The notes under the pieces are model-generated. The model saw nothing but the letters and a program-made list of their open reading frames with translations, ran no database searches and was not told where the DNA came from. A stretch of 64,000 bases of DNA, taken from NCBI GenBank assembly GCA_030141585.1, contig JAQIFP010000002.1, positions 333,902 to 397,901 of the forward strand, given 5' to 3'. Below, in pieces: positions 1 to 64,000 of this stretch. Source of the stretch: Ophryocystis elektroscirrha. Lineage: Eukaryota; Apicomplexa; Conoidasida; Neogregarinorida; Ophryocystidae. The position numbers and the translations under genes were made by a program. Every line of letters starts with the position of its first letter. Within the stretch, counting starts at the first letter, position 1.

Positions 1-162
1 ACACAAACTTGAAACTACAAGTTCTTCCAGAGGAAGGTCTTTTTTGCTTTCTAAAAAAATTTCATGTATTCAAATTTTGTTAATAAAAAAAATACATATA
101 ATCTTAATATAATAAGTATAGTATTATTATTATTATTATCATTATAATTATCATTACTATCA

Positions 163-198
<36 letters not shown>

Positions 199-1578
199 GT
201 AGATAATAAAAAATTTCAATAATTAATTATTAGTATATTATTAAGATATATAAATACATTGATTTAAGTATATGTATTCTTAAGCTTATCAAACATTTCA
301 TATGATATACTTAACAAATTAACTGCCATTTTTTTCTGTATTATTTGTATTATTATAATTATTATTATAACATAATTATTATTATTTTTATATAAGCTTA
401 ATACATAAAAAATTCTTGAAATTTACATAAAAGTACGAATAATGCAGAACGTAGCAAGATATATAATATTTGTACACACGCAAAAATTATAAATTTTAAA
501 AATATTGCAGTTTATATTACAGATATAATAAATTAAATATTTATAAATTAAAGTTATTTATACTACTAATAACATACCTATAGAATCGGATGCGTATTTT
601 GTAATTTTCTGCATATTAGGCTGAAGAATATGCCATTCCATTACGTCAACTTCACTCGGGATTAAAGCTCCAAACTTATTCGACGCATTAAAGCCTAAAA
701 ATATGAAAATTATTTGAAGCCAAACCTGAAGGAATAGGAACCCATTGATCAGGGTAATCTAATGCTCGCGCAGGAAGAATACCCCATACAAATTGATCAT
801 TGGATATATATCTTTGAACATCTTTGATACAGATGTCCCTATTATTGAAGTTTATAAATAATCAAATATATACTTACGCAAGCCAAGCCTGATAAACCTT
901 ACTAGCATATTGAATAAGTTCTATAAAAAAATACAACTGTATGTTAAACTTATTTATATACATATTTGTCACTGAAGCATGCTGCTGCAAATGAGTTAAA
1001 TCTAAAGTCCATGGAGAATAATTATTATTTGTTGCTAGTATTGGACTGAATACATAAATAGAAAGATATTCTGTAAAAAAATTAAGATCAACTGATAAAG
1101 GGTCTACATAAAAAGGAGTCAAATTCAAGTTTTTAACGTGTTTGTTCCAAACTTTTGGGTCTGATTCTGTATAAATTGTTCGAGTAAAATGTGTTACTGG
1201 GTTTATATGTACATTTTTTTGCTTGCTGTACAAAAAGTTATGCTTATAATATGATGATTGCTGTTTTTCATTTTCTGTGAAATATAGATATGTATTTTGC
1301 TTAATAGGAAACTTTAACAGGTTGGATGATATATGTATTATATATGACGGTTTTAAATATATGGGCTTCGAGCATTTAGGCTTCAACTCAAAAATTTCTA
1401 GAGTATCTAATTGCTTCAATAATAAAGGAAACATATTTTTTTTATTATATAAAAAATAATCCGATTTTTGATAATCTTGAACTACCCCACTAACAAACCC
1501 AATAGTATAAAAAAGACTTGATGTTAATTCTTTCCATACAGTCAAAAAATTTTTAAGAGATTTTTTTCTATTATTCAT
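1..1578 (-). CDS. Hypothetical protein, partial (runs off left edge)
   Basis: First exon is 874-1578, starting at ATG 1578 and reading 234 residues to ...VYQAWLA. A GTAAGT donor then leads to an exon at about 730-840 encoding WGILPARALDYPDQW, and after a ~33 bp intron to one at about 580-695 encoding FGALIPSEVDVMEW. The donor near 580 can join across a ~530 bp AT-rich intron to an exon at 1-45 whose best frame reads KDLPLEELVV, so the gene continues beyond the window. No signal peptide, clear membrane span or known motif is visible; the N-terminal part is aromatic and Asn-rich. I do not recognise the family. The reading frame and splice signals support a real gene; exon edges are by eye. Confidence 0.6.
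46..580. repeat. AT-rich intron with ATT microsatellite
   Basis: Probable intron of the leftmost minus-strand gene. It carries an (ATT)n/(TAT)n run at about 122-200 and scattered ATT runs at 345-390. No other gene or structured element was seen. Confidence 0.5.
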
Positions 1579-1812
1579 AATAATTTCGTCTGAAATAGAA
1601 TTATAATATTTTTAACTCTGATATGTAAAAAAAATATATATAAATTATATATTTATATTTTTTACCTATCAAAATCTTTATGTATATAGCTTAAATATAT
1701 AATATAACATATGTATACATATATATGAAAAAATCGAATATATATATAATCTTGTTATATAAATGATATATAAATGATATATATATATATATAAGTGTTT
1801 TTATTATAGCAT

Positions 1813-4475
1813 TTAATCACATGCTAATAGAATTTTACCTGTATTATTTGATAATTGATGGTTCGGCTGAAACCATATTCTTTCATCATAGTCGAATTGT
1901 AGCTTGGAGTCTGATTTGTTTTCTGAAACATGAACTAATTCTTTAGGTTTATCAAATAAATTATCGTCATCTTTAACTTCATTGTCATCTAGTTCTTCCA
2001 TGTTTAAAGAATCGATAATTTGGTTTTGCGAGAACACGTCTACAAATTTATCAATTGAAATTTCTTCAGTCTGGGATACTTCCTCTTTTGGGAAATTGTC
2101 TTCAATAATTTTGGGATCAGGAGGCTGAAAATCTTCCTGTTGTGATATATCGGTGTCCTGTATATTTTGATTAATATACTGTTTGTAAGTAAACTTGTTC
2201 ATGAATGTTTTAATATACTGAGAAAAAAATTGTTTTAATTGTAGATTTGTATACATTTCTTCAGCACATAAGTGTATTGTATTTACTATATGGGAAACAA
2301 AATTGTTAGACTTCAAATAAGATAACTTATCATTTATTTTACTCCAAAATAGCTTGATTAAAATATTCAAAACGCTATTATTATCAATCTCATTTAATAG
2401 ACTCAATAGTACTATAGGAACTCCACATGATATTCTATTATAATTATTATTTTGTATTGCATTCAGTATATCCAAAAATGCATACATGTCAAATATAGAG
2501 GATGAATCATCATTTACTGGATCTGAAAGAGGATCGTACATGATATGAGTATTATAATTTAATGCACTCTGAGTTAAATAAACTTGATCAGGCTTTGAGT
2601 ATTTATTGTTAATGGACTCTTTTATAATTTTGACTGTATTTCTGACACCTTTGCTATAGAATAAAATATGTAAAAGGCTAGGGTTATTGTTTGATGTAGA
2701 AAATAATAAATGCAACAAATATTCTTCTGCTTTAGATATTGTATCTGATATTTCAGCATTCTTTTTGAAGCTCATATCTGAATTGATTGTAGTGTTACTG
2801 TTTAATTTATAATCTTCATCCGAATATGCAGTTTCTCCGTCTGTTTTACTTTTTCTTTTTTTTTTTTTATTTTTATCCTTAAAATTATAGATGCAAAAAA
2901 AAAAATCTTGGATGCTCATAAAAACTGAATAGTAGCTGAGAGTAGGTTTTCGCTTTTTATCTGTGTAACCGGGTTTTCTATAGCGATTTTTTGTTACTAT
3001 AGAATTGAAACTTGACGCATCTTGTCGGAATTCACCTCCTCTATCGACTTTAGGTTTCGAAGATGATAATTCAGCGCCTTTTGCTGCATCGTTGTTTTCG
3101 TAAAATGTTGCAGTGTGAAGGTCAATTTTAGAGGATTCTTTAGGAGAATTGATAGTTTTAGTTTCATCTTTAGATGGATGAAGATTAACGGAAGTATATA
3201 ATTTGGATTTTTCAAGAAAGAAATGGTCATTATTTGGATTGTCACTCAAATATGTTTGGACTTTTTTTTTTTTCTTTTTTTTTTTTTGGGAATAAGATTT
3301 ATTACTTTGTGAATTATCACTTCTATAATTTGAAGTTTTTTTTTTACTTGTAGGAAATAAAGATGCGTACGACTTATCATCAATTGAGTGTAAAATATTC
3401 ATTGATTCAAGTGGAGTATATGACTCATTATCTTCAGCGTCATCTTCTACGCCTTCATGATCATGATCATGCTCTTCATCATCATTGTCATCAGAGGATT
3501 CGTCATTTTTCGAGAAACATTTATTTTTGTAGAAAGTGTCTGTATATATTACATAATCTATAAAATGCTTCGTTAAAGTTTTTGTCCAATACGCTAAGAT
3601 AAATATAAAAAAAGATGATTTTTCGAACCCTTCACAATCTGTACTGCCTATTAATTCTTTCAGAAAATTATAAATTTCTCCATATACCACCTCACAAGTA
3701 CACATTTTGATAGATTCGCTCGTATTATTGTCTTCTAGAGGACAAATTGGGGTCAAATTATCTTCAAACTCTGATACATTAATACAATGTAATTTTGAAG
3801 AATTTTCATGATTAATTTCGTCACTTAAATGATATTTATTAATAATGTTTCGAACTTCTTTTTCACATTTATCACTTGCGATGGAAAAATCATAAAAACT
3901 GTGAATTTCGTCTGATTTAGATAAGAAATTAATTTTCTTTTCGAATAAATTATTAGTAGCGTTATTTGATTTACTGGATGGAACGAAAGCTGACGCACTC
4001 TTAATCATGCCATCACATAAATAACATCGTGACTCATTATCCCGATGTTTCGGTGACGATAATATGTCTGTCAAAAATAAAAACTGCTGTATCAATTTTA
4101 ATACGGACTCATCTTTGTCGGGAGCTGAAAAAAAATTTAATATATTTAATAAATTGAATTATACGGTATAGTAAATGTCCTAATTAACAGCAAAATAATT
4201 TGGTGTAATTAATTGGATGATATTTGAAGTAATTTTCATAATTTTTTATAGAATTTACAATATTTTCATGGATTTTGGCTACTGTTTTTGTTACCTAGTT
4301 TGTTTTTGTGAGATTCTCGCAAGTCTAATTATAAATACAGATAAACTTTGCTGAAACTTACCGTCGATCTCGTTCCGGATTAGTGCCAACTCAATACCTA
4401 CATTTTTCAACAAATGTGAAACATAAGTCTATAAAATCGTGAGGGCACTCAAATAAAGCTTACCAAGTCAGTCAT
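1813..4475 (-). CDS. Acidic, low-complexity hypothetical protein
   Basis: Proposed start is ATG 4475-4473 in a 12 nt first exon (MTDL). Exon 2 is 4362-4428 and the large exon 3 is 1813-4124, entered through a TTTTTTTTCAG acceptor that joins in frame (...NEIDAPDKDESVLKL...). The protein is about 790 residues. Visible features: a Cys pair CYLCDG near residue 55, CTCEVVYG near residue 165, an Asp/Glu-rich stretch containing HDHDHE in the middle, several Lys runs encoded by poly(A), and a Glu/Asp-rich C-terminus. The N-terminal third and the region around residues 510-650 are less biased and could fold. No family is recognised. The tiny first exon is the weakest part of the model; the large exon is solid. 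Confidence 0.65.
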
Positions 4476-4670
4476 CTCTTGTATTTGTGAATAATCATGT
4501 TTTTAATATAAAGATATTTTGTTCCTGGAACGTCATTTTACAAGAAACAAGAGTATTGTTAAATATTTTGTACATATGGCGTCATAACTATTTATTTTTT
4601 TTATAAAGTAGAAAAAAATTATGATGAGAAGTTATTTGATTAGTATTTGGTTTCTTTAATATATTTCAAA

Positions 4671-5028
4671 CTAAACTGGTTTGTGCACCCTTTCAACTCT
4701 TTGGATTTCACAATTTTTCTGATATTATATGGTAACATAAAAAATAAATTTTTACTTTATGAAATTGACTTAATGTTTCGTGTTTGCGTAAAAATTCCTC
4801 AGACTTGAATTGACGTATACACACATAACAAATATATTGATCTTCAATTACCGCTTCTTCCACTACTTCTTTGTTTGGCTGTATATTAATTATCAATTGG
4901 CTTTATTTACCGCTATGTTAGAAGAATGTTCTTCTAAAGGATTTTCATCTGCAGTTATTATTAATCAATGCATTAATTATATACTATGACGTTTATATAT
5001 ATTTTCAAATAAACAACTAATATAAATT

Positions 5029-5069
<41 letters not shown>

Positions 5070-6457
5070 GTATTGTTATATATATATATATGTATATGTA
5101 TATATATATTAATATAATTATTGTTATATACATTATTAAATATATATATATGTATATGTACTGACGGTAGAAATGAATTGATATTACCTAGGAAACTGTC
5201 ATCATCATTTGGATTAAATAGGGATTGAATAATTTGTTGACTCTATTAAATTACTTGCATTTTATTTATCCTTACTTCCACAGTTGAACTAGCAGCTGAT
5301 AAAATAATTATTATATGTCGGAATCTTACATTGCTCAAATTCTTTTGAGGAAGATTCTCTAAATAGCATCCAGAATGTACTAGTTAAAGTATTTACTTGT
5401 TCACTACACTTGAATGAGACAACTTTGGTTTCGTCACTATTAAAAATTAAACAAGTTTAAAATAATTACCTTTTTTTGTAGCTGCAGCAGCCATTTGTGC
5501 TGCTGCTAGTACTGATGCTACAGCTGTCGCTTTCGATCTAAAGATTTGGCATCACTCGAATAATATAATTGGTTAATTACGCTGCAGAATCAATTGTAGG
5601 AGGACCAGTAGGAGATACAGGGGAAGGAGGTTCGATTGCTATTAAAGTATTGGAAAAAACAAAACACAATTACGAGTACTAGAATTAGCAATCAATATAG
5701 CATTTTTAACTTGATCAGCATGTGTTTGATTCAAAACCGTATCAGCAGGCATTGCAGCAATATTTGTCATTGCAGTAGATATGCGATATATAGGAACCTT
5801 AACTATGAACATTGTACAATTTATTACCAATGCTGGCTTAAATGGATTATTGTTTTTCATATAGTAAACTCCTGATCTAAGCAATAAGATACTGTAATTA
5901 TCTTACGGTGACATATATTGTTGTGATACGGGTTCAAAATATAACTCTGAAAAAGATTGCTGTTCTCATTATAATAGCGTAATTTAGTCAATTGTCAATA
6001 TACTTGTTTATATGCAGTGCATATAAATTTATGAATTATATATTACGATAAGTCTCATTATATAGTAATCCACTTTTGTGATCTAATATAAACTCTTCAA
6101 GTTTCGGTAGAGGGATCTCAGGACCAAGGAAAGTTTCCTAAAACCTAATATTTTGAATAATAAATCCACCAGATGTGCTTTAGCTTCTCCTGTTTCTTTA
6201 TTTGAAGCGGAACTAGGCTCATTTTTTTTTTCCAAGCATTTCTGAATAAGGGTAGTTTATAAATTAACGAATAATATTTAAACTTATTATATATGTAAGA
6301 TATATATATTGAAAATTTAATTATAATACTTTTTTAATATAAAAATTGCTAGATTACTAATTTGTATTTTATAAAACGAGACTTATTTATATATTTAAAT
6401 ACAATACATAATAATATAATTTCTCAATATACAAAACTTCCATATATATATAGAAAT

Positions 6458-6500
<43 letters not shown>

Positions 6501-7620
6501 AATAAGCATGGATTTCACTTATTGAAAAGTAAATAGATGGGTAATGTTAATAATAAATTTTGAAATTGAATCACTTACTACAAAATATTCCCAGTCTGTG
6601 GTAACTTGCACAGATGCCATGGTTGTTAATGTCCCAGGTGGAAGAACTACACTGGTAACTTTGGCATGTTTATTTTCAATTTTCAATTTTGAAGCATTCT
6701 ATATATAAGTAATCTTGGTTTTTCTTTAACAACTGACCTCAAAAAAGATTTCAGCAGAATCAGTAGAAGGAAATTCGACTAAGCCGGTGATTTGAGCACC
6801 AGCTTTAACACATTTCACAAAATTAGGAGGAGAAAAGCCAAGGGATATAGCTAGTGTCCTTACAGCGCTTTCTAATATGTCTTCTGTTACATTTGAAGGG
6901 ATATCGTGTAAGACTGCCTATAAGAAAAATAAACATATTTTTTCAAGATTAATATATGGTTTGCTCATAAAATGCAGCTAGGAGAGCAGTATGCAATTAC
7001 ATCATACATTTTAAAGAAATCCTCTTAATCAAATCTCTATATACATAAATTTTATATATATACATAAAATACTTTTAAATTACTGCTATATATATATATA
7101 TATGTATTAGGAATAATATAATTAAATATATATAATTATTATATATTTATATATAAACAATATTTATTCATATATACAAAACTTGATTTATGCAGACTGG
7201 GAATAACTAGAGAATATATAATATTATATATTATTCAGTTAGCATTATATATATAATATGCGTTGATTACATGTTAGAGTAGATCAAAGTATGAATATAT
7301 TATCTGCTAGCTAAGCAACTTACAATAGTTCCCTTTTGAGCTAACGCGTTTTCTTTGGGATATGAGCGACTGACACCTTGACGAGAACGTTTCGGTGACC
7401 GATTTTTGATGCTGCGACGACGATCGTAGCCATCGCTGGGAGAACGGCGAGACTGGTGGCCATCTGGAAAGTACCTACGGCGTCTACGGGATCTATATGG
7501 AGAAGGGCTTCGGCGATGACGAGATCTTCTACGACGAGAATAATCACTGTAACTAGAATGACCGGAACTACTTCTATAGCGGTAGCGTTCTTCCGAGTAA
7601 CTTGGACTGCGCCGTGGCAT
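4671..7620 (-). CDS. RBM5/RBM10-like splicing factor (RS, RRM, OCRE, C2H2)
   Basis: Around a dozen small exons join in frame from ATG 7620 to TAG 4671-4673. Order of domains: an N-terminal Arg/Ser-rich region (SRRRRSRHRRSPSPYRSRR), a divergent RRM (exons about 6740-6920, AVLHDIPSNVTEDI...), the segment VTTDWEY, an OCRE-like aromatic repeat region (about 5850-6130: LDHKSGLLYNETYQLYF, then QQYMSPSGVYY), Ala/Pro-rich linkers, and a C-terminal C2H2 finger CYVCIRQFKSEEFLRKH. The finger closely resembles the one in RBM5/RBM10, alternative-splicing regulators that act in early spliceosomal complexes. The protein ends 16 residues after the finger (KNCEIQRVERVHKPV), so the G-patch expected in RBM5/10 is absent, and the RanBP2 zinc finger is not evident. 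Nuclear location is inferred. It is divergent from AP-2 sigma. Confidence 0.75.
5028..5160. repeat. (TA)n intron repeat
   Basis: Runs of TA dinucleotides (about 5034-5062, 5080-5110, 5140-5160) inside an intron of the RBM5/10-like gene. Similar TA tracts fill its introns at 6280-6500 and 7040-7260. Nothing else was seen there. Confidence 0.6.
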
Positions 7621-8002
7621 TGTGTACCTATAGTGCCTATTAGTATAATAACACTTAAAATAAATAATAACAAAGTAATAGCAAGCATATAAGCAAATAT
7701 AAAAAAAAATACCTGTACAATGACTAATTCTTAGAGCTTTTAATAAGTTTTATATTCAAAAAACAATCAAGTATATATATGTATCATGCCAATTGCATAT
7801 AAAGGTTCATTAACTGTATATTGTTTTATATAAATTATAATATCTAAAGATTATACCACAAATATGTTTTATTAGAACAGATTCACGCAATAGAGTTTGA
7901 AATGTTTGAAGCTATTTTTGGGCGTGCTGAGTTTAAGAGCAAAATGCTGAATTTTACTATGTTTTTCTAAATAACTTCCTCTTCTTCGTATATAGTCACA
8001 AC
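7621..8002. other. Divergent intergenic region, RBM5-like / AP-2 sigma
   Basis: About 380 bp between two divergent start codons. AT-rich with no recognisable RNA gene or repeat. It must contain both promoters; no specific element could be assigned. Confidence 0.5.
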
Positions 8003-8428
8003 ATGATACATTGTATACTTATACAAAGCAAAAAAGGTCCAATATACTTTTCACGTTGGTATGTATCTATTCCCTCTAACGAACGTTTACGCATAGAAAA
8101 AGAAATTTTCCACGTAATCAGTAGGCGGTCAAGCAAATGGGCCCATTTCGTTGAAATTCGAAATTTTAAGCTGATATACCGTCAATATATAGATTTAGTA
8201 TTTGCAATGTGTGTCGATGATACTGAAAATGAATTAATTGTATACGAAGCTATACATATGCTGGTTCGCACGCTAGATTCTTTTTTCAACAATGTTTGTG
8301 AACTTGACTTACTTAATAATTTTGATCTTCTTCACCAAATTGTCGATCAAATTTTCGTAGCTGGTGAAATTTCAGAAATAGACAATGTCAAGATATGTGA
8401 ATCTATTAAAGAAGCCAGGAAACTTTGA
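8003..8428 (+). CDS. AP2S1: AP-2 adaptor complex sigma subunit
   Basis: Intronless, 141 residues, the usual length of adaptor sigma chains (about 142). The small-subunit longin-like signature is clear: MIHCILIQSKKG at the N-terminus, FVEIRNFKLIYRQY, then NVCELDLLNNFDLLHQIV and FVAGEISE. ILIQ, the RNF(K)xIYR motif and the AGEI segment fit AP-2 sigma better than AP-1, AP-3 or AP-4. The sigma chain is part of the AP-2 core, where it helps recognise dileucine cargo signals at the plasma membrane. The start is the first ATG; an in-frame TGA closes it. Intronless structure is unusual in this neighbourhood. Confidence 0.9.
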   Translation: MIHCILIQSKKGPIYFSRWYVSIPSNERLRIEKEIFHVISRRSSKWAHFVEIRNFKLIYRQYIDLVFAMCVDDTENELIVYEAIHMLVRTLDSFFNNVCELDLLNNFDLLHQIVDQIFVAGEISEIDNVKICESIKEARKL

Positions 8429-8812
8429 TTTTTCACAAATTTATGACTTTAATGCTAATATTAACGGTTTTCATTGGACGGGTTTTGTTTTATTGCTAAT
8501 TCATTTTAATTATAATATTCGCTTGAAGTCCTACGATAAATTATTTTAAGAATAACCCTTATTGATTTTATAAATTATTTGAATTTATGAAGTTCATAAT
8601 ATTTATGGTGATACGTTTGAGTTTTAATGGTTAACTGTAATGTAAACACTCGAAATATTTTTTTTTTATTGCAAAAGTAATTTTTGCAAACTATAATAAA
8701 AAATTTACTACTTATACCACATATGAAAAAAAGCTATGTATTAACATTGAACAGGCCATTTATAGGAGAAATCTATTAATCAAATACAATTTTTTAAAAT
8801 AAATATCTTGAT
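8429..8812. other. Intergenic, AP-2 sigma to phosphotransferase
   Basis: About 380 bp AT-rich spacer between two plus-strand genes. It has poly(T)/poly(A) tracts and no recognisable RNA gene. Confidence 0.5.
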
Positions 8813-10820
8813 ATGTTTGGATCTTACATACGTGAAAGTGATGCAGATGCACTTAAAACCACCAAATATGTCAATGGACAGTAAGATAGTATTTTTCCCA
8901 TTGTTTATTAGACCAACATTCCTTGATAAAGTTTTAGATTATTACTGGTCCGCCATTGTCTTACTAATTCCTAAAGTAATGCTGAATACATGATGCGATA
9001 ATATTTAAACTTTAAATATTCGTTAAATAATATCAAAAACATCATTTATCTAAATAAATTAGTATTTAATCTCAGAGTCTAGCCCCTAATGTTATCACAT
9101 TATTTGGATCCTTTATAAGCTGGATTAGTGTTTTTTTAGTTGTGTGGCATGCACAATCGAACTATATGTATGTGCCCCGAAATATTATAATTTTTTTTGT
9201 TGCAGCTTGTTGGATTCAGCAGGTATCTTTTTTTTTTATAAATTTGTTTCAGACATGTGATGCCATAGATGGAAAACAAGCTCGGCGTTGTCAAACATTC
9301 TCTCCTCTTGGATCATTTTTAGACCACGGTTGTGACGCTATTTCTACAGTAATATTTAAAGGATTGTATTGCTAATGATTTAGACTGCAATATCATTCGC
9401 AACTGCGTCTATAGTAAATTGTTCCCAGTGTACGACATCGTTTATTAATGCAATTCTATCTATTCAACTTGTGCAATATGGCATATTTGTAAGAATAAAA
9501 CATTATTTTTATTAATAAATCTGCAAGATAATATACTTTAAATTACAATTTTAAATAATAATTAGAAAGGTTTACTAAAAATCTTATTAAATTACTACAT
9601 CTATTCATTTTTAGAGACTAAATATTTCCTCACAATTAAATCATTATTTGATATTTGTTAATTTATTATCAGTGGTGGGAGCACCATTTCGGAGTGTTCA
9701 CATGTAACCTGGGCACGCATTTTGGAGTTACTGAAGCACAACTAGTTGTTATGGGCCTAGGAATAATTTCTATCTTTATGGATTCATCATTCTGGGTGTA
9801 TAATGCACTTTCTTTTTTACCTCCTATTCAAAGGTACTTGGGTTTTCCATATATTTTGTTTTAAAGAGTTCAAATATTTAATAAAACAGGAATCTCATAT
9901 ATACAATTAAGCGATCTGATGATGATTGTAATGGCGATTTGGTACTTTATGAAATACTTAAACATTTTACAGCAACTATGGATCTTGCTTTATACTATTT
10001 ATAAAAGGATTTATTAAAATGTCCAGCTTAAGGATACGTTTGAGGGCCTTATTTCAACTCATATTTTATGCATTATTTGCCTTAAGTGAAGTTTTATATT
10101 ATGATTTCGGTAATTTTTTGTATATCTATTATTTAATTAGCCGTATGTCGTGATCACTCCTACATACTTAGGATAATGGGTATCTGGACAATAATATTTG
10201 CTCATGGAATATTGAGTATGAACATTTTAGTGGCTTCAGTTACTAAAGTATGTTTTATTGTCGTCATTACTTCTTAGAAACCTTATAATATTATACAATT
10301 ACCTTTATTACCATTTATGATCTGGCCTATATTCAAATTAGCTATCAAACACTGTTCTCAAAGACACCCGTTTCTTATTTACCTCTCTATCGATATGAAT
10401 AATTATTTTATCACTGTAAGCAAAAACTTTTAAATACCAGCAATTGTTAATTTATAGTTTGGCAGTTATACATTGATTGTAGTAGTTAATATTTAATTTT
10501 CTAAGTACACCTATATCTATATTTAATAGTATAATAATCATTTCCAATTAAGAATTTTAGTTTTTTCTTAAGAAAAAAAAAATTATCTGATTTAGCGTGT
10601 ATGTGGGTAATATAAATAGCTATACCATAATTATATAAATTCCATAATTATATGAATATATCAATAAAAAAATCTTTGAGTATTAATTGACTTTATGCAG
10701 GGAATTTTTATCTGGACATTCTTCTATATTGCAAACTATGCTATAAGCTGTATTTCAGACATGTGCAGGATATTGAATATTTCTTGCATTACAGTCAGCC
10801 ATAAATCTCACAAAGAATAA
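8813..10820 (+). CDS. Choline/ethanolamine phosphotransferase (CDP-alcohol type)
   Basis: Multi-exon gene from ATG 8813 (MFGSYIRESDADALKTTKY) to TAA 10818-10820. The exon at about 9254-9350 carries the complete CDP-alcohol phosphotransferase signature DGKQARRCQTFSPLGSFLDH followed by GCD, with all required Asp residues. Upstream exons give SLAPNVITLFG and a membrane span; downstream exons give WWEHHFGVFTCNLG and several more hydrophobic spans. The last exon (SCISDMCRILNISC) resembles the C-terminus of CEPT/EPT enzymes. The enzyme catalyses the last Kennedy-pathway step, making PC and/or PE from diacylglycerol in ER or Golgi membranes. Which head group is used cannot be read from sequence. Introns between 9840 and 10440 are approximate. 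Confidence 0.9.
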
Positions 10821-11260
10821 ATTGCTTAATATTGGATATCTATAAACAACTTAATATTTTTATATATGTTTACTTAAAAAAAGTTTGAGAATTACTTATC
10901 ATAAATTTTTTAATTAATTAAAAAAGCCGTAGCAAAATTTGAAAAAAAAAAAAAAAAAAATTTATTACTACAAGAGTGTGAGTTTATATCCAAATACAAT
11001 ATATATATATGATTAATGTGAAAGCTTTTATTATTTTTCTTACAATAATTGGGAGAATTTATTAACAAAACTGCTGTAACAAACAACTAATTCATTTATT
11101 TTTTACAAATTGTGTTTGAAAAAAGGTTAAGTAAAAAAAAGTTTTTAGTAAATTACAGGTGACATATTTGTAGAAATCGAAAAATATTAAAGTAGAAAAG
11201 TGAACAAAATCTTTAGAAAATTAGTTTGACTGTTAAAGCATGCATAACTAAGGGATATGT
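10821..11260. other. Intergenic, phosphotransferase to B56
   Basis: About 440 bp of AT-rich DNA with an 18-base A run near 10945. No RNA gene or other ORF is supported. Confidence 0.5.
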
Positions 11261-13177
11261 ATGAAGTTCTTAAAACGTCGCTTTTCACGAGAGGATCGTA
11301 AAACTGACACCTCACCTACTAATACTCTTTATAGCGGAAGTAGACCAGTCTCTCAATCAATTGGGGATGCTTCTTCTTTAACCCCCGACTCATCTCTCTC
11401 AAGCAGTCGAGTTATTTCACCTAATTCATCTCCTCAAAATAGAAATAGTCAAGACTCTAACTCTCTTGACAGTATACAACTAGACACAAATGATAATAAT
11501 CCATTTGCTGATATCCCACTATTTGAACGTAATAAATTTCTAATAATTTGCAATAAAATAATTTGCACTTTTTATTTTTTTTTTTTTTATTACTTTCCCT
11601 TTATGCTTATTTTTCTTAGAAAGAAATCCCATAGAACATCAAGATCTTCTAATTAAAAAACTGAAAGCTTGTTGTATCGTATATGATTTCAAAAGAAATG
11701 TTAATCTGGATGCCAAGAAGTCAAAATCAGATACTTTACTAGAATTAATAGAGTGAGTTTTTTTTTTTTTTTTTTATTTTTGTAGATATGTCAATAATAC
11801 CCGCAATTGTTTCACTGAGCCCGTTATCCAAGGCATTGTTGAAATGGTATCTGCAAACATTTTTCGATCATTAACTCCCACACAAGCAGTATGTTATAAT
11901 TTATCTGACTTAGAAGAAGAGGAACCAGTTTTAGATAGGTAATTCTTTTTTTTTTTTTTTATAAAAAAAAAAAAGTGCTTGGCCTCATCTTCATAAGATT
12001 TACGAAATTTTTTTACGTTTAACATTATCAAATGAAGTGGACGTCAAATTGATGAAACGTTATATTGACTCAGAATTAGTACTGAAGGTATTATGATATT
12101 TATTATAAATATTTATGTATGCAGCTACTTGATTTGTTTGTTTCCGAAGACCCTAGGGAACGAGATTATTTGAAAACAATTTTACACCGAGTTTATGGAA
12201 AAATTATGGCTTTAAGGTATTTCATAATTGTATTATATTGTAATATTATATTAGAAAACTCGAAAAAAAAAAAGTTGAATAAATAAATTACTGTATATAT
12301 TTACAACATAACACATAGTTATTGTTAAAATATAGTTCCATCAGATAGGATGTATGTTTAAATAGAAATAAATAATAAGTAATACAGCAGTTACAGTAAA
12401 CGTAATACGAAGGATCCTTATTTATATTAATTCTTTCTATAAATTATTTAGTTAACTATATAATCTGTTTCTTAAGTTTTATGTTTTATAGTATCTGTTT
12501 TTTATACTTTTTATATTTTACAGCTGTATGTGCTTATATCTATTGTTTCATATTTATTTGAATATAATTGGTTTTATTATAATTTTGTAAATTCAAAAAT
12601 TTTTGTATACTATTGGGAAAAAAATATATTTGTATTGCTTAATTTATAAATTTTGATTTTAGAGTTGATATAAGAAAGTTTATCCAGCATACTTTTTATG
12701 CTTACATTTACGAAAATGAACAGCACAAAGGGATTCCAGAATTACTTGAAATATTAGGAAGGTAAAAATTGCATTATTAATTATTTCTGAAGTATTATAA
12801 ACGGATTTGCTCTTCCTTTAAAAGAAGAACACAAGCTTTTTTTAATAAACTCTTTGATTCCTTTACATAAAGCAAAAAGGTTCATTACTTTCAGTCCGCA
12901 ATTAACCTATTGTATGACTCAGTAAGTTCAAATTTACAGCTGCATTACATTATTACTTATATATAAAATAGCTTATATGTATATAAATATATATAAGTAT
13001 ATACATATATGTGTATATATATGTATATATAGACATATACAAGTATATATGTATATGTAGACATATATAAGTATATCTATGTATAAGTATTGATGTATAT
13101 ATATATATATATACATATATACATATATAATACATATATACATAAATTATAACTATATACATATAGACATATACAAG

Positions 13178-13209
<32 letters not shown>

Positions 13210-13942
13210 TCTATATGTCTATATATAATTATAATAATAATATATGCATATAGATATATATATGTATATATATATATATTCTATATTACATATAAATGCT
13301 CATTATCAACAAATGAAACATTTCATATATTTATACATTGTATATAATAATCACTAATCTCCATACATATGCAATTACATGTTATTATCCATAGCATCAC
13401 ATATATCAAAAATTTAATATTATTGCACGTTTATTTAACATAATGAGTATTTAATATTATCTCATATTCCGCAATTACTGCAGATATGTCGAAAAAGATG
13501 GCCGTTTAGCTGAAAATATTATAATGGGGTTGATAAGATATTGGCCTCAAACAAATACTTTAAAAGAAGTTGCTTTTATTGGAGAGTTAGAAGAGGTGAT
13601 TACAAAGAACTTTAATAAGTTTAAAATAGGTATTGGATCTTACTCAAACTCCCGAATTTCAAAAAGTTATGGTTCCTTTATTCCAGCAATTAGCTTTATG
13701 TATGCAATCTCCTCATTTCCAAGTAAGATAATTGCTATATTACTAAATCAATAGTGATTGTATAAATAAATATATGTATGAATTTTTTTGTTTTTCAATA
13801 TTTGTATACAAAAAGATCTATATACAAATACATAAATAAATAAGAGCATGTATGCATTGCATATATATACGAGTGTATTATTATACCAATCTATATATAC
13901 AAGTGTATATATATATACATATATAAAATTATATATACATAC

Positions 13943-13974
<32 letters not shown>

Positions 13975-14035
13975 GAGTGCATGAATTATCAATCTATATA
14001 GACAAATTCATATATATATCATTTTAAATATACAA

Positions 14036-14070
<35 letters not shown>

Positions 14071-14668
14071 CGAATGTATACATATACCAATATATATATA
14101 ATTGCATATATATATATGCAATCTACAAGTGTATATATGTATTGATTTATATATATATATATATAGCAGTTATGCCGTATAAGTGTATTTAGTGTAACCT
14201 ATAAATATTTAATCATTATGTAGCAAAAATAGAAATAAAACTGAGTATTCAAATAATTGTGTCATATTTTTGTATAGGTCGCTGAACGAGTTTTGTTGTT
14301 TTGGAATAACGAGCATATTGTGAAGTTATTAATTACTGACAAAGAGATACTTTTTCCAATAATAATAACTGCATTAATTAAAAATTCAAAAGATCATTGG
14401 AATGGGTTAGTTCTTACTACTTTTTTTTTATATCTGATAGAAATGTTCATGGAATAACTTGTGATGTATCAAGAATTTTAGCGGAAACAGATTCCGATTT
14501 ATTCCACATATGCTCCCACCAGAATTTGATGGTAAAAGAAAAGTAAGATTAATTATGCTTTTAAAACTTTGATCTTTAAGCCATGAAGAAAATAAACAGA
14601 AAATGGAAGAGTTATGGGTTCATTTAGAACAACAATTTTTAAATCGTTCTCCCAAAAAACTGTTATAA
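11261..14668 (+). CDS. PPP2R5-like: PP2A B56 (B') regulatory subunit
   Basis: About ten exons. A Ser/Thr-rich N-terminal tail (11261-11528) precedes the HEAT-like B56 core: [30 protein letters not shown], the diagnostic [20 protein letters not shown] (about 12150-12215), [10 protein letters not shown], then [20 protein letters not shown] and [18 protein letters not shown], ending in short acidic/basic exons at TAA 14666-14668. B56 chains direct the PP2A catalytic subunit to substrates. Two reading-frame breaks are explained by small introns; the clearest is 34 bp at 13596-13629, whose removal gives [16 protein letters not shown]. Introns at 12220-12660, 12930-13480 and 13755-14278 are long and TA-rich. 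The assignment is firm; some exon edges are approximate. Confidence 0.92.
12950..13300. repeat. TA-rich intronic microsatellite
   Basis: Dense (TA)n / TATACATA repeats inside a B56 intron. A second similar block lies at about 13790-14170 in the next intron. Short ORFs here are repeat artefacts. Confidence 0.7.
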
Positions 14669-14885
14669 TTAATAATTTTTTTTTTTCTCTCTTCTTTTTT
14701 GAACTTTAAATCAATATAAAGCCCGATACGTTTGTATTAGTCTGAAATTTTGATAGACTATTAATTATTAATATTTATACCTTATTTATAATAAAGGTTT
14801 CCACAGTTGTATTGAATACATCAATTGTCTTATGCGGGATAAAACGATATTTTCTAAATAAAATATGAAAAAAAAAAAAAAAAAA

Positions 14886-15553
14886 TTACTTGGGATATGC
14901 TTTTTGCAAAAAGTCTTTAAATGCTGAAGATACACATACGTGACCTGGGAGACCATTTGATTCAATCAAATTAGCGGTGAGTACATCAATACCCCATATA
15001 TCATAACGAATCAGACCAGAGCCAATGACGCCTCCAACACATCTTCCAAAATGAATACCGATGCGCATATTTAATTTTTTCTCGTTTAATTCTTTACGTG
15101 TTTTTGATATTTCATTCAACATAACATTTGCCATTTTCAAGATTTTTCTCGCACCAACTAAAGCTGTATTTTTATCTAAGATCTCTATAGTTGGTTCCGT
15201 TATTGTTACGTAAGCATCTCCTACGGTGCATAATTTATATAATCCGTAATCTGTGGTCCAACGATCGAATGCAGCAAATAGCGTTTGGAGGACGTGAACT
15301 ACTTGCTTCGAGTCAGCACTATTAGCCCACGAAGTATAACTACATATGTCCGCAAATAGAAAAGAGACATTTTCATGAGTATATGCTAGTTGTAAATCAT
15401 CTTTTTGAAATTTATCTAGTATCTAACAACAATAGGCTTTATAATTATGCGTTACTTGTCTTGGAAGCATATCATTTAAAAGCAAATTTCCTCTTTGTTC
15501 TAAAAGATGTACTTGTTCAGATGCTATAAAAGAGTTGCGCTCTGTAACTTCCT
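14886..15553 (-). other. Guanylate cyclase catalytic domain C2
   Basis: Exons read [59 protein letters not shown] and [16 protein letters not shown]. Both metal-binding Asp residues (FADI and GDAY) are present, whereas the NTASR segment is replaced by TANLI and the recognition Glu is Cys. The domain ends 30 residues later at the stop codon. It is complementary to C1. Confidence 0.85.
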
Positions 15554-18500
15554 ATAATAAAAAATAGTTTCTTAAAAAAAAAAAAAGGTTTTTTTTTCAC
15601 TTTACATATTTATTTATACCCATACTTTTAAAACATACTATTATTATGTATTGCTAAAAAAAAAAAATAATGTAATTTACTGTATCTCTGCATATATTGG
15701 TGTTTGATTTATTTGCATTAAACATATATATTTAATTAAAAACATATATAAATATATATATAAGGTATAGATTTATTATATTTATATATATATATACATA
15801 CATTGATAAAATAAATTAATTATTTATTAAATAAATATATTTTTATTTGTTTATGTATGACTTATATGGCTTTTTATTAGAAAAAAAAGGTTACCTCAAA
15901 TCTAGAAGACATAATAGTAATAAATGAAAATAGAGGTATTAAAATAATAGCACGCCGTAATTGAGTGTTATAAACAAAATACATATATATGTTAAACACA
16001 TTTGTTATTGCCAATAGAACATCGATAATTAAAATATTTTTAAACAGCATCCCTGAGTGATTAATCATTGTAACATAAAACATAGTCTCTGTTGTCTCTC
16101 CATCGAGCCAAAATGTATATTTTAGATTATTATATAAAATTTGATTTACAAGGATTGCTATAAACAGCTGTATATTGTATAATCCAATTAAAGCAAATAT
16201 CAAAAAGTCTGGATCTATTGATTCCTATAAACATTTTTACTCTATTACTAAAAAAATATTACTATAAGTTTTATGTCTTTACGGAAATGGAATAAAGCCC
16301 ACGCAGCAAAAGCTGCCAATATTGAAAATATTCTTAGTGTTATAAAGCTTCCTAGCTCTAAAAAAATTTTTCTGTGTTCTAGGGCTTTATCTATTAATAA
16401 ATAAATTACAGTTTGAACTGAATATATTGTCTGAAACAAAAAATATTATCTTTTATCGAAACTTTTCTTTTTATTAAAATACTAGAGGATGCTGGGAGTA
16501 GCACTATAAAAACAGATTACAACCCATAAAAAGTAATGAACGTAAGAAGCAAAAAAAAAGTTTTTTTTTTTTTTAAGAAAAGAATTTTAGAAAAATCGTA
16601 GGAGTTTTTTTTTTTTTTAAAAGTTTCGATCATATGTAAACATTCTATTTTACCAGAAATATTAGTATGTTGTGGCCCAAATCTCCGTTTAATGTTCGAT
16701 TAATAAATTTGTACTCTTTAAACTTTACTTCTAATGCGGGGTCTTTTAATACCAAATTGAAGCGGTTCACATAGACTCCAATGTTGTATTTTTCGGTCCC
16801 TCCAAAACTGGTATAAATTATTTTATCTTTCCACATTAACAATTTTTCAGTCTTATCTATTGTTAGATAAAATAATTTCGATTTTTGTTTGAGATTACGC
16901 CAGAATTTGGTTATAAAAAAAATAAGTTTATTATTCCACTGTTTTGTTTTTGTTTTGGCTTGAGATTCCAAGTGTGTAATACGTTCTACCTCGAATCCTA
17001 TTTCACTCTAAAGCAGTGCTCAAACGGGGTTTTTATATATATTTAGCACTATTTATATTATAGAAATAATAAAAATACAATAATAATATAATGATAATAC
17101 AATAATTATAATAATATAATAATAATAATAACAATAATAATAATAAATAGTTGATTCCTTATTATGCTAATAAGTATAAAACTACCGTATAAATATGTGA
17201 AAATATAGATTCACTGTGCAGTATTCACAAAAACAATGAAAAGGAAAATAATTAGTAGCAAAAATTAATTAAAACACATTTTTTCAATAAAAGAATGATT
17301 AAAATTTAATTATATATATATGTATATATGAAATATCTATATATATATTTATATATAAAGTATGTCTATATGTATATATAAGGTATGTATATATGTATAT
17401 ATCAAATATGTATATATCAAATATGTATATATCAAATATGTATATATCAACTATGTATATATCAAATATGTATATATCAAATATGTATATATCAAATATG
17501 TATATATCAAATATGTATATATCAAATATGTATATATCAAATATGTATATATCAAATATGTATATATCAAATATGTATATATCAAATATGTATNNNNNNN
17601 NNNNNNNNNNNNNNNNNNNNNNNNNNNNNNNNNNNNNNNNNNNNNNNNNNNNNNNNNNNNNNNNNNNNNNNNNNNNNNNNNNNNNNNNNNNNNNNNNNNN
17701 NNNNNNNNNNNNNNNNNNNNNNNNNNNNNNNNNNNNNNNNNNNNNNNNNNNNNNNNNNNNNNNNNNNNNNNNNNNNNNNNNNNNNNNNNNNNNNNNNNNN
17801 NNNNNNNNNNNNNNNNNNNNNNNNNNNNNNNNNNNNNNNNNNNNNNNNNNNNNNNNNNNNNNNNNNNGTATATATCAAATATGTATATATCAACTATGTA
17901 TATATCAAATATGTATATATCAAATATGTATATATCAAATATGTATATATCAAATATGTATATATCAAATATGTATATATCAAATATGTATATACCAACT
18001 ATGTATATATCAAATATGTATATATCAAATATGTATATATCAAATATGTATATATCAAATATGTTTATATCAAATATGTATATATCAAATATTTATATAT
18101 CAATTATGTATATATACATGTGTATATGAAATATGTATATATACATATATATACGAGATGTGTATATATATATATATATATATATAAATCTTTCAATCTT
18201 TTTTTTTTATATAGTTACCATGGAGTTGGTTATTTTTATGTAAATACAACTAACTATTGCTTAAAAAAGCTCCATTTTTCTTACAGCTCTTTTTATTTCA
18301 CAGATCTTAGAAACTGGCTTAAGGAAAGAGGATTTTCTGACAAATCTTGCTGCCTATAAATAAATAAAAAATGAAGTAAAGTTACTTCTAAAACTTCTAA
18401 AGGTTTTTTTTTGACGGATCCTCGGTCAAAGTTGGGAGGGTGAATTATTGAGTTTTTATAGTTTGTAGCAGTATTTCCTTTAGGGCAATCTTGTAATTTG

Positions 18501-21500
18501 TGTTCTGTGGATTTTTTGAGAGGCTGTATAAGCTCAGTTGGAGTTAGTTCAGAGACACTGTTTGATGACACAACATGACTGGAAGAATCAGAAAACATTT
18601 TTGATACATAGTCGGGTATGTTATTCTTATAATCTGTTCCTTCAACATTCATTAGTAAATATGTTTGCATCAACCCTTTTCCTTTGACTTCAACTTGTCT
18701 CTGTCTCCATTCGAGCGTTTTATCTTGGACGAGTAAATTATATGTGTCTTCAGAAACGTGCACCATATTAGGAAATCCAGTAGTTTTCATACGACTCGCT
18801 GTATTCACAGTGTCCCCAAATATTGCATATTGAGGTTTTTTCGCTCCCACGATACCACTATAAACAATCCCTGTGTGAATACCCACTTTAACTTGCAGGT
18901 ACATTTTATGAACAGTTTCCGCAGTTTCATTAGAATTGTCCGCTATGATGTTTTCATGAGAGGAGCCTTCCGAACCTTCAGACACAAAAGACATGCTGTC
19001 ACCATCACTTTTTTTAAGAAACGTTTTTCTAGGTTTGTAAGTCAAACATTGAGCAACTTCGATCATCGTAAGCGATGTACTAAAACATTAGCAAATTCAG
19101 AAGAAAAGAAAAAAAAAAAAAAATAGTGCTGTTAAATATATTTAACAACTATTTTTTTTTTTTTTACTTACTTTAAAGCGATAAGAGCGTCAGTTTCTGG
19201 ATTTTTTCGCTCGTTCAGTGATTCTGCTTCAAATATATTAATTCCAACTGCAGCTAAATAAGTTTCGAATACAGTTTCAATTTTTTTAGCACCAAATTGC
19301 TGAGCGCAGTTATCAAAGCATAAAAAAAGAGTATCAAGAAGCTAGATTTCGTTGAAAAAAGTTTACTGAAGTACCTTAACAACTTTGGTTGATTCCACAG
19401 ATGCCACTAGTTTTTGAAAATCGTGAACATTACAAAATATAACAGAAGTCATTCCTTGATTTTCTACTTCTATAATTTTATATATTCTAAAATATTATTT
19501 AATTATAAATTGTCTGCAAACCCGTCTATAGGAATAGGGCAGTTCAATATTTTATCAACAACTGTAGTGGGCAACATAGTATATAAAATTTTTTGCTGTT
19601 TTCTCCTTTCAATTTCCGCTCTATAGTTGTATAGGAATATTTTACGGGTAGACAATTCAGTACGATACGCTGTGTACCCAGCTGCCATAGCTATACCTAA
19701 TAAAGTTGTAAACTGTTTAATCCAATTACCAAGTATACTAGGTAATTGACGTAACATTTGTAATATAGTCTTTCTGGTTGTAAACATTGGAGCATTTATA
19801 GGAACTCCCAGTGGTTCGTAATTCTTGTCATTTGTCATGCAGCATCTGATATAAGACAACTTTATATTGACATAGCATTATTATAACCATTATTAATATT
19901 ATTATTACAATTATCATTAATACTATTATTATAAATATTATTATAAGTATTGATATTATTATTAATAATAATATTATCATCAATATATTTATTGATATTA
20001 TTACTAGTATTACTATAAATATTATTATTATTATTATTAATTATATTATTATTGTTATTATTATCATTATCATTAATAATATTTTTATTAATATTATTAT
20101 TGATATTATCATTAATAATTATATTATTACTGGTATTCTTAATATAAATATATTTATAATATATTTTATTATATTATATTACATTTATATATATATATAT
20201 ATATATTATAATTAATATAACTATTAATATAATTATTATTATTATCAATGTACTTACTTATTATTATTATTATTAGTAATATTATTATTATTAGTCTGAA
20301 TACTATGAGCTTACAAAATGAAGTTCAAAAGGAAAATGAAGCCAACATTAGTTACAGCATTCAAATAGGGAAGTCCAAAGAGAGTAAAAATTATAATTAC
20401 TTGAAATCCTATTTTCGCACTAGGGTCTTCTCTATTGATATGACTGTTCGTATATGTAATTAGTGACTCTAAGAATATTACGAAGCAAATTATATTATCT
20501 ATATGTAAAACAAATAAATACAAATTAGTTGAGAAGGATAACACAAGGATGTATATGAGGAACAGAATTGAACTTATAAGCAAGTTTGAGGTATTGGACA
20601 GACTCAAATCTTTGATAAAGAAGTGGTGGCTCAGATTAGAAAATATAAAGATTAATATCAAGAAAAACATTAGATATTGGTAAATCTTATGAGTCGCTCT
20701 AAAAAATATTTATACATATATGCTTTATAATATTTCATGACATTTTCCCGTTTATTACAATTTATTCTTAAACAATATATTAAAACTAATTAATAAATGT
20801 AAAGTTATACATGAAATAAATTAAAAAACTGCTTATATTCGTTTATTCATTATTGAAAGCTTCAGACAAATACTATTAAAAGGTATTTTATTATATATCA
20901 TTGAAAATAATTTCACTAAATATAAGTAGTAAAATGCATTTTGAGTTGTAAACCGCAGTTGAAGAGTTAATATATTTTAATTTAAGTACTATGTTTACTT
21001 GGCTGCCTATAAATATTGCTAAATATGATAGTAAGAATTTAAAATTACTATTTTCGTAATTTACAAATAGACAATGTATGTTGATAGTACAAACAAAATT
21101 ACGAAATTTATTTAATTACAATTTATTTTAAATTATTTTGAAATCTCATTTATTTAATTGTATTAATTCAAAACATTAACATCAAGTACCTTCTAGCTCT
21201 ATATTTATAAACTGTAAAATCAATTTCTAGCTGTTCATTTTTGAACTTTAATGTGAAAGGATTTATTAATTCGCTTATTTGCACAGAACTTGTTAAATTT
21301 GTCTGCCGAGATTTCAAGAATGCAAACTCTAAATCTGGCGGAATGTCAGTATCCGTTGGATCATAGACGAAAGAAGGACACACTTCGTCGTGATTGTCAG
21401 ATTGAGAAAGAGGTTTATCTGAGAAATTGTCAAATCAATCTATTTCTTTGGAACAAGCTATTACAGTCAATAAATATCAAAAAAATGCTCTTTAAAACTC

Positions 21501-22080
21501 AATTAAGCGTATTACCATTCATTATAGAACGTTCTTCATTTTCAGTGGTTTGAATTGTAGTTTCCATGGTACTTTTATTTTGTGCATAATTTCTATTGCT
21601 GCCACTGTTGATGCTCCTTAAGTGAGCATCCAAAAACATTAAACGTTCTTTTGGTCTCAAAGAAGCTAAAATAGTTACTCGATCAATAGCAGTTCCATAA
21701 GGTAAACTTAATTCTTGAATATGGTCAAAGTTGTACAGACTTTTTAACTTCATTTGTTCTGGTTTAGGAAGCATAACAGCCAACTTTTTGTTTTTGAGAG
21801 GACATATGTGATTTGCAATTACTTCCATTAATGCTTCGTAAGTTTCTTCATAGGAACGAGGCAGTTCGTTATTTTTTTTTTTATGTGTTATATATGTTGA
21901 ATAAAATTTATAGCTTGAATACTCGATATAATTAAGTATAGTTTTCAATTTGTGAGGGTAAAACCTAATAATCAAATTAATAATATATTTATCTGAAATA
22001 TTAGATAACATTCACGTATATAATAAATTATACAATAGTATGTTGATTTATTAATATCAATATATTTGAAATATATACAT

Positions 22081-22119
<39 letters not shown>

Positions 22120-22370
22120 CAAGTGTAAATTGATATATGGTTTTTTTATACTTAAACATACGTTCATACGAAAAAACATACATGGAAATCTCTAAAACAT
22201 ATACATATTCTATACATATTATATACATATTATATACATATTCTATACATATTATATACATATTATATACATATTATATACATATTATATACATATTATA
22301 TACATATTATATACATATTATATACATATTATATACATATTATATACATATTATATATATATATACATAT

Positions 22371-22410
<40 letters not shown>

Positions 22411-25400
22411 TTTAAATACTTATCATTTGTATATAGATATGGAATATAGTTGTATATATATATATCAAAATATTTACATGTTAATTTGTAATTATTTTTA
22501 TAAATGAAGTACTATTTTTATGCATTACTCATATATGCATTTATAACAGATTATGTTAAAGTAATTCCTACTTATTAATATGTTCTTACGTAGTAATAAA
22601 GTTGTTCAATAAGTTATCAATAAATGATATAATGATAGAGAAAGATACTAGCCATATATAAAAAGATATGACTCTAAATTTGTTATGTTTCCAGAAATCT
22701 AGAACATTCAGGTTTTTTTTTTTTTTTTTTTACGATTTAAAGTGTAATCTGCAGTTTCAAATGATTTCCTCAGAGACACAAGTGAGAACCAATGCAGTAC
22801 AAATATGAAGTTTGCAGCCCCTATAAAAAATTTTGACGAACCTTGCCCCAAAACTGTGTATATCTTAAAAATGAATGCGATGTATATATATGTAGCAAGA
22901 TTTGAGCCACTTTCATAATAGAATATATGAAAACCCAAACTATGAGTCATTTGACTGTGCAATAGACCCAATAAAGTTCCTACAATTATGCCTTCTATTA
23001 ATGCAATTAAACCATAAGATAAATTGAAACCTTCCATTCGACGATTCTATTTAGTATTAATAAAATAAACCACAAAATCTTACGAATACATATAGAAAAG
23101 AAAAATTATTGGCTATGACGCTATTTAAGCTAGAGTGACTCAAAGCAAATAATACACACGAAATAGGAGCAAATATAAAAAATAACATGAATAAAAGGTT
23201 TTCTGGAATCCATCTTAGAATCACACCAAACATAGTGAATTCTCGAAAAATATTACTTGGACTGCATAGGATGCCACAGAAATACAAACTCAGTAAACTT
23301 AACATACTGAAATACTGTAACGAAATTTTTTCAATACTAACCAGGCTCTTTCATACATGTTTCTTCCAAAATGGAGAATGAGAGGTTTTATTAAATAAAT
23401 TTGGCTGATTTCTATATCGCAGAACCGGTTCGAAAAATTCGAGTTATTCTGTGAAGAACCTAAACTAATTCCACAGTGAGAATTTTGAAACATTGGAACA
23501 TCAGAAAATGAACATCCAATTGTTACAATAGTTGGTTTGGGAGTTACGCCTTCACGGAGCATTTTAATTAATAAACCTTTGTGTATTCCCGTCATTTCCG
23601 TACATAAAAGTGAGTCAGCCGTCAATGCCTAATTCACATGAACATTTTTATAGTTTGTTTCGTATATTCTAATTATCCCACAGAACATGTTTAGTTCTAA
23701 GACTATTCTGAATAAAATTACCATTTTCAAAAAAAGAACTCTTGTACTCCATCTTGCTTGATATTTAGCAACATCCAGACCTGTTACTGCCAAAACGACC
23801 GTATTTCGAGAAGTTCTTCGGGAAATTCTTAATTTGAATTGTTCATATAAGTTCAAAGCTTCAGTCTGTTTTTGAAGTACGACTTTAACAGGCTTACTCT
23901 AGCTGAACGAACGTAATATGACTTCAAATTGGCATGAAATATTGTTGCATTCGGGTTTATAAATTTGGCTGAATATGCGATTGGTAACGTGTCACATAAT
24001 CTATCCGCTAAAAAAAAAAAAAAGACGTTATATATAATACATAAAAATTATTAATTATAGTAAAAAAAAAATAGAAAGAAAAATATAATTTACCCGTTAC
24101 CATCCACAAGCGTATACCACTTACTGACAAGGAACGAAATGAAGCTATCAAATTACTTCCTAGCTCCGCACGGATCCCAACAATACCCAAAACCTGTACA
24201 TCGCTACTCAATCATTAATAAAAACCTCTAAATCTAGCTCAAAAAAATTAGCTATGTGGTCTAAACGGGCTTCAAGAGAATCAGTTTGAGTTTTGTACGA
24301 TTCAAACATCTGTTTGTAAGCTTCGCATAGATGCCATGTTAGCTTTCTTTTTGCAAAAATTATTGGCTTCAATCCCTAAAAAAAAAAAAAAAATTTTGAG
24401 TCTATATTTACTTGAGTTGTAAATTTTTTCAAAATATAATCTACAGTATTCTTTTTACTCCATGTATGAGAATAATGACACACAGGTAACACACTTTTGG
24501 GCTCTCCTTGACAATAGAGGACGGGAGTATCAGCATTTTCTTCGATTTGTTACACAATTTTCAACAATTACCTTCGTGCACAATTATTGACATACGAGAA
24601 CGAAATTTTGTTGAAGGATTTAATCCCAGCAAATTTAGTTTCTTTATTTGACCGTCAGTCTTTACTATTAATTTTTATTACTAAACATTACTTCTATTAA
24701 TATATTGCTTCCACTTTTATACAATAAACTAGTTCCCATTTTTGCTGCCGCAGCGACACAGCATATTTCATATTTTTGAGGAGATTGATATCTATTTTTT
24801 TTTTTTTTTTTTTTAATTTACTTGAGTAACTTCAATAACTCTGCATCAAGGTTTTTTGTTCTTAACCATGTAGCTCGAATTAAGTCAGGATCTGACTTAT
24901 AAAAGGTAAACATTTAATGAGTATATTACGTATTTACTCAAATTTGAGCCTAGAGTAAAACTTGACATGGAACTCCTGGCGAAATCAAAAGGTTTTTCAT
25001 TAGTTTTTATGTCGTTGAAATACAGAACATTTGTCAAATCCATTTTCACGTTTACTTTATTACATATACTTAAAGCCTATATCTTTTTTTTTTTTTTTTT
25101 TTTTATAACCTTCGTGAAATCTTTAAGCAATCCGGAATGAGTAGTGTCCTCTTTTAATTTTTCAAGGTATTTAAAGTCATCAAAAGTAACATAATTTTTA
25201 AGATCGTCGTTGAGCGCTAATCAAATTTGTAAAATAATTGAAGTATTTAACATCGATTTATTAATCTTTTTATTACCTCTGAATTTTAATCGTTTTTTTT
25301 GGTTTTGAGTCTGAAAATCGCTGTCACTTGATTCTTGTTTCACTGAAACTACTAAAGGTTCAGTACTTGTGGATGAACTTTTGTAGCTTATTTCGTTTTC

Positions 25401-26723
25401 TTTTGATTGTTGTTCAAGATTTTCTATCAATTTTTTTTTTTTTTTTATATACCATTTGAGCCATCTTCAGATTTATTGTCTGAGCCATACATAACACCCG
25501 CTACACAAAACTTTTCAAAAAAAAGTTTATCTGCTTGTATCATTGTTGATTTAGCTAAAACTAAAAAGTCAACCTTCCCAAGATTAGCGAATATTTTTGG
25601 ATTGAATATTTTGTAATCTCTCTGAATCCTCTTTTCTAGAGTAAGGGAACGATTTTCAACAAGATCTGTAATATTTTTCATATAATGCATATAAAAGTGA
25701 TTTGGCTCGAAAAATTATTTTATTTCTAGTAAAAAAGCTTCCTTTTTTTTTTTTTATAAATAACTTTATTATATTACTTATTTTACGTATATCTGTAATC
25801 TTACATAAGCTTAATTTTTGAATAATATGCCAAACATTAAATACAATTTCTATAAAAGTGGGTACAGCGCAGCAATGGAGAACTATAAACTGCGCTATTG
25901 TTTCGTAAATATCCGTGGAAGAATTTTGTGAAAAATGAGCTTTTTTTAAATCTTGATTCATTGGGAGGAACCAATTAATTAAAGTTAACTAAAAAACCAA
26001 ATAAAACCAAAGAAATAAATTTTACTAATATTTGAATAATAAAATGAAGTATCCCAAGGTAAAAAACCTTATCTAAGAGTTGATTATACGCTTTATTTTT
26101 ATACGGAGCGAAGGGCGCATCATCGTATAAATATCGACTTTGACTTGTATTGACTACAGCTGCATATATCCATTCTGTCTGCGTTAGTATGGATCCCGCT
26201 AAAATGAAAGATTCATTTGTAACGGGTATTGCTCGAGGATGCGCGTCAAGTGTTAAAGTTCCCGTAAATTGAGAATTTTCCGCTCTTGAATCGTCAAATA
26301 TTAGTCTTCCGTGTACTCCACTGATACTTTGCGCTGTAACTTGTCCTCTAGTGTCTCGAAGAGTCCATTTAGTCACTAAATTAGAGCCTCCACTGGAAGG
26401 AACTGTAATTAGTCAACATTAAAAGAGGTAATTATAGCAGTTAAATAAATATTTAAAATATTAGACGTTATATTTTGTTATAGGCCATTTTCGTAAACAT
26501 TAATAGCATCATATAAAATTCTTGACTGATCATATTCATAAATATATATATCTATGCATATATATATATGTATGTATATAAATATATATGTATGTATATA
26601 TATATGTATATATATACATGTATGTATATATATATGTATATTTATATATATATATTTATATGTTTCTATATATATATATATATATATATATATGTAAATA
26701 TATATCCATGCATATATATATAC

Positions 26724-26755
<32 letters not shown>

Positions 26756-27716
26756 ATATGTATTCATGTATATATATGTATGTATATTTATATGTGAATA
26801 ATTTTATATTTATTATATAATTAAAAAAATTCTTTACAATTATATGAAAGTTACATTTTACAAATACAATACTTAAGACATTTGATGATATATTGACTAC
26901 AAGCAATTTAAACATTTAGATTATTGATGAAATTTATGTATAACATACGCTTTGTCACATAAGCGAGACCATTTGTATAAGAAGACGTCAATAGAAGAAC
27001 ATCAGACAGTATCTGCTCATTATTCATAATACGAATAATTTCTCCAGGCTATTAATATAAACATAAAAAAAAAAAGTTTTACTTGGAGACTTCCCCAATA
27101 AACTAATTTAAATTTTTGAGTAACGTTATCGATTTTTGTACAAAGACGCTTGTGAATACTATTGATCCAGTTATATCTTTCATATTCGGAAATAAGCTCC
27201 AGTGCTACGCTAACAATAAAAGTTACTATTGTGTAGAATAGCATAAATTCATTCCATCGGATAGAATCTTGATATTTAGAATTTTGTTTTACTATCAACT
27301 TTTTTTTTTTTTTTTATTACCATAAACATAAATTTGTGTAAGGCTTATGAATACATTCCAAAGAAACATTTTTTTTTTTATTTGATTATACACTACAGAC
27401 AATATAATTCTTGCTATCTAAATACAGAGTTAAAAAAAGAAAAAAAACCTTGTCTACTTACAGTAAAAAGCTTAGATTTTCGAATACTATAAGTTTGTAA
27501 GTTGTTATAGTCAGACTCCAAGGGATTAATAATAACTTTTCTTATTCCTAATAAAGGAAGTTCTAGCTTGTTTTCACGTAATTTATTATCACGTATATGG
27601 TTTAACGACGATATGGAGGAATTTGAGGGGATAGAATTTGCTTTAAAAAATATCTTGGTAGAATTACTGCTATGGGTTCTTGGTCCCCATTTCGAGGAAT
27701 CTCTATGTTTTTTCAT
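14886..27716 (-). CDS. GC: Apicomplexan-type guanylate cyclase with P4-ATPase-like module
   Basis: A ~12.8 kb gene of some 30 exons from ATG 27716 to TAA 14886-14888. Order: a P4-ATPase-like N-terminal half (27.7-22.7 kb; starts with [14 protein letters not shown]), membrane spans (22.7-20.3 kb), cyclase domain C1 (19.5-18.3 kb), a second membrane block (16.5-15.9 kb), and cyclase domain C2 (15.5-14.9 kb). This architecture is known from alveolates; the enzyme makes cGMP for protein kinase G and controls calcium release, motility and egress in apicomplexans. Here all three ATPase catalytic motifs I could locate are altered, and the metal-binding and base-binding cyclase residues lie in different domains. 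Several introns are repeat-filled; one holds an assembly gap. Treating this as one gene rests on domain order and uninterrupted frame joining, not transcripts. Some exons near 27.3 kb and 21-20 kb are uncertain. Confidence 0.85.
17385..18130 (+). repeat. 15-bp minisatellite with assembly gap (intron of guanylate cyclase)
   Basis: Head-to-tail copies of ATGTATATATCAAAT run on both sides of a 274-base N gap (17594-17867), with a few variant units (CAACT, CAATT). About 13 units are visible before the gap and about 16 after. The unit is a multiple of three and lacks stops, so it gives spurious ORFs in all plus frames (IYQIC repeats). It sits in an intron between the C1 and second membrane exons of the minus-strand cyclase gene. 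Confidence 0.95.
17594..17867. other. Assembly gap (274 N)
   Basis: Run of N inside the 15-bp minisatellite. The true repeat length is unknown. Confidence 0.99.
18293..19490 (-). other. Guanylate cyclase catalytic domain C1
   Basis: Exons read [44 protein letters not shown] and, after an acidic Ser-rich insert of ~45 residues, [16 protein letters not shown], then [14 protein letters not shown]. The Glu of KIET (guanine recognition position) and the N..R residues of NTASR are present. The two metal-binding Asp positions are Asn (FCNV) and Glu (VFET), so this half looks like the nucleotide-base side of the dimer. Confidence 0.8.
19865..20290. repeat. ATT/AAT trinucleotide-rich intron
   Basis: About 420 bp of interrupted (ATT)n, (ATA)n and (TAT)n within the cyclase gene. 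There is almost no G or C and no coding potential. Confidence 0.7.
22195..22410. repeat. 11-bp tandem repeat (ATTATATACAT) and (TA)n
   Basis: About 14 copies of an 11-base unit ATTATATACAT, with a few ATTCTATACAT variants at the left end, grading into a (TA)n run at 22378-22408. Intronic in the cyclase gene. Confidence 0.9.
22708..27716 (-). other. P4-ATPase-like domain with degenerate catalytic motifs
   Basis: Family landmarks can be aligned along the minus strand. The actuator motif (normally DGETNLK) reads GGSNLV near 26380. The phosphorylation loop (normally DKTGTLTQN after a LGxVxxIFT lead) reads [16 protein letters not shown] near 25570, so the phosphorylated Asp is Ala. The TGDK region reads VTADR across an intron near 24000-24100. 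The hinge GDGANDVSMIQ reads [11 protein letters not shown] near 23510. Hydrophobic C-terminal spans follow at 23305-22708. By family knowledge, loss of the Asp and of the dephosphorylation Glu should prevent a normal flippase cycle. The fold therefore probably serves as a sensor, scaffold or chaperone-binding unit for the cyclase. Confidence 0.75.
26535..26805. repeat. TATG/TACA microsatellite in cyclase intron
   Basis: (TA)n mixed with GTATGTATGTAT runs (about 26730-26755) inside an intron of the cyclase gene. The Tyr/Ile-rich ORFs here are artefacts. Confidence 0.7.
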
Positions 27717-28195
27717 AAGTCTTTAGATATAGTTCTGATACGTATACTCAAAGATTGCTGTCTTTAAATTTTCTCTATTTGAAACAATTACAAAACCATT
27801 AAAAAAAGAAAATATACTAGAGTAAGTGAAACAGAAGCTTTTTTATGCAATCATGCTAAAAAAAAAAAAGAGCTGTGTTTTTGAAGCCACAAATTTTTCA
27901 TGTATATGCAAGCAGTTTCAAAACCTAGAATTTATGTGATGATTTAGTTTTTTAGAGATTTTAATTGCGATTAACTACATTTTTTCAACAATCAAAGTTC
28001 TTACATCAATATAAACTATTAAACTTTTTTTTATGTTATAAAGCAATAAGTATATGTTCTGTCTAATTATTTATAGGTTCAAAACCTACACGGAGTCTAA
28101 TTAAAAAAAAAAAAAAAAAGAAAAGCTTATAAACACCAATAAAGGTATGTTATGGATATAAACACAAAAACTAAGCTTTATTTGTTTTATTTCAG
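27717..28195. other. Divergent intergenic region, guanylate cyclase / uS8
   Basis: About 480 bp between divergent genes. A GT...TTTTATTTCAG segment (about 28145-28195) ends exactly at the uS8 start codon and is probably a 5' UTR intron. No RNA gene was recognised. Confidence 0.5.
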
Positions 28196-28699
28196 ATGGT
28201 TCGTATGTCAGTTTTAGCAGATTGCTTAAAATCAATAGTTAATGCTGAAAAACGCGGAAACCGTCAGGTTCTGATTCGCCCTTCTAGCCGCGTCGTTATC
28301 AGATTTTTACAAGTTATGCAAAGCAGAGGTAAATTTATATATATAAAAAAAAAATTGAGCATGATATATATTACGTAATACTTTTATGCACTCTTTTTTT
28401 TTTTTTTTTAGAAATGTAAAATGATGTTTTTTTTTTTAGGTTATATTGGAGACTTTGAATTAATAGATGATCACCGTAGTGGAAAAATAGTCGTGAATTT
28501 ATTAGGAAGAATCAATAAATGTGGAGTAATTTCTCCCCGTTTTGATGTCACTTTGGACCGCATCGAGCAAGTTACTTCCGATTTACTTCCATCTCGGCAA
28601 TTCGGACATGTTGTGCTTACTACATCTTACGGAATTATGGACCATGAAGAAGCACGTAGAAAACATACCGGTGGCAAAATTTTGGGCTTTTTCTTTTAA
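28196..28699 (+). CDS. RPS15A: 40S ribosomal protein uS8 (RPS15A/S22)
   Basis: Two exons, 28196-28328 and 28440-28699, joined at a Gly codon ([19 protein letters not shown]). The 130-residue product matches eukaryotic uS8 end to end: [40 protein letters not shown], then the invariant C-terminus [17 protein letters not shown]. It binds 18S rRNA in the central domain of the small subunit. The intron ends in a poly(T) run before AG. A T-rich acceptor (TTTTATTTCAG) lies directly before the ATG, which suggests an upstream non-coding exon. Only 9 nt separate its stop from the start of NIP7. Confidence 0.97.
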
Positions 28700-28708
28700 G
28701 TGTGCCTA

Positions 28709-29658
28709 ATGCGTCAGTTAACAGAAGAAGAATCGCAAATTGCTTTTGCTAAACTAGCTAAGTTGTAAGCTCGTTTTTTTTTTTTAACTTAAAAAAAAAA
28801 AGTCTTCATACTCACAATATTTAAAAAACTCAAGTTCAAATTTTATTTAACACAATAAAAATTCAAAATAGAGAAACATATATACCTATGAATACATGTA
28901 TACAGTGTGATTTCACTTAAGAAAACCAAAAATTTTATTTATTATTATTTACGTTATTCTAATAATTGTTTAGATCACTTATTATTTAATATGTTTTTCA
29001 AAAGCATACATAGATAAAAAAAAAAGGTTTTTTTTTGGTATAATACTTTCAAAACATTAGTAAAAAAATAGAATTAATTATTTGTGATATGATTTTGCAG
29101 TGTCCATGGCAATCTTATTCAACTTGTCGACAACAAGGAAAATCCTCACGTATTTCGTTTGCATAAAGATCGGGTCTATTATGCAAGCGCAAAACTAGTT
29201 AAATTGGCAGGTGGAATTCCAAAAAAAAACTTGGTAAAAAAAAAAAAAAACTCATCAAAACCTAGGTGAGTATCGGAACTTGCGTTGGAAAATTTTCTAA
29301 AACAAAGAAATTCCGTGTTAGAATAACTTTTCTACGATTCTTGTCTCAACATGGACAATACAAGCTATGGTTGAAAAATTCAGCCGAACAAAGTTTTCTG
29401 TATGGAAATCACATAGTGAAACGTCATATCGGTCGCATTACTGAAAATACTCCTGCACATGCTCAAGTTACAATCCATACGAACAATGACATCCCCATCG
29501 GTAAAAAAAAAAAAAAAAAAAAAAAACCACAATCTTTAGGTTTTGGGGTTATGAATAAATCTAGTATAGATTTGAGAAATGCAGATAATGAGACTATAGC
29601 AGTATTCCATCAATCCGATGCTGGTGAATATTTAAGAAGCGAAGTAGACATTTTATAG
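28709..29658 (+). CDS. NIP7: 60S ribosome biogenesis factor NIP7
   Basis: Four exons: 28709-28764, 29101-29233, 29266-29500 and 29540-29658. The join gives MRQLTEEESQIAFAKLAKFV, then FRLHKDRVYYASAKL, SIGTCVGKFSKTKKF, the PUA-domain segment SAEQSFLYGNHIVKRHIGRI, and finally FGVMNKSSID and VFHQSDAGEYLRSE. The product is about 180 residues, the normal NIP7 length, with an N-terminal alpha/beta domain and a C-terminal PUA RNA-binding domain. NIP7 acts in pre-rRNA processing with late nucleolar 60S factors. The N-terminal match to the family fixes the start at 28709. Introns 2 and 3 are only 32 and 39 bp and are mostly poly(A). Confidence 0.95.
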
Positions 29659-29682
29659 TTTTTTATTCCAACTTTATACAAA

Positions 29683-30859
29683 TTAAATTTTGTTCTTTAT
29701 ATATTTCTTTGGTGGGCTTTCTTTTTTCACGCCATCAACTGCTTTATTTTGAGTGTCCTAAAAAAAAAAAAGTATACGATGATAGATTGCTGTAATTATA
29801 TATTGCATTTTAGTAATATTCAGAAAATATACTTCTTTGCCTTTATTTCACACATATAATGAACTACAAATGTTCGGGAGCACACATATAAACAGATAAT
29901 TTAACGCACAAAGATAACACATAAATTACAAACATGTACATATATATATGCGTGCACCCAAATAAATGTAGACCAATATGTTATCAAATCGGCTTTATAA
30001 TAAAATCATCATTTAAAAGAAATTAAGAAATTATTTTTACCTTGCTAAGCGTGAAATGCACAGCTTTGCTCTTTTTTCTTTCATCTTTCTTGGCAAAATC
30101 TTTGGAACTTTTATCGTTATACTTTCGAGAATGTTTATAAGCTTTACTTTTTGATTTGGGGCGAGATCGTGGGACTTCCGAATTTTTAAAGTTTTCATTT
30201 TTTTTTTTTTCTTGATGAGCAGTTTTTTCTTTTTTTTTTTTTTGAGCTTCTTGTAAACTAAGTATTAAAGGTGCAACATCTTGTTTCTGAAAAACTGGAG
30301 GTTCCTCTAAAGAAGATTTAATGTAAGTTTTATTTTCGTATTTCTCTAAAAACTCAATATACAAAGGATCTAAAACAAAATAAAAAAAAAAAAAAATATA
30401 CCTGATTCGTAAGTATTACTTTTGGGGTCATTAACGGGTGAGTTGGGAATTCTTGTATACGGTGCATAGCAAACAACCGCTCTGTACGTTTCCCCTTTAC
30501 CGTCTGTAAAGGATTGTCCCTAAATAATCTTAAAATTTTCGCCTATTACATGAAAGGCATTTATAAATTCATTAGCTTGCTGAGATGACGGAAAAGAAAA
30601 ATATCCAGTTGAATTGAGAATGGCTGCTTTACCAGCCAAGACTCTTCTCTTTCCAACAATATAATTGATAAGTTTCCCTGTTTCAAGCAATTCTGGTTTG
30701 ATTGCTTTTAAAAAATCATTTTTTTCCAATCCGGGAGGTAATAATCGTACAACTACTACAATTTATAATAGTTTGTAAAGTTTCCATAATCAATAGTTAT
30801 TCAAGAAAATAAAAAAAAAAATATTTACCTTTTCTTGCAGATAAAGTATTTGATGACAT
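29683..30859 (-). CDS. UPF3: Nonsense-mediated decay factor UPF3
   Basis: Start at ATG 30859 (MSSNTLSARK) joins through an intron to VVVRLLPPGLEKNDFLKAIK, the opening of the Smg4/UPF3 domain. This continues with GYFSFPSSQQANEFINAF, AVVCYAPYTRIP and DPLYIEFLEKYEN, all typical of UPF3, which binds UPF2 and the exon junction complex. A Lys-rich tail follows, with poly(A)-encoded KKKKEK. The frame could stop at 30023, but a GTAAAAAT donor at 30040 and a T11-AG acceptor near 29759 allow a last exon (DTQNKAVDGVKKESPPKKY) ending at TAA 29683-29685. I prefer that model. Convergent with NIP7, 24 nt between stops. Confidence 0.85.
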
Positions 30860-31055
30860 AATAAAACTTTTTATTTTATTGTTGATGATAGTTTTCTGGT
30901 AATCTCTGATATAATTTTGCCCATTTTAAGTTGTCCTTTTGTGGTTCGACCGGTCCATATTCTATACGTGTAATAATTTTATAGTATTTACTTTTTTTTT
31001 TTTTCTCTTAACTTTTTTTTTTCTATAAAATCAATCTACAATGGTAAAACCTTTG

Positions 31056-31450
31056 TCATTTTTTCACCTGTTTTTTCTGTTTCTCTTCCTCTATTTTTGC
31101 TTTGATGTTCTAAGTAACAATATAATTATAAAAAATCCATAAAATAATCGAAATTCCTTTGAATAAATACATAAAACGTACTTTAGCTTCTTGACTTTTT
31201 TTAATTGCGTCTTCAAAAACTTGATTAAGACCTGCGTCTGCGGATTGATGCTTTTTTTTTTTCTTCAAAAATTTTTGTGACTCTATTGTAGCGTCTGGAT
31301 TATCTTTTTTTAATTTTTTATATTTTTTAAGCGCAAATTGATCCCTTCTAATAATCTTCAATTTTTTTTCTAATTTAAATGCTTTAAATTCATTCTAAAT
31401 AGCTTACTTTGCGATTTATCAAAGAATGGTTTTTTGTATTTGTGTGCCAT
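31056..31450 (-). CDS. Small Lys-rich protein, possibly FYV7-like rRNA processing factor
   Basis: Three exons join in frame: MAHKYKKPFFDKSQ (ATG 31450), then KKKLKIIRRDQFALKKYKK through QVFEDAIKKSQEAK, then NIKAKIEEEKQKKQVKK and TGA 31056-31058. The product is about 95 residues, extremely basic and probably helical. Composition and size recall nucleolar proteins such as FYV7/CCDC59, but no diagnostic motif proves it. TTTACAG lies directly before the ATG and may be the end of a 5' UTR intron. Its start codon is 16 nt from the divergent prefoldin start. Confidence 0.6.
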
Positions 31451-31466
31451 CTGTAAACAGCAACTA

Positions 31467-32381
31467 ATGGCAGTAGCTATATCAGAAGACTCTCAAGAAA
31501 TATTGACCAAAATTCGTTCTCTGGAAGCAACAAAAATTGCATTAATTAGTAATATTGAGACACTTGAAGTTCAGCTTAAAGAATGCAAGTAAGCAATCTT
31601 ACCACTTTGAATTGAAATTGGTCTATTAGTAATAAATTATGTCAATTTACACCTTTTAAATATGATTACAATTTTTATTGTGTTGTTGACTGTATAATCT
31701 ATACATAAAATTATCATTATAATTCTATAGCGNNNNNNNNNNNNNNNNNNNNNNNNNNNNNNNNNNNNNNNNNNNNNNNNNNNNNNNNNNNNNNNNNNNN
31801 NNNNNNNNNNNNNNNNNNNNNNNNNNNNNNNNGTTCTGATTGAGACTCTATAGCGGTTCTGATTGAGACTCTATAGCGGTTCTGATTGAGACTCTATAGC
31901 GGTTCTGATTGAGACTCTATAGCGGTTCTGATTGAGACTCTATAGCGGTTCTGATTGAGACTCTATAGCGGTTCTGATTGAGTTAGCTTTACGCATATCG
32001 ATAAAATTAGTATATTGTATGTATCACTCGAAAAATAATAAAAAAATTTAGATTAGTGCTTGAAGTTTTCGAGAAAGTTGAACCTACAAGAAGATGCTAT
32101 CACATGAACACAGATGTGCTTATTCCTCAAACGGTTGAAACTGTTAAACCAATTATTGAAAGTAAAAATGAAAAATTATCGGAGGCATTGAAAAAGCTAA
32201 GCAGTGAGTTAGTTCAAGTATCAAAAGAACACGCCGAGCTTACTAGCAAGTAATTAGTGTATTTTTTTTTAATTAAATTAGACTTGAACCGCTGATAGCT
32301 GCTCAAATCGCAAGTTCCCAAAATAAGGAACCACAAGAAGCCGCAGAGAAAAAAACAGATAATCCAAGTGTATTAATTTAA
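31467..32381 (+). CDS. PFDN2: Prefoldin subunit 2
   Basis: Three exons: 31467-31588, 32052-32249 and 32282-32381. The N-terminal helix (ILTKIRSLEATKIALISNIE) leads to the beta-prefoldin hairpin core LVLEVFEKVEPTRRCYHM and VLIPQTVETVKPIIE, then the C-terminal helix KLSEALKKLSSELVQVSK and a short Glu/Lys tail. Length (~140 residues) and the R(K)CYxM ... L...TV..V.P pattern match PFDN2, part of the hexameric chaperone that hands nascent actin and tubulin to CCT. Intron 1 contains a 23-bp tandem repeat and an assembly gap; intron 2 is 32 bp. Confidence 0.88.
31725..31982 (+). repeat. 23-bp tandem repeat flanking an assembly gap (PFDN2 intron 1)
   Basis: The 23-base unit GTTCTGATTGAGACTCTATAGCG is repeated perfectly: 6.5 copies from 31833 to 31982, plus the tail of a unit (CTATAGCG) just before the gap. 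It is much richer in G and C than surrounding introns, and no divergence between copies is visible. Confidence 0.97.
31733..31832. other. Assembly gap (100 N)
   Basis: Exactly 100 N inside the 23-bp repeat, so probably a placeholder of unknown size. Confidence 0.99.
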
Positions 32382-32451
32382 CAAAAACTTTTTGGTGCTA
32401 TTTTCTAATGTTCAATTCTAACACTAAAACTTATATTTAAGAAACATTATT

Positions 32452-32550
32452 AATCAGACATCTAAGGAATCATCACTAATGAATCCTCTGGCGCTAGAGA
32501 ATCCACATTCAGTTACAACTGCGAATGGATTTAGCTATTTCATCATAAAA
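32452..32550 (-). ncRNA. SNORD14: U14 box C/D snoRNA
   Basis: Read on the minus strand: box C ATGATGA (32546-32540), a central element ATTCGCAGTT (32526-32517), a D'-like CTGA (32512-32509), a C'-like GTGATGA (32476-32470), the guide TTCCTTAGATGT and box D CTGA (32457-32454). U14 is the conserved snoRNA with these two 18S-pairing elements in this order. ATTCGCAGTT is complementary to the universal 18S segment AACTGCGAAT. TTCCTTAGATGT directly upstream of box D is complementary to ACATCTAAGGAA of 18S, where U14 guides a 2'-O-methyl C. About 98 nt, between the convergent prefoldin and FEN1 genes. Exact ends are uncertain because the terminal stem is weak. Confidence 0.88.
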
Positions 32551-32592
32551 GCATATATATACGTTATACATCAGTTAGAATGTAAAATCATA

Positions 32593-32640
32593 TTCTCTGC
32601 ACGGCTTTTGAGGGTTTGATTCAAAACAACGCGCAGAGAT
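32593..32640. other. Unexplained GC-richer hairpin next to U14
   Basis: TCTCTGC at 32593 pairs with GCAGAGA at 32633-32639, and TTTTGA with TCAAAA inside it. This leaves an internal loop on each side and a loop of about nine bases. It stands out from the AT-rich surroundings and lies just 5' of U14 on the minus strand. It could be part of a second snoRNA (an H/ACA-like pocket) or a transcript end structure. Confidence 0.35.
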
Positions 32641-32876
32641 AATAAAAATATGTACTCATCATACTAAATGTGATTTATTTATATGTTGACATACTTATTT
32701 TTACTCACTGGATTATAGTCACAGAATTACTCACGGGCATTGGGAATTTATAATATTAAAAATAATGCAAAAATGTTCATAAAAATAATCTTTAAGTTTA
32801 ATTATAAAACTTATTGATATTTTATAATAAAAAATTATTATTATTATTAACTCCCTGCTTAAAAAAAAAATTAATT

Positions 32877-34779
32877 TTATCTTTTTTTTGCTGTTTTTAA
32901 TTTACTAATTGATCTCTTTCTCTTTGTATTAACATTTTCCTTAACAGGAACAACCGCTTTCTATAATATATTTTATTTAATTTAATTAGCTACTTTAATA
33001 GGGCCAAAAAAGGACTCTAAGCGTGTTTGCGATTGAGCTTTTTTTGCATTTTGTAGTCTAAACAAACAAATAAACTATTAAAAACTATTCTACCTTGCAA
33101 TATAATTGTCAACTCTTACTGCATTAAAGTTGTGTTTCTCAACTAAAAAAGCTTTTAGTTTATCAATTTGTGGTGGTTTCCATTCGAATTTATCTATTTC
33201 AGTATTAATAATGGGATTTTTGAAGAACTCTCGAGCTTCTTGATAATTAAAGTTTTCAGGAATCAAGTTTTTCTCCATATTTTCCAAAACGTTTTCTATA
33301 CTTTTGTACTTTTGAATTCGTTTATAAGCCGTTTGAGGTCCAATTCCTTGTACATAACAAAATTAATATTAGTATAATAGAACATATATATATATATATA
33401 TATATATACTATTATGTATACTCTTTTATATTATGTGTATATATATATATTAAATATACTATATATACTATATCACTATATATATATTATCCTATATATA
33501 TAGTGATATCTACAGTATACAATATAGTTATATATAAAAGTATATATAACTAGTTATATATACTTTTATATAAAATAGAATAGACAGCAAGCTCATGTAA
33601 TTATATGATCATAAGTTTCCATAAAAAACACTTAAATAGTCTAAATTAATTTTAGAGATTCTAAGATAGATTTAAATTGTACCTTTGAGTCTTTCGCAGT
33701 AATCACAGCCGCAAAGAATGCAAAAATCTATAAATTGGTCCATAGTAAATTTTAAATTTTCAAGAATTGTCTACATGTGTCATTATTTAGTTAATTAATT
33801 CTCATATAATAACTTTATAACTATTTATAATTATATAATTTAAGCATAAATGAAAATTTGTCAATTAGTATAATTTATGCATTCGAGTTATGTAAATACC
33901 CAAATAATTTACGTATTTAAAATTATTTATATGTCTGCTGCATATGTCTATTTGAATTATTTTAATAGAGTGATACATATACACAATAAACAACATATTA
34001 TTTTCTATTTAATGACAAATATACAACAATTATGATATATGTATACATTTAGATCAAATTGAAGAATTGGTTTTCCTCGTAATTTTTGATCTGCAAAATT
34101 AAGATGGCGGATGAGAAATGGGCTTCCAAAAGTGAGAGCATCAGCATCCTCAGTAGCTGTGGCATTTGCCAGTCCTTTCTTAACGATATAAGCGCATTGT
34201 GCTTCTGCTTCAGTTGGTGCTTCTACTATAGGTATGCCAAGTAAACTAGATTTATACAATAAAAGATTATATGTACGTTAGAAGTTCTTTAATATCGTCA
34301 TTTTGTTTTTTTGAAACTCGAACTGTTCGACTCATGTGTTTTTTTATTGCTTCGGCATCCCCTAAACAAAAAGATACCTATACAGCTCGGTTTTTTTACC
34401 TGTTTCTTTAGCAATAGCTAAATCTTCTTCTGCTTTAGCTCTTTTTTCTGTACGTTTTGCAAGCTCTCCACTTTTCAGCTCAAGAGGTTGTCCATCAAAC
34501 ACATAAACCTATAATAATACTCTTTTATAAAGATGGCACTGAAATAAAATAATTAATTACTGGTTTAATTTCATTTTCGAGTAAGCGTATAACTCGACTT
34601 AAAAATCCAGATATATGGCTAGTAACTTCTCCCATTTCGTTTGACAAATTCCTAATCACTTAAATTTGCAGTTTAAGAAAATACCCAAAACTCTCCCCCT
34701 CGCGAATCGCTATTAAAAACTGGTATAACGCCATAGAGGCATCTATGGCAAGAACTTGGCCAACAAGGGAAGCTATTTC
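32877..34779 (-). CDS. FEN1: Flap endonuclease 1 (first exon not identified)
   Basis: From 34779 downward the exons read [71 protein letters not shown], then after small exons [42 protein letters not shown] and GPQTAYKRI, and the C-terminal helices. The catalytic acidic residues (AIDAS, VFDG, EAEAQ, DADA, CGCDYC) are present. The protein ends in a Lys/Arg-rich tail ([16 protein letters not shown]) at TAA 32877-32879. FEN1 removes 5' flaps in Okazaki-fragment and base-excision repair. The N-terminal exon (MGIxGLxxxI...) of about 20 codons should lie upstream of 34779 but was not found in intact form. A PCNA-binding box is not obvious. Confidence 0.88.
33380..33565. repeat. TA-rich FEN1 intron
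   Basis: (TA)n and imperfect TATATACT palindromes within a FEN1 intron. Nothing coding. Confidence 0.6.
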
Positions 34780-35217
34780 CTATCACAATCCAAACCATTT
34801 CTAGGAAGTCAATATTAATTATTTTTCAATAATTAATTAGCTTTATTCGTAAATTTTATTAGCTATCTTTTTAATACTGAATAAACCTCAAATTTCCATG
34901 TAACATATTAAAAAGTCGAACAAGTGCAATTCCACTTAATTAACATATATATATAAGTGCTAATTCTGACCATATTAAATAGATAAATTATATACCATAA
35001 CTAATGATTATACATATATATATACAAAGACATATGTATATGTGCATAAGTATACTTATTTATATATATAAAAAGAACCAGTATATATGTGTATATAAAA
35101 CAATAGTAAAATGACATATAGTATACATATATCTTATATTATATAAATACATACTGTTAACACGTATAATTGTACATTACTGCAAAATAATTTAACTTGA
35201 TATATATTAGTATATAG

Positions 35218-35258
<41 letters not shown>

Positions 35259-35413
35259 GAATAAATTAATATAGTTATACATAAATATATTCATATACAT
35301 ATATATAAATATAAATAAATATGAATATATATATATAATTACTTTCTTTGTTATTATTATTTTGAGATATTTTAAAAATTATATTTGTTTATGAAGCTTA
35401 AATTGTACTGCAG
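34780..35413. other. AT-rich interval between FEN1 and the next plus-strand gene
   Basis: About 630 bp, with (TA)n at 35223-35256. It should contain the 5' end of FEN1 (minus) and of the unknown plus gene. The only FEN1-like start is an ATG at about 34901-34899 whose frame is interrupted by TGA. Confidence 0.45.
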
Positions 35414-36015
35414 GACAGAACAAGACTGATATTCCATTGTTGGGTATTACCTGACGGAAGAGTAGCAGGAACTTCAACTAGGAACAAACAATTAGCAAAA
35501 AATTTTGTTCTAGACAGACAAATTTTTTTGAAGGATCTTCCGTTATGCATAAACTACAGTTTTACGTTGATTTTTGGAAAATGCATATATCTTGTTATAG
35601 TCAAAGATATTTTCGCAGGTTATACGAATGAACAAGATTTGATATGGGTATCGAAAAAAATGCGTAACGTCTATCTTATACATTTTACTTACTAGATTAT
35701 AAATTATCAAATAATAAACATTAACGGATATGCATATATATATACATAAATATATATATATATATATATATTTAAAATATATTATATATGTTATATATTT
35801 AAAATATATTATATATATTATATATGTTATATATACTATATATGTTATATATATTATATATTTTACATATATTAAATATATTATATATATTATATATGTT
35901 ACATATATTACATATATTATATATATTATATATGTTATATATATTACGTATATATAATTATGCTAAATATATGTATAAGAGTATAAAATATGATACAGGA
36001 AAACTTATTTCAAAA

Positions 36016-36054
<39 letters not shown>

Positions 36055-36769
36055 AATATATCAATATATTCATGTAATTATGTAATTTTTCATATATTTC
36101 CAAATAAAAAAAATTAAAAAAAAAAATATTCAATCAATTTGTTATTATAAATGCAAATATTAAATATATATACATATATATGTATATATATGAATAAATA
36201 GAGAACTATTATTTATATCTAATTTTTTTTTCAATTATGATTATTGAATGTTTGTTATATTACGATTTTTGGGGTTTTTTGAAATTATTATTGGACTCGA
36301 AGTATTTATGGTTTATAGACCCCACGAATCTGTGAAGGCAGCTACGGTGAAGCGGTTCCATTAGATCTATGTTATTATCCTCATTTATTTGGTTCCGATT
36401 ATAAAAACGATAACCCAGAAAATACCCAATTACAACCGAAACATAAATTCCCTTGCTTTCTCACGAATGAGGAACTGGATGAAATCAATTTGTAAGTTAG
36501 TCTCAATTATGACACCAAAAAAGCAAAATATATATATTTATATTTGAATATAAATATATAAATTTGTATTTATGTATGAACATGTATATTTATGAGTGTA
36601 TATAACTATATATGTATATATATGTTTATATATGTTAAATTATGTGTATATATGTGTATATATTTATATATATGTATATATATATACATATATTTGTATA
36701 TTCATAGATCTTGGTATATATGTATTTTATATATTAATATAACTAAATATTTGTATAATGATAATATAC

Positions 36770-36804
<35 letters not shown>

Positions 36805-37555
36805 ATATATATTATTTTTAAATTTGAAACTTATATATATCTGACTTTAAACGTACATATATGGTTTTTTTTACGTAAACGTATATTGAATATAGATTAA
36901 TTAAACTAACTATGATAGGTGAATAATGTGATTTATTTATATTAACTATTATATACAGACAATTCTCAAAAATGAGATTTATACGACACAAGTCCCAACT
37001 GAAGCCAATATTACGTAAAGGCCGTCCTGAGGTAATTCGAGGAATTTTTGAACTAATTTGCAGAATTATATTTCCGATGAAGAAATTCGTAAACAATGTT
37101 TTAGAATGACGCCAAGACGGTTTTATACACAATTCTGGATACAGAGGTTGTTGAATCAAGCTATATTGTTGAACCAGCAGCAAGCTGTAAACTCGAACTC
37201 TCAAACTTCACTCCCTTTAGAAGTTTCTCTTTCCACAAACCCACCAGTACAAAATACATCTTCTAATAGTACTGTTATAATGCCCTCAGCGGAATCAAAT
37301 TTTGATTCCCCTCCTGTAAACAATTTTGTATCACAGTGTCATCATCCCGATCCGATGCTCCATTATTCCGAACAATTTTGGGTATTGGATGGCTCTCAAT
37401 CGTACTCAAGACCAATGGGACGCACAGGACAATATTTTCCTAAATGTCGTGTATCCCGACGTATAGAGGCGTCACCTGAAATAAATGGTTATTATAATAA
37501 TACAATAATGGATACAGACAATATATATACATCTCCAATAGATTCAAATAATTAA
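35414..37555 (+). CDS. Hypothetical protein, 5' end unresolved
   Basis: Exons inferred at 35414-35662 (after a CTGCAG acceptor; reads HCWVLPDGRVAGTSTRNKQ), about 36317-36491 (PRICEGSYGEAVPLDLCYYP, ending DEINL), about 36957-37031 (FSKMRFIRHKSQLKPILRK) and about 37062-37555 (NYISDEEIRKQCFRMTPRRF, then Gln/Ser/Asn-rich, ending SPIDSNN). The last exon has a motif-like stretch GQYFPKCRVSRRIEASPE. No recognised domain, signal peptide or clear membrane segment. The start codon is not found; it may lie in an upstream exon. Introns at 35665-36316 and 36492-36956 are (TA)n-rich. Real coding is supported by codon-like composition in four exons. Confidence 0.55.
35705..36065. repeat. TA/TATATGT microsatellite intron
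   Basis: Repeats of TTATATATATTATATATGT type (35770-35950) followed by (TA)n at 36018-36050. A further TA/TATG block lies at 36530-36800. Confidence 0.7.
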
Positions 37556-37622
37556 TATAATATACTTTTATTTTTTTTTTTGTGAAATTTATTTTTTTTA
37601 AGTTTTTTCTAGTAAATTTATA

Positions 37623-38435
37623 CTATAGAAAAGCAAAAAACGAATCTATATCTGGTACATATAAATAATCGCTTTCTAAGTTTGAATTAGTCCTAGTAGT
37701 AATTTGAGGCTGTATATTAAACGTATAGTTTTTGATGGAAATTTCTGGTAATTCGTGCTCGCTATGATAATCTGATATTGAGCTCGTATAATCCTCTAAA
37801 CTCTTGTTTATTAAGCCTTCGTGCTTTTTATTTTTTAGAAAAAAAATATCTTTTTTTTTCTTTTTTAGATTTTTTTTTTTAGAACTGCGTTTTGTTATAT
37901 AGCTATAAAACCATTTGGCAATACTAAAGTATTTCCCAGCTTTATCAAATATAATATCCTCAATTTTCTCATATGTGAAATATTTGCGAGCAATATATTT
38001 AAGAAAGTAAAATTGTGATAAATAATATGTGATTTCTTCAGAAGTAATTTGATACAGAAGCTGTGTTATATCTTTAGAATTTAGAATATAACTTAAATGA
38101 GAAGCTTCATAATAAATGAATGGAAAAAAAATAGGAGGGTATAATTTTTCTTCATTTTTGAGTAATACTGACTGATTTTGATTTATAGGCTCTAAGCATT
38201 GAATACATTTTGGCACTATCAATTTGGGACTTATATTCATTTTTACTGTTGCCTATACAAATTTATGAACTTATATAATAAATATATTACCCAGTAATAT
38301 ATGTGACATATAATCTTCAAACATCGTATGCATATTTGATGCCCACATAAGTTTTCATAATACTACAATATATATAACTGAATAATAGTGCTTTACTTGA
38401 ATGTTTTCGTGCTCACATAAATTCCCTGGAAACAT
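37623..38435 (-). CDS. Putative RING-type zinc-finger protein
   Basis: Start ATG 38435 gives MFPGNLCEHENIQ, joined through a ~34 bp intron to YYENLCGHQICIRCLKI and then to WATVKMNISPKLIVPKCIQC. The CGHxxCxxC followed by CxxC is the zinc-binding pattern of RING/IBR-type fingers, although the first Cys pair is unusual. The rest (about 200 residues) is helical and basic, with Lys runs encoded by poly(A) and an acidic, Tyr-rich C-terminus ending DIDSFFAFL. An E3 ligase role is possible but not shown. Total about 245 residues. Divergent from the OB-fold gene. Confidence 0.5.
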
Positions 38436-38922
38436 AAAGTTAAAAAGACTCCACTAATTTATGACATGCATAAAAATAAGAGATCAAGTATGAATAAATT
38501 GATATAATTTTGACTTCATTAGTCCTCTTTTTTTTTTTTTTCTAATGCCATTTTACTAATATATTGAATACAGATAATTTATATGTATCTTATATATAGA
38601 TAAATATATAATATCACACATATATATTTATACTTATTTATAGGAGTTTTATTATATATATAAAAGCTTAGACGCTGTTATAAAAAGAATTTTAATGCAA
38701 TCTTACTTTATATGAACGAATTTTTTTTTGAAATCCTTAATGCGAATAATATCAAATGGTGTAATTGCTATTAATTATTAGCAATGAGAGGGAATTTGAG
38801 TTTCAAATAATAATTCATTATAAAATGCTGGATTTCGTCCATTAAATTTGGTATTGGTGCTTAGAATATGAGTCTATTTATAAGTGTAGCGTTATAACCA
38901 ATTTTTTCCCTGTGCCTGATAT
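38436..38922. other. Divergent intergenic region, RING-like / OB-fold gene
   Basis: About 490 bp, AT-rich, with a T16 run near 38527 and TA repeats. No RNA gene was recognised. Confidence 0.5.
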
Positions 38923-40082
38923 ATGGATTTGAGTAATATACAGTTGCCTTCAAACTGGAGGCAAAATGATCAAATATTACAAGAGACGTTGTTAGATTTA
39001 AAAATTGTTGAGAATATTGATGAATATAAAAAATTAAAGCAATTAGCAGAAGAAACTGTAGCGAATTGTACAGAAATTAAATCAATAGATATTGAAACTT
39101 TACCTCTAGATTTAAGAATCTTGATTAAACGTCTTCGAAGACTTTCGAAACCTAAACCAAAACTTGCTCCCATTGAAAATTTTATCGATTATAATGAATT
39201 TTCATTCTTGAAAAAACCCGTTGGCTTTGAGAGTCCCTCAGTCTTAAGTGAATCGAATAATGAAGAAAAAGACGAACAAATTAAGCCTCCCGCTTTGCCT
39301 TCATTTTCATGTGACTTTATTTCAAGCAGAGTAAATGAAAATTTGTGTTTTGACGAATTTTTTACTTATAAGGAATTCGAAAATAGTATAGATTATAACA
39401 ATAGCAGCATCAGCTTGGTCAAAAATATAGATGAAGAAAATTATTTAACGGAAGATTTAGAATGCGTCATAATTGAAAAATGTCTTCTGAATCCAAATGT
39501 CAAACCTGCTTCACAATCTGAGGCATGGGTGGTAGCAGATTTAACTGGTTCTATAATATTGATTATTGAAGACTCTGCAACTCATTCAACTAAACCTTTA
39601 TTTGACGAAGCAGGATATAAATCTAATCAATTACTTGCTGGCACCGTTATTCGCTTATCTAATATCAAGCCACGATATATTTGCGAAAAACTGGTAATTA
39701 CATTTATGCTATATTTTGATCAATAAAATATATCCATTCAATTTAAATCTATAATTAAAAATATTTATTATATTAATTTTTATTTAATTTATTTCTATAA
39801 ACTTATATAGCGTATATATGTATATATACTATAAAAATAACTAGAGTATTTTTTTTTTTGAATACGTTTTTTATTAGTAAATAAATCAGCAACTATATAT
39901 TAAATTGCTTTAACAAAAAGTATATATGCAGATATTTATTATATAACTACTTTTACCTATATATACATTAAGTCACTCAACAGGTCATTGTGGGATCAAC
40001 ATTACAGTGTTTAACTGTATACTCGTTTAATTCAAGAAACTTTGTAACAGAACCCAATTTGAGTAAAACGGGAAGGAAATAG
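38923..40082 (+). CDS. OB-fold protein, possible ssDNA/RNA-binding factor
   Basis: Exon 1 is 38923-39691 (ending CEKL) and exon 2 is about 39985-40082 (VIVGSTLQCLTVYSF...). The ~290-residue protein has an acidic helical N-terminus with a basic patch (RILIKRLRRLSKPKPK) and a C-terminal segment AWVVADLTGSIILIIED ... LLAGTVIRLSNIKPRY that has the strand pattern of an OB-fold of the SOSS-B/RPA type (the usual VxDxTGxIxxxxWD ... GDxIRL). Binding of single-stranded nucleic acid is inferred. It could also be an OB domain in an RNA-processing factor. The 293 bp intron is TA-rich. Confidence 0.55.
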
Positions 40083-40107
40083 TTATTGAAATTCTAATTG
40101 TAATTAA

Positions 40108-40820
40108 TTATAATACTTGGAAGGCAATTGGACAATTTTCTGCAGTAGTATTATCAGCATAATGACCATTTACTTTGTAAAATTTTGGTTGAATGATTGT
40201 TTTGGGGCCTTTATAATAAACAGGCTGTTTTATGGATATGAATTTTTTTGTAACTAGAGGGACGGATATAACGCTTTCGTGTTCTATTGGATTTAAGGTG
40301 TATTTGGAGGCTGAAAATAGCTTATACTTTTCGTCCATTGAACTACATTAATATTTATGGTTTATTTATTAATTAAATAATGTTTAATGAAATAAATAAG
40401 AAAAGTACTCAAGAAAATTATTAATAAATAAGAAGTTTAATTGATATAAATTATTATTGACGATCAACAGTTTCACAAAAAAGTTACAGTATATATTATA
40501 TTAATAATATTTACAATAAATAAGTTGCCTTTTTACTATCAGTCTTTTCTATATTGTCAACGGAAAGTTGCTTTATTATTGTTCAATTAAATTAAGTGTA
40601 TGCTTACTTTATTGCAAAGCTGCTATTTTTTTTTGGTAAAGAGAGAGTAACTGGGGGGTGATTCGTATATTTAGGAAAAACTTGTTCAATGGTTTTTTCG
40701 ATAGGAAGAGATACATCAATGGTTGGGCCCTCAATTGGGACACTTATTTGATAATTATCATATAAGTTCTAAATAAAAAATATCATAAAAACTACATATA
40801 TATATGTATATATTTATATG

Positions 40821-40859
<39 letters not shown>

Positions 40860-41647
40860 TATATTACCTTAAAGAATGGTTTGGGTTGATTTATATATAT
40901 AATTTTCTGATTGGGCACGTATATTGGTTTATTTATAATTATCTCTTTATACTGAACTTCACCAGGAATTTCAACAACTTTTTCTATGTATTGTTTATAA
41001 ATTTTTGGAACTTTAATAATATTGTATTTCTTTTTACACTTATAAATTGTTTCGGGAACATACTTTGTGGTATAAGTATATTTTGGGACAACCTTAACAC
41101 ACGTAACACTTTTAACTTCTGGAACATATACTACTTTTTCAATAACTTTTTCTACTATTGTGGGATATATTACGGGGATTTCTTTAGTAATCTGTATCTC
41201 TTTTTTTTTGGTTTGATAAATGGGAAATTCGTCTATTCTATCTATATATCTTTTTTGAGGGATGACCTTGATTTTTGCCGCTATATCTTCGTCTGTTTGG
41301 GATTTAGAGTATATGCTTGGTTGCACATAAATTGTTTGTATAACTGGTAGCTCTATTATAACATCTTTATCCGATTTGTCTTTAGAGGTATTAGAGCTGG
41401 TTTCAGACTGATTTTGATTTATTTCACTGTCTTTTTGCACAGCAAAACTTTCAGAAATAGATAAATTACTCAAGGAAGTCACAATATTTGATATAAGGTC
41501 TGGATTTTCTACTCTAAAGTTGGAATTATTACCAACTAATTCTTCATAAGTGTTTTCTGTTCTTACATCAACACTTTCCTATTAATATTTTCTTTTTTCC
41601 GTTATAATTACCTTAGAATCTGTATCGCTGCTATTGAATTCCATCAT
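40108..41647 (-). CDS. Alveolin / IMC1-family protein
   Basis: Exons: MMEFNSSDTDSK (ATG 41647), a large exon down to about 40869, one at about 40612-40768 (NLYDNYQISVPIEG), and the last at 40108-40343. The middle has the alveolin core of Lys/Val/Pro/Glu repeats: EKVIEKVVYVPEV, KYVPETIY, IIKVPKIYKQYIEKVVEIP, EIIINKPIYVPNQ. Alveolins form the subpellicular network beneath the inner membrane complex of alveolates, giving cell shape and strength. The N-terminus is Ser/Asp/Glu-rich. The C-terminus (AENCPIAFQVL) has one Cys near the end; palmitoylation is possible but unproven. This gene is the clearest taxonomic marker in the window. Confidence 0.88.
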
Positions 41648-41884
41648 TTGTAGAATTCAAAGCGTTTTTAAGTGTTATTATTGTTTAGAAAATTATTTAT
41701 AAATGTTAAAAAGACGGTAGTAAGAACAAAAATAATAATATGTACATTTAGCTTATTAGTTATGTTTGTAACTTATTATGTTAATTACTAAAACTATGTC
41801 CTTTACATATTTACAAATAATTATTGAATACGTATAAAAAGTAATCAGTAATGCACCTGACCATGGATTACCTATAATATAAAA

Positions 41885-43641
41885 ATGAGTCGGAACAGAG
41901 CCAGATATTCGATAGATGAAGAAATGGCCATGCTCAAATTTTTAGAAACTCAGGGATTTGGTAAACAGATAGCATAAAAGATTAAAATATGTATACACAT
42001 GTATATTTTACATGATTTTTCTACAAAAAATTTATACAGTTACCACTTCAAAAACCTTTAGACCCTTTTGATAAAAGAGCAGCGTTACGAAAAACATGGG
42101 ACTTAGCAGAAAAATTGGAAATAACAAGCCATAGTGCCGAATCAATGAGAAATCATTTTAGAAGGCTTCTTGCAAACCAGTAAGGTTACATAAAATCAAA
42201 GTAATTATTTCTATAATATATATATATATATATAGATGTAATATTCGCATATACATATATATACATAAATATAATTTATTGCATACAAATATGTAAATAT
42301 AGAGTTATCATTAAATTAAACTATATACGACACTTTGATTTAGGGAATTGATAGTATAGTGATTATCAATGATAGTGTACCAAAGTCATAATTGATTTTT
42401 GTACTGTAATAATTTATATATTGATAGTCTAAGTGGGATTTGTGAACTATGAAAGACAGTATAACTATTAATTTATGTATTAATTTTTGATAAGTTATCT
42501 GTGGTAATCAAAAATAAGAATTTTAGGCGTGAGAATAAAAAATTAGCTGATTTTGACGATAAGTTTTCTTGGAAAGATTCTGCAGACTTGAAAGCGAAAT
42601 TATCATCTTTTAATAATGTCCAAAAACGCGTATTAACATCCGAAAACAATGTTTCTGAGCAACAATTTGAAAATGACAATGACGAATTCTCGCTGAATGA
42701 TTTTGATGACGAGGTTTCCGATCATGTCCGAGAAAATTTACAATTGTTTCTTGAAGAAAAACATCAGCTCTTTACATGGCTTGATAATATGAGATCACAG
42801 TAATACTTTAATTATTTTTATAACTAAACATTCTAAAAACAATATAATTAATACCATATTTATCAAAAAAATGTATATTATTGTTATTAGCATCTATTAG
42901 AATTTATATATCTATAAATATATAAAGCTATTATATTTGTGAATTTGATTATTGCAATAAATTATATATATACATATATATATGTACATTTTCATATATG
43001 TATAATTTATAATATATAAATACCTATATATATATAAATATATTTATTTATAGATATATAGTTATATCAGCATTAATTTGGAGATGAATAGCAGAGATAT
43101 ATAAATTAGATAGAAAAAGTAGAAGATTATCTGTAAAGTTATTTTGTAAACATGATCAGCGAATTAATACAATAATTAGGTATGGAGTAAGCTGGACTGA
43201 CTCATTACACATTTTACAATTAGTTGACGGCTATTTGGATAAAGCGCATAAGCTAATTACAGATCAATCAGTCAAAGATTTATTGAAAGAAAAAGAAAAA
43301 AGTGATGCTATTCTAGTTGATACTATACGTTCAGTAACAGGGCAAGAATTTTTGTGTTACTTCCGGTAATAATAAAATAGATACACTTAAATAATTTTAG
43401 AAATTACATGTTTAATTGGCATATATGTTGCTTAATATATATAATATATATTTTATATTATATATATCTAAATATATTATAGTATATATAAAATATAAAT
43501 ATATTAATTTTAATAAATTTCACACAAATATAGACAATTTTTGCAATTTGTACTATACTGCAGTAAAATTTGATAATTTTTAGGATTGGAGAAGATGTTT
43601 GTATAGAAAAAACCCTTATTGAACGTATCATGCAAGGTTAA
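41885..43641 (+). CDS. Rap1-like Myb-domain protein
   Basis: Exon 1 (41885-41961) and exon 2 (from about 42061 if the acceptor CCTTTAG is used) give RARYSIDEEMAMLKFLE, KTWDLAEKLEITSHSAESMR and NHFRRLLANQ, a Myb fold closest to the Rap1/TERF2IP type (compare LTQHSWQSLKDRYLKHL in human). Exon 3 (about 42526-42791) is acidic. Exon 4 (about 43182-43367) starts YGVSWTDSLHILQLVDGYLD, resembling the GVS...AL....GD...A helix pair after the Rap1 Myb region, and continues to a final exon ending in TAA 43639-43641. If real, it may act at telomeres. If the donor at 42792 is not used, the protein stops at 42803. Confidence 0.55.
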
Positions 43642-44644
43642 TTTTTGGGTTGCGATGTGGCTCTTTCTTTTTTGAACTCATTTGGATATTTTTCCTTTAG
43701 TATATCCAACCTAGGTTTTCGATGAAGGTTTCAAAATTACTGTAAAATTAGTTTCTTGTTAATGTTTTCCTTATATAATATTTCCGTTCTAAACACCATA
43801 AAACTAACAATCACTCATACCTAAGGGCAAGAAGCTTGTTTTCCAGTATAAAATTATGTTTTTCAAGATTTTCTAGTTTTTTGTTGGTTTCATCTTTAAA
43901 ATACATAAATTTTGTTCTCCTATTTACAATTTTCAGCATCCTGTACAATTTTTTCCATTTTTTTTATGAAATCTTCATCGATTTTTGCAGTCGAAACGGG
44001 CTGTTGCTTCTTAAAAAAATATACATTATTATATATATACATATATAATATATAACTGTATATATAGTTGTTACTATTTTCATGACATATAAATATCGTT
44101 GAATCACTGATTGATTGAACATATATATATATATATATTAACGTAACTAATATATCATTCAAAGCAAGTGCTAATACATATCATATATATATTTTTTTGT
44201 ATGTAAATATCATTGATGTAGAGACTTATTACTACACTTATCCACATATATATATATACATATATTATTTCTTATTATTACACACATATATATATATATA
44301 TATATACATATATTATTTCTTATTATTACACACATATATATATATATATATTTTTACTTATCATTACACATATTTACATATATATATGTATATTTTGTAT
44401 CTAATGTTATTGATGTAGAGTTTTATTAATACACTTATCCACATATATATATATATATATATACATATATTATTTCTTATTATTACACACACATATATAT
44501 ATATATATATACATATATTATTTCTTATTATTACACACATATATATATATATATATTTTTACTTATCATTACACATATTTACATATATATATGTGTATTT
44601 TGTATCTAATGTTATTGATGTAGAGTTTTATTACTACACTTATC

Positions 44645-44684
<40 letters not shown>

Positions 44685-44706
44685 TTATTTCTTATTATTA
44701 CACACA

Positions 44707-44737
<31 letters not shown>

Positions 44738-44758
44738 TTACTTATCATTACACATATT

Positions 44759-44789
<31 letters not shown>

Positions 44790-46139
44790 TTTGTATCTAA
44801 TGTTATTGATGTAGAGACTTATTATTAAATTTATCTACATATATATATATATATATGCTTATTATATCACTTATTAATAAATATATATATATGTATAGAA
44901 AACATACTTGAGTTTGATTTGAAACCTGATCGTATTCAAATTTTAAAGTGTACAGTTGAGAGTACAAATTATCGTTTTTGATTATAAATTCAGCCAATTT
45001 TTTATTTAATTCTTCATTTTGGGTTTTATAAGAGTCAATTTCTTTCAAGAGTTGTTCCTTCTATTTGAGTGAATGTATTTCAATTATTACCACCAAAATA
45101 TTTTGGTCAACTAAGTCAGTTCTGTAAAGTATTGGATAAATTGATAATTACTTATGTTTGATGTGAAGATCAACACATGGCACGGCATCAAATTTTCGGT
45201 TTATAATCTAAATATTACTAAGACTTAATTTCAAGCTCTAACTTTTGACTGTTTCACTGGTTCATCAATTTTTGAGGATTTGAGTTTTTCAATTTCTATA
45301 TATAAATTTTTATTTAATATTTTCGAGTGAATCTATTTAAATAATAAATATTTTTTTAGCATTAAATACTTTATTTAATTCTAATTTTCTTTTTGTAATT
45401 TCGTGTTCTTCTAGTAGTTTTTCTTTTTCGAGTGATGCTTCTTTGGATACCGTCTCATTTTGAAGTTTTAAGTTCTAAAAAAAAAAACTAAGAGTGATAA
45501 AGAATTTACATTTATAATTAAAAGTTGTTCAGCATTTATTTGGCTTAACTCGGTTTTTTTTTTATTGAGTTCATTGATAATTTTATTCAATGTATCCATT
45601 TCTTTGATTCTGATAAAAAAAAAAAGTTGATTTTTTGAATAAAGAATTTGATTACATATCGGTTTGTTGATCGACTTGCTGGTTGAGCTTGATAAGTTGC
45701 ATCTTAAGTTCTTCAATAGTACACTTTAGAGCGGATATCTCGTTCTCTTTTTCAAGAAGCTATATTTGATAAAATTAAGGTATTTTTTACTTCTTGCTGG
45801 TATCTCGTATTTTGGACAGATTGGAATTGCAATTTTTCTAGCTGGTATATATAGTGCTGCTCACTTTGTGATAATTGCTCAAAAATTGATTCAAATTCCT
45901 AACATCTTTAAATTAAGGGAGTCAAACTTACACATTTTTCTTGTTCCAATTGATTTATTCGTTTTAACAGTTCATCATTTGGGTTTGATTTAGGTGAGTT
46001 TATAAACTATTACATATAACAAAAATTACTTGAACTTATTATATTATCAATAAAATTAACTTATGCAGTGAATAATAGTATATATATATAAATGTATTTA
46101 TACATTTAATATTATATATATGTATATACATTACTATGG

Positions 46140-46172
<33 letters not shown>

Positions 46173-46428
46173 TTAGTATATATATACAAATTAAAATTTA
46201 TATAGATGTATTTATGTAGTTACGATTATACATATGAATATAAAAATTTGCATGTAGATATTTATATACATTCTTGATTAAACATATATATATAATTAAT
46301 TATAAATATATATATACATAAATATGTTTATATAAATTTATAGGTATTTATATGTTTCACATTATATATATACATATATATAAGTTTGGAAAACTACACA
46401 CATATATATATAACGATATATAATTATA

Positions 46429-46459
<31 letters not shown>

Positions 46460-48047
46460 TTAATTAAACATATATATTTATATGAGTATAAAAAAATACA
46501 TATATATATAAATATATTTATATATGTAAATGTTATATTTTTATATATATGTACATATTTATAAAAATATAGTTATAAGAGAACACATGTAAGCGATTGA
46601 GTATATTTTTTTTTTTCTCTTCCGTATATAGCAAAAAACTAATTAATTCTTATACTATTATTAATAATATCATTACGTGCATTTTTAACAAGGAACATTT
46701 AAGCGATTTGGCAGTCTAAAAGAGTATTTTTTATTAATAGAAGAAATACATTTTTTTCAGAAGGAACTACTCGCTCAACTTGCACAGTTGGTGAATATGT
46801 TGTTAGTTCATTGAATTGCTTAGAAAGTTTTTTAGAAGGAGTTTCTTCCTTATTCACCAAAAATTGCTCGAAATCCATTTTATTCGCATTTATGTAACCT
46901 AAAAAAAAAAACTTATTTGGAGTATATTACTGGAACTAGAAAGATTATCTGAATAGTTTTGAGGGTAGTCAAACTTTTGTGCTAAAAATGGATTGTCATT
47001 ATTGAAGTTATTATTGTAATCGTTAGGTTGTTTATATATCAAACAATCAGAACTATTTCTCGACATATTTTCGGAATTTCCGCTTCGAGCGAAAATCAAA
47101 TTGGAGGTAGGTAATTCTGATATTACTGAACTATTTTTTGAGCTACTTGAACTATTTTTTAAGCTACTTGAACTATTTTTTGATATTTGAAGTGCACTTA
47201 TTCTTTTATCATGATTCTTATAATTACTAATTTTTTGAGTTTTGATGTCATCAGATTTACTAATTATATTTTTAAATGGGAGACAGGGTAAAGAAGCGGT
47301 TCTAGTATTCATGGTTTTACTTGTTTTAGAGCGTATTTTCGGTATAGTGTGTATAGATCTTCTTTTAGTAAAGTCTCCAGAGCTCAATGAAAGTTTAACA
47401 GAAGATAATTTTGGAGAAGAAAAACTTCTTTCAAATGTTTCCGAATACATTGAGGAGGACATTAATAAAAAATTGTCCACTCTGTAACTGGATATATCCC
47501 GAAGTGAGTTGTAAGAGATTTTCGAGTTTTCGGACATTTTAGGAGAATTACATGAAATATTAGAGAATACGGGATCTGTATTCCCAAAGTTAATTGGACT
47601 CAATAATTCATTAGATAAAATTTTACCAATAATATTATTTGTGTCTGAAGTGTCATCTTTATGAGAGTATGAAAAATTTTGGTTGGTTTCGACATTATGT
47701 GACATTTGTTTGGGTCCATTTAGCGAAATATTTGAATCCCTACTAGAGAGTTTTGAATATTGTATTAATGGGGAAGATTCGAGTGTACTAGGTATTGATG
47801 AAGTTTCTTTAATTAGAGGAGATAATAGGGTTTCGTTAAACACTAAAGTATTATCAAAACTATTCAAATTTTGATCAGTCTTATTTGGGTCTAAAGCTAC
47901 TGTTTGATTATTCTTAGTAGTAAATGGATTATCTTTATTCTGTCTTACAGCTTTTTTTTTTTTCTCATTCTTATTTTTTTTTTTTTTTTTTTTGGGTAAA
48001 TTATATGCTCCTAAGGGATCTATTATAACCTTATCTTTATTATTCAT
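43638..48047 (-). CDS. Long coiled-coil protein with NPF motifs
   Basis: Exon 1 (48047 to about 46935) encodes MNNKDKVIIDPLGAYNLP, a poly(A)-coded Lys run, two NPF tripeptides (DNPFTTKN, DNPFLAQK) and a Ser/Asn-rich region (NSSSSLKNSSSSSKNSS). A 33 bp T-tract intron joins it to YINANKMDFEQFLVNKEE. After a ~730 bp TA-rich intron many small exons encode heptad-like coiled coil (ELLKRINQLEQEKC, EISALKCTIEELKMQLIKL, TNKKLENLEKHNFILENKL). The last exon ends ERATSQPKN-TAA at 43638-43640. NPF motifs bind EH domains, so a vesicle-trafficking or cytoskeletal tether is a guess. The stop codon overlaps that of the convergent Rap1-like gene. Confidence 0.65.
44160..44840. repeat. ~200-bp tandem repeat (intron of coiled-coil gene)
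   Basis: The marker ATTGATGTAGAG recurs at 44212, 44409, 44614 and 44805, giving periods of 197, 205 and 191 bp. Each unit contains CACTTATCCACATATA, a (TA)n run, TTATTTCTTATTATTACACA, another (TA)n run, and TTACTTATCATTACACATAT. Length differences come from the TA runs. About three full copies plus a partial fourth. Confidence 0.92.
46075..46570. repeat. TA-rich intron of coiled-coil gene
   Basis: About 500 bp of TA, TATACATA and TATG repeats with no coding potential. Confidence 0.65.
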
Positions 48048-48143
48048 TTAAGATACGAATTGATTGTGATTTTTTTTCAATTAAAAGATATCTGTTTTCT
48101 GGACTATTGATACGGTTTTTATTTTAGTAAGTTATAAAAAAAT

Positions 48144-49680
48144 TTAATAAGTTAAAAGAGCTTTGGATTCGGCATTCCCACTTTCTATAATATATTTTCT
48201 TAAATCAGAGCGTAGAGCTATAACCGCGGTAGCTAATAAAAAATAAAAAAAAAAAAAAGTAAAATTACGTTCAACAAAAAAAGCTTTAACATGTAACCTC
48301 AATGTACTAAATCGATCATTCCTGCGATAAAAAAGAGGAGATTTCATGGCCAAGTAATATACACAGGTTGGTATGATAAAGTGGCATATTGAAGACATTA
48401 GAAATGTAATTAATTCCGTTAAAGTATTATTAATAAAAAACCTTGCAAATATAAGTGGGCTACATGCTATATATGTAGCAATAGTAGTATTGTATAAATT
48501 AGTATTTACTAAATTATATCTAGTAGATATACATTTCAATACAACATCTGAAGAAAGATTTGTTGTATTGAAGCTAACTTGAAAAGCCTGATACGAGTTG
48601 AAAGAGAGATATGGAATATGCTGCCCAGCTTGCTTTTTCCATTAATATTATTAGTAATGTGTCTTCAGCATATAAGTTAGGAAAATATGTGGCTAATATA
48701 AATCCATTTATATAACATACGGTAGACATAATAAGTGTTCCATTCCATATAACTTTGCCTATCTAATAATATGATTTGTATAACTGTTTAATTACATCTA
48801 CGGTGGGTTTACATTCATTGACTAAAGAGGGAGCAAAATCAGCTGTGGTGTAATTATTAAGAATAAGCGGTATTAATGTACAATATGATTTTTTTCCAAA
48901 AGCTTTAGGAAATGTGTAAGGAAATGGTCTTTTTCTTAATATTTTACTTATAGAATGACGCATATAAATTAATATACCAGATAGTTTATTATTGGCAATA
49001 AATATAGAACAGTTAAACAATACCATATATATGTCTTTTAATATAGACCGTGTAATAACATATAATGTCAATATAGCTGTTACACAAAATATAGAGAATA
49101 TAGTATACTCTGCAGTGGTATTATCGTTAATATTCTTTGTTGCTAAATAACAGATTATAATAGCACATATCAAATATCCTGCAGTAATATTACAATTCAT
49201 AGATACATCTTTGTATGCGATACATATACTTGTATTTTTAGCCGATAAATTTATACCAAAGTTTAGATGGAAAACCTCTAATATTATTTTGTCTAGTATG
49301 CTAGCAATTTCATTAATGTTTTGAAACTGTAATATACTTAATAAATTGAATGCTATTTTTAATAATAGTCCAAAGAAAGGAGAAAAAAAATTTTGTGCTG
49401 TAGCCAAATATTCATATCTTAACTGAAATAATTGATTTCCATCTATTAATGTCATTGACTTTATCATCATTAAACCCATGTATGCTGATAAAATCGATAA
49501 AGAATAGTTTATCACTAGTGTTGGTAACCATCCAGATACTATTATTAAATGTGGTAGAATGAAAAAAATGCTACTTAACTGATTAAATATATATATATAT
49601 GCAGCAAAGGTAGATAAAGTTTTACCTCCTCCGACGTCTGTTACTTTATTTTTATTTGAACTAAATCTTGAAGCACGCAT
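48144..49680 (-). CDS. Amino acid transporter (AAAP/SLC36-38-type)
   Basis: Start ATG 49680 (MRASRFSSNKNKVTDVGGGK). The first exon holds at least six hydrophobic spans; the opening TLSTFAAYIYIFNQLSSIFF, then WLPTLVINYSLSILSAYMGL, matches the N-terminal transport fold of the amino acid/auxin permease family. A 33 bp intron (48763-48795) joins PTVD to IGKVIWNGTLIMST. A further intron (about 48507-48580) joins SGFS to the last spans (ATYIACSPLIFARFF, HFIIPTCVYYLAMKSP, FFYFLLATAVIALRS), ending LLTY. About 10-11 spans in total. The substrate cannot be read from sequence; apicomplexans use such carriers to take up or compartmentalise amino acids. Confidence 0.75.
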
Positions 49681-49968
49681 ATTTAAATATTAACTTCATT
49701 TAATTATTATTCAGTGCAACATTTTTTCGTTGTTTTTAAATATTACTTTTTGTAAAATTTCTCTTTTTTTCAAGCTGAAAAAAAATATTTTAATAAGTCA
49801 AATTACCCATGTTTATTGTTTTTTTCGCATTACAGTTTGAATAAAGAAAATTGCATACAGGATTTTGATTATTTATAAAAACTATTGTTCTAATAATTGA
49901 TTTTTTTGTTGTTTATGTATTAAATTAATTATTGATTCGAGTTTATACAAAAAAAATTAGATAAATAA

Positions 49969-50733
49969 TTATTCGCTTGGTCGAAAACTATACGATAAAA
50001 TACTCCAAATGCTACTTGGATTGTATAAATAACCAGGTGAAATTGAACTGCAGCTTAATCCACAACAATTATATCGGTTTTCTACTTTAACTTTTTCGAA
50101 TGTAGGCGTGGTGTATGAAATAGGTCGGAAACTTAAGTTACTACATGGACATCTGTGTGAAGGATAATCCGGAAGAATTTGTAATGGAGGATATGGTAAT
50201 ACATTAGAAGGTGAATTGCATGAGCAGTAATTTGGAAGTTTCCATGTTCCATATAAAGAAGAAGCTTGATTACATGGACATCTAGATGTATAGGTTTCAT
50301 ATGGTGAGTGTGGTATATGATTCCAAGTACATCGGGGATATGTTACATCGTCTAATTTCGTAGGTATGCAATATACACTAGGTCTTGTATTTTGATATGT
50401 TTGTTTGGGTTCATTCGAATAAACGTTATAGCCATTGTCTATCATGGATTTAGCATTTTGTGTATTGACACACGAACTGGGAACAGACTTTGTTTTGAGT
50501 GTGTCGTTTGATTTAGATATCTCTGTTTTTGGGCTAACCTTAAAAGTTACACTTTTCCGTAAACTTAGTTTAGGAGTAATTTTTATTTGTTTTTCCTCGG
50601 AACTTGAAGACTCCTTGTCAGATTTTGTAGTAAGAAAAGTTTTTTCGTCCGACTCAGAGCTTGATTTCATTTCTGAGGAACTAGAAGATTTTTCTGGTTC
50701 CTTTTTTACAGAGGGAAATGATTTTTTCATCAT
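49969..50733 (-). CDS. Ser-rich / Cys-rich hypothetical protein
   Basis: Single exon, 254 residues, start MMKKSFPSVKKEPEK. The first third is Ser/Glu/Lys-rich (KSSSSSEMKSSSESDEK). The second half is Cys/Pro/Tyr-rich, with spaced motifs TSRCPCN, NYCSCN, SHRCPCS and NCCGLSCSSIS. No signal peptide, so the cysteines probably bind metal or are lipidated rather than secreted-type disulfides. A poly(T)-CAG acceptor sits 12 nt before the ATG, suggesting a 5' UTR intron. Family unknown. Confidence 0.6.
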   Translation of the reverse strand: MMKKSFPSVKKEPEKSSSSSEMKSSSESDEKTFLTTKSDKESSSSEEKQIKITPKLSLRKSVTFKVSPKTEISKSNDTLKTKSVPSSCVNTQNAKSMIDNGYNVYSNEPKQTYQNTRPSVYCIPTKLDDVTYPRCTWNHIPHSPYETYTSRCPCNQASSLYGTWKLPNYCSCNSPSNVLPYPPLQILPDYPSHRCPCSNLSFRPISYTTPTFEKVKVENRYNCCGLSCSSISPGYLYNPSSIWSILSYSFRPSE

Positions 50734-51079
50734 TTTAAGCTAAATCTGAAAAAAAAAAAATTAAATATTACATGCTTATTACAAATTTGTAATATAATTA
50801 TACACATTAACGTTATATATTAGTTGTATTTATAATCATTTTTAGAGTAAGAGTTTGAATATAAACATATTTAATTAATAAAATTGACGTATTTTGTATA
50901 TATTAATGTATAGATCAAGAAATATGCTTTCTTATTCATTTTAATCTAAATATTAAGAAAAATTTTTTAATTAGTATAGATATAGTTATATAAATTTCTG
51001 AGTAATGTAAAGTGTTTATGTTAAGACAGTATTGGTTTGCCTGATTTTTATTATTTTTTTTTTTTTTTTTTTTTTTATA
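50734..51079. other. Divergent intergenic region, Cys-rich / DDX41
   Basis: About 345 bp with a long T run (about 51055-51076) ending 3 nt before the DDX41 ATG. Nothing else was seen. Confidence 0.5.
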
Positions 51080-52125
51080 ATGGAAGAAGATAACGAAATT
51101 ATATATATTCCTTATAAACAGAGGAAGTTGATGAAAATGGAGGAAATAGAGAAAACTATAAATGTTTCATTGTTGAATAAAAAAAAAAGCACTCGAAATG
51201 ATGCCAAAGTGAGGGTATCCTCACCTACTGACAATAAAAAACCTGCACTCGGAACTTCAGCTGAAAAAAGTTTACTAACTACTGCAAGAGAGATAAAAAA
51301 ACAAACTGAGGAGCTGAAAAAAAATAGATCTATAGATTTGGAGTTACTGCACGCTGTAGCTGAAGAAAAACGCGTATTAGACCAGATTCAGAGAAATATG
51401 AAAGTTCCTCTAATTGGTGTTAAAGAAAAAGCAAAAGGAGACTTATATGCAGAAAGATATAAAACTGAATGGAATCTTCCTTCGAGTTATCAAAATGTAG
51501 ATTCCGAAAACGTTAAAAAGCTTCAAGATCAGCTTAAAATTGAAGTATATGGCAATGATGTTCCTCCTCCAATTGATAATTTTGAAGATATGCAATTTCC
51601 TTCTGAAATTATTAAGGCATTGAAAAAAAAAAATATATTTGAACCCACTCGTATACAGATGCAAGCTATACCGATTGTTTGCTTAGGTCGAGATATGATT
51701 GGTGTGGCATCTACAGGTAATATAACTTTTATTGCTATAATTCAATAATACATAATTAATTGTCATTCTTATTTTTATTTATCTTCATAAAGCGTTTATT
51801 AATCATATAGTTAAATGCATGTGGTATAATGCTGAATATACTTTCAATATTTATATATATATATAAATATTTAAATAAATGTATACATTGATATAAATAT
51901 ATATGATGTTAAATAGTATATATATATACTAATTATATTTACATACTTTTTATCCTATATACTATTCATCCTATATATTAAATATCTTATATAATATTTA
52001 TCCTTTATACTATGTATATATATATATTTATACATTTATATACATATATAAATGTATAAATATATCAATATAAATGACTATATACATATATATATATACA
52101 TATGAATTTATATGATGATAAATAG

Positions 52126-52156
<31 letters not shown>

Positions 52157-53901
52157 TAGTATATTTATGTCCATAAAAACTGATATACATTTGTACATTT
52201 TATCGGTCTAATTGTATGAAAAGTTTTTCAATAGTCTGGTTTAAAGCATATAGGTAGCGGGAAAACTCTAGTATTCGTACTTCCAATGATTTTGCGCGCA
52301 ATGGAGGCAGAGTTAAGGGAACCTTTAATAAAAAAAGAGGGACCGATAGGATTGGTAATATGTCCATCACGTGAATTGGCTTCTCAAACCTGGGAAACAT
52401 TTGAATATTATGCAGATGCTTTGTCTATACATAACTTCCCACAACTCCGCATAAATAAAATTATAGGAGGAGCTAAATTTTCAGATCAGGTAAAATATTT
52501 CACTCATATATATATATACATAAATATATAAATACATATATATACATGAATATATAAATACATATATATACATAAATATATAAATACGTATATATACGTA
52601 TATATACATATAATTATATAAATAAATATAAATATAGATATATTTATATCTATACACATATATAAATAGATATACAAAAAAAAAAGTATATATGTATATA
52701 TATATACATATATACTATACTATATATATATATATATACATGCACACATATGTATATACATAATTACCCATATATATACATATAATTATATAAATACATA
52801 TATATAAATATATATATATGTATACACATACATACATATAAATATATATAGATACAATTATATATATATGTATATATAAATTTATATATACAGATATGTT
52901 ATATTTGAGTATTATTTGATGTTTTGATAAATATAGCATTCTTAATTGGTATATTATGAATGTATATACGTTATTAGATGTTTAAGTTAAAGCAAGGTTC
53001 ACATATTGTTATAGCGACTCCGGGACGGTTGAACGATTTATTAGATCGGCGTGAAATATCTTTAATTCAATGTAATTTCCTAGTGCTAGATGAAGCGGAT
53101 CGTTTAATTGATTGCAACTTTGAAGAAGATATACGACAAATTCTTGATTTTTGTACTCGGAAAAAACAGACTTTATTATTTAGTGCGACAATGCCTCGAA
53201 GGATTCAAGACTTTGCTCAACTAGCAATAATTGATCCGATCGTAGTGACCGTAGGAAATTCAGGATCCGCTAATTTGAATGTGGAGCAACAAGTTGAATA
53301 TGTTAAAGAAGATTGTAAATTATTTCGACTGTTAGACTGTCTCCAAAAAACAAGTCCTCCTACTATGATATTTTGTCGGAATAAAAAAGTTGTAGATGAC
53401 GTTTATGAATATTTATTATTAAAAAATGTTGAAGCCATTGCGATACATGCAGGGATGTCCCAATCAGAGCGTCAAAATGCCATTGATCTATTTAAGAAGA
53501 AACGTAAAGATATTTTAATAGGCACAGATGTGGTTTCTAAGGGGCTTGATTTCCCAGATATACAGCATGTTATAAACTTTGACATGCCTAAAGAAATTGA
53601 AAATTATATACATCGTATAGGGAGAACTGGGAGACAGGGAAAAAAGGGTTTAGCGACTACATTTATCAATCGGCTTCAAGATGAAACAACTTTACTCGAT
53701 TTAAAAGCTCTTCTTATTGAAGCCAACCAGAAAATTCCTCTTTTTATGGAATCACTTCAGATTACTAATCGGATTATTAATGGAGAAAAAGGTTGTGCTT
53801 ACTGTGGAGGACTAGGACATCGTATTACACGTTGTCCTAAGCTGAATATACAAAAAAAAGGACAGAAAAACTCAGATCAATTAACCAATGTTGAGTGGTA
53901 A
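51080..53901 (+). CDS. DDX41: DEAD-box RNA helicase DDX41 (Abstrakt)
   Basis: Three exons: 51080-51716, 52254-52489 and 52978-53901. The ATG at 51080 ([19 protein letters not shown]) is chosen because the ORF upstream is only poly(T)-coded Phe. Motifs in order: the Abstrakt-type N-terminus, Q motif [12 protein letters not shown], Walker A split by intron 1 (ASTG|SGKT), [67 protein letters not shown], and a C-terminal zinc knuckle [14 protein letters not shown] that is the DDX41 hallmark. DDX41 acts with the spliceosomal C complex and in R-loop and rRNA metabolism. The introns (537 and 488 bp) are TA-rich. Its stop codon overlaps the terminator of the convergent SRP RNA gene. Confidence 0.95.
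51830..52200. repeat. TA-rich intron of DDX41
   Basis: TA/TATACATA tracts with a (TA)n run at 52126-52151. The second DDX41 intron has a similar block at 52500-52890 (ATAAATATATAAATACATATA-like units). Confidence 0.65.
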
Positions 53902-53906
53902 AAAAA
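53900..53906 (-). terminator. Pol III T7 terminator of SRP RNA
   Basis: Seven A on the plus strand (T on the transcribed sense) directly after the SRP RNA 3' end. Overlaps the last two bases of the DDX41 stop codon. Confidence 0.75.
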
Positions 53907-54223
53907 TTGAAGACTCGCAACTAGTACATACTATTGTGTTGCGGCTGTAACAGTATCTTAGAAGGACTACAGCAGTTGCTTACTCTGCTCTGTTTCCAGC
54001 CTGAAGCGTTCCGCAACTCTTTCAGTAGCGACCGAGATATTCGCTTACGCTAATCTCCCGAAATGAATGCTCCTTACGAAGCTTTCAAGTCGACGCTGTA
54101 GCAACTTCTTAGGAGCACAAGCCACATATTAGCAACTAATAAACGACTCCTCATACTATACACTAGCTAACGTAACACGATCTTTGGAATAACGTCTAAA
54201 ATCGCACACCTGGCGTATAACCC
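53900..54223 (-). ncRNA. SRP RNA: Signal recognition particle RNA (7SL)
   Basis: An island of near-balanced base composition in AT-rich DNA. Read on the minus strand it contains the helix 8 hallmark GGCTGGAAACAGAGCAG (54001-53985): a GAAA tetraloop followed by the AGCAG asymmetric loop that binds SRP54. Just upstream is helix 6, a hairpin at 54060-54032 with the GNAR tetraloop GUAA closed by GC pairs, which binds SRP19. Helix order (6 then 8) is correct. CTAGTGTATAGTATG-type sequence near 54160-54140 pairs with the 3' segment around 53920-53935 as helix 5. A T7 run at 53906-53900 is a Pol III terminator. The 5' Alu domain begins around 54223 but is divergent. SRP RNA forms the core of the particle that targets nascent secretory proteins to the ER. 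Confidence 0.9.
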
Positions 54224-54294
54224 TTTTTCTAATCTTTTTTTATAAAATAATTTTTTACGTGTTGTAAAGTTATAAATGTATAATAATCAATATT

Positions 54295-54300
54295 CAAAAA
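54295..54300 (-). terminator. Pol III T5 terminator of tRNA-Ser
   Basis: A run of five T (minus strand) about 43 nt after the tRNA 3' end. It is the first T tract of at least four downstream of the tRNA. Confidence 0.5.
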
Positions 54301-54342
54301 GTAATTAATAAACAACAATTTACATTTATTCTTATATTGGGA

Positions 54343-54424
54343 CGACAACGGCAGGATTCGAACCTGCGCAGGCAGAACCTAATGGCTTAGCAGGCCACCC
54401 CCTTAACCACTCGGGCACGTTGTC
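54343..54424 (-). tRNA. trnS(gcu): tRNA-Ser (GCU)
   Basis: On the minus strand the acceptor GACAACG pairs with CGTTGTC, with discriminator G. The D-arm contains CGAGTGGTTAAGG, the anticodon arm is GTGGC-CTGCTAA-GCCAT with anticodon GCU (54391-54389), there is an extended variable arm as in class II serine tRNAs, and the T-arm is GCAGGTTCGAATCCTGC with an intact B box. No intron; CCA is not encoded. 82 nt. Its first base (54424) directly abuts the ATG of the divergent TFIIIC subunit gene. Confidence 0.97.
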
Positions 54425-55996
54425 ATGAGCAAGAACGTCATCCATCCCACGTTAAACTCATTATTCATATCTGAAGAAGATAAGCAGGATTCGAATTTTT
54501 TTGATGTTAAAGAGTCGAATAGTACCAATTTATTTGAACCTGCTCCTTCTAATGGGTATAATTGTTGTTGATACCATTGATCTTTAGGTTTTACCAACAA
54601 TCACCATACATTGATGAAAATGAAAGCGATTTGAGTGAATCGTTTGATTTGTCAGATATAGATGATGTTTTACTAGGAGTTAAATCTGCTTTAACGTCTA
54701 AAAACCAGCCATGGCAGGGAAAAAAAAAAAAGAAAAAAAAAAAAAAGACTCGGCAGTGTAAAACAAACTAAAAAAAACTTGTTTCTTTAGTATTCGTACC
54801 AAAACCTAAAAAAATCAAGTTAAGAACAGCAGCCACAGTATCTGAGATGAGTGCTGAAGCTGAACAACTGCTCCAAGCAGCAAATGAAGCCTATTTAGAA
54901 ACAGAGTTCGTTAAAGCCATTTGTCTCTTAGAAAAAGTTATTCGTATTAATCCAGGTTTACATGATCCCTTTCATCTTTTGGTAATTTTATGAACTAATT
55001 TATGTAATTTATATACACTTGATTGATACATTCATTTATTATTATTAGAAAAAAAAAAATATATATGTATATATATAAATGTTTATAAGTATTTACATAT
55101 ACATCATCTTATAGGCTTATTATGCATATATCTTTATATACTAAAATCAAGTATAAGTGATTAGGTTTAATTATAGAAACTTATATATACATATTTGAAA
55201 ACATATATATATACATATTAACATACATATATATATACGTATGTTAGTATATATATATATATATGTATATGTATTTAAATTCATGTGAAATCAGGGAATA
55301 ATTTATGAAGAGGAATTCAAAGATGCAGCAAAAGCATTGGATTTATATTTAATATGCGCTCATTTAGTACCCCAAGACTTCAATACATGGCAGCGTGTAG
55401 CTTCCATGTCTAGAGAACAAGGAAAATTTAAACAAGCTATATATGCATATAAAAAAGCTGTACGGTTAGCTCAGCAATTGTCTTATCCGGAGGCTGAAAC
55501 ACTGGAGTTTGAATTAGCTAATTGTTATAGCGATGTTGTAGGTATATATACATTACTTATAACTTTATAGGGTGACTATAAAAAAGCAATTATTTGTTAC
55601 AATCAACTAATTGATAAACATCCAAATGCATCGTTTTTATATAAACAACTAGCAGATTGCTACCAAAAAACAGGAGAGGTAGAGAATGTTATAAATGTTC
55701 TGAAGAAGTGCTATTTCACGGAAATTTATGATTATCAAGATTTTGATACGTCTGCATATATTAAAGGACAATCTAGCGTTCAAAATACTTGTAATCTGTA
55801 TAACATCGAAATTACAAATTTGCTTATAAATGCTTATTTTAAAATGAACCGGTTCGATGTGGCACTCGAAATATTATCTGACATTACAAATGCAAACCCC
55901 TTATCAACAATTTATGAACATTTTCTAGTTAAAATGGGAGTAGCGCAGCTATACAATGGAACGGTATGTTTTTACTACTTTGTCTATGCTATAACT

Positions 55997-56027
<31 letters not shown>

Positions 56028-58046
56028 ATTATTATTGTATTATTAAATATATATTTTATATATAAATAATTATGTGTTTTGGTATATATATTAGCAAAGG
56101 TATATAATTGTTTATTAGTATATTAATGAATACCCCTAAATAATTATATACCATATTTTATATACTAATACCATTTTATATAAAAATTTGGCTTCAATTT
56201 ATTATGAAATATGTCTGTAGTAAAAAAAATGCATCCAGTTTAACTTATGCAATATATAATTTAAACTTTAATTAATAGTTGTTTAAATGATCTGAAGCAA
56301 TGTTTATTGGTTATTCGTAACTGACAGGAAAATTCCATCTATATAGAGGAAAGTCTGAAAGTTTTGCTTGAAAAAATGGTGGTCTCTAAAGAGAATTATG
56401 CTGAGCTTTATCTACTTGCAGCAGATGCTTTTGCTTTTGTGTGTCGCATACAAGATGCATTAAATTTGTACAAGGTTGTCGCAACTTTGCCTGATGTCAG
56501 AGAAAATGCCGTGGTAATTATTTGCATCTATTGCTTAATCAATTTCAGGTTTGGGTTAAAATAGCTAGATGCCAATTATTACTTAATAAACAAACAGCTT
56601 ATCCTCCCGCTGAACTTTCTAAGTAAAACTTGTTCTATTTTTTAATCAGTTTTAATTTAATTAAAAACTTTAATAAATATAATTTTTAGTAATTAATAAT
56701 TGTTTGTATATTTGGTTTATAGTCGTAAATACAAAACATAAATTGAATTAAAATAAATCTATTTGATTGATTTGATTTATATATATACTTGTATAAACTT
56801 ATACATATATTCATATATACATATATAAATTTATATATATATACATATATATATATATACATATATATATATACGTATATACATAAATATATATAATAAA
56901 TATAATATAGGGATATATAAACTTTTACATATATATATATGTAATATATATAAATATAATATATGTATAATAAATATAGTATATGTATGCAATATAAATT
57001 TAATATATAGATATATATTTGTATATAATTAGTATTTAATATGTATATATTAATTATAATAAAAATATATAGTAAAAATAATAAAATATATATTTACTTA
57101 TGTTTATATGTACATATGTATATATTTATTTACGTGTGTATATATTTATAGTTACCATATAATTAGCTTAGATTTGTAATTTGTTGTTTTTTTCAACATG
57201 AAAAAAGTATATTCTTTCAGATCATTAATGAATTCCGATAATGTTTCTAGAGCCTCAGTTGTCTGGAATTTGAAGGGAAATGACAAAGCAAGAATATTGT
57301 TATCTCAAGTAATAATTAATTTAATAAAATGAAAAAAAAGGTACTCACGAAAGTTCCCCGTAAATATGCCGATGTTTTGCTTGACAGTATATCATCAAAA
57401 ACTAATGAGTCCAGTTTAACTTTGAAAATTCCAGAGTAAAAAAAAAAAAAAAAAAAAAAAGCTAGGCCTATCCCGAACAATCAACGAATAAAACTTATTC
57501 AAGAATTACAAGAAAATCTTCCAAATATTCTTGAGCTGTGTCAAAGAGAAAAAAAGTCTGTCAAAATAACAGACTGGATAATAAAGTTCTTAGCTTTAAT
57601 AAACGATACAGAACTAGACATAAGACGCCTTATTTCTCGAAAATTTACTGAGAGACTTGTTGAAGCCAAAATTGATTCCAACTCTCAAGCTCAATTACTC
57701 GAAGAATTAGGTATTCAAAAAAGCTACAATACTGATTACGAACTGGATTTTTTGGTAATATTTTATTTCAGTTTACTTAAAATCACAAATTATTTCATTT
57801 TTTACGCTCAAATAATAAGACAATTCTTTTATGCTAAGATAACAAGTAAAGCAAATTTTTTCTAAATTTGTAAAAATTTGTATTTAATTTGGATATGAAC
57901 ACATAAATATAAATACGTTTTATAATTAGTTTTGCTATTATACTATTAAAAATATGTGCAGCAAATATATACATATATAATTATATTTATATATGTATAC
58001 ATGTATAAATGTATATATATATATATATTTACATATTTAGATAGTG

Positions 58047-58077
<31 letters not shown>

Positions 58078-60234
58078 CATAAAAAAAAAATTACATATTT
58101 ACATATAAATATATATATAGATATATATATATGTCACAAAGTTGAAATGTCTGTATATTACATTAAAGCAGTACTTAATTTTATAGTATCGTATCTAATT
58201 TTAATTATTATTTTCATTAGAAAGAGAAAAACTACGATAGTTCTAAGGATTCCCAAATAAGTCTGTTCAAATCTTTCAATGATAATTCTTCCAAATCAAA
58301 TATAAAAAAACCAAAAAGTAATTTACAGCAAGCATCGAATGAACCCGTTAGCTTGGAATCTATTTTATCTTACAAAGAATTCTTTTTTTTTGTTGAAACG
58401 GGTAATTTTTTTTTTTTTTTATACGCCTCAGGAATTGGAGTTGTTATGCGTGCTGCTGGCATGCATAGAGCTGCAGTGGAACTTGCTGAAGCTATTATTT
58501 CAAACAGAAGGTCGATTCGCTCAAAATCTTTAGAATACGTTCGTCATGAGTTTTTGGAAATGCTAAAAAGACTATCACTGCGTAAGAAAAAGAAAAAGTA
58601 ACAATTTTTAGAACTTTCACTGGAAGGAGGATTGTATAGAGTTGCTTTAACATATGTCAGAGAACGATACTTACAGAATAATTCAGTTTCTTCAATTCAA
58701 ACGTATGGAAGATTACTATTTTCTGGAATATTTGCGCATGTAATGATTAAAGGATTATCTCCATCTAGTGAACGTGAAATATTGTTAGAAAATAGGTATC
58801 TGTAGTGTTGATGACGTTAAGTATATATTCAGAGGCTGGACTATACGTCAATTGTTGCTCAAACCTATAGATCCGTATTTAACTTTATTAGCGGGACATT
58901 TTTGCAACTTGTCTGGGCGCTGGTTATTTGCTGTTAGCGAGTACTATAGGGCGTACTATCACTCCAATAAAGACCCATTACCATGCTTATGTTTGGCTAC
59001 AGCTTTGTTAAATTATGCCGTGTCCAGAACTGTTACGGTAAAACATTTTAACACAAATTAATAAATACTTCAATAATATTGCTATCTAATTAACAAAATA
59101 TAAAATACTCAAACATTTTATTATATATACTTTACTATATATATTTACGATAGATATCTTATTATATAAAGATATCTTATTAAATAAAAATATTTTATCA
59201 TATATTTTCTATTATATATATCTTATTATATATAATTTATTATATATATCCTATTACTTATATTTTATTATATAAATCTTATTGTATATACTTTACTATA
59301 TATTTTTCATTACATATATCTCATTATATATATCTTACTATATATATTATATTATGTATATTTTATTATATATATATAATATTATATTCATATATATATT
59401 ATATATTATATTATATATATCATAATATATATATATATCTTGTCATATATATTTAATAAATTTTATTATATATATCTTAATATATATATTTTATTATATA
59501 TATCTTTTAAAACATATCTTATTTGATATATCTTACTATATGTTTTAAATAATGTAAATCTTATTATATATATATAATTATATATATCCTATTATATACA
59601 TCTTATAATATGTATTTCCTGCCTAAGATATTTAATATAGCTTTTATAGAATATTATCAATAAATATGTATTATATGTATCATAAATTTAGAAAGTAGCT
59701 TACAAATTTCACTAACATAATTTTATTAGAGCCGTAACTTTACCATTTTACAGTCATTTTGCATGTTATCGGTTTTTCGAAGACACAGAAAAGAATCATG
59801 TGAAAGTATTATTAAGTAACACGCAGTGTTCTGATATTGATTTTAGGACTTTCTCAGATCCAACGAACTCATTTATTATTGAGTCTTTTGGAAGTTCTGT
59901 GCAATTCGAAAACTGTATCAAATCAATATTTCAAGCAGAGTCTAGTTATAACTTTGCACGGTATTATATAAAAATATTTATAAAAAATTATAGAGCATGT
60001 CATCAATTAAATATGTTAAACCTGGCTGTACCTCTATATAGAGAAACAATTAAATTTTTAGATGAATGTAGATTTTATAAGCTTGGATCATTGGAATATC
60101 CTTTTTCTATGTTTCATTTAGATTTGCCCCAATTAAGGCTTTGTGCAAGTCATAATTTAGCTCTTATATATAAACAAAACAAGCTTTATGACTTGGCTAG
60201 GAATATATACCGAACCAGCTATTACTGGACTTGA
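54425..60234 (+). CDS. GTF3C3-like: TFIIIC TPR subunit (GTF3C3 / Sfc4 / tau131-like)
   Basis: More than a dozen exons from ATG 54425 ([16 protein letters not shown]) to TGA 60232-60234. The N-terminus is acidic ([18 protein letters not shown]), then a run of nine Lys and [10 protein letters not shown], then tetratricopeptide repeats: [79 protein letters not shown]. Later exons include [15 protein letters not shown] and [20 protein letters not shown]. The order and the CAHL..P.D..TWQR motif match the TPR subunit of TFIIIC, which bridges the B-box-bound complex to TFIIIB and so directs Pol III to tRNA genes. The first in-frame stop upstream of the ATG is at 54404-54406, inside the tRNA. Micro-introns of 32 bp (54556-54587) and 30 bp (57436-57465) are clear; long introns are TA-rich. 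Confidence 0.85.
55030..55290. repeat. TA-rich intron 1 block of TFIIIC gene
   Basis: TA/TATACATA repeats with no coding potential. Further intronic TA blocks lie at 55990-56180 and 57950-58140. Confidence 0.6.
56640..57210. repeat. TA-rich intron of TFIIIC gene
   Basis: About 570 bp of TA, TATACATA and TATAATA tracts. No RNA or coding feature. Confidence 0.6.
57436..57465 (+). other. 30-bp poly(A) micro-intron of the TFIIIC gene
   Basis: GT, then 23 consecutive A, then GCTAG. Removal restores the frame ([17 protein letters not shown]) where unspliced reading hits TAA immediately. Confidence 0.85.
59090..59620. repeat. Degenerate TATTATATATATCTTA repeats
   Basis: About 500 bp of imperfect repeats of the type ATTATATATATCTT and ATTATATATATTTT in an intron of the TFIIIC gene. 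Units vary between 14 and 24 bases. Confidence 0.7.
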
Positions 60235-60367
60235 TTCTCTAGTAAAACTAAAAAAAAAAAGTTATCTATATATATATATATATATATTTATAATTTACTC
60301 CAAAGAATATTCCATATAGTACTCTATTAGTTATTAATAATATATTATTAATAATTAATTATTAATA

Positions 60368-62045
60368 TTAAGTATTACTTTGTTTGAGAAGACCTTTATT
60401 TGGATCGGCGTTTATGTATACTGCTTGAGCTTCTATGCCAGCTAAATTTTGACCTCTAAGCATTTTCATGTAGCCTGATTTTCCCCACTGCGATCCCCAA
60501 CTGTTTCGAACTATCCAGTATGGTATTATTTCTGAGGGATTGTCGTGATTAGGTTCCTCTCCCCATCCAACAACTGCAACGGCATGATTCTAAATATGTG
60601 TTATTTCGCAGTATTTATTTACTGTAAATTCCCATCCATTTAATTGGGGGTCTTCACAAGAGCCGGTGTGATTGTTTTGCTTCACAAAAATACCATTTTT
60701 ATATAAAGACAATACTGGAGGTGCCTGAAGATTATTTATTAAATGGTGCATTTTAATTACATCTATTGCAACAACTAGAGGACCATTATTGTAGATTTCG
60801 TGCATCATGGCCTCTTCAGAGCAACATTCATAACAACCGCCCACATAACCATATTCTTCCGCAAAAATAAAGGTTTTCTCTGAGCAGTGATTTTTTTTAT
60901 TTTGGAGTATATGACATAATTGAGCTCTATCTGTTGCTTTATAGTCCATACATTTTTCTGTGGGTATGCCAAATTCTTTTGCCCACTAATAAATTTCATA
61001 TATATTAATGATTTACTCTTCCAACAAGGAATGGATATCCTCCACTGCATCCTTGATTATAAAATGAACAAGACAGAATTGATTGGGCAGATAAACGTGT
61101 ATCCAATAATATATTATTTTTAATATTTTGTTTTTTTAATAACTCTAAAATAATAAATTAATCAGGGTTTTTTTCTACTTTTTAACAAAATATTTGCTCT
61201 TGCTTGAAGTACAAATGTGGAGGAAATAGCGTAACAGGAGCCACATTCACCCTAAAGTTTGTTATTTACTTAAAATCGTACTTGTTCGATTATATCAGTC
61301 CAAGCTTCTTTTGAGAAATTTTTGCTAAAAGGATTTAAAATACTCGAATAGTTTTTCGGGAACGCCGTAATAGATTTAGGAGTAGCTTCAATGCAAGGAT
61401 ACAAATATCCTTCAGGAATAATTCCTATTGTACTTCTGTCATATAACTGGAGTGTTTTCCATCCTGTTTTTCTTTTAGATCCGTATCGTTGTAGCATGGA
61501 TCTTTTATTATTCTTTGGAATAGCTACATATACTTTATGGGGAGCTTTTTGCGACGTATTTATTTTATATGCAATAAAACAGCCATAATGAATTTTATTA
61601 TCTGGCATTTTTACGGAATACCATCCTAATCGTGTTTTTGAATGATTTGTTTTATAGCAATGTGTTACACCATAAGCGTCCTCTGAATCTGTATCTTTTG
61701 GCATCAAATTTTCACAATCTTTATCTGAACTTTTCTCGTAATCTATAAAACCAAAGAAATTATAATCTTTAAATTGAACTTGAAACCCTTCTGTATATAC
61801 CATAGTCCATTTTCCTGTGTTATCCTTTGTCATTATTTCTTCATTACAACTATCATTCAAAGCATTTATTGGTTTTACTATCAAATATGCATTATTTACT
61901 TCGGGAACTCCGTTCCCTTTGAATTCAATACTTCGTTCACCTTCTTTATATCCAATAACTTTATTATCTGTTAGCCAAAGTAATAATTCTTTATTAATTG
62001 GACCCAGAGTACTATTCATCCAGAATTCGTAATTCTACATCAACA

Positions 62046-62085
<40 letters not shown>

Positions 62086-62693
62086 TTATTATTATTATTA
62101 TGAAAATAGTATATATGAGATATTGTAATTATATAATAATAATTTGTTTAAAATATAATTTAATTATTTATTTATATTGTAACTAAATTAAATAATTATT
62201 TATTATTGTTGATTAATAATAACACTCTAATTTTCTTCCGTGTAACATAAGCATTAATTTGCTTATCACTTTGTACCGTTAATCAAATATATAAATGTGT
62301 CTATCTTATTAATAAATAAATTTCTGCGGTATTCGTAAAAAAAATATTTTCTCGTCAAATTAAATGAAGCTATTTAGTGTAAAATTTTTTTTAAGTAAAT
62401 ATATTTACATGGCGTTTGTGTACTAATACTTGTGCATTATACAATGCTCTGTAACGTATATATATTCTATTTAGTAATTTTTTGCTTACATCAAACTGCT
62501 TTTGTAAATTTTCGTGGTTTCGATTGGGTAACCCACTACCACACGTTTGATGGTATGCCGAGTGCGGGCTTAATAAAAATTTCCATTTACCTTTAATATG
62601 ATTTATAGTTGCATGTATCGGTAAATCGCCATACACAAAAGGAAAAATTACGCTCAATAATATTAAAAACATATTTTCCGAAAATGTATGCAA
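60368..62693 (-). CDS. Dipeptidyl aminopeptidase / cathepsin C-like protease
   Basis: Start ATG 62693 with a signal peptide ([15 protein letters not shown]). The exclusion domain begins [17 protein letters not shown] and carries CGSGLPNRN. An exon at about 61284-62034 covers the propeptide region ([20 protein letters not shown]). The mature papain-fold part has the catalytic Cys in [11 protein letters not shown] (about 61252), GCSGGYPF, the His in [10 protein letters not shown] (about 60580) and the Asn in RNSWGSQWG (about 60500). The C-terminus [12 protein letters not shown] ends at TAA 60368-60370. Such DPAPs remove N-terminal dipeptides; apicomplexan members act in the digestive vacuole or in secretory organelles before egress. 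All catalytic residues are present. Intron 62041-62408 carries a (TA)n run. Confidence 0.92.
62050..62100. repeat. (TA)n(TTA)n microsatellite
   Basis: TA run (62050-62082) followed by (TTA)n in the first cathepsin C intron. Confidence 0.8.
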
Positions 62694-62840
62694 ATTTCAA
62701 ACTTACTATTTTGTTTGAAGCGCTTAATTGCGATTTAGAAAAAATGTGAAAAATTAAATTAGTGGTAATTGAAATTTCGACAAAGTATAAAACTAAAAAA
62801 AAACCAATTACGAATAATAATTAATTAGAATAATTAAACA

Positions 62841-64000
62841 TTATGTTATATTTAGGACTTTTTTAATGTCAATAACAGTTCTCCAATCATCCTATCAAAA
62901 ATATAAATTATTCATGTCAACATACTGGAGTCATTTCATCTTTGAAATATTGTTTTAGTGCATCGATAGATTCTCGGGTGATTCGACTATAAATTTTATT
63001 GGTGTGATCAAAATGCCTTCCATAAGTTATAGATGAGTCTCCTATTATTTTGATTGCTACCTCAGAATCTATAAATAATATTTTATATGTACGTATACTT
63101 ATATTTGATGATACCCAAAATACTCTAATTTTGTATACATAATTACAGCAAAAATAACATAAAATCACATGTTACATGTATATATACACGGAAAAATTAT
63201 ATATATACTTAAAATTTACTTGAAATTTAATTTATAGATTATGTAGTTATAGTGGTATTTATATGCTAACCTTTGCGAGCTTCATTAATGGGTTTGTTAT
63301 TGTGTTCTATGCTTTGTACTTTTCCAAGAACCAAAGTCTACAATTTTCGGTAACTATTACTTTTTTTGTACCTCTTTGTCCGGTATGCATAAAGTCGTGC
63401 CATTCCGAAGGAATCCTCTTTCAACACGTACACCCAAAATAAGAGGATCTTTCTTGTTAAATATATAACTTGGCAATATTGACAATATACATGGGAATAA
63501 TACAATTGCTCTTTTCTCTCGCCTGAGAATTATGATAGTTTCGTTTTTGGCTATTTATACATAAATATATGTTGAAAACAAATTAACAAAAATATTTTAA
63601 TATAAAATATGAGTATATTTATAAGTAAACTTGTGCTTTGTTTTAAGTATCTATATAATGAGAAATGTATAGTATTATTTATTAATTAATTTATTTAGCA
63701 ATTTGATATTATAGATTATTAATTTGAGTAGCTAATACTTACTTCAAATTTTCATGATAATCTGAAATGTGTTTATTAAACTTATCAAATAAATGATAAA
63801 TGATATCGGCTTGGAAGATTGTTACATTAAGCAAAGCTGCTTCTTTGATGGCTTCAGGGTCAGCTTTGACATCAAATGCTAATATACAGCAATATTCTGG
63901 TCTTTGTTTTTCCCTCATAATTGAAGCTTTCTTCACATCTATTTTATTGATACAACCAAGATTAACTGCTGCTACTGGAATTTTGGACTCCTTCAAAAAT
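62841..64000 (-). CDS. EIF5B: Translation initiation factor eIF5B, C-terminal part (runs off right edge)
   Basis: Exons from the right edge read SKIPVAAVNLGCINKIDVKK, then YCCILAFDVKADPEAIKEAA and FQADIIYHLFDKFNKH (domain III). Next come SILPSYIFNKKDPLILGVRV, GFLRNGTTLC and VQSIEHNNKPINEARK (domain IV beta-barrel), then IGDSSITYGRHFDHTNKIYS and RITRESIDALKQYF. The last exon is DDWRTVIDIKKVLNI, stop TAA 62841-62843. This is the conserved C-terminal half of eIF5B, including the end that contacts eIF1A. The GTPase domain lies beyond the window. eIF5B joins the 60S and 40S subunits at the start codon. The last intron (35 bp) joins MTP to DDW. Confidence 0.93.

Follow-up and report, generated by a model that had tools for sequence, protein, structure and literature searches.

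Genes at the locus

A 64,000-nucleotide window of Ophryocystis elektroscirrha DNA (the whole stretch that was analyzed) carries a serine tRNA gene and a TFIIIC subunit gene (TFIIIC102/GTF3C3/Tfc4-like; here TFC4) that are divergent and in contact, with zero bases between the tRNA 5′ end (54424, minus strand) and the TFC4 start codon (54425 to 54427, plus strand). This contact, first proposed in a sequence-only reading, was confirmed using Infernal/Rfam and a gene model, and the locus is well away from both of the window's N runs. The gene order was DDX41 > < 7SL < tRNA-Ser TFC4 >, with 523 bp separating DDX41 and TFC4, of which approximately 366 bp (approximately 70%) were 7SL and tRNA when 7SL was taken as 53907 to 54190. 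The earlier reading missed the 7SL gene, as well as the absence of a proximal tRNA terminator and a T-arm 12-mer in TFC4 exon 1. The features of the locus are as follows.

52978 to 53901, plus strand: DDX41-like DEAD-box helicase gene, 3′ part, ending against 7SL
53900 to 53906, minus strand: T7 run, likely 7SL terminator, overlapping the DDX41 stop codon (53899 to 53901)
approximately 53907 to 54190, minus strand: 7SL (SRP) RNA gene, from a Protozoa_SRP match, with outer ends inferred from the fold and the T-run
54191 to 54342, no strand: AT-rich spacer from 7SL to tRNA (22% GC, approximately 150 bp), candidate site of the TFC4 Pol II start and of a 7SL upstream promoter
54296 to 54300, minus strand: T5, the first run of ≥4 T past the tRNA, 43 nt downstream
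54343 to 54424, minus strand: tRNA-Ser(GCU) gene (Infernal/Rfam, 62 bits)
54354 to 54364, minus strand: B box GGTTCGAATCC, 0 mismatches, a TFIIIC site predicted by consensus
54382 to 54390, plus strand: minimal upstream open reading frame (ORF) of two codons, ATG GCT TAG, in the antisense tRNA
54407 to 54417, minus strand: A box TGCCCGAGTGG, 1 mismatch versus TGGCNNAGTGG
54425 to 60234, plus strand: TFIIIC102/GTF3C3/Tfc4-like gene (17 exons, 1,006 amino acids; hand-made model)
54425 to 54555, plus strand: TFC4 exon 1, its first approximately 50 bp being the tRNA 5′ flank and the predicted TFIIIB seat
54484 to 54495, minus strand: 12-mer TTCGAATCCTGC in TFC4 exon 1, matching the serine T-arm at every base

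The tRNA gene (ARAGORN call at 54340 to 54425, tRNA-Ser, anticodon gct) had a cloverleaf, a GCU anticodon, a long variable arm, and intact A and B boxes. ARAGORN calls were made on 43 loci of the 8.0-Mb genome, all fetched for tRNA matches except the 5S locus (L040), and a gct anticodon was called at this tRNA only; the 44 tRNA matches of the genome search are a lower bound. A lone decoder of AGC/AGU would need to work, and the gene is therefore probably no pseudogene. The region 5′ of it is TFC4 coding sequence. The 40-nt upstream flank had a GC content of 0.40, the top value of 44 tRNAs (tied with one; mean, 0.25), and the upstream 60 nt were the fourth-worst fit of 44 to the common pattern, which is atypical, with company. 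On the 3′ side, the first T3 run was 31 nt downstream and the first T4 was at 43 nt; a T3 run occurred in the first 12 nt past the 3′ end in 41 of the 44 tRNAs (two besides this one were without) and a T4 run in the first 16 nt in 38 (five besides this one were without).

The TFC4 model contained 16 introns placed by hand, all GT..AG, with 11 of the 16 being 30 to 37 nt long. A PDB sequence search with the product gave human GTF3C3 as the top natural match (8clk_D; E value, 3.4e−25), in three colinear stretches (query residues 119 to 450, 794 to 876, and 920 to 988) with i-Evalues of 6.9e−19, 0.0066, and 39, the first alone being significant by itself. Yeast tau131 (5aio) was also matched (E value, 3e−9), and a designed TPR protein outscored GTF3C3 because the product is a TPR array. 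It is the N-terminal TPR array that matches GTF3C3/tau131, and TPR families were matched in Pfam. Protein searches returned no TFC4 relative: the whole-protein search (7,996 candidates sharing most words scored) was swamped by TPR proteins, 10 being returned, of which those with a named source were bacterial, and residues 690 to 1006 had no homologous protein among 2,566 candidates. One TFC4 exon searched against prokaryote genomes matched a single Bacteroidales metagenome-assembled genome locus (37% over residues 2 to 76).

Residues 1 to 118 had no database support, and 16 of the first 74 residues were acidic. Exon 1 had a codon score of 8.8 bits (48 codons scored, of which 4 are intronic), which is no better than that of a divergent ORF beside a tRNA-Met gene on contig C4 (6.6 to 8.9 bits); with so modest a score, the case for exon 1 comes from frame continuity with the remaining TFC4 gene. 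Downstream of TFC4, the minus strand at 60400 to 61500 resembled, by eye, a papain-like (cathepsin C-type) protease gene.

On the other side of the tRNA, the Rfam Protozoa_SRP match spanned 53940 to 54182 (minus strand) at 54.6 bits, under the gathering score of 65, and was the single match across the genome. SRP helix 8 with a GGAAAC loop and an asymmetric loop was present, and the stretch CAGGCUGGAAACAGAGCAG aligned well. Folding of the 53901 to 54190 strand predicted a closing helix (z score, −1.44), with 21 of 200 shuffles folding equally well. The adjoining helicase gene was identified as DDX41-like by a match to 8c6j_CD (E value, 7.2e−115).

A dicistronic tRNA-7SL transcript was considered and is disfavored, because a T5 and two T4 runs intervene between the genes; T4 was the first T-run after several tRNAs of this genome. 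In a further reading, the tRNA would provide 7SL with its TFIIIC platform, so that the position of the tRNA by TFC4 is held by 7SL and not by TFC4. The 7SL gene lies on the same strand approximately 150 bp downstream of the tRNA, and 53800 to 54430 outside the tRNA held no A or B box with <3 mismatches. Passages of PMC4950102 describe tRNA or tRNA-like gene boxes that control the 7SL RNA genes of Trypanosoma brucei and L. collosoma; as with those trypanosomatid 7SL/snRNA genes, 7SL here is near a tRNA gene with the sole good A/B boxes nearby. The pair here is, however, tandem and not divergent, the T-runs of 5, 4, and 4 make one common transcript unlikely, and any dependence of 7SL on the boxes is putative. 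We consider this explanation unlikely.

The junction and TFC4 exon 1

The in-frame stop closest 5′ of the TFC4 ATG was TAA at 54404 to 54406, within the tRNA, as had been noted earlier. No AG occurred from this TAA to the ATG, and thus an upstream coding exon cannot join in that stretch. To that extent the ATG is the single simple start, as previously claimed, but a join at the AG of codon 2 (54428 to 54429) is possible. If translation starts at 54425, a TFC4 mRNA with a 5′ untranslated region (UTR) must begin in, or traverse, the tRNA antisense sequence, and it carries the ATG GCT TAG upstream ORF if transcription starts upstream of the tRNA. The proposed overlap of the TFC4 promoter and 5′ UTR with the tRNA thus stands if 54425 is the start; against it, a 5′-UTR intron is mechanically possible, with a candidate running from GT at 54301 to AG at 54389 or 54392. 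The upstream exon of such an intron would still be in the 150-bp spacer beside the tRNA, unless beyond 7SL.

The 12-mer TTCGAATCCTGC had four copies in the genome, in the Ser-GCU, Ser-CGA, and Ser-UGA tRNAs and in TFC4 exon 1, where composition alone gives an expectation of 0.2 copies (both strands); its reversed control pattern had zero copies in the genome search. The T-arm match score of exon 1 was reached by 1 of 3,000 shuffled exons and 1 of 1,954 window tiles or, with looser scoring, by 16 of 3,000 shuffles and 3 of 1,954 tiles. Under a synonymous-codon null that kept the protein, 6 of 3,000 draws contained the exact 12-mer and 110 of 3,000 reached the gapped score. For every other tRNA, the match to the 131 nt upstream of it was no longer than 8 nt, a tandem tRNA-Leu copy excepted. 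The element was rejected as a working B box (ETC type): the invariant G, present in 44 of 44 tRNAs, is replaced by A, its B-box score was 9.3 versus a tRNA minimum of 12.6, and ten sites in the window outscored it, one of them the tRNA’s own B box. We read the 12-mer as a serine tRNA relic or chance, with no working site.

If it is a relic, part of TFC4 exon 1 may derive from a degenerate serine tRNA gene that once belonged to a tandem array, which would account for both the T-arm match and the contact. Aligned to tRNA-Ser(UGA), exon 1 scored 26 (fitting 13 nt), CCATTAG and GCAGG pieces occurred near the 12-nt match in the same order, and a tandem tRNA-Leu pair indicates that such duplications occur in this genome. 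These extra pieces raised the score only from 24 to 26, however, and the frequency with which the synonymous null reached the gapped score also weighs against a decayed copy; we regard this origin as improbable.

Other tRNA neighborhoods and TFIIIC genes

Three recognizable genes had divergent starts <100 nt from a tRNA, at distances of 0 nt (TFC4), 3 or 57 nt (a BCD1-like gene beside tRNA-Gly), and 92 nt (a MutS-like gene beside tRNA-Lys). Short first exons of other genes were possibly missed, TFC4 exon 1 itself being under the 18-bit segment threshold. The BCD1-like gene had a zf-HIT match and lay divergent to tRNA-Gly(UCC) (locus L025, 973 to 1503), where a long T-run and an AG just 5′ of the second ATG suggest a 5′ intron; its ORF had no match in viral contigs. 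The 114 segments scored beside tRNAs included the TFC4 and DDX41 pieces, and some were repeated between loci; from these, 28 other ORFs were scanned against Pfam, and 14 had a family match (PI3Ka was under the cutoff), none of the 14 being Pol III machinery. By rough reckoning, a tRNA touching some gene start should not be rare in a compact genome, and contact with one of the few TFIIIC genes should be rare, but the question was framed only once the case had been seen.

Further observations were made at these loci. Locus L049 (1495 to 1718) held two tRNA-Leu(UAA) genes in tandem that resemble each other closely; past the second of them, the first T4 run was 24 nt downstream. At L046 (1500 to 1583), an Rfam tRNA match of 58.7 bits came without an ARAGORN call; since the scanned loci yielded no tRNA-Tyr, this match may, at a guess, be an intron-bearing tRNA-Tyr. 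Beside a tRNA-Lys gene, L005 (1761 to 2777) encoded a protein that looks secreted and contains HGYLKGP and a TPAPT repeat; by eye it recalls chitin-active lytic polysaccharide monooxygenases, with no match in Pfam or PDB.

The Tau95 family was found in the genome (gene on contig C118). That contig had no listed tRNA, and no B-box match with <2 mismatches was present in the two fetched Tau95 loci, which argues against a general link between TFIIIC genes and Pol III sites in this genome. The B-block TFIIIC family had no match in the genome and matched in 4 of 14 control genomes, all prokaryotes; BRF1 had no match in the genome or in any control and is uninformative. From its proteins, the genome is well supported as alveolate and less so as apicomplexan. 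AP2 domains gave 9 matches, 5 above the cutoff. For one 14-3-3 protein, the named alveolates among the best 120 of 7,992 matches scored included Lankesteria (69 and 72% identity), Platyproteum (71%), and Selendium (70%), with Chromera and Perkinsus equally close (69 to 70%); proteins without a name reached 80%, and long Cladocopium proteins and a plant entry had the best E values.

The tRNA-Gly/BCD1-like and tRNA-Lys/MutS-like pairs fit compaction, and with two other tRNAs near divergent gene starts, the main rival to any regulatory reading is accidental compaction: the genes would have drifted together, Pol II would start at or near the ATG to give a very short leader, and there would be no measurable mutual effect. 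The further divergent starts (3 to 92 nt from tRNAs) speak for it, as does the scan of 28 tRNA neighbors, in which the 14 with a family match included none of the Pol III machinery; 7SL is, moreover, equally jammed against DDX41, for which we know of no Pol III role. Against it, exact contact is the extreme among 44 tRNAs, the partner is a TFIIIC subunit, and TFIIIB/TFIIIC and a Pol II complex initiating at the ATG could hardly escape steric overlap. We hold accidental compaction to be possible, though short of probable.

Interpretation and known systems

The DNA itself shows the zero-base junction, which genes meet there, A and B boxes that are intact, and coding sequence at the expected TFIIIB platform. 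Given these features, we think it fairly probable that Pol II and Pol III genes have been compacted here into one locus, in which the TFC4 start overlaps the tRNA or the spacer and Pol III factors compete with Pol II. We infer all steps from occupancy to TFC4 level, as follows. The TFC4 mRNA would start in the tRNA antisense sequence or farther out, in the 150-bp spacer, and the DNA that Pol II needs would be contested by TFIIIC, TFIIIB, and Pol III on the tRNA. A start in the spacer would give a leader carrying the antisense tRNA and the upstream ORF, and a start within the tRNA would leave the core promoter occupied by TFIIIC on the A and B boxes. TFIIIB sits just upstream of tRNA starts and would here cover the first TFC4 codons. 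With much TFIIIC bound, TFC4 output would fall; with little bound, TFC4 would be freed, like yeast TFC6. Some Pol II/Pol III interference at the locus is likely. That selection has retained it as a regulatory device is unproven, and a by-product of compaction is the likelier account.

The earlier remark that no such case had been described does not hold, since self-repression of the yeast TFIIIC subunit gene TFC6 is published; it is described in PMC4217526 and credited to Kleinschmidt et al. 2011, a work among the references of PMC4228148. A figure legend of PMC4228148 places the ETC6 site at the TFC6 promoter region, and the novelty of the locus is limited by this precedent. Both cases have a TFIIIC site (here by consensus) at the start region of a Pol II-read TFIIIC subunit gene. 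In yeast, as those sources present it, no tRNA gene accompanies the TFIIIC site, which is an additional one, the subunit is the tau-B subunit Tfc6, and repression is reported from experiment, whereas here a complete tRNA gene touches the ATG of the tau-A subunit Tfc4/GTF3C3 and is known from sequence alone. According to PMC10781861, Tau131/Tfc4 takes a direct part in TFIIIB recruitment, so the TFC4 product works at sites of the type found next to its own gene.

Passages of PMC4228148 also bear on neighbor effects in yeast. Of 18 5′ UTRs that are extended when Tfc6 is scarce, 16 adjoin tRNA genes or ETC sites, the extended leaders are translated poorly, and a tRNA gene acts as a roadblock upstream of ATG31. 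The same passages cite a microarray study with minimal neighbor effects and eleven chromosome III tRNA genes with no significant neighbor effect, one possible exception aside. The ATG31 case is similar in that a tRNA gene lies upstream of a Pol II gene, shaping its 5′ end and output in yeast; ATG31 is a gene without a known Pol III role, whereas the product here is a part of TFIIIC and the gap is zero. No tRNA gene touching a protein-gene start codon was found among the listed titles and abstract openings on this arrangement, TFIIIC, its autoregulation, and protozoan Pol III genes, a scope with most subscription journals outside it.

The feedback by position that the sequence-only reading put forward is plausible in the light of TFC6, but the DNA by itself demonstrates no effect. 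If a negative feedback loop has been selected, the operator limiting the TFIIIC scaffold subunit would be the tRNA, possibly aided by a second, weak TFIIIC site within exon 1. The identity of the subunit, the contact, and the yeast precedent fit such a loop, as does the exon 1 12-mer, found otherwise in Ser tRNAs only over 8 Mb and with a score reached by one shuffle in 3,000. The low B-box score of that element, its missing invariant G, the ten better sites in the window, the rates at which the protein-keeping null yields the gapped score and the exact 12-mer, and a Tau95 gene without such a site all count against the loop, which we judge quite unlikely. Still more doubtful is the fullest version, in which tRNA-Ser(GCU), the one decoder called for its codons, would be both promoter and operator of TFC4, TFIIIC/TFIIIB would cover the start codon and the codons after it, Pol III capacity would be sensed there, and 7SL would use the same platform.

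To our knowledge, control of the TFIIIC level has been little studied outside yeast. If the overlap at this compacted locus regulates TFC4, the result would be a minimal feedback circuit in which one DNA stretch is tRNA gene, tRNA promoter, and TFIIIC gene start. Were the operator reading true, TFIIIC self-control would have evolved a second, independent time, in an apicomplexan-like cell and on a subunit other than that of yeast. If compaction alone is responsible, the locus would still show that full overlap of a Pol III gene with a Pol II start is tolerated.
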